IMG/VR virus record: IMGVR_UViG_3300032246_001125
Span: 1 to 38,855 of that record
DNA length: 38,855 bases
Strand: one strand, 5' to 3'
Origin: a virus
Shown here: piece after piece, positions 1 through 38,855 of the stretch
How the letters are laid out: each line of letters opens with the position of its first letter
How positions within the stretch are numbered: the first letter of the stretch is position 1
Position numbers and translations under genes: made by a program
Notes under the pieces: model-generated
The model's database searches: none
The model's input: the letters and a program-made list of their open reading frames with translations, nothing else
Told to the model about the DNA's origin: nothing

Positions 1-2
1 AT

Positions 3-317
3 GATCCATCGGTTGGTACTGGAATGGTCGGAGCACCAGCATGTGGTGATGTGATGAAATTACAAATAAAGGTAGAAGATGGCATTATCACAGATGCGAA
101 ATTTAAAACTTACGGATGTGGCTCTGCAATCGCTAGTAGTTCGCTCGTCACTGAATGGGTCAAGGGCAAAACGCTGGAGCAAGCAGGAAGCATTAAGAAT
201 AGCGAGATTGCAGAAGAACTCGCATTACCGCCAGTCAAGATTCATTGCAGTATACTTGCGGAAGATGCGATCAAAGCAGCAGTAAACGATTATCAACTAA
301 AGTGCTCATGCTCATGA
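3..317 (+). CDS. iscU: IscU-like Fe-S cluster scaffold, C-terminal part (5' end outside window)
   Basis: The reading frame is open at the left edge, so the start codon lies outside the window. The visible part begins with DPSVGTGMVGAPACGDVMK, the hallmark of IscU/NifU-N scaffold proteins, which assemble 2Fe-2S and 4Fe-4S clusters from IscS sulfur and pass them to carriers. All three cluster-binding cysteines are present, in GAPACGDV, YGCGSAIASSS and KIHCSILAEDAI, so the scaffold looks functional. The protein ends in a short KCSCS tail with two extra cysteines. Its TGA overlaps the ATG of the A-type carrier that follows (ATGA), so the two are translationally coupled. This is a phage copy, not a host fragment, because it continues directly into phage genes on the same strand. 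Family assignment is very secure; its role during infection is inferred. Confidence 0.93.
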   Translation, partial: DPSVGTGMVGAPACGDVMKLQIKVEDGIITDAKFKTYGCGSAIASSSLVTEWVKGKTLEQAGSIKNSEIAEELALPPVKIHCSILAEDAIKAAVNDYQLKCSCS

Positions 318-625
318 TTACCGTAACAGACTCCGCAAAGAAACAACTGGATGAAATCCTAATGGATGAACCGAATGGAAAATATGTAAGAGCATTTATC
401 TCTGGTGGAGGTTGCTCTGGTTTTAATTATGGCTTTACTATTGAAGAGAACAAACAAGAAGATGACTTTGTTATCGACAATCTCGTAGTTGATGCTATGA
501 GTATGCAGTATTTCGATAATGCTACTATTGACTTTACAAGCGACAAATTAAAAGGTTCTCAATTTGTTATATCTAATCCAAATGCCAAAACAACTTGTGG
601 TTGTGGAAGCAGTTTTTCAGTTTAA
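314..625 (+). CDS. A-type Fe-S cluster carrier (HesB/IscA/ErpA family)
   Basis: This 103-residue protein has the normal length of the HesB/IscA family. The three conserved cluster ligands are present: Cys34 in GGGCSGF, and Cys95 and Cys97 in the C-terminal TCGCGSSF motif. A-type carriers accept clusters from IscU and deliver them to apo-enzymes in the cytoplasm. The start chosen is the ATG at 314, which overlaps the iscU stop codon; the preceding in-frame ATG at 308 is two codons upstream and less consistent with the family N-terminus (MITVTDSAKKQL). Marine T4-like phages often carry a lone hesB-like gene. A scaffold plus carrier pair is less usual. IscA and ErpA cannot be told apart from sequence reading alone. 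Confidence 0.93.
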   Translation: MITVTDSAKKQLDEILMDEPNGKYVRAFISGGGCSGFNYGFTIEENKQEDDFVIDNLVVDAMSMQYFDNATIDFTSDKLKGSQFVISNPNAKTTCGCGSSFSV

Positions 626-627
626 TA

Positions 628-1281
628 ATGACAACACATATACATCATGATATCCCTAAACTTGAGCGTGTCACAAATTCCGATGGTTCGAGATTATACA
701 AAACACCTTCGGGTGCAGCCTATCCCTCCGTTACAACCATTACTGGATTGCACAAAAAACAGGCAATCATGGAATGGCGAAAGCGAGTCGGAGAAGAAAA
801 AGCGAATGCAATCTCGTCAAAAGCAGCAAAACGAGGTACTGCTATACACAAAGTTTGCGAAGATTTCCTCAACAACGAATTTGTAGAGCCACATCTTGTC
901 GATGTGCCAATGTGGAATTCTTTAGTTCCACTACTCAATAGAATAGATAATGTTCATTGTCTAGAAACTCCCCTATATTCAGATCACTTAAAAGTTGCTG
1001 GCACAGTTGACTGTATTGCTGAGTTTGATGGTAAAGTTTCTGTCATTGATTTTAAAACATCTGGCAGAGTAAAGACACGAGATGATATTCATGATTACTT
1101 TATGCAGTGTGCAGCATATGCTGTAGCGTTTGAAGAACGAACAGGTGTTCCTGTTTCTCGTTTAGTAATTCTCATGGGTATTGACGATCATCCCGCAAGT
1201 TTGTTTATTGAAAAACGAGATGACTGGATTGATGGCTTTATAGGCTTACGAGAACAGTATTTGCAATGGAAAGGTGTTTAG
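628..1281 (+). CDS. PD-(D/E)XK exonuclease, MGME1/RecB-like
   Basis: The 217-residue product shows the core of a PD-(D/E)XK nuclease. AAYPSVTTI (about residues 30-38) and the RGTAIH motif (His74) are followed by the acidic Asp128 in GTVDCIAEF, the Asp141-x-Lys143 pair in VIDFKTS, and the QCAAYA helix (Gln160, Tyr164). This arrangement matches the MGME1-like single-strand exonucleases found in many T4-like marine phages. A likely role is recombination, end processing or host DNA degradation in the cytoplasm. The start at 628 lies two bases after the upstream TAA and gives the expected N-terminus; the open frame extends further upstream inside the carrier gene, but that part is not conserved-looking. 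The gene is the last of the Fe-S/nuclease cluster before a promoter. Confidence 0.85.
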   Translation: MTTHIHHDIPKLERVTNSDGSRLYKTPSGAAYPSVTTITGLHKKQAIMEWRKRVGEEKANAISSKAAKRGTAIHKVCEDFLNNEFVEPHLVDVPMWNSLVPLLNRIDNVHCLETPLYSDHLKVAGTVDCIAEFDGKVSVIDFKTSGRVKTRDDIHDYFMQCAAYAVAFEERTGVPVSRLVILMGIDDHPASLFIEKRDDWIDGFIGLREQYLQWKGV

Positions 1282-1310
1282 TTGTCTTTAATTACTAAAT
1301 ACTGTATAAT
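1282..1310 (+). promoter_or_regulatory. Sigma70-type promoter P1
   Basis: A -35 element TTGTCT (1282-1287) is separated by exactly 17 bp from a perfect -10 element TATAAT (1305-1310). The spacer starts with TTAATT. The same arrangement occurs at 3611, 6013 and 6533. The predicted transcription start is about 1317, upstream of the exported-protein gene and of the tmRNA locus, which this promoter probably drives. Confidence 0.85.
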
Positions 1311-1334
1311 AGATCTATGAACAGGAGAAATTTC

Positions 1335-1649
1335 ATGAAAAAACTAATTGCAAGTTTATTGATTTCTATTAGTATTGCGACACCAGCATTGGCTCATGGT
1401 CATGGTGGTTATGGTCGTGATCCGTTTGTGCCATTCGTGGCTGGATCATTGTTTGGTTATATTGTAACACGACCACAACCAACTGTAATTTATCAACAAG
1501 TTCCAGTTTATCAGCAACCGCAAACTGTTTATGTTTATCCACAGAATGCTCCAGTTACTGTTATACCACAGCTTGGTCAGTATTGTGAATTAAGAAGTGA
1601 AATGATTAACGGACAAATTGTGCAGGGTAATTTCTGCTACAATAGGTAA
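1335..1649 (+). CDS. Small exported protein of unknown function
   Basis: The 104-residue product starts with a clear Sec signal peptide: MKK, a hydrophobic core LIASLLISISIA, and a predicted cleavage site at TPALA|H. The mature part begins His/Gly-rich (HGHGGYGRD). It continues with a Val/Gln/Pro/Tyr-rich stretch of YQQVPVYQQPQTVYVYPQ type, and ends with two cysteines (YCELRS, NFCYNR) that could form a disulfide in the periplasm. The start at 1335 has an AGGAG ribosome binding site seven bases upstream; an in-frame ATG at 1317 coincides with the predicted transcription start and lacks a ribosome binding site. I do not recognise the family. Proteins of this composition are common in bacterial envelopes, so a host origin is possible. 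Confidence 0.75.
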   Translation: MKKLIASLLISISIATPALAHGHGGYGRDPFVPFVAGSLFGYIVTRPQPTVIYQQVPVYQQPQTVYVYPQNAPVTVIPQLGQYCELRSEMINGQIVQGNFCYNR

Positions 1650-1713
1650 TTGTTGTAATCCCTTCAAAGCGAAGGCATTCTGGACGGGAGTTCGATTCTC
1701 CCCACCTCCACCA

Positions 1714-1773
1714 GAAGTGCATGTGTTAGATGAAAGAAACCATTTTATGGGCTCTAATGGGTGTACTTCTGAT
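1714..1773 (+). other. Intervening segment of the permuted tmRNA precursor
   Basis: The 60 bases between the encoded CCA and the coding-piece 5' end start GAAGTGCA and end near TGTACTTCT. Together with the preceding A they can form a stem (AGAAGTGCA with TGTACTTCT, one G-U) that would stack on the acceptor stem and close the precursor. This fits the excised loop of two-piece tmRNAs. Confidence 0.75.
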
Positions 1774-1857
1774 GGGGGTGACTAGGTTTCGACAGGGTGA
1801 GATAGTAGAGACGGCAACACATCAGCAACGATGTAAAAAGAAGAAAACAAAGTAAAC

Positions 1858-1890
1858 GCAAACGACTCACAGTTCGCATTAGCAGCCTAA
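1858..1890 (+). other. tmRNA proteolysis-tag reading frame
   Basis: The resume codon GCA at 1858 is followed by codons giving ANDSQFALAA and a TAA. The AND start and the LAA end are typical of ClpXP-directed tags. The ending FALAA is the form I associate with betaproteobacterial tags. Confidence 0.9.
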
Positions 1891-1957
1891 ACACTGCTTA
1901 GGGTTTCGGTGGTTCTCCTCGTAACAGAATAACCACCACTAAATACTTTAGGGTTCT

Positions 1958-1986
1958 GCTCAATCCCTTAAAATTGAGCATTTTTT
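1958..1986 (+). terminator. Rho-independent terminator after tmRNA
   Basis: A seven-base stem GCTCAAT/ATTGAGC (1958-1964, 1973-1979) with an eight-base loop is followed by ATTTTTT. It ends the tmRNA transcript just before the ribosome binding site of the next gene. Confidence 0.85.
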
Positions 1987-2006
1987 CACAACTAAAGGAG
2001 AACGAA

Positions 2007-3044
2007 ATGGACTTTGTCTATAATGTCTTGTTAAAAGACATCTCGTACCTCTGGATGATATTCTTCATTATGATCAGTGCGGGACTAGCAAAACAGTATG
2101 AACTGTTCGCCCCTGCTTTTGCCTATGTTAAGAATACATTCAGATCCAATAGATTTGTGGTCGCCCTGTTGAGTGCTATCGGTGGCATTCTACCAATTGA
2201 AGGTAGAGTTACTGTTAGTGCTGGACTTCTTGATACTGTTGCTTCGAAAGATGGCAAGGGTAGAGAGAAATTGGGCATCGTAGACTATCTAGCAACCCAC
2301 CACTATTATTTGTGGTCTCCGCTAGAGAAAACTGTGATTCTTCCAATCGCTGCATTTGGGTTAACCTATACAGCATGGTTGGGATTGATTGCTCCTCTAT
2401 TGGTGGTTAGTTTGCTTTTCATCGGATGGTATATTTGGTCACAAATACACGAAGAAGAAATTGCGATTACACCTGGAAATTTTAAACTAAGTGCTGTATT
2501 ACGAAACACTGTGCCAATGTTTGTTGCTGTTGGAGCATACATTGCAGGTGCTAGTCATATTTTGTGTTTTGGTTTATTGACTTTATATTATGTGATCATC
2601 ACACAACAATGGAATCCTAAGAAACTTTTAGGATACATTAAATGGGATGTGCTTGTTTGGGTTGGTCTAGCAATTATGCTAGGTAACTGGATGAAATCAT
2701 ACGATGGTGCGTGGCAAACTATGCTAAAAACTAGCATGCTTGACCCACATACTTTTGTTGGCATGGTAATTATCAGTGCTATTGGTTTTGTTGCTAGTTT
2801 CTTAATGGGTAGTTCTGGTAAGTTTGTTGCAATTGCTGTATTGATGTCTCAAGTCTTCGGAGTTGAGTACTTCTTATGGTTCTTTGCTTTGGATTTTGCT
2901 GGCTACTTAATTAGTCCAACTCATAAATGTGTTGCTGTTGGTAATCGTTATTTCGGTACACCACTTGCTACATATTATAAGGCACTTTGTTCTTGGGGTT
3001 TACTAATGTTAGTAACCGCAGGTATTATAACTTTTGTATTATAA
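2007..3044 (+). CDS. Polytopic inner-membrane protein, permease-like
   Basis: The 345-residue product is strongly hydrophobic with about nine to ten predicted membrane segments, for example LWMIFFIMISAGL, VVALLSAIGGILPI, FVAVGAYIAGA and LLMLVTAGIITFVL. Polar loops carry GRVTVSAGLLD, HHYYLWSPLEKTV and, near the C-terminus, LISPTHKCVAVG. The last motif recalls the SPxHxC segment of DUF401-type predicted permeases, but the assignment is tentative. The start at 2007 has an AAAGGAG site; a longer open frame back to 1974 would begin inside the terminator and is rejected. The stop is eight bases before the start of the barrel protein, so the two are probably co-transcribed and may act together at the two membranes. 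Substrate unknown. Confidence 0.8.
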   Translation: MDFVYNVLLKDISYLWMIFFIMISAGLAKQYELFAPAFAYVKNTFRSNRFVVALLSAIGGILPIEGRVTVSAGLLDTVASKDGKGREKLGIVDYLATHHYYLWSPLEKTVILPIAAFGLTYTAWLGLIAPLLVVSLLFIGWYIWSQIHEEEIAITPGNFKLSAVLRNTVPMFVAVGAYIAGASHILCFGLLTLYYVIITQQWNPKKLLGYIKWDVLVWVGLAIMLGNWMKSYDGAWQTMLKTSMLDPHTFVGMVIISAIGFVASFLMGSSGKFVAIAVLMSQVFGVEYFLWFFALDFAGYLISPTHKCVAVGNRYFGTPLATYYKALCSWGLLMLVTAGIITFVL

Positions 3045-3052
3045 GGAATCAG

Positions 3053-3610
3053 ATGAAAAAGTTAATTTTAGTTTTATTGGTTGCATCAGGCTCAGCATTT
3101 GCTGCTGGCTCTGGTGTTGGTTTTGAGTTTGAGAGAGAGCGTGGAAATAATTCTCCAAACACTTTCGAAAATACAGTCAGTGTAGCACCATACTACAAAT
3201 TTGATAATGGCGTAAAGGCTGATATCAAGTTTTACGCAAGTCGTGAAGATGGTGACAAGACACTCGAAAATAAAGTCGAGGCTCGTGTCCAAAAAATGTG
3301 GGAAGTATTTCCTAAAACAAAATTGGGTGCTCGAGTTAGTGTTGGTGAGAAATTTACATCTACTAAAGATTTCTCTTACTACACCTTTGAACCAAAAGCC
3401 AGTTATGCTTTAACTGAAGTCTTATCATTGCAAGCAGCATATCGTTATCGCAATGCTTTCAACACCTCAAACAACTATGAAACTCGTACTACCAAGTTGG
3501 GTTTTGACTACGCTGTAACTAAGCAAGACGAAGTTGGTGTTCGTTATCTTATGAAGCGTGGTGATAGTGATACGAATGGTGTTGAGTTTGCATACACTCG
3601 TGCATTCTGA
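3053..3610 (+). CDS. Predicted outer-membrane beta-barrel protein
   Basis: The 185-residue product has a Sec signal peptide (MKKLILVLLVASGSAFA|A). The mature part consists of alternating amphipathic strands with aromatic ends (VAPYYKF, DIKFYASR, FEPKASYAL, LQAAYRYRN, KLGFDYAV, VGVRYLMKR, EFAYTRAF). It ends in a phenylalanine, the C-terminal signature recognised by the Bam machinery. This fits a small eight- to ten-strand barrel of the kind seen in Lom/OmpX-like proteins. The ATG at 3053 has an AAGGA site. Phage-encoded barrels can alter the infected cell surface, for example in superinfection exclusion; that role is inference. The function may be linked to the membrane protein directly upstream. 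Confidence 0.75.
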   Translation: MKKLILVLLVASGSAFAAGSGVGFEFERERGNNSPNTFENTVSVAPYYKFDNGVKADIKFYASREDGDKTLENKVEARVQKMWEVFPKTKLGARVSVGEKFTSTKDFSYYTFEPKASYALTEVLSLQAAYRYRNAFNTSNNYETRTTKLGFDYAVTKQDEVGVRYLMKRGDSDTNGVEFAYTRAF

Positions 3611-3639
3611 TTGTCTGCAATTCGTTATTAATATAAGAT
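3611..3639 (+). promoter_or_regulatory. Sigma70-type promoter P2
   Basis: TTGTCT (3611-3616), 17 bp, TAAGAT (3634-3639). The -35 element and spacing match the other three copies; the -10 element is weaker. It starts right after the barrel gene and would drive the small exported protein downstream. Confidence 0.65.
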
Positions 3640-3651
3640 AGTAAAGAGTTG

Positions 3652-3673
3652 GGTGGATCTCTATAAAACCACC
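3652..3673 (+). promoter_or_regulatory. 5'-UTR hairpin, copy A of a repeated RNA motif
   Basis: Stem GGTGG/CCACC encloses a 12-base loop ATCTCTATAAAA. A second hairpin at 3948-3971 has a different stem (GAAGG/CCTTC) but nearly the same 12-base loop. It lies between promoter P2 and the ribosome binding site of the gene starting at 3698. Confidence 0.6.
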
Positions 3674-3697
3674 AAACTTAAATTTTTGGAGAACTCC

Positions 3698-3922
3698 ATG
3701 AAATCAATTATCGCATTAGTAGCGTTGGCTTTTGCAACTGCATCATTTGCATGCAATGCTCATGAGGCACACGCAAAGAAAGAAGAAGTGAATTGTGTTA
3801 CCAAGGATAAGAAAGGTAACTGTCCTCCTCCACCAAAATCTGAAAAACCTACTCCTAAGAAAGTAGAGAAAAAGGAAGATAAGAAAGCTGACGACAAGAA
3901 AGTCGAACCAGCAAAGAAATAA
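3698..3922 (+). CDS. Small exported lysine-rich protein
   Basis: The 74-residue product has a signal peptide (MKSIIALVALAFATASFA) followed by CNAHEAHAKK. The remainder is very rich in Lys, Glu, Asp and Pro, with a PPPPKSEKPTPKK segment and a C-terminal string of KKxD/E units. The cysteine right after the signal peptide suggests a lipoprotein, but the residues before it (SFAC) do not fit a canonical lipobox. A second Cys pair (NCVTKDKKGNCPP) could form a disulfide. The start at 3698 has a GGAG site; the upstream in-frame ATG at 3653 falls in the hairpin. The charged, disordered tail suggests a periplasmic or wall-associated role. Family not recognised. Confidence 0.7.
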   Translation: MKSIIALVALAFATASFACNAHEAHAKKEEVNCVTKDKKGNCPPPPKSEKPTPKKVEKKEDKKADDKKVEPAKK

Positions 3923-3947
3923 TTCCTAAATAATTGAACACATGGGT

Positions 3948-3971
3948 TGAAGGATCCCAATAAAACCTTCA
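3948..3971 (+). promoter_or_regulatory. 5'-UTR hairpin, copy B of a repeated RNA motif
   Basis: Stem TGAAGG/CCTTCA encloses the 12-base loop ATCCCAATAAAA, which matches the loop of the hairpin at 3652-3673 at ten of twelve positions while the stem has changed on both sides. It lies in the leader of the gene starting at 4007. Confidence 0.6.
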
Positions 3972-4006
3972 TTACACACAACTCATAACACACAAAGGAG
4001 ACTTAT

Positions 4007-4279
4007 ATGAGTAATATGACCCCGTTCGAGATTCGCCTAGAACTTTTAAAAATGGCAAAAGACATGCTTTCCGAGGAATACTATGGTAAGCGTGAAGTAA
4101 TTAGCAACGACTGGCAAACTAAAGTCGAATCTGCTAAAATCAATGGTGGCACGATTCCTGATCATCCAGGATTCCCTGCTTACCCAGTAGAAAGTGACAT
4201 CATTGCAAAGGCGCAAGTCTTGAATGGTTTCGTTTCAAACATCCCCCTAGAAACAAAGACTAGCAAAAAGTCAACCTGA
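4007..4279 (+). CDS. Conserved small phage protein, unknown function
   Basis: The 90-residue soluble protein starts MSNMTPFEIRLELLKMAKDML and has a mostly helical, charged N-terminal half, then a proline-rich segment (IPDHPGFPAYPVESD) and a final helix (IIAKAQVLNGFVS). I recall very similar short proteins in T4-like marine cyanophages, without a known function. The start has a strong AAAGGAG site eight bases upstream. A hairpin in the leader and a terminator just after the gene suggest a short transcript with its own regulation. No catalytic motif is visible. Confidence 0.75.
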   Translation: MSNMTPFEIRLELLKMAKDMLSEEYYGKREVISNDWQTKVESAKINGGTIPDHPGFPAYPVESDIIAKAQVLNGFVSNIPLETKTSKKST

Positions 4280-4291
4280 TATGGGATCGGG

Positions 4292-4317
4292 AAGGCATGC
4301 TCACGCATGCCTTTCTT
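4292..4317 (+). terminator. Rho-independent terminator
   Basis: Nine-base stem AAGGCATGC/GCATGCCTT with a four-base loop, followed by TCTTT. It separates the gene ending at 4279 from the hydrolase gene. Confidence 0.75.
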
Positions 4318-4338
4318 TAACTAATTAAGGAGATCATT

Positions 4339-4881
4339 ATGCGTAAAAACATATTGACAGCAACATTATTGATTATATCATTAATCATTGCTACACCAGT
4401 TGTTATAACAAACACAAGTAATGCAACAGAGATGTTGAATGTAGATTTTAGTGATTTAACACCATCTACAAAGAAAGAGGTTGAATGCCTCGCAGATAAT
4501 ATTTTCTATGAAGCAGGTTATGAGCCAAAAGAAGGCAAAATAGCAGTTGCTCTAGTCACTCTGAACAGAGTAAAACATGGATTTGAAGACTCCGTCTGCG
4601 GAGTTGTCAAACAAAAAACAAGATCGACTTGTCAATTCTCTTGGTGGTGCGAAGACAAACCAAGAATGTCTTCATTACACAAGTCTGAAAAGTTGTCGGA
4701 AAATCAAAAAGTAGTGTATAATGACATCAAGGATCTCGCAGTTTATGTTTATATGAACTATGAAGTCATGAAAGACAATACTAAGGGTGCGTTATACTAC
4801 CACGCAAACTATGTAAACCCAAATTGGAAATTGAAGAAAACTGTTGTGATTGGGAATCACATATTTTACACACCTTATTAA
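4339..4881 (+). CDS. SleB/CwlJ-like cell-wall hydrolase, candidate endolysin
   Basis: The 180-residue product begins with a signal peptide or signal anchor (MRKN, then a hydrophobic run LTATLLIISLIIATPVVI). The rest matches the Hydrolase_2 (SleB/CwlJ) family: CLADNIFYEAGYEPKEGKIAVALVTLNRV with the probable catalytic Glu58, then VCGVVKQK, CQFSWWC and a C-terminal LYYHANYVNPNW...GNHIFY segment. Enzymes of this family cut the glycan strands of peptidoglycan. With its N-terminal export signal it could act as a signal-arrest-release type endolysin, without strict need for a large-hole holin. A holin-like gene does exist at 12518-12949. The ribosome binding site AAGGAG precedes the ATG. This is the best lysis-enzyme candidate in the window apart from the baseplate spike. 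Confidence 0.85.
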   Translation: MRKNILTATLLIISLIIATPVVITNTSNATEMLNVDFSDLTPSTKKEVECLADNIFYEAGYEPKEGKIAVALVTLNRVKHGFEDSVCGVVKQKTRSTCQFSWWCEDKPRMSSLHKSEKLSENQKVVYNDIKDLAVYVYMNYEVMKDNTKGALYYHANYVNPNWKLKKTVVIGNHIFYTPY

Positions 4882-4894
4882 TTAACTGGAGTAT

Positions 4895-5470
4895 ATGATG
4901 GCTAACATGATGAATAAATTGAATTTGGATTTTCTTACAAAAGGTGATAACTCTACACATGGATTTTATCTATTGTTTGATGAAGTTTCCCTACAGACAG
5001 TCAAACCTATCTGTGAGTGGATTATGGAATCAAATTTCTCTGAGGAAAGACCAGAACTATTGAATTTGATAATCTGCTCTCCTGGAGGTGACCTCAATGC
5101 AGCTTTTGCTGTTATTGATACAATGAGAGGTTCGGCTATTCCAATTCGTACAATTGGTCTTGGGCAAATTGCTTCTGCTGGACTTCTAATTTTTGCTGCT
5201 GGCACTAAAGGTCAGCGCATTCTTACACCAAACACTTCTATTCTGTCTCATCAGTATTCATGGGGAGCGTTTGGTAAAGAACATGAGTTGTTTGCTACAG
5301 TCAGAGAATTTGATCTGACTACGAAACGAATGATTGCTCACTATAAAAAATGTACTGGTTTAGCTGAAGCAAAAATTCGTGAAACTCTACTTCCACCACA
5401 AGACATTTGGTTGTCAGCGGAAGAATCTAAAAAACTAGGACTTTGCGATATGGTAAAGGATCTGAAGTGA
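4895..5470 (+). CDS. ClpP-like serine protease
   Basis: The 191-residue protein has the ClpP/crotonase protease fold signature. The oxyanion-region motif is CSPGGDLNAAFAVIDTM. The catalytic serine is Ser94 in GQIASAG, the histidine is His119 in SILSHQYSWG, and the aspartate is Asp170 in QDIWLSAEES, so the triad is complete. ClpP enzymes form barrels that degrade proteins fed by ClpX or ClpA. Phage versions may act as prohead or scaffold proteases or redirect host proteolysis. The tmRNA tag encoded at 1858 is normally a ClpXP signal, which makes this pairing notable. The ATG at 4895 or the adjacent one at 4898 may be the start, both after a CTGGAG site. The gene overlaps the next one (GTGA). 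Confidence 0.88.
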   Translation: MMANMMNKLNLDFLTKGDNSTHGFYLLFDEVSLQTVKPICEWIMESNFSEERPELLNLIICSPGGDLNAAFAVIDTMRGSAIPIRTIGLGQIASAGLLIFAAGTKGQRILTPNTSILSHQYSWGAFGKEHELFATVREFDLTTKRMIAHYKKCTGLAEAKIRETLLPPQDIWLSAEESKKLGLCDMVKDLK

Positions 5471-5658
5471 AGAAGATAATGGAATATCTAAGGTATTCTG
5501 GTGTTTGGATTGGACTTGTTCTTAATCCATTTCACTGGCAACCAAAGATTGAAACTAAGGATGCTTTATTTAACGACATGAATCCTAATGGTCGTTTCCT
5601 GTACATATCTCTTGGTCCAATATGGATAAGGATAGTAATCGATGATGCAACTTATTAA
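5467..5658 (+). CDS. Small conserved phage protein with hydrophobic segment
   Basis: This 63-residue frame starts at a GTG (5467) that overlaps the protease stop and is preceded by AAAGGA; an ATG at 5479 is an alternative. It contains YSGVWIGLVLNPFHWQPKI and a C-terminal RFLYISLGPIWIRIVIDD. Short proteins with a similar GLVLNP-H-W segment occur in cyanophages, function unknown. It may be membrane-associated. Confidence 0.6.
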   Translation: MKKIMEYLRYSGVWIGLVLNPFHWQPKIETKDALFNDMNPNGRFLYISLGPIWIRIVIDDATY

Positions 5659-5923
5659 TAAACTTAGAGGATGGTTTACTATGACTGAAAGTAATTTATT
5701 CACAGTGTGTGCAACTGCAGTTCTAATTACAACAATTAGTTCTGTTTCATATTATCATACTAAACAAAGTGAAATGATGTCTCGAAATATTGAAAATGGT
5801 ATCGTTAAGGGAGTAGATCCTGTAGCAGTAAGATGTGCTTATGCTAAAGAAAATGACAACATCTGCGTGGCTTACGCTGTTGCAAAAGACCACTCTAATT
5901 CACCCTTCTCAGCTAAAAAGTAA
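5642..5923 (+). CDS. Small membrane protein, unknown function
   Basis: The 93-residue product has one predicted transmembrane helix (LFTVCATAVLITTISSVSYY, about residues 19-38). After it comes a soluble tail that includes GIVKGVDPVAVRCAYAKENDNICVAYA, with two cysteines. The start at 5642 follows an AAGGA site and overlaps the end of the previous gene. An internal ATG at 5681 is a possible alternative start that would leave only a few residues before the helix. Similar VRCAYA-containing proteins are, as I recall, found in other T4-like marine phages. It is followed by a strong terminator. Confidence 0.65.
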   Translation: MMQLINKLRGWFTMTESNLFTVCATAVLITTISSVSYYHTKQSEMMSRNIENGIVKGVDPVAVRCAYAKENDNICVAYAVAKDHSNSPFSAKK

Positions 5924-5943
5924 CACTTTTCGGCTATTTCCTG

Positions 5944-5975
5944 AATAACCCCTCTAATCAAGGGGTTATTTTTCC
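5944..5975 (+). terminator. Strong rho-independent terminator
   Basis: Ten-base perfect stem AATAACCCCT/AGGGGTTATT (5944-5953, 5961-5970) with a seven-base loop, followed by TTTCCTT. It closes the transcript that contains the hydrolase and protease genes. Confidence 0.88.
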
Positions 5976-6012
5976 TTGTAAAAACAACAACTTACGAGGG
6001 TCAAAATACTTG

Positions 6013-6041
6013 TTGCCTTTAATTGCAATATGAGCGATAAT
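6013..6041 (+). promoter_or_regulatory. Sigma70-type promoter P3
   Basis: TTGCCT (6013-6018), 17 bp beginning TTAATT, then GATAAT (6036-6041). An ATG occurs six bases after the -10 element, as at P1, but the better ribosome binding site serves the ATG at 6072. Confidence 0.75.
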
Positions 6042-6071
6042 AGACTTATGTTGATTAGAAAAGGAAACGAA

Positions 6072-6314
6072 ATGACTGAATTTGAAAAGAACTGCTACGG
6101 TATGACTGAAGCTGACATCCGTGAAGAATACATGAATTCTATTACTGCTCGTCTGAGTGGTTTGGAAATGGTTGCGATGGGTGTGTTGTCTGATGCGCAA
6201 GAACTGATGACCTTTGGTCACGATCAAGCGACTGATCAGGCTCGCAAAAACATTAACATCGCAAAATTTATTCTGTCAGAAATGATGGAAGCAAAAATGT
6301 CTACTGCTGTTTAA
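6072..6314 (+). CDS. Small helical phage protein, unknown function
   Basis: The 80-residue protein starts MTEFEKNCYGMTEADIREEYM and is predicted to be almost entirely helical and acidic. The start chosen has an AAGGAAACGAA leader; an upstream in-frame ATG at 6048 lies at the predicted transcription start and would add eight residues. The sequence ISARL/ITARLSGLEMVAMGVLSDAQEL resembles helical-bundle regulators, but no DNA-binding or catalytic motif is visible. Comparable short early genes occur in cyanophages. It is the first gene after promoter P3 and is probably co-transcribed with the next gene. Confidence 0.65.
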   Translation: MTEFEKNCYGMTEADIREEYMNSITARLSGLEMVAMGVLSDAQELMTFGHDQATDQARKNINIAKFILSEMMEAKMSTAV

Positions 6315-6331
6315 TTGAAGAGGAATATATT

Positions 6332-6532
6332 ATGATCGTATTTAAAACTAAATCACAATTGCGTGCCGAAACTGAAAAACAAGTAAAGTTGTTTTTGAAA
6401 AAGGGTGGAAGCATTGAAGTCGTAAAACCACGCAAAGCACCAAAACAAATCATGCGTGCGAAAACATCTCGTGGATTCGTTTCTGGCACTGCTGGATTTG
6501 CAAACGGATTCCCACGCAAGACTTTGGCTTGA
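6332..6532 (+). CDS. Small basic protein, unknown function
   Basis: This 66-residue, strongly basic protein (about one quarter Lys plus Arg) contains KKGGSIEVVKPRKAPKQIMRAK and ends GFANGFPRKTLA. The charge would suit nucleic-acid or acidic-protein binding. The start has an AGAGGA site. It ends directly at promoter P4, whose -35 element begins at 6533, one base after the stop codon. Confidence 0.6.
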   Translation: MIVFKTKSQLRAETEKQVKLFLKKGGSIEVVKPRKAPKQIMRAKTSRGFVSGTAGFANGFPRKTLA

Positions 6533-6561
6533 TTGTCTTTAATTCTTAATTGAGGTATAAT
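6533..6561 (+). promoter_or_regulatory. Sigma70-type promoter P4
   Basis: TTGTCT (6533-6538), 17 bp beginning TTAATT, then TATAAT (6556-6561). This is the strongest of the four copies together with P1. It heads the cluster containing 33, 59 and 32. The predicted start point falls at or next to the ATG at 6569. Confidence 0.85.
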
Positions 6562-6568
6562 AGTTATT

Positions 6569-6922
6569 ATGACGATTATCCATACATCATTTAAAAAGTC
6601 TAAGAAACGCAAACCAAATGCAAAGCAACGAGAGTTGCAAGCATCATGGGAAGCCATGTTAAAGAAGTACCCCACAAAGACTTCGACTGTTTCAAGCAAG
6701 CACAAGAAACTCAGTGAGTCGGACTTCCTTGGGAAACCTGCTTGTCGTGAGACACCTAAGATTCCAAGTCTTCCATTTACTGGTGCACCATGTTACAAGA
6801 AATCCAATCCTGTGTACACTGGTAATGCTATTAAGGGTATTGGTACTATGCACAAGTCTAACGCTATACCAATTTTTACCGATGAACAAGCAATTGAAAT
6901 CGCAACAATGCGAAGAGGATAA
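6569..6922 (+). CDS. Conserved phage protein, basic N-terminus, possibly leaderless
   Basis: The 117-residue protein has a basic N-terminus (FKKSKKRKPNAKQRELQ) and a central CRETPKIPSLPFTGAPCYKK segment. It ends with GIGTMHKSNAIPIFTDEQAIEIATMRR. The latter resembles conserved proteins of T4-like cyanophages encoded near genes 33 and 59; function is unknown. The ATG lies only seven bases after the -10 element of P4 and has no Shine-Dalgarno sequence, so the message may be leaderless. The next in-frame ATG is 29 codons later, inside the conserved region, which supports the 6569 start. Confidence 0.7.
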   Translation: MTIIHTSFKKSKKRKPNAKQRELQASWEAMLKKYPTKTSTVSSKHKKLSESDFLGKPACRETPKIPSLPFTGAPCYKKSNPVYTGNAIKGIGTMHKSNAIPIFTDEQAIEIATMRRG

Positions 6923-6924
6923 TT

Positions 6925-7206
6925 ATGGAACTGAGTAAACAAGAATACCTTGACAAATTTTCACTGTGTGCCTACGACCAAGATGTCCAAGCACTAGAAA
7001 AGATCAAAGCAGTTTTAGTGAAAGAACGCACTGTCATGGATAGATGGTTCGACAAGTATCTAGAAATGTTTGAACGAAAAATGTCTACGGAAGATACTGA
7101 AACTCCAATCTGGAAATTATACAAAACTAAATCTAAGGAATATAGTGAACTCAACGGAATCATTAAAACAGCAGATATTTACATTAAAAAATTCAAAAGT
7201 GTTTGA
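6925..7206 (+). CDS. Small acidic/helical phage protein, unknown function
   Basis: The 93-residue protein is rich in Lys and Glu and predicted to be a helical hairpin or coiled coil (VQALEKIKAVLVKERTVMDRWFDKYLEMF, then WKLYKTKSKEYSELNGIIKTADIYIKKF). The ATG follows an AGAGGA site two bases after the previous gene. Its TGA overlaps the GTG start of the gp33-like gene. No family was recognised. Its position suggests a role in replication or late transcription. Confidence 0.65.
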   Translation: MELSKQEYLDKFSLCAYDQDVQALEKIKAVLVKERTVMDRWFDKYLEMFERKMSTEDTETPIWKLYKTKSKEYSELNGIIKTADIYIKKFKSV

Positions 7207-7414
7207 AGATTCGAATTCATTTTCCAAGTTCATTGAACAAACAGCAAGGGATAAGAAGTGTTCGCATGTAGATGCTATCTTGGATTACTGTAAAGAAAAC
7301 TATATCGATCCAGAAGAGATTAAATCTTTAGTGAATAAATCTTTAAAAGATAAAATGAAAATGGACTTTCAGGAAAATGGGTTCTTACCCAAGACTGCTA
7401 AATTGGATATGTAA
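7199..7414 (+). CDS. 33: gp33-like late transcription co-activator
   Basis: The 71-residue product (FEDSNSFSKFIEQTAR...VDAILDYCKENYIDPEEIKSLVNKSLKDKMKMDFQENGFLPKTAKLDM) shows the pattern of T4-like gp33: a FIE-type helix, a central AILDYCE-like helix and a C-terminal NxLPKTAxL motif. gp33 bridges the sliding clamp and RNA polymerase at late promoters recognised by gp55. The frame continues upstream of 7199, but that part overlaps the previous gene in another frame. The GTG at 7199 overlaps the upstream TGA and gives a family-like N-terminus, so coupling is likely. It is shorter than T4 gp33 but similar to marine forms. It lies directly before gene 59, which supports the call. Confidence 0.78.
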   Translation: MFEDSNSFSKFIEQTARDKKCSHVDAILDYCKENYIDPEEIKSLVNKSLKDKMKMDFQENGFLPKTAKLDM

Positions 7415-7418
7415 TTAA

Positions 7419-8015
7419 GTGGATGGATATAAAGTATGGAAGTTATATATGGCAGTGAAGTTACATTTCACTACCAACAAATATAATGTATTTAATAATC
7501 GTGGTCATGTAAAGGGTGGTAGAGATACTTTCTACAATCGTAATGATCGTTTTATTTTTGATAAATTGTCAAGGAGATTCGATACTGAAAGAGACATAAT
7601 CCAATATTTTGTGGCAAACTTTGCCTATGGAAACGACTCTGTGGCATATTCTGATAATGAAGCAGAAGAGAATCTAGTTAAATGGAATAAGAGGAAACAA
7701 AGTATTTCTCAAGTTTTCACTAACGACTTGCAAGTAATTATGCTTCATTTGGAAAAACAATCCCTTAAAATCGATAACTTGTACTCTGGTGGAAGTCCAG
7801 AACTATTGAAACTGTTTTTGGGTGGTTTTATTTCGATTGAAACAATGGTTATTTTGAATTCTATTACTAATTATCTTGCAGACTGGACTCATTTAAATTT
7901 GCTTTGGGATGAAGAATGTCGTAGAATAGATAAGTGTAAAGGGTTCGTGAAGTTTGATATCGAAAAACTTACACGGATGTACGAGCAATTTAAACAGGAA
8001 CTAGTAGAGTTGTAA
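7419..8015 (+). CDS. 59: gp59-like loader of gp41 helicase
   Basis: The 198-residue protein aligns by eye with T4 gp59 (217 residues). DGYKVWKLYMAVKLHFTTNKYNVF corresponds to the T4 N-terminal GKSVYKLYLMIKQH segment. The region RNDRFIFDKLSRRFDTERDIIQYFVANFAY matches the RRDKYFFQKLSEKY...IFISNLVAN part, and GFISIETMVILNSI matches NIISFETFILLDS. gp59 binds forks and loads the replicative helicase onto gp32-coated single-stranded DNA. The start is a GTG at 7419, five bases after the gp33 stop; no ATG is available in frame before residue 11. Located two genes before 32, as expected for its partner. Confidence 0.88.
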   Translation: MDGYKVWKLYMAVKLHFTTNKYNVFNNRGHVKGGRDTFYNRNDRFIFDKLSRRFDTERDIIQYFVANFAYGNDSVAYSDNEAEENLVKWNKRKQSISQVFTNDLQVIMLHLEKQSLKIDNLYSGGSPELLKLFLGGFISIETMVILNSITNYLADWTHLNLLWDEECRRIDKCKGFVKFDIEKLTRMYEQFKQELVEL

Positions 8016-8016
8016 A

Positions 8017-8211
8017 ATGACTCAGAAGAAATTTCGTCAGCAAGATGAAGACGATGAATTTGGTAGAAAGCGTGTTAAACATTCTAGAAACCAAAAAGGC
8101 GAAGGTATGAAAGTACTAAATAGTTATGTTGAAGAATACTATGATGATGAAGATCTAGATTATGATTTTGACATACATGAAGACAAACATACTAATACAA
8201 AAAAACATTAA
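8017..8211 (+). CDS. Small acidic-tailed phage protein
   Basis: This 64-residue protein has a basic N-terminal half (FGRKRVKHSRNQKGEGMK) and a very acidic C-terminal half (EEYYDDEDLDYDFDIHEDKH). The acidic tail resembles DNA-mimic or protein-docking tails, comparable in composition to the gp32 tail. Its start lies one base after the gp59 stop. Family unknown; its position between 59 and 32 suggests a replication accessory role. Confidence 0.6.
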   Translation: MTQKKFRQQDEDDEFGRKRVKHSRNQKGEGMKVLNSYVEEYYDDEDLDYDFDIHEDKHTNTKKH

Positions 8212-8235
8212 TACATTTAATATAAAGGAAATACG

Positions 8236-9159
8236 ATGGACATTCAAGCACTACGCAAAATGCGCAACACAGACTTCGGTAAAATCACATCCGAATTCGA
8301 AAAGATCGCCAATCCCGAATCATCAGGTGGTCAAAAATCCTATCAAGACGATCGCATCTGGAAGTTGGAAGCTGACAAGGCTGGCAACGGAACAGCAACA
8401 TTGCGATTCTTACCACGAGTAGAAGGTGATGAACTCCCATGGGTTCGAATCTTCAATCACTCATTTCAAGGACCAACTGGAAAGTGGTACATTGAAAACT
8501 CTCTAACAACCCTCAACGAAAAAGATCCTGTTGGTGAACTCAATTCTAAATTGTGGAATTCTGGTTCAGAAGCCAATAAGGAAATTGCTCGCAAGCAGAA
8601 GCGTCGTTTGTCTTACATTGCCAATGTGTTGGTGCTGTCTGATCCTAAGCATCCAGAAAATGAAGGCAAGGTAATGCTTTTCAAATTTGGTAAAAAGATC
8701 TTTGATAAGATTATGGACAAAGCACGACCAACTTTCGAAGATGAAAAGCCAGTCAATGTGTTTGATCCATATGATGGCGCAGACTTTAAGTTGCGCATGC
8801 GTAAGGTTGATGGTTATGCTAACTATGACCAATCAGCATTTATGGAACCTGCTCCATTGGCACAAGGTGATGAAGAAAAGATGGTTGCCATTCTTAATCG
8901 TCAATACAAACTTGCTGAATTCTTAGCACCAAAGAACTTCAAGTCTTTTGAAGAACTGTCTAAGAAATTGGCTGATGTACTTGATGGAGAATCCTCACCA
9001 GTTAAGTCTGCAGCGAAGTTGTCTGAAGATGATAACTATACACCACCAACTCGTTCTGCTCCGCAAGCAGTTGCTGCAAAACCAGTTAGTGTTACTAAAT
9101 CTACGGATGATGACGAAGATGTTATGTCATACTTCCAGAAGATTGCTGACGAAGCATAA
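8236..9159 (+). CDS. 32: gp32-like single-stranded DNA-binding protein
   Basis: The 307-residue protein is close to T4 gp32 (301 residues). The N-terminal basic cooperativity region (MDIQALRKMRNTDF) is followed by the OB-fold core with WKLEADKAGNGTATLRFLPR, FNHSFQGPTGKWYIENSLTTL, and YIANVLVLSDPKHPENEGKVMLFKFGKKIFDKI. The C-terminus is Ser/Ala-rich and then acidic (STDDDEDVMSYFQKIADEA), the tail that recruits replication proteins. The Zn-finger Cys/His set of T4 gp32 is not evident in the core, as in many marine relatives. The ribosome binding site AAAGGAA precedes the ATG. It coats single-stranded DNA during replication, recombination and repair. Confidence 0.95.
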   Translation: MDIQALRKMRNTDFGKITSEFEKIANPESSGGQKSYQDDRIWKLEADKAGNGTATLRFLPRVEGDELPWVRIFNHSFQGPTGKWYIENSLTTLNEKDPVGELNSKLWNSGSEANKEIARKQKRRLSYIANVLVLSDPKHPENEGKVMLFKFGKKIFDKIMDKARPTFEDEKPVNVFDPYDGADFKLRMRKVDGYANYDQSAFMEPAPLAQGDEEKMVAILNRQYKLAEFLAPKNFKSFEELSKKLADVLDGESSPVKSAAKLSEDDNYTPPTRSAPQAVAAKPVSVTKSTDDDEDVMSYFQKIADEA

Positions 9160-9200
9160 TAATGATTTTCATTAGGTAACAATAATCAATTATCGCCTCA

Positions 9201-9243
9201 AATCCTGTCACTGTTATCATAAGTAATAATGACAGGATTTTCT
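9201..9243 (+). terminator. Hairpin between gene 32 and pqqA, terminator or attenuator
   Basis: Ten-base stem AATCCTGTCA/TGACAGGATT (9201-9210, 9230-9239) with a 19-base loop, followed by TTCTGTC. The T tract is short, so partial read-through into pqqA is plausible. Confidence 0.6.
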
Positions 9244-9265
9244 GTCACTCTTTAGGAGAATTATT

Positions 9266-9337
9266 ATGTGGACTAAACCTGCTGCGACAGAAATGCGTTT
9301 TGGATTTGAAGTTACTATGTATGTGATGAATCGATAA
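9266..9337 (+). CDS. pqqA: PqqA, PQQ precursor peptide
   Basis: A 23-codon gene. The peptide starts MWTKPA and contains [10 protein letters not shown] and a C-terminal NR. It has the same length as Klebsiella PqqA and identical residues at the defining positions: Trp2, Lys4, Pro5, Arg11, Gly13, Glu15, Val16, Thr17, Tyr19, Asn22 and Arg23. Glu15 and Tyr19 are the residues that PqqE, with PqqD, cross-links to build pyrroloquinoline quinone. A ribosome binding site AGGAG sits eight bases upstream, and a terminator follows at 9374. No pqqB, C, D or E is visible here, so the peptide would depend on host enzymes. PQQ is the cofactor of methanol dehydrogenases, so the gene would support energy gain from methanol during infection. 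The gene is preceded by a hairpin; no separate promoter was found. Confidence 0.93.
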
Positions 9338-9373
9338 ACACTAACTCTGCAAATCGCCTGAGTTATTAGTTAG

Positions 9374-9400
9374 AAAGGGATCCGTTGGATCCCTTTTTTT
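9374..9400 (+). terminator. Strong terminator between convergent blocks
   Basis: Ten-base perfect stem AAAGGGATCC/GGATCCCTTT with a three-base loop, followed by further T residues to 9400. It ends the + strand pqqA transcript. On the - strand the stem could also act after the gene that ends at 9399, but the T tract there is short. Confidence 0.88.
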
Positions 9401-11204
9401 ATGCGTATCTACTATTGAAGTACCTATTGGAACTGGGTTCATCTGATCGAACAGACTTCCTTGCTGCTTGAGTTGTGTTGTTATTAACTACATTGTTTGA
9501 TGTATTGAGAACTGTTTTAGTATCTTCTGGTTTCTTACCAGATGCAGCTTTCAAATCTTCGTTTTCTTTAGATCCACCGAACAATTTATCACCTAACCAT
9601 GATGCAGTAGATGTAACACCTTTACCAACACTTTCAGCACCACTGACTAGAGAATCTTTGTTATTCATAATAGCTCCAGCTGCCATTCCTGCTGGAGTAT
9701 ATTTCATAAACATATCTTTGGCACCACCAGCAAATTTAGATAGACCAGATTCTTTAGGCTTACCAGTTGCTGGATCAATTTCTTCTTTGCCGAATCCCAA
9801 CCAACTTTTAGCACCTTGATATCCTTCAGTGATTGCCCCACCAGCTTTTTTACCGATTTCTGAACCACCATAATATCCAAGAGCACCACCAACTAGTCCA
9901 CCAATGGCTGTTCCAACAACAGGAACAACTGAACCAATAGCAGCACCTGCTGCTGCGCCAGCAAAAGCACCGCCAGCACCACCAACTCCACCACCAATTG
10001 CTTCGCCCTTTTTAACCTGTCCTTCTTCTTTGGTTATTTCTCCACGCTGAACTGCATCTTCAGCATCATTATATCCAGTGTATGCGTCATAAGCACCCAT
10101 GGCAACACCACCGATTGCTCCAATCTTTGTTGCGTGTCTACCTAAGAAACCAGCTGTTTTACTAAGCATCCCACCAGCTTTTGCTAGTTTACCCTTGCCT
10201 TTACCCAGTAGATCCGAAGCAGTTTCTAACATCGAGCCACCACTTTCACCGCCACCACCACTTCCACCGCCAGCACCACCTTCTTTAAGTGCTTCAAGCA
10301 TTTGCTTTTGTACTTCTAAAGACTGAATGAGTGTTTGACCCATTGTTGTTTCGTTCGCAGCTTCTCCCTTTTGGAGATTGATCATTTGTGAAGCAGATTC
10401 AGCTTGAATTCTAGAATCTTCTTGTTGATCTTCTGTCTTTTCTGTATGCTTAGGTTCTTTTGATGCATTACCTTCTTGTATTTCTTTCTTAGCATCAGCT
10501 TTCAATCTCGATTGCTCTCTTGGATCAATCTCCATTATCTTTTTAGTTGCCTTATCTCTGGCTTCTAAGTCTTTAACCTTTGGCGCATATCCTGCTGCTT
10601 TAGATTCATCAATTCTTTTTTGAGCTTCTGTTAATTCTTTTTCTTTTTCTTTAAGTTCAGCGAAGCGTTTCTTTGCGTCTTCAGCTGCATAGTCTTCACC
10701 CTTGAGATTCTTTAAAGCAATTGCTCTTGGATCATTTTGAATAGCACCCTTAACAAACTCGCCTTCTTCTTTCTTATACGCTTGCTTTTGCTCTCTTTTG
10801 TCTAACCAACCAGACACTGCCATTCCTGGACTGAATTTACCCATCCAGTTATTCTTTTTAATGTCTTCTGTTTGATCACCACCAAGAAGAATCTTTCTTA
10901 AACGAGATCCTTTACCATCTTCACCTCTAGCAAGTTTAACATCTTTACTATTAACTTGTTCTGCTTTTTCTGAACCAAATCCACCCTTAATTGCATTCTT
11001 GATGGTTATTTTTGTTTGATCTTCAATCTTTTGCGCAAGAGTTTTTAAATTTTCGTTTAATGTTTCTATTACTTTGGTAGATTTACTATCTTCACTAGAT
11101 TTTTTTGATGAGTCTACCTTCTCCGATAACTCTTTAAGGTTTCGAAGGCTTTTGGCTTGTTCAAACATTATTACATTGCTGAACTGGGTAGATGCTTGTG
11201 CCAT
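9399..11204 (-). CDS. Tape-measure-like tail protein (gp29-like)
   Basis: The 601-residue protein is close in length to T4 gp29 (590), the tail-length ruler and hub component. The N-terminal half is charged and helical, with coiled-coil patterns (ETLNENLKTLAQKIEDQTK, KKRFAELKEKEKELTEAQKRIDESK). A glycine-rich hinge (GGAGGGSGGGGESGG, about residues 310-325) leads to a hydrophobic Gly/Ala-rich segment (about residues 350-450: GAIGGVAMGAYDAY, GGAFAGAAAGAAIGSVVPVVG). That segment would insert into the host membrane when DNA is injected. A low-complexity Asn/Ser tail closes the protein. It lies directly after the frameshift chaperone gene, as tape measures do in many tailed phages. No sequence identity to T4 gp29 was verified; the assignment rests on architecture and position. 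Confidence 0.65.
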   Translation of the reverse strand: MAQASTQFSNVIMFEQAKSLRNLKELSEKVDSSKKSSEDSKSTKVIETLNENLKTLAQKIEDQTKITIKNAIKGGFGSEKAEQVNSKDVKLARGEDGKGSRLRKILLGGDQTEDIKKNNWMGKFSPGMAVSGWLDKREQKQAYKKEEGEFVKGAIQNDPRAIALKNLKGEDYAAEDAKKRFAELKEKEKELTEAQKRIDESKAAGYAPKVKDLEARDKATKKIMEIDPREQSRLKADAKKEIQEGNASKEPKHTEKTEDQQEDSRIQAESASQMINLQKGEAANETTMGQTLIQSLEVQKQMLEALKEGGAGGGSGGGGESGGSMLETASDLLGKGKGKLAKAGGMLSKTAGFLGRHATKIGAIGGVAMGAYDAYTGYNDAEDAVQRGEITKEEGQVKKGEAIGGGVGGAGGAFAGAAAGAAIGSVVPVVGTAIGGLVGGALGYYGGSEIGKKAGGAITEGYQGAKSWLGFGKEEIDPATGKPKESGLSKFAGGAKDMFMKYTPAGMAAGAIMNNKDSLVSGAESVGKGVTSTASWLGDKLFGGSKENEDLKAASGKKPEDTKTVLNTSNNVVNNNTTQAARKSVRSDEPSSNRYFNSRYA

Positions 11205-11205
11205 T

Positions 11206-11388
11206 TTACTTATTTCTCTCTATTCGTTGTTTTTCTTCTTCTAAATGCCCTATCAGCATTGATACATAAATTTCTCGTTCAAATGGTATCATGTTTTCAA
11301 TCTCAGCCAAGCTGTACTTGTGGTATTGCATCAAAGCGAAGTTTGTTTTATAATAATTCGCCAATGATTCGTGACTGAGATTAATCAA
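11206..11388 (-). CDS. -1 frameshift extension of the gp26-like chaperone
   Basis: This 60-residue frame (INLSHESLANYYKTNFALMQYHKYSLAEIENMIPFEREIYVSMLIGHLEEEKQRIERNK) begins with a TTG inside the T run that ends the gp26-like gene, and has no usable ATG or ribosome binding site of its own. A -1 slip on TTTTTTT would join it to the upstream protein, giving a fusion of about 296 residues. The helical region and FEREIYVSMLI motif recall the C-terminal extensions of tail assembly chaperones that interact with the tape measure. It ends one base before the tape-measure start. Independent translation from the TTG is the alternative. Confidence 0.75.
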   Translation of the reverse strand: MINLSHESLANYYKTNFALMQYHKYSLAEIENMIPFEREIYVSMLIGHLEEEKQRIERNK

Positions 11389-12095
11389 AAAAAACTGGCT
11401 GTTCCCTCCAGAACTGTAATGTTATGAGCACCACATGCTGGACAATCATATTCGATATCTTGTTTATACTTTGGAACAGTTGTAAAGAAGTTTTCGATCT
11501 TATCGAATTGCTCTTTAGTTAGGTTCATTACAAACTCTTCAATCTCTGCTTTGGTCTGTTCTTTCGTATAGAAAACTTCTTCATCAGTATAAATTGCTTG
11601 AATACATTCTATAACTACATCCATAATTGCATTGATGTCGTCTTTATTAATATCTGTTCTTTTTAGAGTATCGATACTTGGGTATCTCATTAATACACCA
11701 ACATCTCCAAAGAGAGGAATTCTATTTGTATGATCTGGATCCTTAATCAATGGAATCTTTGTCAGATCAATATTTAACTTTACTTTATTCTTTTCTTGGT
11801 CACATTGACCGCATGTAAAGATTAACTCTACTTCTTCACCAACAGACTTAGCTCTGATTTGAGTAAACAAATACTCAACATCAAATAATGCTAGTGAGTT
11901 GACATCAATTGGATCCTTTACGCAAGATTTAATAATCTCTTTTAGCGTACCGATCATTACATTAATATCATCGCTTTGTTGAGCAAGAAGTAATGCTTTT
12001 TCTTCTCTTACTAAAAATGGTCTAAAACTAATAGCTTGTTCTGTTGACGGAATATACGCATTATAATATGGTGTACTCATTTGTGGCAATGCCAT
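11385..12095 (-). CDS. 26: gp26-like baseplate hub / tail assembly protein (zero frame)
   Basis: The 236-residue protein matches the T4 gp26-type family of marine phages (T4 gp26 is 208 residues). It starts MALPQMSTPYYNAYIPSTEQAISFRPFLVREEKALLLAQQS, which is the conserved N-terminal block of this family. Two CxxC pairs, CGQCD and CPAC, are spaced to form a zinc-binding treble-clef-like site. The gene ends with GTASFF and a stop codon directly after a T run that supports -1 frameshifting. gp26 acts in hub assembly, and the arrangement here, with tape measure downstream, resembles the lambda G/GT chaperone pair. The AAAGGAG site before the ATG is strong. It is cotranscribed with the terminase gene upstream. 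Confidence 0.82.
   Translation of the reverse strand: MALPQMSTPYYNAYIPSTEQAISFRPFLVREEKALLLAQQSDDINVMIGTLKEIIKSCVKDPIDVNSLALFDVEYLFTQIRAKSVGEEVELIFTCGQCDQEKNKVKLNIDLTKIPLIKDPDHTNRIPLFGDVGVLMRYPSIDTLKRTDINKDDINAIMDVVIECIQAIYTDEEVFYTKEQTKAEIEEFVMNLTKEQFDKIENFFTTVPKYKQDIEYDCPACGAHNITVLEGTASFF
11387..11394 (-). other. Programmed -1 frameshift site
   Basis: On the - strand the coding end reads GCC AGT TTT TTT TGA. The eight consecutive T residues supply a perfect heptamer T TTT TTT in the zero frame, immediately before the stop codon. After a -1 slip the next codons are TTG ATT AAT and continue for 60 residues. The slip is of the X-XXY-YYZ type. Confidence 0.75.
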
Positions 12096-12098
12096 AAT

Positions 12099-12515
12099 TC
12101 ACTCTCCTTTGTTCATTTTATCAATCAATTTATTCAATTCGCTAGTGCTACCTACAAAGATAGCATTATTCGTAACACTCTTTGCTCCATCTTTTGGAGT
12201 ATCTAATTTCTGTTTCTGTTGATGCAGATCCATCAACTGAGAGTTAATGTCAGCAACTTGTTTCATCAAATTACCAACAACCTCGAATGCTCTTGGATGC
12301 TCTGAAGATTTTGCTACTTCAAGAGCATGCGTTAGGGCATCTTGTCCGCTTTGAAGTAGCGAGAGTAAGTTTGATCTAGTTTTATCGTAATCCGATTCAA
12401 TTTTACTCTGGCTACTCTCAATTATTTCCCCAGTGGCTGCATCAACTACTTCACCTTTAGACAAATCAATAGGTTCCATATTAAATACATTACTCAAATT
12501 ATCATCAATTTTCAT
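12099..12515 (-). CDS. 16: Small terminase subunit, gp16-like
   Basis: The 138-residue protein shows the gp16 pattern of T4-like marine phages. Its N-terminus is VVDAATGEIIESS, followed by two long helices (NLLSLLQSGQDALTHALEVAKSSEHPRAFEVVGNLMKQVADINSQLMDLHQQKQKL). The C-terminus is NNAIFVGSTSELNKLIDKM. The central helices form the ring-forming coiled coil that binds DNA at packaging initiation and stimulates gp17. The large subunit gene is not in the window. It lies between the gp26 gene and the holin-like gene, with no strong ribosome binding site; translational coupling to the upstream gene is likely. Confidence 0.85.
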   Translation of the reverse strand: MKIDDNLSNVFNMEPIDLSKGEVVDAATGEIIESSQSKIESDYDKTRSNLLSLLQSGQDALTHALEVAKSSEHPRAFEVVGNLMKQVADINSQLMDLHQQKQKLDTPKDGAKSVTNNAIFVGSTSELNKLIDKMNKGE

Positions 12516-12517
12516 AG

Positions 12518-12949
12518 TTAGTCGTTTCTAGTATTCCTAGTTGGTGGATCGTCTGGCAACAAGTCCATCGATGGTGCTGGAGGTGCAGCCATTGGCATTG
12601 GTTTTGGTGTCATCGCTACTGGAGCAGGCATAGGTGCTGGAATACTTACTGGTAAAGATGGTGCTGGAGTATTTGCTGCAGTTCCTGCGATCTTTTCTTG
12701 AGTTCTTCCGAATGCTGCGATACCTAATACTGCACCCATTGCCAAGTGAAATAAACCAGCACCTTGAAGTGTTAGAGGATTCCATTGAGTTACTGGTTGT
12801 TTAAGAACTGCTTGCAGCACTGACCAAGCAACAGGAAATATAACCATGTCCATCATACAGACAACCATGTACATCCAACCCATAGCTGGACGCCATTTCT
12901 TCTGCATCCAATCTTCGTCTTTTTTGACTTCTTTAATTTCGTTTGCCAT
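12518..12949 (-). CDS. Holin-like small membrane protein
   Basis: The 143-residue product starts MANEIKEVKKDEDW at 12949, preceded by AAGGAAG; the longer in-frame ATG at 13006 lies within gene 54 and is less likely. KKWRPAMGWMYMVVCMMDMVIFPVAW and GAGLFHLAMGAVLGIAAFG give two to three transmembrane segments of the GTA-type three-helix holin pattern (KWRP motif). It ends in a long Pro/Ala/Met-rich tail (PAPSLPVSIPAPMPAPVAMTP) and a charged DDPPTRNTRND. Holins permeabilise the inner membrane so that the endolysin reaches the wall. The proline-rich tail is unusual for a holin. The neighbouring genes are head and tail genes, which is normal for late expression. Confidence 0.7.
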   Translation of the reverse strand: MANEIKEVKKDEDWMQKKWRPAMGWMYMVVCMMDMVIFPVAWSVLQAVLKQPVTQWNPLTLQGAGLFHLAMGAVLGIAAFGRTQEKIAGTAANTPAPSLPVSIPAPMPAPVAMTPKPMPMAAPPAPSMDLLPDDPPTRNTRND

Positions 12950-12959
12950 CTTACTTCCT

Positions 12960-13805
12960 TTATACGAAAAAGTTTTTAATACTATTCTGAGCATTAGTAA
13001 GTACACCCTGCACTTTACCTCGCACTTCTTGTTCTATTCTCGACTTTTCACTTTTAATTTTATTCAATGCGTCTGATGCGCTATTTCTAAATTCAGTTAT
13101 ACCAGATTCTTTCATAACAGTACTTTGGAATGTACTAAAATCTTCCAAGTATTGTGTGGGTATATTTACGATTTCATTTATATCTGTTTGGAATCCTTCA
13201 AAGGATGGGATGTCGATGCCACGACTTACTGCACCTTGTAATGGAGCACCAGAAGCGAATTCAGAATCAGAAGGTGAAGGACCAATTTCTACAGATTTCC
13301 AAAATTTATAAACCATTGTAACTTGAATTTTCATGATATCTTTAGCAGCATAATCCATCTGAACAGCTCCAATAGATTTTGGATAACACTCATACAGATT
13401 AACTTGATAAGTATTTCTATCTAAAGTATCTTGAACTAATATATTCATTTGTGGACAAATATACTGATCATAGTATCTAAAGGTTCTTCTATCATAAGAT
13501 TGTAATCCTTTGATCCAATTATCAAATAGTACCTTAACATTCATTTTACTATCTACATAAAATGACATTGTTATTGGTTCATAATTAAACTCGTACGGAG
13601 TTTCACGAACTTCTCCGAATGTTCTATTTGGGTTTGTTTGTACAGTTAATCCTGGAAGTTGAACTTGATCACAGAACATTAACACTGTTCTTGTATCTAA
13701 TAAACCCTGAGTATTTACTACTGATGGAAATTCCATTAATACACTATAACGATTAGTTCTAGCCAATCCTGTAGATATACTTGATACAAAATCGCTTATT
13801 TTCAT
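12960..13805 (-). CDS. 54: Baseplate tail-tube initiator, gp54-like
   Basis: The 281-residue protein has the tail-tube-like fold signature of the gp19/gp54 group: GLARTNRYSVLMEFP near the N-terminus, CDQVQLPGLTVQT, and EFNYEPITMSFYVDSKMNVKVLFDNWIKGLQ. T4 gp54 (320 residues) forms the platform on the hub from which the tube of gp19 polymerises. A long C-terminal helix-rich part (IDIPSFEGFQTDINEIVNIP...) would contact the hub. Its start overlaps the stop of the upstream gene (ATGA). gp54 is preferred over gp19 because the protein is too long for a tube subunit and the partner gp48 is encoded across the divergent promoter region. Confidence 0.78.
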   Translation of the reverse strand: MKISDFVSSISTGLARTNRYSVLMEFPSVVNTQGLLDTRTVLMFCDQVQLPGLTVQTNPNRTFGEVRETPYEFNYEPITMSFYVDSKMNVKVLFDNWIKGLQSYDRRTFRYYDQYICPQMNILVQDTLDRNTYQVNLYECYPKSIGAVQMDYAAKDIMKIQVTMVYKFWKSVEIGPSPSDSEFASGAPLQGAVSRGIDIPSFEGFQTDINEIVNIPTQYLEDFSTFQSTVMKESGITEFRNSASDALNKIKSEKSRIEQEVRGKVQGVLTNAQNSIKNFFV

Positions 13806-14398
13806 CTTGAGTTTCTCCTAGAATCAAGCCAAACTTGATCTTTTGTTGCCCCAACAAATCTTTCTACAGGTAACATCATAGCAGTAGACCAATCGCCAGC
13901 ATTGATATCAATAAGAGGAGATCTCAGGTGCGATGACAGATATCTTTTTACACATGGTTTAGCAATAGCAAATTTTGAAACTCCATCTATCATTCCCCAT
14001 GAATATCGAAGTTTTGTAGTTTCATCGAATTTGTCGTTATTTTTAAACATCAATAATCTATCCATTAACAAGAATCTTAACTTGTGTGGCAGATAGTGCA
14101 TATTCAGCCCTATAAATCCATCTGGAGTTTTCCTAAAAGGGAATACCAGAGGAAACCTATCATAGTAGGGTAATGTATCTTTTGTTTTTGGGTCATAGAA
14201 AAACATGTATAGTTTTCCAGGAAGCGCATTACTGGTCAACTGAGTATCAGCTTTACTTAGCAGTTGATTAGGTGAAATGCGTTTCTTGCTTAGAAGCAAT
14301 ACCTGTTGTTCGAACCATGTACGAGACTTCTTCGATATGTCTTTATCATATCGATATTTGTCGAATAGTTCTTCTAATTCTGATTTCTTTTGAGCCAT
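13802..14398 (-). CDS. Conserved T4-like structural or assembly protein, unknown
   Basis: The 198-residue protein contains a distinctive segment PGKLYMFFYDPKTKDTLPYYDRFPLVFPFRKTPDGFIGLNMHYLPHKLRFLLMDRL. It is followed by KLRYSWGMIDGVSKFAIAKPCVKRYLSSHLRSP and a C-terminal VERFVGATKDQVWLDSRRNSR. I recall this block as common to many marine T4-like phages, but cannot name a tested function. Position between gp4 and gp54 suggests head-tail joining, end protection or packaging-related work. The start is preceded by a TAGATATTTATAA-like spacer in the 9-base gap to gp4. No catalytic signature is visible. Confidence 0.7.
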   Translation of the reverse strand: MAQKKSELEELFDKYRYDKDISKKSRTWFEQQVLLLSKKRISPNQLLSKADTQLTSNALPGKLYMFFYDPKTKDTLPYYDRFPLVFPFRKTPDGFIGLNMHYLPHKLRFLLMDRLLMFKNNDKFDETTKLRYSWGMIDGVSKFAIAKPCVKRYLSSHLRSPLIDINAGDWSTAMMLPVERFVGATKDQVWLDSRRNSR

Positions 14399-14407
14399 AA
14401 TAGATAT

Positions 14408-14842
14408 TTATAAGCCGAGTTCGTGTTCTGTAATAATAATGAATTCCCAACCACGATCCTTTGCATATGCTCTTGCAGCTTTCCACTTAGACTGATTTTT
14501 GATAAAATTAAAGGATTCTTCGAGATATCTTTTAGTTTGTTTTCCAGGAAATATTGGAGGGACTGTTTGTTTAGATGGTTTGATTTCTACTAAGTAAGTC
14601 TTATCACTGTTGTTTTTATCTTTAACCTGTATCTGAAAATCAACATAGTATCGATGAATGCGGTCATCCGTAGCACAACGATATGGCACAATTGTTTCTT
14701 CAGATTTCCACTTAATAACACTAGGATTCGAATCGCACCAATTTGCGAATTTAGTTTCCCATGAAGACCTCATAATTATGTTTGAGGGATCCCCACTGTA
14801 TTTTTGTGGATTTCTTGGTGTGAACTTTCTTTTATGGAACAT
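14408..14842 (-). CDS. 4: Head completion protein, gp4-like nuclease fold
   Basis: The 144-residue protein aligns by eye with T4 gp4 (150 residues) from its first residues: FTPRNPQKYSGDPSNIIMRSSWETKFANWCDSNP, then VIKWKSEETIVPYRC and HRYYVDFQIQVKD. The central E-x-K pair in YLVEIKPSKQT has the PD-(D/E)XK-like nuclease layout (acidic WETKF, Asp in YVDFQ, Glu-x-Lys). gp4 completes the filled head before tail joining. The ATG at 14842 follows a TAGGAG site. A candidate late promoter (TCTAAATA) lies 26 bases upstream on this strand. It is the first gene of the - strand block. Confidence 0.9.
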   Translation of the reverse strand: MFHKRKFTPRNPQKYSGDPSNIIMRSSWETKFANWCDSNPSVIKWKSEETIVPYRCATDDRIHRYYVDFQIQVKDKNNSDKTYLVEIKPSKQTVPPIFPGKQTKRYLEESFNFIKNQSKWKAARAYAKDRGWEFIIITEHELGL

Positions 14843-14847
14843 AAATA
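14840..14847 (+). promoter_or_regulatory. Candidate late promoter for the baseplate operon
   Basis: CATAAATA differs by one base from the T4 late consensus TATAAATA. It sits 35 bases before the gp48 ATG, giving a leader of about 30 bases. It overlaps the gp4 start codon on the other strand. Confidence 0.45.
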
Positions 14848-14867
14848 TACAATAACTCCTATAAACT

Positions 14868-14875
14868 TATTTAGA
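14868..14875 (-). promoter_or_regulatory. Candidate late promoter for the gp4 block
   Basis: On the - strand this reads TCTAAATA, one base from TATAAATA, with about 26 bases to the gp4 ATG and the TAGGAG site in between. With the motif at 14840 it forms a compact divergent late-promoter pair. Confidence 0.45.
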
Positions 14876-14882
14876 GACTATA

Positions 14883-15929
14883 ATGGCACTTAACCAAGAT
14901 CGTGGCGCAGCTACTACCTATAAAGATCAATATAACATAAGCCAATATCAGTATCCAAAAGACTTGTATTCTAACAATGGTCTTTATGGTGGCAACTATG
15001 TTATTTTCTACATTAATGTAGCAGAAGATAGTCGTGTTCTAAAGAAAGCAAAAGAAGATATAGTAGATCCAGCTTCGGTTCCAGCTAGAATGAGGGGAGA
15101 CGCAGCTGATACTGATGCTGGGGTTGCTCAAACAGTTGGTGGTGCTGCAATCAAAGGCGCAGTTCCAGGTATAGTTGCTGGTGTCGCTGCAAATGGATTA
15201 AAGGGTGGTATCCGTGGTGTTACTAAATCTGCGTTAAAGGGTGGTGTTGTTGGTGCAGCAGTGGGTGTAGCAGGTGCTGGTGTTGTAGCAATAGCTGCAG
15301 GTGGTAAAATGGCTCGTCAACAAAAGCGATTAAAGAAAGCCATCGCACTTCATGTGCCAAACCAATTGAATATTCGTTATGGTATGAACTATGATGCGAC
15401 AGATACTGCAGCACAACAGTTAGCATTAACTGCTGCATCTTCTCAAATCCTTAATGCAGCTGGTGCAGGTGCAGTTACTCTAGCACTAACAAAAGGACCA
15501 AATGCGGAATTACTTTCAGCTCAATCTGGTTTAGCACCAAACCCTAAGAAAGAAAACTTATTTAAGAGTGTAGACTTTAGAACATTCCAGTTTGATTATA
15601 TGTTCTTTCCAAGAAACGCAGAAGAAGCAAAGAATGTTAGAAACATAATTAAAGAATTTAAAATTCACATGCATCCAGAATATAAAGATGATAACAATTT
15701 CTTGTTTATCTATCCTTCTGAGTTTGATGTGTTCTACTATAATAATGGTGTTGAGAATATGAATATTCATCGACACACATCTTGCGTTTTAACAGAAATG
15801 TCGGTGAACTATACACCAAACGCAATGTTTAATACTTTCGATGACGGAATGCCAACGCAGATCAATGTGCAACTAACATTCAAAGAATTGGCTATCCTTA
15901 CAAAACAACAAATCGAGGACGGATTCTAA
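14883..15929 (+). CDS. 48: Baseplate tail-tube cap, gp48-like
   Basis: The 348-residue protein is close to T4 gp48 (364 residues). The N-terminal QYQYPKDLYSNNGLYGGNYVIFYINV block and the C-terminal FRTFQFDYMFFPRNAEEAKNVRNIIKEFKIHMHPEYK...FLFIYPSEFDVFYYNNG...NMNIHRHTSCVLTEMSVNYTPN segment are typical of this tube-like fold. The middle (about residues 80-150) is a Gly/Ala-rich hydrophobic stretch (GVVGAAVGVAGAGVVAIAAGG) that looks like a membrane-active segment. gp48 caps the hub together with gp54 before tube polymerisation. No clear Shine-Dalgarno sequence precedes the ATG. It heads the baseplate operon. Confidence 0.88.
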   Translation: MALNQDRGAATTYKDQYNISQYQYPKDLYSNNGLYGGNYVIFYINVAEDSRVLKKAKEDIVDPASVPARMRGDAADTDAGVAQTVGGAAIKGAVPGIVAGVAANGLKGGIRGVTKSALKGGVVGAAVGVAGAGVVAIAAGGKMARQQKRLKKAIALHVPNQLNIRYGMNYDATDTAAQQLALTAASSQILNAAGAGAVTLALTKGPNAELLSAQSGLAPNPKKENLFKSVDFRTFQFDYMFFPRNAEEAKNVRNIIKEFKIHMHPEYKDDNNFLFIYPSEFDVFYYNNGVENMNIHRHTSCVLTEMSVNYTPNAMFNTFDDGMPTQINVQLTFKELAILTKQQIEDGF

Positions 15930-15930
15930 A

Positions 15931-16446
15931 ATGTATTTTGAGAAGATACCTAAAATCTATTATGAGTTTCAGATAAATGGTGCACCTCACCTAAAGATTC
16001 TAAAAGACATAACAGTCAATGTTCGTTTCATTAAAGAAGTATTAGAGAACATTACATCTTATGATGAGTATGATATCATTGACGGAGAAACACCAGAAAT
16101 AATTGCAGCTAAAGTATACGGAAATTCAAATTACCATTGGATCATTATGTTGGCTAATGAGAGATTTGACTATCGTGAAGACTTTCCTTTAGATTATACT
16201 GCTCTTTCAAAGCGAGTTACAGATGTATATGGAGCAGGCAATGAGTATGCACCACATCACTATGAGTGGATTTATGTAAATAATAATGACAATATCTATA
16301 TCGTAAACTCAGACCATGTAGATGCTTACCCAGTTTCTAATTATCAACATGAAGAAAGATTAAACGAATCTAAAAGAAGAATCAAGTTGATATCTAAACC
16401 TCAACTAGATTTTGTACTTAAACAATATAGTAAAATGTTTGAATAA
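15931..16446 (+). CDS. 53: Baseplate wedge protein, gp53-like
   Basis: The 171-residue protein starts MYFEKIPKIYYEF and contains the gp53 signature: VRFIKEVLENITSYDEYDIIDGETPEIIAAKVYGNSNYHWIIMLANERFDYREDFPL. This segment forms a LysM-like fold in gp53 that locks neighbouring wedges together. T4 gp53 has 196 residues. The start is one base after the gp48 stop, and its stop codon overlaps the ATG of the next gene (TAATG), which implies coupled translation. Confidence 0.92.
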   Translation: MYFEKIPKIYYEFQINGAPHLKILKDITVNVRFIKEVLENITSYDEYDIIDGETPEIIAAKVYGNSNYHWIIMLANERFDYREDFPLDYTALSKRVTDVYGAGNEYAPHHYEWIYVNNNDNIYIVNSDHVDAYPVSNYQHEERLNESKRRIKLISKPQLDFVLKQYSKMFE

Positions 16447-17774
16447 TGGCTGAAGAACAAAGAGATATATCCTCAGACCAATTAAGGGTCGCTGGTGATG
16501 TAAATATAGATAAAGTAGAAGTTGTTTCTTTATATAAGAACACTTCATTCAGTATCACCAATCAAGTCAAAGCAATAGAAATCTATGAGGACATGTTCAG
16601 CCCATTCACAACTGGTTCTATTGTTGTACAAGATTCTTTAGATTTAATTAACGCATTACCATTTGTTGGTGAAGAATATTTGGATATTAAATTGTTCACT
16701 CCAACATTAGATAGTGGTATGGGCGACGATGGAATCATTCAAGGTAGATACTTTATTTACAAAATGAGTGAACGAGAAAATGTCGGTGAGAAAAGTGTAA
16801 TATATCAATTGCATTTTATTTCAGCAGAAGCTGTTAATGATTTAAATGTTAAATTGAGCAGAGGATTCGAGGGAAAGATTTCTGACATTATTGGAACATT
16901 AGTTAAAGATGGGAAAATGTTAGGCACAGATAAACCTTTGATACTAGAAGATACAAAAAGTGCAACAAAGTATGTTTCCAACTACTGGTCTGTTGTTGAA
17001 AATATTAACTTCCTCACTAAACAAGCATCCAATGGTAATGGTAGTGCCACCTATTGTTTCTTCGAGAATAGACAAGGATTTAATTTTGTATCCTTAGATT
17101 ATTTGAATGAACAGAAACCATCTCAAGTATTTAATAACGGAACTGCCAATGGAGAAATTAGTCCTTCTGGTGGTTCTTCAAGAAACATTGACGAAGACTT
17201 TTCTAAACTTTTAGAGTTTGGAGTTCCTCATGGGTTTGACATTATCGATAGAGTTAATTCTGGAACATATGCTTCAAAGTTAATCAGTCATGATATGACT
17301 ACTAAAAGATATAAAACAGTTCACTATGACTATTTGTCTAAGTTCAACGAAGGAACTGAGACAAGATTAAACAAATTTCCAATTACAACACCTGATGTTG
17401 CTGCAAGAGTAAATTCTACAATATTTAATGTTGAAACAGCAAATCAAGTGTTTAGTGGCTTTGGTGATGTTTCTAATATTAGAGTTATGCAAGATAGAAC
17501 ATCAAGAATGAAACAAGCAGAAGCATTTAAAGTTCATGTTAAAGTTAATGGAAGAACAGATTATACTGTAGGACAAGTTGTTAAATTAAATATAACTTCA
17601 CCTAGTCCAACATCTACTTCAGATACACCAGAACAAACAGAAGATAAAATGTATAGCGGTAACTATATTGTATCAGCTATAAATCATTCAATCAATAAAG
17701 AGAAACATGAATGTCATATGGAATTGATTAAAGATAGTTTAATATTTGATTTGCAGACAGGTAAAACATCATGA
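16446..17774 (+). CDS. 27: Baseplate hub protein, gp27-like
   Basis: The 442-residue protein has the layout of gp27-type hub rings (T4 gp27 is 391 residues). An N-terminal beta domain (VEVVSLYKNTSFSITNQVKAIEIYEDMFSPFTTGSIVVQDSLDLINALPFVGEEYLDIKLFTP) is the tube-like fold. It is followed by SDIIGTLVKDGKM, YWSVVENINFLTKQA and a C-terminal beta domain with VKVNGRTDYTVGQVVKLNI and YIVSAINHSINKEKHECHMELIKD. The protein would form the trimeric hub on which the gp5-like spike sits. It lies directly before the spike gene, with an ATGA overlap, as 27 and 5 partners usually do in marine relatives. Confidence 0.82.
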   Translation: MAEEQRDISSDQLRVAGDVNIDKVEVVSLYKNTSFSITNQVKAIEIYEDMFSPFTTGSIVVQDSLDLINALPFVGEEYLDIKLFTPTLDSGMGDDGIIQGRYFIYKMSERENVGEKSVIYQLHFISAEAVNDLNVKLSRGFEGKISDIIGTLVKDGKMLGTDKPLILEDTKSATKYVSNYWSVVENINFLTKQASNGNGSATYCFFENRQGFNFVSLDYLNEQKPSQVFNNGTANGEISPSGGSSRNIDEDFSKLLEFGVPHGFDIIDRVNSGTYASKLISHDMTTKRYKTVHYDYLSKFNEGTETRLNKFPITTPDVAARVNSTIFNVETANQVFSGFGDVSNIRVMQDRTSRMKQAEAFKVHVKVNGRTDYTVGQVVKLNITSPSPTSTSDTPEQTEDKMYSGNYIVSAINHSINKEKHECHMELIKDSLIFDLQTGKTS

Positions 17775-20638
17775 AAATATTTACAGGTGTAGTTGAGAAT
17801 AGAGAAGATCCATTAAAGATTGGTAGATGCCAAGTTCGTATAGTTGGTTTACATACAGAAGATAAAGCAAAACTACCAACAAAAGATCTTCCATGGGCTC
17901 ATCCATTGGCTCCAACTACCTCAGCTTCAATGAATGGTATTGGTTGGACTCCAGTTGGTCCAGTAACAGGCACATGGGTTGCTCTTATATTTACTGATGA
18001 TGATCAGCAACAACCACTGATGCTTGGTACACTTCCTGGAATTCCCCAAAGTAAAGCAGCAGCCATTGCGATTGAAGAGTCTGATGGAGATATGGTTGCT
18101 ACTGATGGTGGTGTTTTAACAGATTCTTCTGGTTCACCTGTAACTGCAGGAGATGGTTCTCCTATTCAAGTTGGTACTGCAGAGTCTCAAGCAAAACCTC
18201 CATCATCTGCAACAACTTCTACTGCATCTTCTGCTCCGAATTTATCAGAACAGAAAGATACAAATAAGCCATCAGATGCATCATTGAAACAAGATATTCC
18301 AACGACTCCTCCACCAGCATCAACACCAAACCCTTCTCTTGCAAAACAAAATATTCAATATATTATTGATGCTTGTGATCAAGTTGGATTAAAAAGTAAA
18401 TATGCTAAGTGTGCAATTCTTGGTATTTGTGGTGGCGAATCAGGTTGGTTAGCAATCGAAGAAGGTTCTTACTATAGTAACGCAGATTCTCTTGCTAAAA
18501 TCTTTAAGAGAAGTTTTCCAGGTGGCGCAGCAGAAGCACAGCCATATACTAAATGGCAAGGATCTAAAGCAGATTTCTTTAGAAAAATATATTCACCATC
18601 AGGTAATGGTTCTTTGCTAGGACATAAAGATCCAGATGATGGAGCCAAATATTATGGTCGTGGGTTTAACCAAATCACTGGTAAATCTCTATACCTTCAA
18701 TTACAAAATTACCTTAAAACAAAAGGTGTTATTGTTGATATCGTAAATAAACCTGAGACATTAATATCTGATCCAAAAACATGTGCACTAGCAACTGCAG
18801 CATTTTATGCTCTTAATGTTAAAGCTGATCAAAATGATCCATCATATTTCTCAGCTGCACTTAAAAGAACAGGTGCTGATGCTAATGGAACTGGTTATAC
18901 TAAAAAGAAAAAGTTATATGAATATTTTCTTGGTGCTTCGGTTGGTTCTGAACCAACGAATAAACCATCAGCTGATGATCAAAAAACTTATACTAAAGAA
19001 GAAGTAAAAGATTTACCTCCATCAAAACAAGCTGCACTATTAGAAGATAGATCAGATGCGAATAGTTTAGGATTCAGAGATCCAAAAGGTAAATATCCTC
19101 TTAGAAATTTAGTTGATGAACCAGATACCAATCGTTTGGCTCGTGGAATTATCAAAGAGACTGCAATAGATTTTAAAGATTCAACAAGAGTGAAAGCCAT
19201 CCCTGCTGCAAATGGTAGTGATGATTGGGAGCAACCACTAGCACCTTATGGTGGTATGTATCCTTACAATAAAGTTTTTGAATCTGAGTCTGGTCATCTA
19301 TTTGTGATGGATGATACTCCTCAAAATGAAAATGTTAGTTTGTATCATAAGGCTGGTTCTTTTATCGACATCGATGGAAATGGAACTCAGGTTAATAGAA
19401 TAGTTGGTGATGGTTATACTATCATTGATCGCAATGGTGCAATTTATATTCAAGGTAAGTGTAATCTAACAGTTGGCAATTCTGTAAACATTTTAGTGCA
19501 AGGTACTGCTGATATTCAAGTTGATGGTGAAGCTACTATAAATCTAAACAATAATGCTTTTGTTGGAGTTGGTGGTGATTTAGATATTGCAGTTGGTGGA
19601 GACATCTCAGTTCTTGCTGGTGGTTCTATAAACATGAAAGCTGGTGCAGCTATTGGATTTGAATCAGCAGAATCATTTACAGTTAATGCTGGTGCTTCTT
19701 TTGCGGTAACTGCTGCAGACAATGCTGGAATTGCAGCTGGCGCAAATGTTTATAGCGATGCTGGCGGTGAACAACATTTACTAGCAGGTGGTAATGTTAA
19801 TGTTCACGGAGCACAATTCCAAGGACAATCGGGTACAGCTGCTGCTGCTCCAGCAGTAGAAGCAGGGGCAGTACAATTGACTGCTCCAGATTTTTCTAGT
19901 GGAAAATTAAATCAATTTGGTGCACCACTGGCTACTCCTGTTAGACCATCTCCACCTGTCCAGTTAAAATACGCTATTGAAGAAGAAAATAGTGCATTAG
20001 TAAATGATTATATTGCTAATCCAGACAAATATAAAAACGCAGAAGCTGCAGCTGGTGGAGTCAAAGAAAACTTTGCTGGAACACCGAAAGATTCTGGAAA
20101 TGCACCTAGTTTGATTTCTGGAGCAGGATCTTCTGACATCTATGCATTCTTAACTAAACAACTACAGTTACAAGATCAAGGTCGTTATTGGAGCGAGACT
20201 GGTATGGGTGGTGCTCCTTCAAATCAAAATATTGTTCGAATTTGGGCTGACATTGGATTCCCTAAATCTGGAATATGGCAAACCGACCAAACTGCTTGGT
20301 GTATGGGATTCGTAAATTGGACACTGAAACAGTGTGGATATCGTTATCGTCAATCAGCTGGAGCTAGAGCGATTGCCACTGAAACTTCTCAGTGGGGTGC
20401 TACAAAACTATCTGATATGAGACAAGCTGAACCTGGAGATATTGCTCTTTGGAGTTATGGACATGTTAACTTTGTTTATACAAATACCAATGGTAAACTA
20501 TCATTCGTTGGTGGAAACCAAGCTGACAAAGCAGCAAATAATCCTTCTGGTGGTACAGTTAATCAATCTTGGAAAGGTGGTTACTCTGTTCCAGGAGACG
20601 GATCTTTGGTAGGAATTTTTAGACCGAGCAAAGCATAA
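17771..20638 (+). CDS. 5: gp5-like spike with GH19-type and CHAP-type wall hydrolase domains
   Basis: The 955-residue protein is a central baseplate spike. Residues about 1-95 form the gp5 OB-fold (KIFTGVVENREDPLKIGRCQVRIVG, DLPWAHPLAP, GTWVALIFTDDDQQQPLMLGTLPG). A Ser/Thr/Pro linker leads to a lysozyme-like GH19-type domain (about 195-400) with a probable catalytic Glu223 in GGESGW and YYGRGFNQITG around residue 294. Next come the gp5 conserved region (ETAIDFKDSTRVKAIPAANGSDDWEQP) and a beta-helix with repeated V-x-V-G-G-D/N units (about 540-690). The C-terminus (about 780-955) holds a second domain of CHAP/TIGR02594 type, with Cys844 in TAWCMGFVNW, His898 in GHVNFVY, and GGNQADK. T4 gp5 has one lysozyme domain and 575 residues. 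Confidence 0.9.
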   Translation: MKIFTGVVENREDPLKIGRCQVRIVGLHTEDKAKLPTKDLPWAHPLAPTTSASMNGIGWTPVGPVTGTWVALIFTDDDQQQPLMLGTLPGIPQSKAAAIAIEESDGDMVATDGGVLTDSSGSPVTAGDGSPIQVGTAESQAKPPSSATTSTASSAPNLSEQKDTNKPSDASLKQDIPTTPPPASTPNPSLAKQNIQYIIDACDQVGLKSKYAKCAILGICGGESGWLAIEEGSYYSNADSLAKIFKRSFPGGAAEAQPYTKWQGSKADFFRKIYSPSGNGSLLGHKDPDDGAKYYGRGFNQITGKSLYLQLQNYLKTKGVIVDIVNKPETLISDPKTCALATAAFYALNVKADQNDPSYFSAALKRTGADANGTGYTKKKKLYEYFLGASVGSEPTNKPSADDQKTYTKEEVKDLPPSKQAALLEDRSDANSLGFRDPKGKYPLRNLVDEPDTNRLARGIIKETAIDFKDSTRVKAIPAANGSDDWEQPLAPYGGMYPYNKVFESESGHLFVMDDTPQNENVSLYHKAGSFIDIDGNGTQVNRIVGDGYTIIDRNGAIYIQGKCNLTVGNSVNILVQGTADIQVDGEATINLNNNAFVGVGGDLDIAVGGDISVLAGGSINMKAGAAIGFESAESFTVNAGASFAVTAADNAGIAAGANVYSDAGGEQHLLAGGNVNVHGAQFQGQSGTAAAAPAVEAGAVQLTAPDFSSGKLNQFGAPLATPVRPSPPVQLKYAIEEENSALVNDYIANPDKYKNAEAAAGGVKENFAGTPKDSGNAPSLISGAGSSDIYAFLTKQLQLQDQGRYWSETGMGGAPSNQNIVRIWADIGFPKSGIWQTDQTAWCMGFVNWTLKQCGYRYRQSAGARAIATETSQWGATKLSDMRQAEPGDIALWSYGHVNFVYTNTNGKLSFVGGNQADKAANNPSGGTVNQSWKGGYSVPGDGSLVGIFRPSKA

Positions 20639-20937
20639 TGCCAAATATTCTTCGTAAGGGTGATCTAAGTATAGGTAAAGATGGAGGAGATCCAACTCCT
20701 CTCACCTTTAAAAACCAAGCAACTAAAACATATTGGGGTGGACAACTAATCGCTTTAGTTGGAGATCAATTTGAACCACATAGAGTAGGATTAGTTACTC
20801 ACTCAGCTTCTCAAAGAGAAATTATAGCAGGTTCTGCTACAATGTTTTTTGAAGGTAAATCAGTCGCCAGAACAGGCGATCCAATAGCAGACGGAGACGA
20901 ATGTGGTCCAGGATTAGGTTCGGGCTTTGCTGGATAA
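20638..20937 (+). CDS. PAAR-domain spike tip
   Basis: The 99-residue protein has PAAR features: GDLSIGKDGGDPTPL near the N-terminus, repeated G-D pairs, and the C-terminal HSASQREIIAGSATMFFEGKSVARTGDPIADGDECG. PAAR proteins form a conical cap with a metal-bound tip on the gp5 beta-helix and are the counterpart of T4 gp5.4. The His residues in EPHRVGLVTHS and Cys in DECG are candidate metal ligands. The start overlaps the spike stop (TAATG), which supports assembly on that spike. Confidence 0.88.
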   Translation: MPNILRKGDLSIGKDGGDPTPLTFKNQATKTYWGGQLIALVGDQFEPHRVGLVTHSASQREIIAGSATMFFEGKSVARTGDPIADGDECGPGLGSGFAG

Positions 20938-20940
20938 CAT

Positions 20941-20948
20941 TATAAATA
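20941..20948 (+). promoter_or_regulatory. Perfect T4 late-promoter motif upstream of gene 25
   Basis: TATAAATA matches the T4 late consensus at all eight positions and sits between the PAAR stop and the gp25 ATG. The start codon is only six bases away, so a transcript from here would be leaderless. In AT-rich DNA it may be coincidental. Confidence 0.35.
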
Positions 20949-20953
20949 ATAAA

Positions 20954-21571
20954 ATGGCTAGAAATACAAGAACCTTTTCTGATATAGATTTAAACTTCGT
21001 TCCTGCTCCAATCTATTTGGTAAAGAATGACGGGATAGGCTTGTTGACATGTTCAACAACTAGTGCTATAGTTACTGGAACTAGAACTACTTTTACTACC
21101 TATAATATGGTAGAAAGAAATCTGTGGATAGGAACAACCTTTATCGGAAAGGTTAAGAGTATTACAAGTGATACTAAATTAGTATTATATCATAATGCTA
21201 ATGGATCCTTTAGTGGACAGACATACAAGTATTCTTATGGAGCAGATCTTGTCAAAAAGTATGACGATCAGGCTATTAAAACTGCAGTTAAAAATTTAAT
21301 CTTAACAAATAACTACGAAAGACCATTTCATCCAGAGATAGGTTCTCAAGTTAATGCTTTGTTATTCGAACCAGCTACTCCATTGTTAAAAGCTGTTCTT
21401 GAAAAAACAATTAGAAATACTATTGAAAACTTTGAACCAAGAGTCAACTTAACTGATGTACAGGTTGATGTAGACGGAGATAATAACAGAGTTAATGTTA
21501 CAATAGATTTCAGAATTTTAAATACTCAAACAGCTCAAACTATTGAGCTTGCACTAGAGAGAACACGATAA
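20954..21571 (+). CDS. 25: Baseplate wedge gp25-like, with N-terminal beta insertion
   Basis: The 205-residue protein is longer than T4 gp25 (132). MARNTRTFSDIDLNF at the N-terminus and the C-terminal part (DQAIKTAVKNLILTNNYERPFHPEIGSQVNALLFEPATP...TIRNTIENFEPRVNL) are the gp25/sheath-initiator core, including the EPR motif. Between them about 60 residues (GLLTCSTTSAIVTGTRTTFTTYNMVERNLWIGTTFIGKVKSITSDTKLVLYHNANGSFSG) are inserted and resemble beta modules in the DUF4815-type protein downstream. gp25 starts the sheath on the wedge. The frame is open further upstream to a TTG at 20927, which I reject because the ATG gives the family N-terminus. The stop overlaps the gp6 start (TAATG). Confidence 0.9.
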   Translation: MARNTRTFSDIDLNFVPAPIYLVKNDGIGLLTCSTTSAIVTGTRTTFTTYNMVERNLWIGTTFIGKVKSITSDTKLVLYHNANGSFSGQTYKYSYGADLVKKYDDQAIKTAVKNLILTNNYERPFHPEIGSQVNALLFEPATPLLKAVLEKTIRNTIENFEPRVNLTDVQVDVDGDNNRVNVTIDFRILNTQTAQTIELALERTR

Positions 21572-23403
21572 TGTCTACCCTAAACAATAGAATAAATGTA
21601 GCAGAACTAGATTTTGATAAAATCAAAGAAAATCTAAAAGACTTTTTCAGAGGTCAAGATGAATTTAAAGATTATGATTTTGAAGGTGCTGGTCTTTCTA
21701 CACTTTTAGATGTTTTAGCATACAATACTCATTATAATAATCTGTATACCAACCTTGCTGTAAATGAATCATTTTTAGACTCAGCTAGTAAAAGAGCATC
21801 TATTGTATCCTTAGCTAAGACTCTTGGATATATGCCTAGATCAGCAAAGTGTGCTAAAGCAATTGTAGATGTTAGAATTGTAAGTCCAACTTCTTCTCCA
21901 ACTGTTGTTACCTTACCTGCTTACCAACAATTTGAAACTACTGTAGATGGAATCAACTATACATTTTTTAATACTGCAGCTTATACTGTTGCTGCAGGTG
22001 TTAATGGGTATGTGTTCTCAGGAGTTGAATTATTAGAAGGAACTCCTCTTCAATATAAGTTTACAGTTAGTACTGGTGGTAAGTATGTTATACCAAACCC
22101 TAATGTGGATACAGCTACAATTCGTGTTCGTGTCCAAGATGCAGCAACTTCTGGAACATTTGAAACATATACATATTCTAATAATATTGTCGCATTGCAG
22201 GGAGCTAGTAAAATATTCTTCTTAAAAGAAGTTGAGGGTGGCTTACATGAAATCTCTTTTGGTGATGACATCCTTGGTAAAAAATTATCTAATGGCAATA
22301 TTGTAACTGTAGACTATTTTGTTTCTGGTATGGCTGGAGCAAATGGATCACGATTATTTAATTATACAGGATCAACATTATTAGGTGGTTCTATAAATGT
22401 TTCCACTAAAGTTGTAGCATACGGTGGCGGTTCTCCAGAAAACTTAGATAGTATTAAGTATAATGCTCCAAGAATGTATGCTGCTCAAAATAGAGCAGTT
22501 ACTCCAGAAGACTATAAAGCACTAATCCTAGCAAACTTTCCTGAAGCGTCTTCAGTTTCTGTTTGGGGTGGCGAGAAAAACTCTCCTGCTACATATGGTA
22601 AAGTTTTTATATGTATTCGTCCAAATGAGGCTACCAAACTAACCACTCTAGAAAAGAATTATATTCTATCCAGTGTTTTAGAAAATAAAAATATGGTTTC
22701 TGTAACTCCAGAAATTGTAGATCCAGAGTATTTAAATATCTCTCTTCATATTACTGCTTACTATAATCCATCAGAAACAACAAAAACTCCAAACGATTTG
22801 AAAACAATTGTAACGAATACTTTATTTGCATATGATGACGCAGACTTAAAAAAATTCGAAGGTGTATTTCGTCACTCTAAATTAACTCGTTTAATTGATA
22901 CTGCAGATCCTTCATTGACTAACTGTACTGTTACTGTATTAATTCGTAGAAAAATGATTGTAAAATATAATGTTAGTGCTCAATATATTTTAAATGTTAT
23001 CAATCCACTGTATAACTCTGGTATTGCAGAAGGTGCTATCTATTCGAGTGGATTCTATGTTAAAGGTAGTGAACTAATCCACTATATTGATGATGACGGA
23101 CAAGGATATCTTCGTTTGTATACATTAGATACAAACTATCAAAAGAACATTGCAAATCCATCAATTGGAACAGTAGATTATGATAAGGGATATCTAACAA
23201 TTAGTAATTTAAATATTACTGATCTTGCCGATCTTGATTTTGAAATTTCTATGAAACCTCAATCTAATGATGTGGTTTCTGCATTAAATCAGATTGCTGA
23301 AATTGCTCGTGATCACCTTACTGTAGATATTATTGCAGATAGAACTGCTAGTGGAGATCTTGGTGCTGGCTTTAATTATCAATTTACTCCTAGCAGAGCG
23401 TAA
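21571..23403 (+). CDS. 6: Baseplate wedge protein gp6-like
   Basis: The 610-residue protein is close to T4 gp6 (660). The N-terminus (INVAELDFDKIKENLKDFFRGQDEFKDYDFEGAGLSTLLDVLAYNTHYNNLYTNLAVNESFLDSASKRASIVSLAKTLGYMPRS) is the conserved wedge block of the gp6/J family. The middle carries RAVTPEDYKALILANFPEASSVSVWGGE, found in the same family, and a C-terminal part includes DPSLTNCTVTVLIRRKM and LIHYIDDDGQGYL. gp6 dimers form the inner iris ring of the baseplate, with gp25 and gp53. Start and stop codons overlap neighbours (TAATG). Confidence 0.93.
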   Translation: MSTLNNRINVAELDFDKIKENLKDFFRGQDEFKDYDFEGAGLSTLLDVLAYNTHYNNLYTNLAVNESFLDSASKRASIVSLAKTLGYMPRSAKCAKAIVDVRIVSPTSSPTVVTLPAYQQFETTVDGINYTFFNTAAYTVAAGVNGYVFSGVELLEGTPLQYKFTVSTGGKYVIPNPNVDTATIRVRVQDAATSGTFETYTYSNNIVALQGASKIFFLKEVEGGLHEISFGDDILGKKLSNGNIVTVDYFVSGMAGANGSRLFNYTGSTLLGGSINVSTKVVAYGGGSPENLDSIKYNAPRMYAAQNRAVTPEDYKALILANFPEASSVSVWGGEKNSPATYGKVFICIRPNEATKLTTLEKNYILSSVLENKNMVSVTPEIVDPEYLNISLHITAYYNPSETTKTPNDLKTIVTNTLFAYDDADLKKFEGVFRHSKLTRLIDTADPSLTNCTVTVLIRRKMIVKYNVSAQYILNVINPLYNSGIAEGAIYSSGFYVKGSELIHYIDDDGQGYLRLYTLDTNYQKNIANPSIGTVDYDKGYLTISNLNITDLADLDFEISMKPQSNDVVSALNQIAEIARDHLTVDIIADRTASGDLGAGFNYQFTPSRA

Positions 23404-25418
23404 TGAGAACATTAACATCTAGTCTTATTCCAAATCAAGTTCCTGAGTTTATCAGGGCTGATTATCCTACATTTGTCGCATTTGTTGAAGCATACTATGA
23501 GTATCTAGATCAACAAGGAGTAGACTTAAAGAGTGTACGAGATTTAGACGAAACCCTTGATAATTTTATAGGTCATTTTAGAAAAGAATTAGCGTTACAT
23601 TTACCTAAAGAAATTACAGTAGATGAGAAATTTTTACTACAACATATTAAAGATCAGTATCTAGCAAAAGGTTCGGAAGGATCTTTCAAACTTTTATTCA
23701 GATTACTCTACAATAAACCAGTTCAAGTTCAGTATCCAAATCGTCAGATGCTCCGTGCTTCTGATGGTCGTTGGCAGCAAGAAATTTCAATGTTCGTTAA
23801 GGTTAGTCTTGGAGATCCATCTCTTATTGATGGTAAGTTGGTTGATGTTATTAAACCAAATCGTGTTATCAAAGTTCTTATTGATCGTCGTCAATATGTT
23901 GAAATTGAAGTAAGAGATGTTGTTCAAATATCTACAGATGTTTATGAAATTTTTATTGATCGTAAGTACTTTGGTGACATTGAAGTTGGTGATCAAATTA
24001 GATATAAAGAAATATTTGCTGGAACAATTGTAGCAACAACTTCTAATTTAGAAATTGTTCAAAAAGGAACTGGATTTAATGAAGGTCAGCTCTTTGAATT
24101 AAAGACTGGTGCTGGAGTTCGATCTATTGTAAAAATTACCAGAATCGATAAAACAAATGGTGCTATTCTTTCTGCTCAGTTTATTAAATTTGGAATAGGA
24201 TACGGTACTGACTTTACTATCAGTATTAGTTCAGCCAGAGATTATACATCCAAACTTCAAGAACAGTTAGTTAACTTAACTAACATTGCTGATGTAACTA
24301 TTGGATCTGGCGCAGTAACTATAAAAGAAAATACAAAAGGGTTTGCTGAACAAGGTTACATCAATATAGTAGACTACACAACTGCTACATATTGGGACGG
24401 AACTTATGTTGGTGAAAATATTCGAGAATTTGCTGCTGAAGGTTTGGGTGGTTTACTAATCGATATTGAAACACCAGCAATTCTTAAAATTAAACTCGGT
24501 GCGTTAGCAAAATATCCAGGATACTATTCTTCAAATGATGGATTTATTTCTGATGCTATGTTTATTCAAGATAGTAGATACTATCAAGCATTTTCTTATG
24601 TATTAAGAATTGATGAAAGACTTGATTCGTATACATCTGCTGTAAAAACAATGGTTCATCCAGCAGGTACTGCACTATTTGGTGAATTTGATATTAACAA
24701 CGAATTTGACATTTCAGTAGAACTAGAATCTTTAGTCAAAACATTAGGACTTTCTTTAAAAGAATCTGTTCTTATATCTGATGGTTTAGTTACATTTTTT
24801 ATGGAGAAATCTCTTTACGATTCTCCAATTATAACTGATGCTCCTACTTGGATTTTCATAAAATCACTAGCAGATACGGCAACTATTACAGACGCTGCTG
24901 CTTTAACGACAGGCAAATCTTTCACAGATTCTATAAATACACCTACAGATTCTAGTGCTATTTTATTCGGTAAATTGTTACAAGACTCTCCAACAATATT
25001 AGACGACATAATAAATTATCAGTTAGGTAAAACTTTAACAGATAGTCAGTCGATAGTAGATTCTCCCGCAATTACGACGAATAAATATCTAGAAGACTAT
25101 AGTTATGCTAGTGCTTATCAAGAAGAAGGTTATGTAGCTTTAAATCCTTATGAAGAGGGAAACTACTTTGAAGTTGCTCCGATTTTATATAACATTGGAG
25201 TTGTAGAAGGATTTACTGAGAATGTAACAGATTATGTTGTGTTCAATGGATTGTTTAGTGAATACGCAGCAAATGCTTCAAATAGAGCCACATTTAGTAG
25301 AACTAAACAGTATAATGGATTCTTCCCTGTAACAGTTAACCCTTTAACATGGGACAATAATAGTACTTCAATGCTTATGGGTGATGCGTATGGTGCTTGG
25401 GACTTTAGCTACCAATAA
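23403..25418 (+). CDS. Baseplate wedge protein, gp7-like N-terminus with C-terminal repeats
   Basis: The 671-residue protein starts with LIPNQVPEFIRADYPTFVAFVEAYYEYLDQQGVDLKSVRDLDETLDNFIGHFRKEL, the block found in marine T4-like proteins encoded directly after gp6 and generally placed with gp7 (T4 gp7 has 1032 residues). It continues with KGSEGSFKLLFRLLYNKPVQVQYP. A beta-rich middle part (about 130-430) is followed by a region of 18- to 19-residue repeats (about 450-565), then a Tyr/Phe-rich C-terminus. gp7 holds the wedge together between gp10, gp8 and gp6. Identification as gp7 relies on order and the N-terminal block, so confidence is moderate. Confidence 0.7.
   Translation: MRTLTSSLIPNQVPEFIRADYPTFVAFVEAYYEYLDQQGVDLKSVRDLDETLDNFIGHFRKELALHLPKEITVDEKFLLQHIKDQYLAKGSEGSFKLLFRLLYNKPVQVQYPNRQMLRASDGRWQQEISMFVKVSLGDPSLIDGKLVDVIKPNRVIKVLIDRRQYVEIEVRDVVQISTDVYEIFIDRKYFGDIEVGDQIRYKEIFAGTIVATTSNLEIVQKGTGFNEGQLFELKTGAGVRSIVKITRIDKTNGAILSAQFIKFGIGYGTDFTISISSARDYTSKLQEQLVNLTNIADVTIGSGAVTIKENTKGFAEQGYINIVDYTTATYWDGTYVGENIREFAAEGLGGLLIDIETPAILKIKLGALAKYPGYYSSNDGFISDAMFIQDSRYYQAFSYVLRIDERLDSYTSAVKTMVHPAGTALFGEFDINNEFDISVELESLVKTLGLSLKESVLISDGLVTFFMEKSLYDSPIITDAPTWIFIKSLADTATITDAAALTTGKSFTDSINTPTDSSAILFGKLLQDSPTILDDIINYQLGKTLTDSQSIVDSPAITTNKYLEDYSYASAYQEEGYVALNPYEEGNYFEVAPILYNIGVVEGFTENVTDYVVFNGLFSEYAANASNRATFSRTKQYNGFFPVTVNPLTWDNNSTSMLMGDAYGAWDFSYQ
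24755..25100 (+). repeat. Tandem 18-19-residue coding repeats in the gp7-like gene
   Basis: Six imperfect units follow a pattern K-x-L-x-D-S-x-x-I-x-D: LKESVLISDG, LYDSPIITDA, LADTATITDA, FTDSINTPTD, LQDSPTILDD and LTDSQSIVDS, each separated by a short spacer ending in a K-S/T/L pair. They are protein-level repeats; nucleotide identity between units is low, so the array is old. Confidence 0.8.
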
Positions 25419-25431
25419 TTAGGAAAATAGA

Positions 25432-25935
25432 ATGGCGAAACAAACAATTAATACTGGAACAGTTGCCAATGATGCGACGGGAGATAGCATAAGGGCAGGT
25501 GCTATTAAAATCAATGCTAATTTCGATGAATTATATTCATTTATATCAAATGGAAATATTAATGCTCTTCCAGCAATAACTACATTAGTTGTGACTCCTA
25601 GTGGTAGTAGTGGATATCTTTTCGATCAATATCCAGCTGGTATGAATCCTACAATCTATACTCTCAGCGGAACAACTATAGCATTTGATCTTACATCTGT
25701 TACAGTTTCGCATCCGTTTTTAATTCAAACATCAGGCAGTGTAAATTATAACACTGGCTTGATACATATCGCTGCTGATGGAACTAGAACTACAGGTTCT
25801 TCAGCTCAAGGAAAAACTTCTGGCACTTTATACTGGAAAATTCCATTTGGAATTACTGGTAGTTACAAGTATCAGTGTTCGGCACATGCTGGTATGAATG
25901 GTGTCATAACAATAAAAGACATCGCTAGCATATAA
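25432..25935 (+). CDS. Structural protein with cupredoxin-like domain
   Basis: The 167-residue protein begins INTGTVANDATGDSIRAGAIKINANFDELYSFI, a motif (N-D-x-T-G-D-x-x-R, then N-x-N-F-x-E-L-Y) that recurs at the N-terminus of marine T4-like tail proteins and probably anchors them to the virion. The C-terminal part looks like a type-1 copper fold. His94 in VTVSHPFLI is followed by Cys149, His152 and Met155 in YKYQCSAHAGMNGVITIKD, giving the C-x2-H-x2-M spacing known from amicyanin. The four ligands of a blue-copper site are therefore all present. A copper or structural metal role is inferred, not shown. An AGGAA site precedes the ATG. It lies between the gp7-like and gp8-like genes. Confidence 0.75.
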   Translation: MAKQTINTGTVANDATGDSIRAGAIKINANFDELYSFISNGNINALPAITTLVVTPSGSSGYLFDQYPAGMNPTIYTLSGTTIAFDLTSVTVSHPFLIQTSGSVNYNTGLIHIAADGTRTTGSSAQGKTSGTLYWKIPFGITGSYKYQCSAHAGMNGVITIKDIASI

Positions 25936-25956
25936 ACAATTCTCAAGGAGATTAGA

Positions 25957-26406
25957 ATGAATATTCAAGAAAATGTAAAACCTACTGGACTGGTTAAAAT
26001 TGTCCATACAAACGCTAGTGGAGAAACCATTAAGGAATTTGAAGTTCCTAATCTGGTTGTAACTTCTGGCAAACAACACATTGCATCTAAAATTGCTGCA
26101 ACAACAAACTCACCAGTTTCCATGACTCATATGGCGATTGGAACTGGCTCTGCTGCAGCAACAGCAGCAGATACCACTCTTGGTGTTGAAGGTGGTCGTG
26201 TTTCTTTGACAAACACTGTTGTTTCAACTAATACTATCACTTATACTGCCACTTTCCCAGCAGGAACTGCTACTGGTGCTATTACTGAAGCTGGTATTTT
26301 TAATGCTTCTTCAGCAGGTGCACTTCTCTGTCGTACTGTATTCCCATCAGTTACTAAACAAGCTGGTGATTCTATCGCTATTACATGGGTAGTAACTGTA
26401 AGTTAA
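25957..26406 (+). CDS. Virion fibre-associated structural protein
   Basis: The 149-residue protein contains LVVTSGKQHIASKIAA, MTHMAIGTGSAAATAADTTLGVEGGRVSLT, TFPAGTATGAITEAGIFNASSAGALLCRTVFPSVTKQAGDSIAITWVVTVS. This block is frequent in phage tail and head fibre proteins and predicts an all-beta fold ending in a strand. It has no known enzymatic role. A good AAGGAG site precedes the ATG. Its neighbours suggest it sits on the baseplate rim or in a short fibre. Confidence 0.72.
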   Translation: MNIQENVKPTGLVKIVHTNASGETIKEFEVPNLVVTSGKQHIASKIAATTNSPVSMTHMAIGTGSAAATAADTTLGVEGGRVSLTNTVVSTNTITYTATFPAGTATGAITEAGIFNASSAGALLCRTVFPSVTKQAGDSIAITWVVTVS

Positions 26407-26419
26407 TTTCGGATAAAAT

Positions 26420-29290
26420 ATGGCGAACTCATCTTCTTTATTAAAAACTCTTATACACAAGACCATCGCTGAAGGTCTTTATAAAGAGATAATTTCTCGC
26501 ACATCAAAATATTACTATTTTCTTGGTAAGACTTTGGCTTGGGAAGATGAAACTAATCCAGCGTATCCAGTTGATTCATTTCAATATGAAAAAGATACTA
26601 GAAACGAAATCATCACATTAAAAGAAATTAAACCATCAGATATTGCTTATATTGTTTCAAGATATAACTGGACATCTGGTTTAGTTTATGACATATATGA
26701 TGATCGTTATTGTAATCAAGTTGAAGGGCTGTCAATAACAAATGGTGGTATTAACTATACCTCATTACCAATAATAACAATTGGTGCCCCAAATGTTTCT
26801 GGTGGAATTCAGGCTACAGCAACTGCAGTTGTATATAATAATGAAGTAATTGGTGCTACTATGACCAATAAAGGTTCTGGTTATACTAATATCCCTACTG
26901 TTACTATTACTGGTGGTGGGGCTGGTACTGGAGCAATTGTTACTGCAGTAATTAATAAATCTGCAAATGGGTATCAAAAATTAGAAGATGCTAGATTTTA
27001 TGTTATGACTGATGAGTATAATGTATATAAATGTCTAGACAATAACAACAATGCAAAATCTATTTACAAACCTATTGGAACACAAGTATTACCTATAACT
27101 CTGAATGATGGTTATGTTTGGAAATATCTGTATAATGTGCCTATTGCTTTAAGAACAAAATTCTTAACTGATAGTTACATGCCAGTTATTAATGCTTTGA
27201 CTCAACAATTTTATTCTTCTGGCGGTATTGAAACAGTAATTATTGAAAACAGAGGAACTGGTTATAATACTGCTTCTCTTAATATTGTTGGAGATGGATA
27301 CTTAGAATCTGATCCTCTATATCTTACATCAGTAATTAGTACCAATGCTGGTACTGGCTATGTTGATGGAGATACAATTATAATTGCTGCGCCTTATGAA
27401 GCAAACCCATTTACTCCATCTAGTCAAGTTTATCAGGGTAATAAAATATACTATGGAGATAATATTTACGAAGTAGTTCAAGCTGGAGCAGCTTCTTCAG
27501 TCGCACCAACCCATGTATTTGGCACAGCTACTAATGGAACTTCTGCTTTAAAATTCATTGGAACTACAGCAAAAGCAATTCCTTCGTTTAATGGCTCAGG
27601 AGGAGTTACTGTTAATTTATTAGGTGGTGTACGAGAAGTGACTATTACTGCTAGTGGTAGTGGTTATACTTCAAATCCAACAGTTACTTTTCAATCACCA
27701 GAAATCACTTTTGGATCTTCTAATGTAAATGCTAGCAGTAATGTTATAACATTAGGTACTCATTGGTTCCAAACTGGTGATCAAGTTGTTTATGTTTCTG
27801 GTGGAACTGACATTAACCCATTAATATCAAATACAGTGTATTATGTTATTAGAATTAGTTCAACATCAATTAAATTAGCAACTTCTTCAGGAAATGCTGC
27901 AGCTGGAACTGCAGTCGATATAACTACTACTGGTCCAGCTACTGGACAAATTATAAGACAGTATCACACATTCACTGCTGCTACTACTATACTATCTCCA
28001 ACAGGACAAGTACGAAGAATAATTGTATCTAATCCAGGAAATAATTATAGAACTGCTCCAACTGTTACAATTGGAACTGAATGGACTGCTTCAACCCTAG
28101 TTACTATTGGACAACAATATTTTGTTTCATCTAGACTTTATACAGTTACTGTTGCAGGAACTACTGGATCAACTGCTCCAACTGGATCTGCTCTTGGAAC
28201 ATCATATACAGACGGAACAGCTACTTTAAAATATGTAGGTGCTGCAGCCAAGGGAATTTCTGTATTAAGATATGGGGCTGGTTACTTTGGAAATCCAACA
28301 ATAACAATGTCTTCATCTACTGGGACTGCATTCTCTGCATCATTCGCTTCTGCTAAATCTGAAGCAAAAATATTGCCAATTTTAGAATCTGGTCAAATAG
28401 TAGGTGTTCAGATTGATGATGCTGGTGTTGGATATTCTTCTGCTTCTATTTCAGTTGGTGGAGATGGAACTGGTGCAGTCGTGAGTGCAGATTTAAATTT
28501 AGGTAATATTAATAGTTTACAAGCTAATAACGAACTGCTAACTGTTGATGGAACAATTAATAATATCATTGTAGTAAGTCCTGGATATAACTATGGTACT
28601 GCTCCGATTTCTATCAATGGAGATGGTATTGGTGCTACTGCTACATCTACTATTGAGGGTGGCAAAATTACTAAAATTACAATGACAAATCAAGGATCAG
28701 GTTACACTTATGCTAATGTAGTTATTGGTGGTAATGGCTCAGCAGCTTCTGCTCGTGCTATTATTTCACCTAAAGGTGGTCATGGTAAAGATGGCTTGGA
28801 AGAATTATTTGCCAGAACATTAATGTTTTATAGTAATGTTTCTAAAGATAAAAATCAAGGATTTGATGTAAATAATGACTATCGTCAAGTTGGTGTAATT
28901 AAAAATTTAAGAAAATTTGGAGACACTACAAGGTTCTCTTCATCTTTAGGTTCTGCTTGTTTTGCTATTGCAGGAAATATTAATCTTTCTTACTTTACAA
29001 AAGATATGTTATTGACTACACCAAGAAGTGTAGGTGGAGTTGTATTTAACAGAAGATTTAGAATTGTTTCTTTAAATAGTAGTGGTGCTCTTATCCAGTC
29101 TCTAGATAACGAAATACCAGTAGCTGGTGATGTCTTGTATAATCAAAATAGTCAATTTTTTAGTATTGCAGCTGTAAACCCTCCTACTGTAGATAAATAT
29201 TCTGGAGATTTACTATACATTGATAATAAAGCTGGATTCACTCCTTCTGCAGATGAAACAGTTACTTTAAGAACTGTTATTAAGTTCTAA
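26420..29290 (+). CDS. 8: Baseplate wedge gp8-like, greatly enlarged by beta modules
   Basis: The 956-residue protein begins with a gp8-type block: IISRTSKYYYFLGKTLAWEDETNPAYPVDSFQYEKDTRNEIITLKEIKPSDIAYIVSRYNWTSGLVYDIYDD. T4 gp8 has 334 residues. The rest of the core resumes after the insertions (DGYVWKYLYNVPIALRTKFL and, at the C-terminus, GLEELFARTLMFYSNVSKDKNQGFDVNNDYRQVGVIKNLRKFG). About 600 inserted residues contain roughly nine repeats with a G-x-G-Y-x-x-x-P-x-V-x-I pattern, two CBM-like modules ending in ATLKYVGAAAKG and SALKFIGTTAKA, and a VITLGTHWFQTGDQVVYVSGG module. These likely make surface-exposed receptor-binding or stabilising extensions on the wedge. Confidence 0.82.
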   Translation: MANSSSLLKTLIHKTIAEGLYKEIISRTSKYYYFLGKTLAWEDETNPAYPVDSFQYEKDTRNEIITLKEIKPSDIAYIVSRYNWTSGLVYDIYDDRYCNQVEGLSITNGGINYTSLPIITIGAPNVSGGIQATATAVVYNNEVIGATMTNKGSGYTNIPTVTITGGGAGTGAIVTAVINKSANGYQKLEDARFYVMTDEYNVYKCLDNNNNAKSIYKPIGTQVLPITLNDGYVWKYLYNVPIALRTKFLTDSYMPVINALTQQFYSSGGIETVIIENRGTGYNTASLNIVGDGYLESDPLYLTSVISTNAGTGYVDGDTIIIAAPYEANPFTPSSQVYQGNKIYYGDNIYEVVQAGAASSVAPTHVFGTATNGTSALKFIGTTAKAIPSFNGSGGVTVNLLGGVREVTITASGSGYTSNPTVTFQSPEITFGSSNVNASSNVITLGTHWFQTGDQVVYVSGGTDINPLISNTVYYVIRISSTSIKLATSSGNAAAGTAVDITTTGPATGQIIRQYHTFTAATTILSPTGQVRRIIVSNPGNNYRTAPTVTIGTEWTASTLVTIGQQYFVSSRLYTVTVAGTTGSTAPTGSALGTSYTDGTATLKYVGAAAKGISVLRYGAGYFGNPTITMSSSTGTAFSASFASAKSEAKILPILESGQIVGVQIDDAGVGYSSASISVGGDGTGAVVSADLNLGNINSLQANNELLTVDGTINNIIVVSPGYNYGTAPISINGDGIGATATSTIEGGKITKITMTNQGSGYTYANVVIGGNGSAASARAIISPKGGHGKDGLEELFARTLMFYSNVSKDKNQGFDVNNDYRQVGVIKNLRKFGDTTRFSSSLGSACFAIAGNINLSYFTKDMLLTTPRSVGGVVFNRRFRIVSLNSSGALIQSLDNEIPVAGDVLYNQNSQFFSIAAVNPPTVDKYSGDLLYIDNKAGFTPSADETVTLRTVIKF

Positions 29291-29329
29291 ACTAAATAGT
29301 GTAGATAACAACCAAAGAAGAACGAAAAC

Positions 29330-32300
29330 ATGATCGATTTCAATACCGAACCATATAATGACGACTTTGACGAGGATAACAAATTTTATCGTGTCCTCTT
29401 TCGTCCAGCATTTGCTGTTCAAGCAAGAGAACTAACTCAGCTTCAAACCATACTACAAAATCAAGTTAGTCGTCAAGGATCTCACCTGTTCAAACAGGGT
29501 TCAATGGTTATTCCTGGACAAATTTCTATAGATACTGAAGCACAGTATGTTCGATTAAAGGGCTCATACGGAACATCTGTAACAGAATCGTTTATTCAAT
29601 CTTTAACTGGTTCTGATATTGTTGGCACCAGTGGTCTAAAGGCTAAAATTATTAAAGTAGTTAGTGCAACTACTACAGATGCAACTACAATTTATGTTAG
29701 ATATAACTCTTCGGCTACCAACGGAACAACAAAAGTATTTGCGAATGAAGAAGTAATAACTACTTTAGATGGTGCGTATACATTTCAAGCATTTGCAACC
29801 AATGCAACTGGAACTGGCTCAACTGCAACCATTCAAAGAGGTATTTACTATATTAATGGGTTCTTTGTTCTTTGCGCTGACCCAGTTACTGGTGATGCAC
29901 AAACTATTGTTTTAGACAAGTATAGTAATTCACCAACATATAGAGTTGGTTTAAGAATTATCGAATCTGTTATTGTTCCAGAAAACGATGAAACTCTTTT
30001 AGACAATGCACAAACATCGTATAACTTTGCTGCTCCAGGTGCTCATAGATACCATATCGATTTAATTCTTACTAAGAAAACTCTTGATGATACAGATGAT
30101 GAAAACTTTATTCAGTTATTACAAGTTGGTGGTGGTACTCTAAAGAGACTCGTAAACAAAACTGCTTACTCAGAATTAGAAAAAACATTTGCTCGTAGAA
30201 CATTTGATGAATCTGGTGATTATGATATTCGCCCATTTGTTATGGATGTTCGTGAAGCAAGAACAAATAATCGTGGAGATTGGGTAGCTGCAGCAGCAAT
30301 TCAAATCGGCGATGTCGTTAATAGTAATGGTAAATACTATACAGCTAAAAATACAGGTTCAACAGTATCAATTGCTCCAAGTCATACTAGTGGAACATCT
30401 TATGATGGTGCAGGTTCTACAGGTATTAATTGGGAATATACTGAGAAACCAGCATTTAATCGTGGTATTAGCCTACTAGGTTCTTCTGATCAATTAGCAT
30501 TAGCCTTAGATCCAGGAAAGGCATATGTTCAGGGTTACGAGATCGAAAAAATTGCAACTGAATATGTTTACATCGATAAGTGTAGAAATTCAACACATCA
30601 AGTTTATGTTGATAACGCATATATCCCAGCTACTATTGGTAACTATGTTTTAGTTAATAATATCAATAGCGTTCCAAGAGTTGATACATTTGCACTAGTA
30701 ACTTTATACGATCAATATACAGTAGCTAGTCGTGTTGATGCTACTGGTAAAGGTGCTTCTGCTGGTTCTGCTGTTGGAACTGCTCGTGTTCGTGGCATTG
30801 AATGGCATAATGGAACTATTGGCACTGACGCAGCGCAATATAAATTGATGTTATTTGACATCAAAATGAATTCTGGAAAAGACTTCAAGAGTAATGTTAA
30901 GTCTTTTTACTATAATAATCCAGCTGGTGGTGCTGTTGTAGACTTTACAGCTGATGTGGTTCCTGTAACTAGCCTTATTACAGGATCTGTTACTGCTAGT
31001 GCTTCAACTACTCTAACTGGATCTGGAACATCTTTCACTTCAGCTGGACTAGTTGCTGGTGATTATGTTTTATTGGGCGATACTGAAATTCGTCGTGTAA
31101 CTACTACACCATCTACTCAAACAAGTTTAGTTGTTGACAGAGCAGTTAGCGTTTCAGGTGTACAGATTAAAAAAATTACCACTGAAATTAAGGAAGCTGT
31201 AAACGAGATTTCAATATTCAAGTTTCCATACTACATGATCAAAACTGCTAGAGCAGCAGATGCAACAAATCAAATTACATATACTGTAGCTGAAAGATAC
31301 ACAGGAACAACAGGTTCTTCTAATGGAACTACTTGTTTACTTTCTGTTTCCACATCTAGTGGACAGATGGGCTCAGCTGCAGAAACAGATAACTATCAAC
31401 TAATTGACAATACAACAGGTAAAACTGTTCCAATTGATCCTTCAAATATTACAGTTACTGGATCTTCAGTAACATTTACTCTTGATGGAACTACTACTGG
31501 TGGTAAGACAGATTACTCTGCTCGTTCATTTACTGTTATCGGAACTGTTACAAAAACTTTATCTGCAAATACAGAAAAAACAAAAACATTAACTGTTGCA
31601 ACTCCATTAACATTTACAACTCAGGCTCTAGCAACTGCTAGTGAATTAAGTTTAAGCGTAGCAGATGGATATAGATTAATTAGTATTAAACAAGCAACTG
31701 GTTTTGCTTTTGGATCATCTCCAGCATCAACTGATTATACAGAAGATGTTAGTGATCGTTATGACTTTGATGATGGTCAAACATCAACATACTACGGTAT
31801 ATCAAAACTTCGTTTGAAGCCATCTTTTGCTCCGCCAAATGCTCCTGTTAGAGTAGAGTTTGAATATTTTGATCATGGAACTGGAGACTACTTCACAGTT
31901 AACTCATATACAAATATTGCATACAAAGATATTCCTGTATTCCAGAACTATGCCTTAAGAGATTGTATTGATTTCCGTCCAAGAATTTCTAGTGATGGTG
32001 TAACATTTGACGGATCTGGTGGATCTCTTTCATTAGTTCCAAAACGAGGATTTGACATTCAAGTCGACTTTACATACTATATTGGTCGTAAGGTTAAAGT
32101 TGCAGTTGACTTCAACGGTAATTTCTTCGCATTAAATGGTGTACCTTCTTTAAATCCTGGAGAGCCAGCAGATCCTAGTATTGGTATGGTTCTTTACACA
32201 GTTGAATTAGAGCCATATACATTATCTACTGGATCTAGAAGCGTTGTTGTTAAAAAACATGACAACAAACGATACACTATGCGTGATATCGGAAAACTTG

Positions 32301-35300
32301 AAAAACGAATTGACACTCTTGAGTACTATACTTCTCTAACAATGTTAGAGCAAGAAACTCAATCATTAGAAATTATTGATCCAGCTACTGGATTGAATCG
32401 TTTCAAGAATGGATTTATTGTTGATAATTTTAGTGGACATAGAACTGGAGACACAGGTTCCAGTGATTATTACTGTTCCATTGATATGGAAAATAATGAG
32501 TTGAGACCATTTTATTCAATGAAGAATATTAACTTAATTGAAAAAAATTCTACAAACTTACAAAGAACTTCTAGTAACTATAAACTATATGGCGATGTTA
32601 TCACACTACCATTAGATGCAACTACACCTCATGTGGTATTAGTTGATCAACCATACGCTTCTCGTTTAGAAAATATTAATCCATTTGCAATCTTTACATT
32701 CTTAGGCGATGTAAAGATTACTCCTTCATCAGACGACTGGTTTGAAACTGATCGTCGCCCAGATATTATACAGAATGTCGAAGGAGATTTTAATACAATT
32801 CAAGCGTTGGCAGAAAAGGCTGGTGTTCTTGGAACTGTTTGGAATGCTTGGCAAACTCAATGGTCTGGTGTTCAAACTAAAATCGACAGTCAACAATTAA
32901 TCGCAAACAAAGGTGCTGGCGATGCTTCTGGTGTAAACACTTCAGCTGCTGCTCTTGATGCTCGATTTGGTGTTGGTCCAGAAGCTGCTGGATGGGCTCG
33001 TCGTGTTCTTACTGTAGATACTTTTGCTGAAACAGGTGTCGCTTCAAGAACAGGTGTTAATACTCGTATTGTAGCAAAAATTGATCGTCGTCAGGTTGAT
33101 GACAGAGTTGTTTCTACAGCTGTTATCCCATACATTCGTTCAAGAAATATTTTGATCCAAGCTGGTGGAATGAAACCGAGCACAACATTTAAACCTTATT
33201 TTGATAATGTTAATGTATCAGCATACTGCACACCTGCAACAAAAATAACTTATGGTGGAACTGGTGTGTTTAACACTGCTGATAATGCTGGTGGTAGTGC
33301 AACAGAATCTACTCGTAGAGTTGATGGTGATACACAAGTATGTTTGAACAAAGGTGATGTTATTACTGGTGGCACATCTGGAGCAACTGCTGTTGTGGTT
33401 GGTAGTGATAAAATTTATAATGCAGCAGGAACTACTGTAACTTCTCGTTCTTTATATGTTGTAAATATTAAAGGAACTTTCTCTAACGGAGAAACATTTA
33501 CTGGATCTATAAGTGGAGCAACAGGAACAGTTAGCACTGTAGGAACTATTGGTGTTGCTGGTGGTAATATTACAACTAACGAGAATGGTGAAGCCAACTT
33601 CTTGTTCAATATTCCAAACACTGATTCTATTCGTTTCAGAACTGGTCAGCGTCAATTTGTCTTAACTGACTCTGCAACAAATGCGTTTGATTACACTTCT
33701 CGTGGAATTGCAAACTATTCTGCTAATGGTATTCTTGAATCTAAACAAGCTACTATTGTTTCAACTAGAAACGCAGAGTTAGTTCGTGAACCAACTGCTG
33801 GAAACGCAACAGTTATTAGAACATCAGATCGTTTAGTATCTGATACTGGATGGTATGATCCTCTTGCTCAAACCTTTATGGTTCAGTCAACAGGCGGTTG
33901 TTTTTTATCTAAAGTTGATGTATTCTTTGCGACTAAAGATACAAGAATTCCAGTAATGATTGAAATTCGTGAAGTTGTTAATGGATATCCAGGAAAGTTA
34001 ATTCTTCCCTTTTCTCGTATGACGAAGAAACCAGAAGATGTTAATATTTCAACAAACACAGTTACATTGAATGGAGTTGAAACTCCTTCATATGATACTG
34101 CTACAACATTCGAATTCCCATCTCCAGTTTATGTTCAGAATAATACTGAATATGCATTGATTATTATGAGTGACTCAAACAACTATAAAGTTTGGATCTC
34201 TAATATGGGTGACAAGATTCCGAATTCTAGTCGTACAATTTCTGAACAACCATATGCTGGTGTTTTATTTAAATCTCAAAATGGTTCTACTTGGACAGCA
34301 AATCAAGATCAAGACTTGAAGTTTACTTTATATCGTGCTAAGTTTAACACTTCCGTGATCGGTTCTGTTCAATTGGTTAACGATGTAAATCCAAAAACAT
34401 ATCTCGATAAAGATCCATTTGAAACTAATACTGGGGTTGCTAAAGTTAAAGTTTATCAATCTAATCATGGATTTACTACAGGCTCTAAAGTAACACTTCA
34501 AAATCCAGTTGTTATGGCTGGTGTTGCAGGGACTTCTGGTACTATTGTGTGTAATACTGGTTCTACTACTGTAACTGGAACTGGAACAGTATTTAATACT
34601 GATATCGGTACTACTACTGTTGGACAAGGAACTGTTTTATATACAGCTAGTGGAACATATATTGGTGTTGTTGCTTCTGTTGCAAGTAATACTTCTTTAA
34701 CATTAGTTGCTAATGCTTCAACTACTGTTACTGGATCTGCTACTGGATTCAAATATGTAGATCCTATTAATGGAGTTCCAGCCACTGAAGTTTATAAGAC
34801 ACATACTATTGCAGCAATCGTAGATGCTGAGTCATATGTTGTAACCACTACAACAACAGCTAAGAACAAAGGATATGCTGGTGGTATTACTGTGTTAGCT
34901 CAACAGAATTATCAATATAATGCGGTCCATCCAATTGCTGCTGTTCAAACTTTCTCAGAAACACCAACTACATTCGCTCTTAAAACCACTAGTGGTAAAG
35001 GTGCTAATGGATCACAGAGTGCTTATGATTTAGATGCAGGATTTAGTGGAGTAATTCCAAATGAAACAAACTATTACAAAACTCCTAGATTAGTAGCTTC
35101 TGAAGAGAACGAACAATACTTATTGAGTGGAAATAAATCTGTAACTATGGAGTGTAAAATTTCAAGTAGTAACGATGCACTTTCTCCAGTTCTAGATTTA
35201 CATCGTATGAGTTTGACTGGTATCTCAAATACAATAAACTCACCTACTGAAAGTTCTGTTAACCAAGCGTCTTTAGATGAAGTTGTTTTATTGACAAGTA

Positions 35301-35956
35301 ATACTACTATTGGATTTACTGCTGCTTCTTCTGGATACAACGCTAAGTTATATTCTACTGATGCTACTGCTCGTGGATTACTAAAAACAATTACTGTTGG
35401 TAAATATATTACTATTAGTGGTGCTGCTTCTGCATTAAATGGTAGTACAGCATCTCCTAAAACAGTATTAGTAACAGATGTAACTGATGACGGAACTACT
35501 TGTACAGTAACTGTTTATAATAATACTGGTTCTACTGTTGGTGCTGGTGCTTCTGTTAGTATCGTTGTTAGAAATCACTTCATTGATGAAATCTCTCCAC
35601 TAGGCAGTTCAGCACATAGTAAGTATGTTACTAAGAAGATTAAATTAGAAACTGCAGCAACAACATTAAAGATTCGTCTAGCTGCAAATATTCCCACTTC
35701 TTCTAATTTGGCTCTTTATTATAAGACTTCTCCAGTTGGTGGAAAGACTGCTTGGGAAAAATTAAACTATACATATGCTTCTCCAGATTCTCCTATAGTT
35801 AAAGTTGAAAATGGAAACACAAGTTTCTATGATATAAATTTTACTATTACTAATTTGACTCCATTTGAAGCACTTGCAGTTAAACTTGTAATGACATCAA
35901 CCAATACTTCTGAAGTTCCAAGAATGAAAGATTTAAGAGTTGTTGCTTGCTCATAA
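29330..35956 (+). CDS. Giant DUF4815-type baseplate/tail-fibre protein
   Basis: The 2208-residue protein is the largest gene of the window. MIDFNTEPYNDDFDEDNKFYRVLFRPAFAVQARELTQLQTILQNQVSRQGSHLFKQGSMVIPGQ is the DUF4815 N-terminal block of marine T4-like virion proteins. It has a gp10-like position after gp8. Within it occur a WVAAAAIQIGDVVNSNGKYYTAKNTG module similar to one in the gp8-like protein, TGSGTSFTSAGLVAGDYVLLGDTEIRRV-type and TGTGTVFNTD-type beta modules similar to the insertion in gp25, and RDIGKLEKRIDTLEYYTSLTMLEQETQSLEI, a possible trimerisation coiled coil around residue 990. C-terminal beta sandwiches follow. It probably forms a long fibre or the outer wedge pin. The ribosome binding site is weak (AAGAAG). 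Confidence 0.78.
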   Translation: MIDFNTEPYNDDFDEDNKFYRVLFRPAFAVQARELTQLQTILQNQVSRQGSHLFKQGSMVIPGQISIDTEAQYVRLKGSYGTSVTESFIQSLTGSDIVGTSGLKAKIIKVVSATTTDATTIYVRYNSSATNGTTKVFANEEVITTLDGAYTFQAFATNATGTGSTATIQRGIYYINGFFVLCADPVTGDAQTIVLDKYSNSPTYRVGLRIIESVIVPENDETLLDNAQTSYNFAAPGAHRYHIDLILTKKTLDDTDDENFIQLLQVGGGTLKRLVNKTAYSELEKTFARRTFDESGDYDIRPFVMDVREARTNNRGDWVAAAAIQIGDVVNSNGKYYTAKNTGSTVSIAPSHTSGTSYDGAGSTGINWEYTEKPAFNRGISLLGSSDQLALALDPGKAYVQGYEIEKIATEYVYIDKCRNSTHQVYVDNAYIPATIGNYVLVNNINSVPRVDTFALVTLYDQYTVASRVDATGKGASAGSAVGTARVRGIEWHNGTIGTDAAQYKLMLFDIKMNSGKDFKSNVKSFYYNNPAGGAVVDFTADVVPVTSLITGSVTASASTTLTGSGTSFTSAGLVAGDYVLLGDTEIRRVTTTPSTQTSLVVDRAVSVSGVQIKKITTEIKEAVNEISIFKFPYYMIKTARAADATNQITYTVAERYTGTTGSSNGTTCLLSVSTSSGQMGSAAETDNYQLIDNTTGKTVPIDPSNITVTGSSVTFTLDGTTTGGKTDYSARSFTVIGTVTKTLSANTEKTKTLTVATPLTFTTQALATASELSLSVADGYRLISIKQATGFAFGSSPASTDYTEDVSDRYDFDDGQTSTYYGISKLRLKPSFAPPNAPVRVEFEYFDHGTGDYFTVNSYTNIAYKDIPVFQNYALRDCIDFRPRISSDGVTFDGSGGSLSLVPKRGFDIQVDFTYYIGRKVKVAVDFNGNFFALNGVPSLNPGEPADPSIGMVLYTVELEPYTLSTGSRSVVVKKHDNKRYTMRDIGKLEKRIDTLEYYTSLTMLEQETQSLEIIDPATGLNRFKNGFIVDNFSGHRTGDTGSSDYYCSIDMENNELRPFYSMKNINLIEKNSTNLQRTSSNYKLYGDVITLPLDATTPHVVLVDQPYASRLENINPFAIFTFLGDVKITPSSDDWFETDRRPDIIQNVEGDFNTIQALAEKAGVLGTVWNAWQTQWSGVQTKIDSQQLIANKGAGDASGVNTSAAALDARFGVGPEAAGWARRVLTVDTFAETGVASRTGVNTRIVAKIDRRQVDDRVVSTAVIPYIRSRNILIQAGGMKPSTTFKPYFDNVNVSAYCTPATKITYGGTGVFNTADNAGGSATESTRRVDGDTQVCLNKGDVITGGTSGATAVVVGSDKIYNAAGTTVTSRSLYVVNIKGTFSNGETFTGSISGATGTVSTVGTIGVAGGNITTNENGEANFLFNIPNTDSIRFRTGQRQFVLTDSATNAFDYTSRGIANYSANGILESKQATIVSTRNAELVREPTAGNATVIRTSDRLVSDTGWYDPLAQTFMVQSTGGCFLSKVDVFFATKDTRIPVMIEIREVVNGYPGKLILPFSRMTKKPEDVNISTNTVTLNGVETPSYDTATTFEFPSPVYVQNNTEYALIIMSDSNNYKVWISNMGDKIPNSSRTISEQPYAGVLFKSQNGSTWTANQDQDLKFTLYRAKFNTSVIGSVQLVNDVNPKTYLDKDPFETNTGVAKVKVYQSNHGFTTGSKVTLQNPVVMAGVAGTSGTIVCNTGSTTVTGTGTVFNTDIGTTTVGQGTVLYTASGTYIGVVASVASNTSLTLVANASTTVTGSATGFKYVDPINGVPATEVYKTHTIAAIVDAESYVVTTTTTAKNKGYAGGITVLAQQNYQYNAVHPIAAVQTFSETPTTFALKTTSGKGANGSQSAYDLDAGFSGVIPNETNYYKTPRLVASEENEQYLLSGNKSVTMECKISSSNDALSPVLDLHRMSLTGISNTINSPTESSVNQASLDEVVLLTSNTTIGFTAASSGYNAKLYSTDATARGLLKTITVGKYITISGAASALNGSTASPKTVLVTDVTDDGTTCTVTVYNNTGSTVGAGASVSIVVRNHFIDEISPLGSSAHSKYVTKKIKLETAATTLKIRLAANIPTSSNLALYYKTSPVGGKTAWEKLNYTYASPDSPIVKVENGNTSFYDINFTITNLTPFEALAVKLVMTSTNTSEVPRMKDLRVVACS

Positions 35957-36189
35957 TGACTACCTATCTTAAAGTAGAAAATAATAGTTCTTTGGTAAGA
36001 GATATTTCAAGTAACGCTATTGTAAATAGAAACACTGATGACTATGAACGATATATGAGAAATAAACAACTGGCTGCTGAGAGAATGAATAAAATTAATG
36101 AGCAAGATGGACAAATAAATAATTTGAAACAAGACATGGCTGAACTTAAAGATATGGTTGCAGCATTATTAAAGAATAAGGAAGACTAA
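35956..36189 (+). CDS. Small coiled-coil protein, possible fibre chaperone
   Basis: The 77-residue product starts MTTYLKVENNSSLVRDISSNAIVNRNTDDYERYMRNKQLAAERMNKI and ends with a leucine-rich heptad helix (INNLKQDMAELKDMVAALLKNK). The ATG overlaps the preceding TAA (TAATG), so translation is coupled; the upstream in-frame ATG at 35947 is rejected. Proteins of this size and pattern recur after the giant fibre gene in marine T4-like phages. The coiled coil suggests trimer assembly of the fibre, an inference. Confidence 0.7.
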   Translation: MTTYLKVENNSSLVRDISSNAIVNRNTDDYERYMRNKQLAAERMNKINEQDGQINNLKQDMAELKDMVAALLKNKED

Positions 36190-37409
36190 TGGCAGCTCTA
36201 ACACTTCGAAATGTAAAAGGTAGTCCTCTTACAAACCAAGAGGTAGATGATAATTTCAATAACCTTAATACTGAAGTTGGTCTAAAATTAGACGCAACTG
36301 GTTATACCGCAGCTAATGTTTTAACTAAAATTAAAACAGTTGATGGTGTTGGTAGTGGGCTTGACGCTGATTTGTTGGATGGTAAAAATTCTGATTCTGC
36401 TAATACAGTATCTACTATTGTTGCTCGTGATACCAATGGAGATTTTGCAGCTGGTGTCATAACTGCAACAAACTTCGTTGGTACAGTTACAGGTAATATT
36501 ACTGGAAATTTAACTGGAACTGTTACTGGCAACGCAACCAATGTTAGCGGTGTTGTTGCTATTGGTAATGGTGGAACAGGTGCTTCAACAGAAGCTACTG
36601 CTAGAACTGCTCTTGGTCTTGGTAATATGGCTGTTCAGAATAAAACTACAGTTGATATCACTGGTGGCACTATTACTGGTATTACAGATTTAGCAGTCGC
36701 TGATGGAGGAACAGGTGGTTCTACTGCAACTCAGGCAAGAACTAATTTAGGGATAGTTATTGGTTCTGATGTTCAACCATTCTCAAATGAGTTGACTGGT
36801 CTTGCCGCAGTTAATGGCACAGGATTCTATGTTCGTACTGCAGCTGGTACTGCAGGCGCAAGAACTTTATTAACAGGCAACTCTATCACTATCTCTAATG
36901 CAGATGGTGTTAGTGGTAATCCAACCATCGCTCTTATTGCAAACCCTTCAGTCAGTAGTATTGTTAAGACTGGAAGTAATGGTAGCGGTGATGTTGGTCA
37001 GTCAGATAATAGATTTGGAGTACTATACGGAACTTCAACCTCAGCAAGATACGCTGACTTGGCAGAAAAATATACAACTGATAAAGAGTATGAAGTTGGA
37101 ACTGTAATTGTAGTTTCTATGGCTGATACTGGGGCAGAAGGTACTGCGTCATTCGATTATGCTCAAAGAGTTCTTGGAGTGGTTTCTGAGAAACCTGCAT
37201 TCTTAATGAACGATGAAGCGGATGGTCAAGCACTAGCACTTCGTGGTCGTGTTCCTGTTAAAATAGCTGGTCCAGTTAAAAAGGGACAGCCTATTGTTTC
37301 AAATCAAGATGGTCGTGGTATTGTCGGCGACCATGTAAATAGTTTTGCTATTGCCCTTCACACAAATTTAGAAGTTGGTGTAAAACTAGTCGAGTGCGTT
37401 ATTCTTTAA
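36189..37409 (+). CDS. Tail fibre protein
   Basis: The 406-residue protein begins LTLRNVKGSPLTNQEVDDNFNNLNTEV, a phage fibre attachment block, and continues with repetitive collagen-like and beta-helix segments (VGTVTGNITGNLTGTVTGNATNVSG, VVAIGNGGTGASTEATARTALGLGNMA). The C-terminal domain (GTSTSARYADLAEKYTTDKEYEVGTVIVVS...RVLGVVSEKPAFLMNDEADGQALALRGRVPVKIAGPVKKGQPIV) is a widespread fibre end domain that may self-cleave or cap the trimer. It may bind the host receptor. The start overlaps the stop of the previous gene (TAATG). The stop region overlaps the convergent gene's stop. Confidence 0.85.
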   Translation: MAALTLRNVKGSPLTNQEVDDNFNNLNTEVGLKLDATGYTAANVLTKIKTVDGVGSGLDADLLDGKNSDSANTVSTIVARDTNGDFAAGVITATNFVGTVTGNITGNLTGTVTGNATNVSGVVAIGNGGTGASTEATARTALGLGNMAVQNKTTVDITGGTITGITDLAVADGGTGGSTATQARTNLGIVIGSDVQPFSNELTGLAAVNGTGFYVRTAAGTAGARTLLTGNSITISNADGVSGNPTIALIANPSVSSIVKTGSNGSGDVGQSDNRFGVLYGTSTSARYADLAEKYTTDKEYEVGTVIVVSMADTGAEGTASFDYAQRVLGVVSEKPAFLMNDEADGQALALRGRVPVKIAGPVKKGQPIVSNQDGRGIVGDHVNSFAIALHTNLEVGVKLVECVIL

Positions 37410-37981
37410 TATAAGAATATATCTACTGGCATAGCAATTCTTAGATTGCTCTGATATGTAGTAACAAAGTGATAAAGAAAACTGGGGAATATTACATAGT
37501 CCCCAGACTTTGGAGTTAGTAATTCGTGATCGAATAATTGATTGAAGTTTTCGTCATAACCTCTATTGGCATTTTGTCTCGGATCTGTAAACACTATTGT
37601 TCCGCCAGAATTCATCTCCTCAGCCAACAAATAAAACACACAACTAATCTGCGAACCTTTATGGTTATGAAGAGAGATTGTGTATTCATTTCTCATTCCA
37701 GCCAACCAGCCTTGCATACGAAACGACTTCCAATCATATAAAGATTTACCAACTGATTCTTTTAAGAATCTATCAACAGTTGGTTCTATGACATTCTTTT
37801 TAAAATCTTTAATAGGTTTATCATTAGAATCTAGTATATTAGTTTTACTGAAGTCTGATGGTGGTGTATACATATCTGTATTCTGAAACAGGTAGTCACA
37901 GATATCATTTCTATAAGTTTCATTATTCATGTTGCCATATAAAAATGGCGTAGCCCATAAATTGTTTATACCTTCAATCAC
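37406..37981 (-). CDS. 2OG-Fe(II) oxygenase-like protein, family with HxH core
   Basis: The 191-residue protein has the jelly-roll oxygenase pattern of marine phages: SLHNHKGSQISCVFYLL (His105 and His107), GGTIVFTDPR, and PKSGDYVIFPSFLYHFVTTYQSNLRIAMPVD with His171 and Arg181. In the classical 2OG-Fe(II) fold the iron is held by H-x-D and a distal His, and an Arg binds 2-oxoglutarate. Here the first motif is H-N-H, a form seen in the PF13759 group. Substrate unknown; nucleic-acid, peptide or small-molecule hydroxylation are possible. The start is a GTG overlapping the previous stop (GTGA), with an AGGAG site. Confidence 0.8.
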   Translation of the reverse strand: MIEGINNLWATPFLYGNMNNETYRNDICDYLFQNTDMYTPPSDFSKTNILDSNDKPIKDFKKNVIEPTVDRFLKESVGKSLYDWKSFRMQGWLAGMRNEYTISLHNHKGSQISCVFYLLAEEMNSGGTIVFTDPRQNANRGYDENFNQLFDHELLTPKSGDYVIFPSFLYHFVTTYQSNLRIAMPVDIFLY

Positions 37982-38472
37982 GATACTCTCCTAAGCATAA
38001 GGTTAAGAGTAATCCTAGAAATACTTCCTGTATATTCTGTTACTCTATGCCAAACATTTGATGGAAATACGATAATCTGTCCACTCTTAAATGGAATAAC
38101 ATAAGTGTTTGAATCTGAATTTTTACTATCAGAAACCCATTGGGGGTTCGACCAAGAGGGGTCATATAAAACTAAATCTCCACCCTTTCCTTCATCGCCA
38201 TATAATTGAACTACACAAACGAGTTGATTACCATAATGACTATCACAATGAATATCAAAACTGGTATATCCGCTACGAATCCAGCCTTCGCAAATTTCAT
38301 ATTTACCTTCATAATATTTCTCTACAAGATCTATTACGATAGAATTATCTTCAATCAATTCTTCCCAGTCTTTAGAATTACTCGTTGTATATTTGTTGAC
38401 TAACTCTAATACTGTATCTTGTAGAAGATTATTAAAAACAACTTTAGTTGGGAACAGGTTTAACGCATGCAT
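37978..38472 (-). CDS. 2OG-Fe(II) oxygenase-like protein with HxD core
   Basis: The 164-residue protein contains FDIHCDSHYGNQLVCVVQL (His75, Asp77), GGDLVLYDPSW, and FKSGQIIVFPSNVWHRVTEYTGSISRITLNL (His142, Arg153). This is the complete iron triad plus the 2-oxoglutarate Arg of a Fe(II)/2OG dioxygenase. It is not closely similar to its neighbour, so the pair is not a recent duplication. Start at 38472 has a GAGGAG site and lies within the end of the upstream gene. Likely cytoplasmic; substrate unknown. Confidence 0.83.
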   Translation of the reverse strand: MHALNLFPTKVVFNNLLQDTVLELVNKYTTSNSKDWEELIEDNSIVIDLVEKYYEGKYEICEGWIRSGYTSFDIHCDSHYGNQLVCVVQLYGDEGKGGDLVLYDPSWSNPQWVSDSKNSDSNTYVIPFKSGQIIVFPSNVWHRVTEYTGSISRITLNLMLRRVS

Positions 38473-38855
38473 ATCATAAACTCCTCTTCAAAATACTTTC
38501 TGACATCAGGAATCATTCCTTGAGTTTCATCAAAGTTCCAACTGATCTGATTTAGAATTTCATTGTAAGATTTAACATCAAGACTATATTGTACAAAATA
38601 TGGATCATTACCAAAAAGTAAATCTGGATCGTTTAGGTATTCAATCGGTCTTCCACCAAAGTATTCTGCTAACCAACGAGAATAACAAATAGCAACCATG
38701 TAACTCTTTGATGGATAAATCCATCCTATATCTTTTGATTTAAAATAATCAATAGCATGGCTAACAATGTCTTCAGTTAGTTGTATTTCTTTATCATTCA
38801 AATCATCTGTATGAGTTGTATTTAAACGATGGAATAGAGTTTGTCTAACTTTCCA
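38460..38855 (-). CDS. Hypothetical phage protein, 5' part outside window
   Basis: The reading frame is open to the right edge (WKVRQTLFHRLNTTHTDDLNDKEIQLTEDIVSHAIDYFKSKDIGWIYPS), so the start codon is probably beyond the window; a TTG at 38801 is the only internal candidate of note. The visible part contains KSYMVAICYSRWLAEYFGGRPIEYLNDPDLLFGNDPYFVQYS and ends MIPDVRKYFEEEFMICMR. I do not recognise a catalytic motif. It overlaps the start of the oxygenase-like gene by 13 bases, so they share an operon. It may be an accessory partner of the oxygenases. Confidence 0.7.
   Translation of the reverse strand, partial: WKVRQTLFHRLNTTHTDDLNDKEIQLTEDIVSHAIDYFKSKDIGWIYPSKSYMVAICYSRWLAEYFGGRPIEYLNDPDLLFGNDPYFVQYSLDVKSYNEILNQISWNFDETQGMIPDVRKYFEEEFMICMR

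What the first reader, a model, noticed from the sequence alone, without database searches (positions are those of the whole stretch)
9266..9337. Phage-encoded PQQ precursor peptide pqqA
A 23-codon gene with its own ribosome binding site encodes a peptide identical to bacterial PqqA at the key residues (Trp2, Pro5, Arg11, Gly13, Glu15, Val16, Thr17, Tyr19, Asn22, Arg23). It sits between gene 32 and a strong terminator. No pqqB-E genes are visible, so the phage would supply only the substrate peptide and borrow host enzymes. PQQ is needed by methanol dehydrogenases, so this looks like an auxiliary metabolic gene that keeps methanol oxidation running during infection. Viral pqqA may have been reported; I cannot check.
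Basis: partly seen in the sequence, partly recalled or inferred. Interest (0 to 1): 0.95.

Follow-up and report, generated by a model that had tools for sequence, protein, structure and literature searches.

The report
Orphan PQQ precursor gene in methylophage
This T4-like virus carries a tiny gene for the peptide that methanol-eating bacteria turn into the cofactor PQQ. The same gene, mostly overlooked by annotators, sits alone in every named, annotated phage of these bacteria I found, so it probably feeds the host's PQQ enzymes during infection.

Summary
The 23-codon ORF at 9266-9337 scores 40 bits against both PqqA models (cut-offs 20-21). It has a Shine-Dalgarno and sits between gene 32 and the terminator that gene 32 shares with the convergent gene. 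Two other T4-like contigs carry the same cassette there; most relatives lack it. Between the window and one of them the gene differs at 13 bases but only one amino acid.

Viral pqqA is not new in itself: one Lake Baikal contig was reported in 2020. What I found is its breadth. It is in all nine Methylophilales/Methylophilaceae phage records the search returned, from about five unrelated lineages, usually unannotated or hidden under a wrong-strand ORF, and in at least 120 IMG/VR contigs. Contigs chosen by the N-terminal half alone keep Glu15 and Tyr19 in 120 of 120. None of 50 such records has PqqE; one has a methanol dehydrogenase. All 120 host-family genomes sampled have pqqA, usually several copies.

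The phage supplies this consumable and host enzymes do the rest. That it is made during infection and raises PQQ or methanol oxidation is untested.

The parts
9266..9337 (+). pqqA, 23-aa PQQ precursor peptide [23 protein letters not shown]
   Evidence: PF08042 40.2 bits; TIGR02107 40.4 bits
9254..9259 (+). Shine-Dalgarno AGGAGA, 7 nt between AGGAG and the ATG
   Evidence: sequence; a purine-rich Shine-Dalgarno is present in 128 of 128 viral pqqA loci
9200..9247 (+). conserved leader with three mutually complementary arms (9201-9210, 9230-9239, 9242-9247), which can form two mutually exclusive hairpins
   Evidence: folds; conserved in L010 and L205
9374..9400 (.). intrinsic terminator shared with the convergent gene; closes the gp32-pqqA unit
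   Evidence: sequence and fold; a terminator of the same kind directly follows gp32 in relatives without pqqA
8236..9159 (+). gene 32, single-stranded DNA-binding protein, directly upstream
   Evidence: phrog_224 E 1.4e-106
9399..11204 (-). convergent gene, 601 aa, glycine-zipper region; neighbour only

Best explanation
The gene encodes a functional PqqA. Made from a small cassette behind gene 32, the peptide is bound by host PqqD. Host PqqE cross-links it at Glu15-Tyr19 and host PqqF/G, B and C finish it to PQQ. PqqA is the only gene product of the pathway that is consumed one for one, so when host gene expression falls during infection it is the part that runs out while the enzymes persist. 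Hosts seem to meet the same demand by carrying several pqqA copies but usually one pqqBCDE set; the phage adds a further copy. The expected benefit is continued loading of PQQ-dependent methanol dehydrogenase, a main energy enzyme of these cells. Shown: identity, selection, recurrence, absence of PqqE, host copy number. Inferred: expression, processing, benefit, and the host of this particular phage.
For: Both PqqA models. Syntenic cassette in three T4-like contigs, L205 with gp32 only about 65% identical. Window vs L010: 13 base changes, 1 amino-acid change; no run with one or fewer changes in 100,000 simulations, 8.8 expected. 106 distinct viral genes: pN/pS 0.18, host genes 0.21. Contigs picked by the N-terminal half only: E15 and Y19 in 120/120, all ending at residue 23. 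All nine Methylophilales/Methylophilaceae phage records returned carry it; the only other hits were a metagenomic phage related to Venkman and two Acinetobacter records, the inspected one carrying a chromosomal-type pqqABCDE cluster. PqqE over cut-off in 0/50 viral pqqA records; intact PqqE in two of three host-family genomes tested. 120/120 Methylophilaceae genomes have pqqA, median 4 copies; multi-copy pqqA with single pqqBCDE is published (PMC4109929). The commonest host peptides are one or two residues from the window's. A terminator-like hairpin follows 62/126 viral pqqA against 23/640 random stretches.
Against: No expression, mass-spectrometry or mutant data. PQQ stays bound in mature methanol dehydrogenase, so a need for new PQQ during one infection is not self-evident. 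Only 1 of 50 viral pqqA records carries a methanol dehydrogenase. Most gp32 relatives lack pqqA, so it is dispensable for the virus type. The third host-family genome tested (G102, a 0.9-Mb assembly) showed no full PqqE. The window's host is unproven: the IscU test did not discriminate.
Confidence: 0.75

Rival explanations
1. The peptide is made into PQQ, but the benefit is something other than methanol oxidation, such as redox protection or another quinoprotein.
For: Only 1 of 50 viral pqqA records has a PQQ dehydrogenase.
Against: Phage carriers with known hosts are all methylotroph phages, and XoxF and PQQ genes are core in this family (PMC4109929).
Confidence: 0.12
2. The peptide is a decoy or regulator that binds PqqD/PqqE or a protease and blocks or diverts the host pathway.
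For: PqqE does not accompany it in 50 of 50 records, so it must act on host proteins.
Against: The cross-linked Glu and Tyr are kept in 120 of 120 contigs and many viral peptides are identical to host PqqA; a decoy need not keep them.
Confidence: 0.06
3. A neutral passenger picked up from the host, with no benefit.
For: Patchy presence among T4-like relatives.
Against: Strong purifying selection, conserved cassette, recurrence in unrelated phage lineages at different positions.
Confidence: 0.05
4. A chance ORF or bacterial contamination of virus collections.
For: Very short ORF.
Against: E 2.6e-11; found in cultured phage genomes; neighbours are phage genes; no pqqE beside it.
Confidence: 0.01

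Closest known systems
PqqA of Methylophilaceae (TIGR02107 / PF08042)
   Same: Length 23, Trp2, Pro5, Arg11, Glu15-V-T-M-Tyr19; one residue from a common host peptide
   Different: Terminal Arg instead of Lys; in a phage genome behind gene 32; no pqqB-E beside it in the window
Viral PqqA of Lake Baikal VP_266 (Coutinho et al. 2020, PMC7678222)
   Same: PqqA in a phage of methylotrophs, proposed to support methanol dehydrogenase
   Different: That contig also carries methanol dehydrogenase; the window does not show one. The paper reports one contig, not the wide occurrence seen here
pqqA of cultured Methylophilales phages (Venkman, P19250A, MEP301, MEP401/402, Melnitz)
   Same: Stand-alone pqqA, 82-91% identical peptide
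   Different: Different genomic positions and phage lineages; unannotated there or overlapped by a wrong-strand ORF
Orphan multi-copy pqqA of host chromosomes
   Same: Single gene, often with its own terminator, several per genome (PMC4109929)
   Different: Cellular, one of 1-12 copies; phages carry one each

Membership tests
PqqA (TIGR02107 equivalog / PF08042) | score above curated cut-off | tested here: met
   40.4 vs 20 bits and 40.2 vs 21.1 bits
PqqA (TIGR02107 equivalog / PF08042) | Glu-X-X-X-Tyr core that becomes PQQ | tested here: met
   Glu15-Val-Thr-Met-Tyr19; kept in 120/120 viral contigs chosen without that part
PqqA (TIGR02107 equivalog / PF08042) | translatable short ORF under protein-level selection | tested here: met
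   Shine-Dalgarno and pN/pS 0.18
PqqA (TIGR02107 equivalog / PF08042) | converted to PQQ by PqqD/E and later enzymes | not testable with these tools
   needs biochemistry or complementation
Auxiliary metabolic gene of phages | host-type metabolic gene inside a bona fide phage genome | tested here: met
   between gp32 and a convergent phage gene; in cultured phages
Auxiliary metabolic gene of phages | variable among close relatives, shared with phages of the same host guild | tested here: met
   1 of 50 nearest gp32 relatives has it; among cultured phages with known hosts only methylotroph phages do
Auxiliary metabolic gene of phages | expressed in infection and changes host metabolism | not testable with these tools
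   no expression data available
pqqABCDE biosynthetic operon | pqqB-E beside pqqA | tested here: not met
   none in the window; PqqE over cut-off in 0 of 50 viral pqqA records

The most novel reading that the evidence does not exclude
Carrying only the consumable precursor peptide of a ribosomally made cofactor is a near-universal and repeatedly acquired strategy of phages of aquatic methylotrophs, missed because the gene is too short to be called. PqqA supply, not enzyme, would be the bottleneck for PQQ in infected cells, and in these T4-like phages its output may be tuned by a conserved switchable leader.
Probability: 0.45. Interest if true: 0.75.

Novelty: new member of a known kind. Interest (0 to 1): 0.6.

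Why it matters
Phages of the small aquatic methylotrophs (OM43, Methylopumilus) are abundant, and in the papers I could read their auxiliary genes were not linked to methylotrophy apart from a single Lake Baikal study. If nearly all carry pqqA, virus infection is tied to methanol oxidation, a real carbon flux, and the tie can be tested at once in published phage-host cultures. And it shows a blind spot, since gene callers tend to skip a 23-codon gene.

Tried and rejected
Late promoter before pqqA: TATAAATA is not enriched in the window (3 found, 4.2 expected) and no sigma-70-like site was found on the plus strand between gp32 and pqqA. Window-type leader taken from the host: the motif is not upstream of host pqqA or of other phages' pqqA. 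Host assignment through the window's IscU: best matches 88% in Methylophilaceae and 87% elsewhere in the class, so not decisive. The Acinetobacter phage hits were set aside: the one inspected carries pqqBCDE beside pqqA.

Full report
What is there. The reading frame 9266-9337 (+) encodes [23 protein letters not shown], preceded by AGGAG at 7 nt. It scores 40.2 bits against Pfam PqqA (cut-off 21.1, E 2.6e-11, no hit in 14 control genomes) and 40.4 bits against the NCBIfam equivalog TIGR02107 (cut-off 20). The degenerate DNA word for its EVTMY core occurs once in the window and in none of 100 shuffles.

Anatomy. The gene lies behind gene 32 (phrog_224) and before a terminator hairpin at 9374-9400 shared with the convergent 601-aa gene. 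In relatives without pqqA (L011, L012, L013, L015, L033, L038, L045, L064) the gp32 stop is followed within a few tens of bases by a terminator of the same kind and the convergent gene; L009 also lacks pqqA there. In the window, L010 and L205 a cassette of roughly 200 bases or less, with leader, Shine-Dalgarno and pqqA, sits in between. So pqqA can be transcribed with gene 32. The leader contains a strong hairpin (AATCCTGTCA/TGACAGGATT) whose 3' arm can instead pair with a following CTGTCA. This three-armed element is kept in all three contigs, though L010 keeps only about seven pairs of the outer first stem, and was not found upstream of other pqqA genes. Its role is unknown; three sequences are too few for a covariation test.

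Is it maintained as a protein? Window and L010 differ at 13 of 72 bases in the gene but at one residue (Arg/Lys, the last). A simulation of 13 random changes gives 8.8 residue changes on average and never one or fewer in 100,000 runs. Over 106 distinct viral genes pN/pS is 0.18, close to 0.21 for host genes, with synonymous sites near saturation. Arg11 is invariant in 118 of 118 viral 23-mers while using five codons of both the CGN and AGA types.

How widespread is it? A search of 50,697 phage records gave 12 matches: all nine named Methylophilales or Methylophilaceae phage records that appear (Venkman, P19250A, MEP301, MEP401, MEP402, four Melnitz), one metagenomic phage (MW202481) related to Venkman, and two Acinetobacter records, of which the one inspected has pqqBCDE beside pqqA and looks chromosomal. 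In most of these the gene is not annotated; in MW202481 and Melnitz a hypothetical protein was called on the opposite strand over it. Relatives of these phages infecting Pelagibacter, cyanobacteria or Vibrio are in the same collection and none matched. Because that pattern forces the core, I repeated the scan with only the N-terminal half: again 120 contigs, all keeping Glu15 and Tyr19 and ending at residue 23. Most of these contigs share proteins with the cultured methylophages or the window. A second PqqA type occurs on contigs with SU10-like portal or Mu-like capsid proteins.

Position and lineage. The gene sits after gene 32 in the window group; between a hypothetical gene and tRNA-Leu in Melnitz; antisense to its neighbours in Venkman and MEP301; at the end of an operon in P19250A; at the head of an operon in MEP401. 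Different sites in different lineages suggest repeated acquisition or exchange; a 23-residue peptide is too short for a tree, so I did not attempt one.

Partners. PqqE over the cut-off was absent from all 50 viral pqqA records tested, up to 98 kb, and no PQQ gene is annotated in the five phage genomes read in full. One record of 50, a 72-kb contig, has a methanol dehydrogenase; its sequence carries the WDYDG motif that I recall as typical of lanthanide-type XoxF. PqqE over the cut-off is present in two of three host-family genomes tested. All 120 Methylophilaceae genomes sampled have pqqA, median 4 copies, range 1-12, and genomes up to 1.4 Mb still have a median of 3. The literature notes the same pattern, many pqqA with one pqqBCDE set (PMC4109929). 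In Methylorubrum extorquens loss of one pqqA lowers but does not abolish PQQ, and multiple copies are the suggested reason (PMC6520949).

Mechanism. Published work has PqqD binding the PqqA leader and presenting the Glu and Tyr to PqqE for cross-linking (PMC10906245). Each PQQ uses up one PqqA, while the enzymes turn over. From this I infer that the phage brings the consumable and uses host enzymes. What is not shown is expression, conversion, or a benefit to methanol oxidation. A weak point is that PQQ is held by the enzyme and not spent in catalysis, so the demand for new PQQ in one infection must come from new enzyme, from loss, or from another use.

Known or new? A viral PqqA was reported once, in Lake Baikal contig VP_266 (PMC7678222). 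The papers on Venkman, MEP301, Melnitz and MEP401 that I could search do not mention it in phage genomes; PQQ appears only as a medium supplement in the Melnitz paper (PMC8163748, PMC8024684, PMC9004378, PMC10580990). The P19250A paper was not read. The window is therefore a new member of a known kind; the wide, overlooked occurrence is the part I did not find reported, within an open-access library only.

Host of this phage. Not proven. The peptide matches Methylophilaceae except at the last residue and the sister contigs fit, but gp32 is about equally close to Melnitz (52%) and a cyanophage (51%) and IscU did not discriminate.

Noticed in passing
window 9200-9247: Leader with three mutually complementary arms allowing two exclusive hairpins, conserved in three T4-like contigs with pqqA and not seen upstream of other pqqA genes; could be an attenuator or an RNA stability element.
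   Followed up: partly
window 3-625: IscU/NifU-type scaffold gene followed by an A-type Fe-S carrier gene at the left edge; PqqE is an Fe-S radical SAM enzyme, but Fe-S genes may serve other ends.
   Followed up: partly
window 1974-3044: DUF401-type permease whose only phage homologues found are in T4-like Synechococcus phages (about 35% identity).
   Followed up: partly
window 37406-38472: Two adjacent 2OG-Fe(II) oxygenase genes.
   Followed up: no
window 4895-5470: ClpP-like or head-maturation-type protease gene in the left half of the window.
   Followed up: no
L131 / L331 (IMGVR_UViG_3300025120_009955, 72 kb): Phage contig with a full-length XoxF-like methanol dehydrogenase about 6 kb from pqqA and next to a repeat-rich curlin-like ORF.
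   Followed up: partly
L002 (MW202481) 2067-2195 and L007 (Melnitz) 3961-4056: Hypothetical proteins annotated on the opposite strand over pqqA; probable annotation errors.
   Followed up: yes
L008 (CAKLQF020000010): Record named Acinetobacter phage MD-2021a holds polyphosphate kinase and pqqABCDE; it looks like chromosomal DNA in a phage collection.
   Followed up: partly
L092, L101, L106, L112, L116: Second type of viral PqqA (TYExIRLGFEVTMYFK), on contigs some of which carry SU10-like portal or Mu-like capsid genes; hosts unknown, possibly other methylotrophs.
   Followed up: partly
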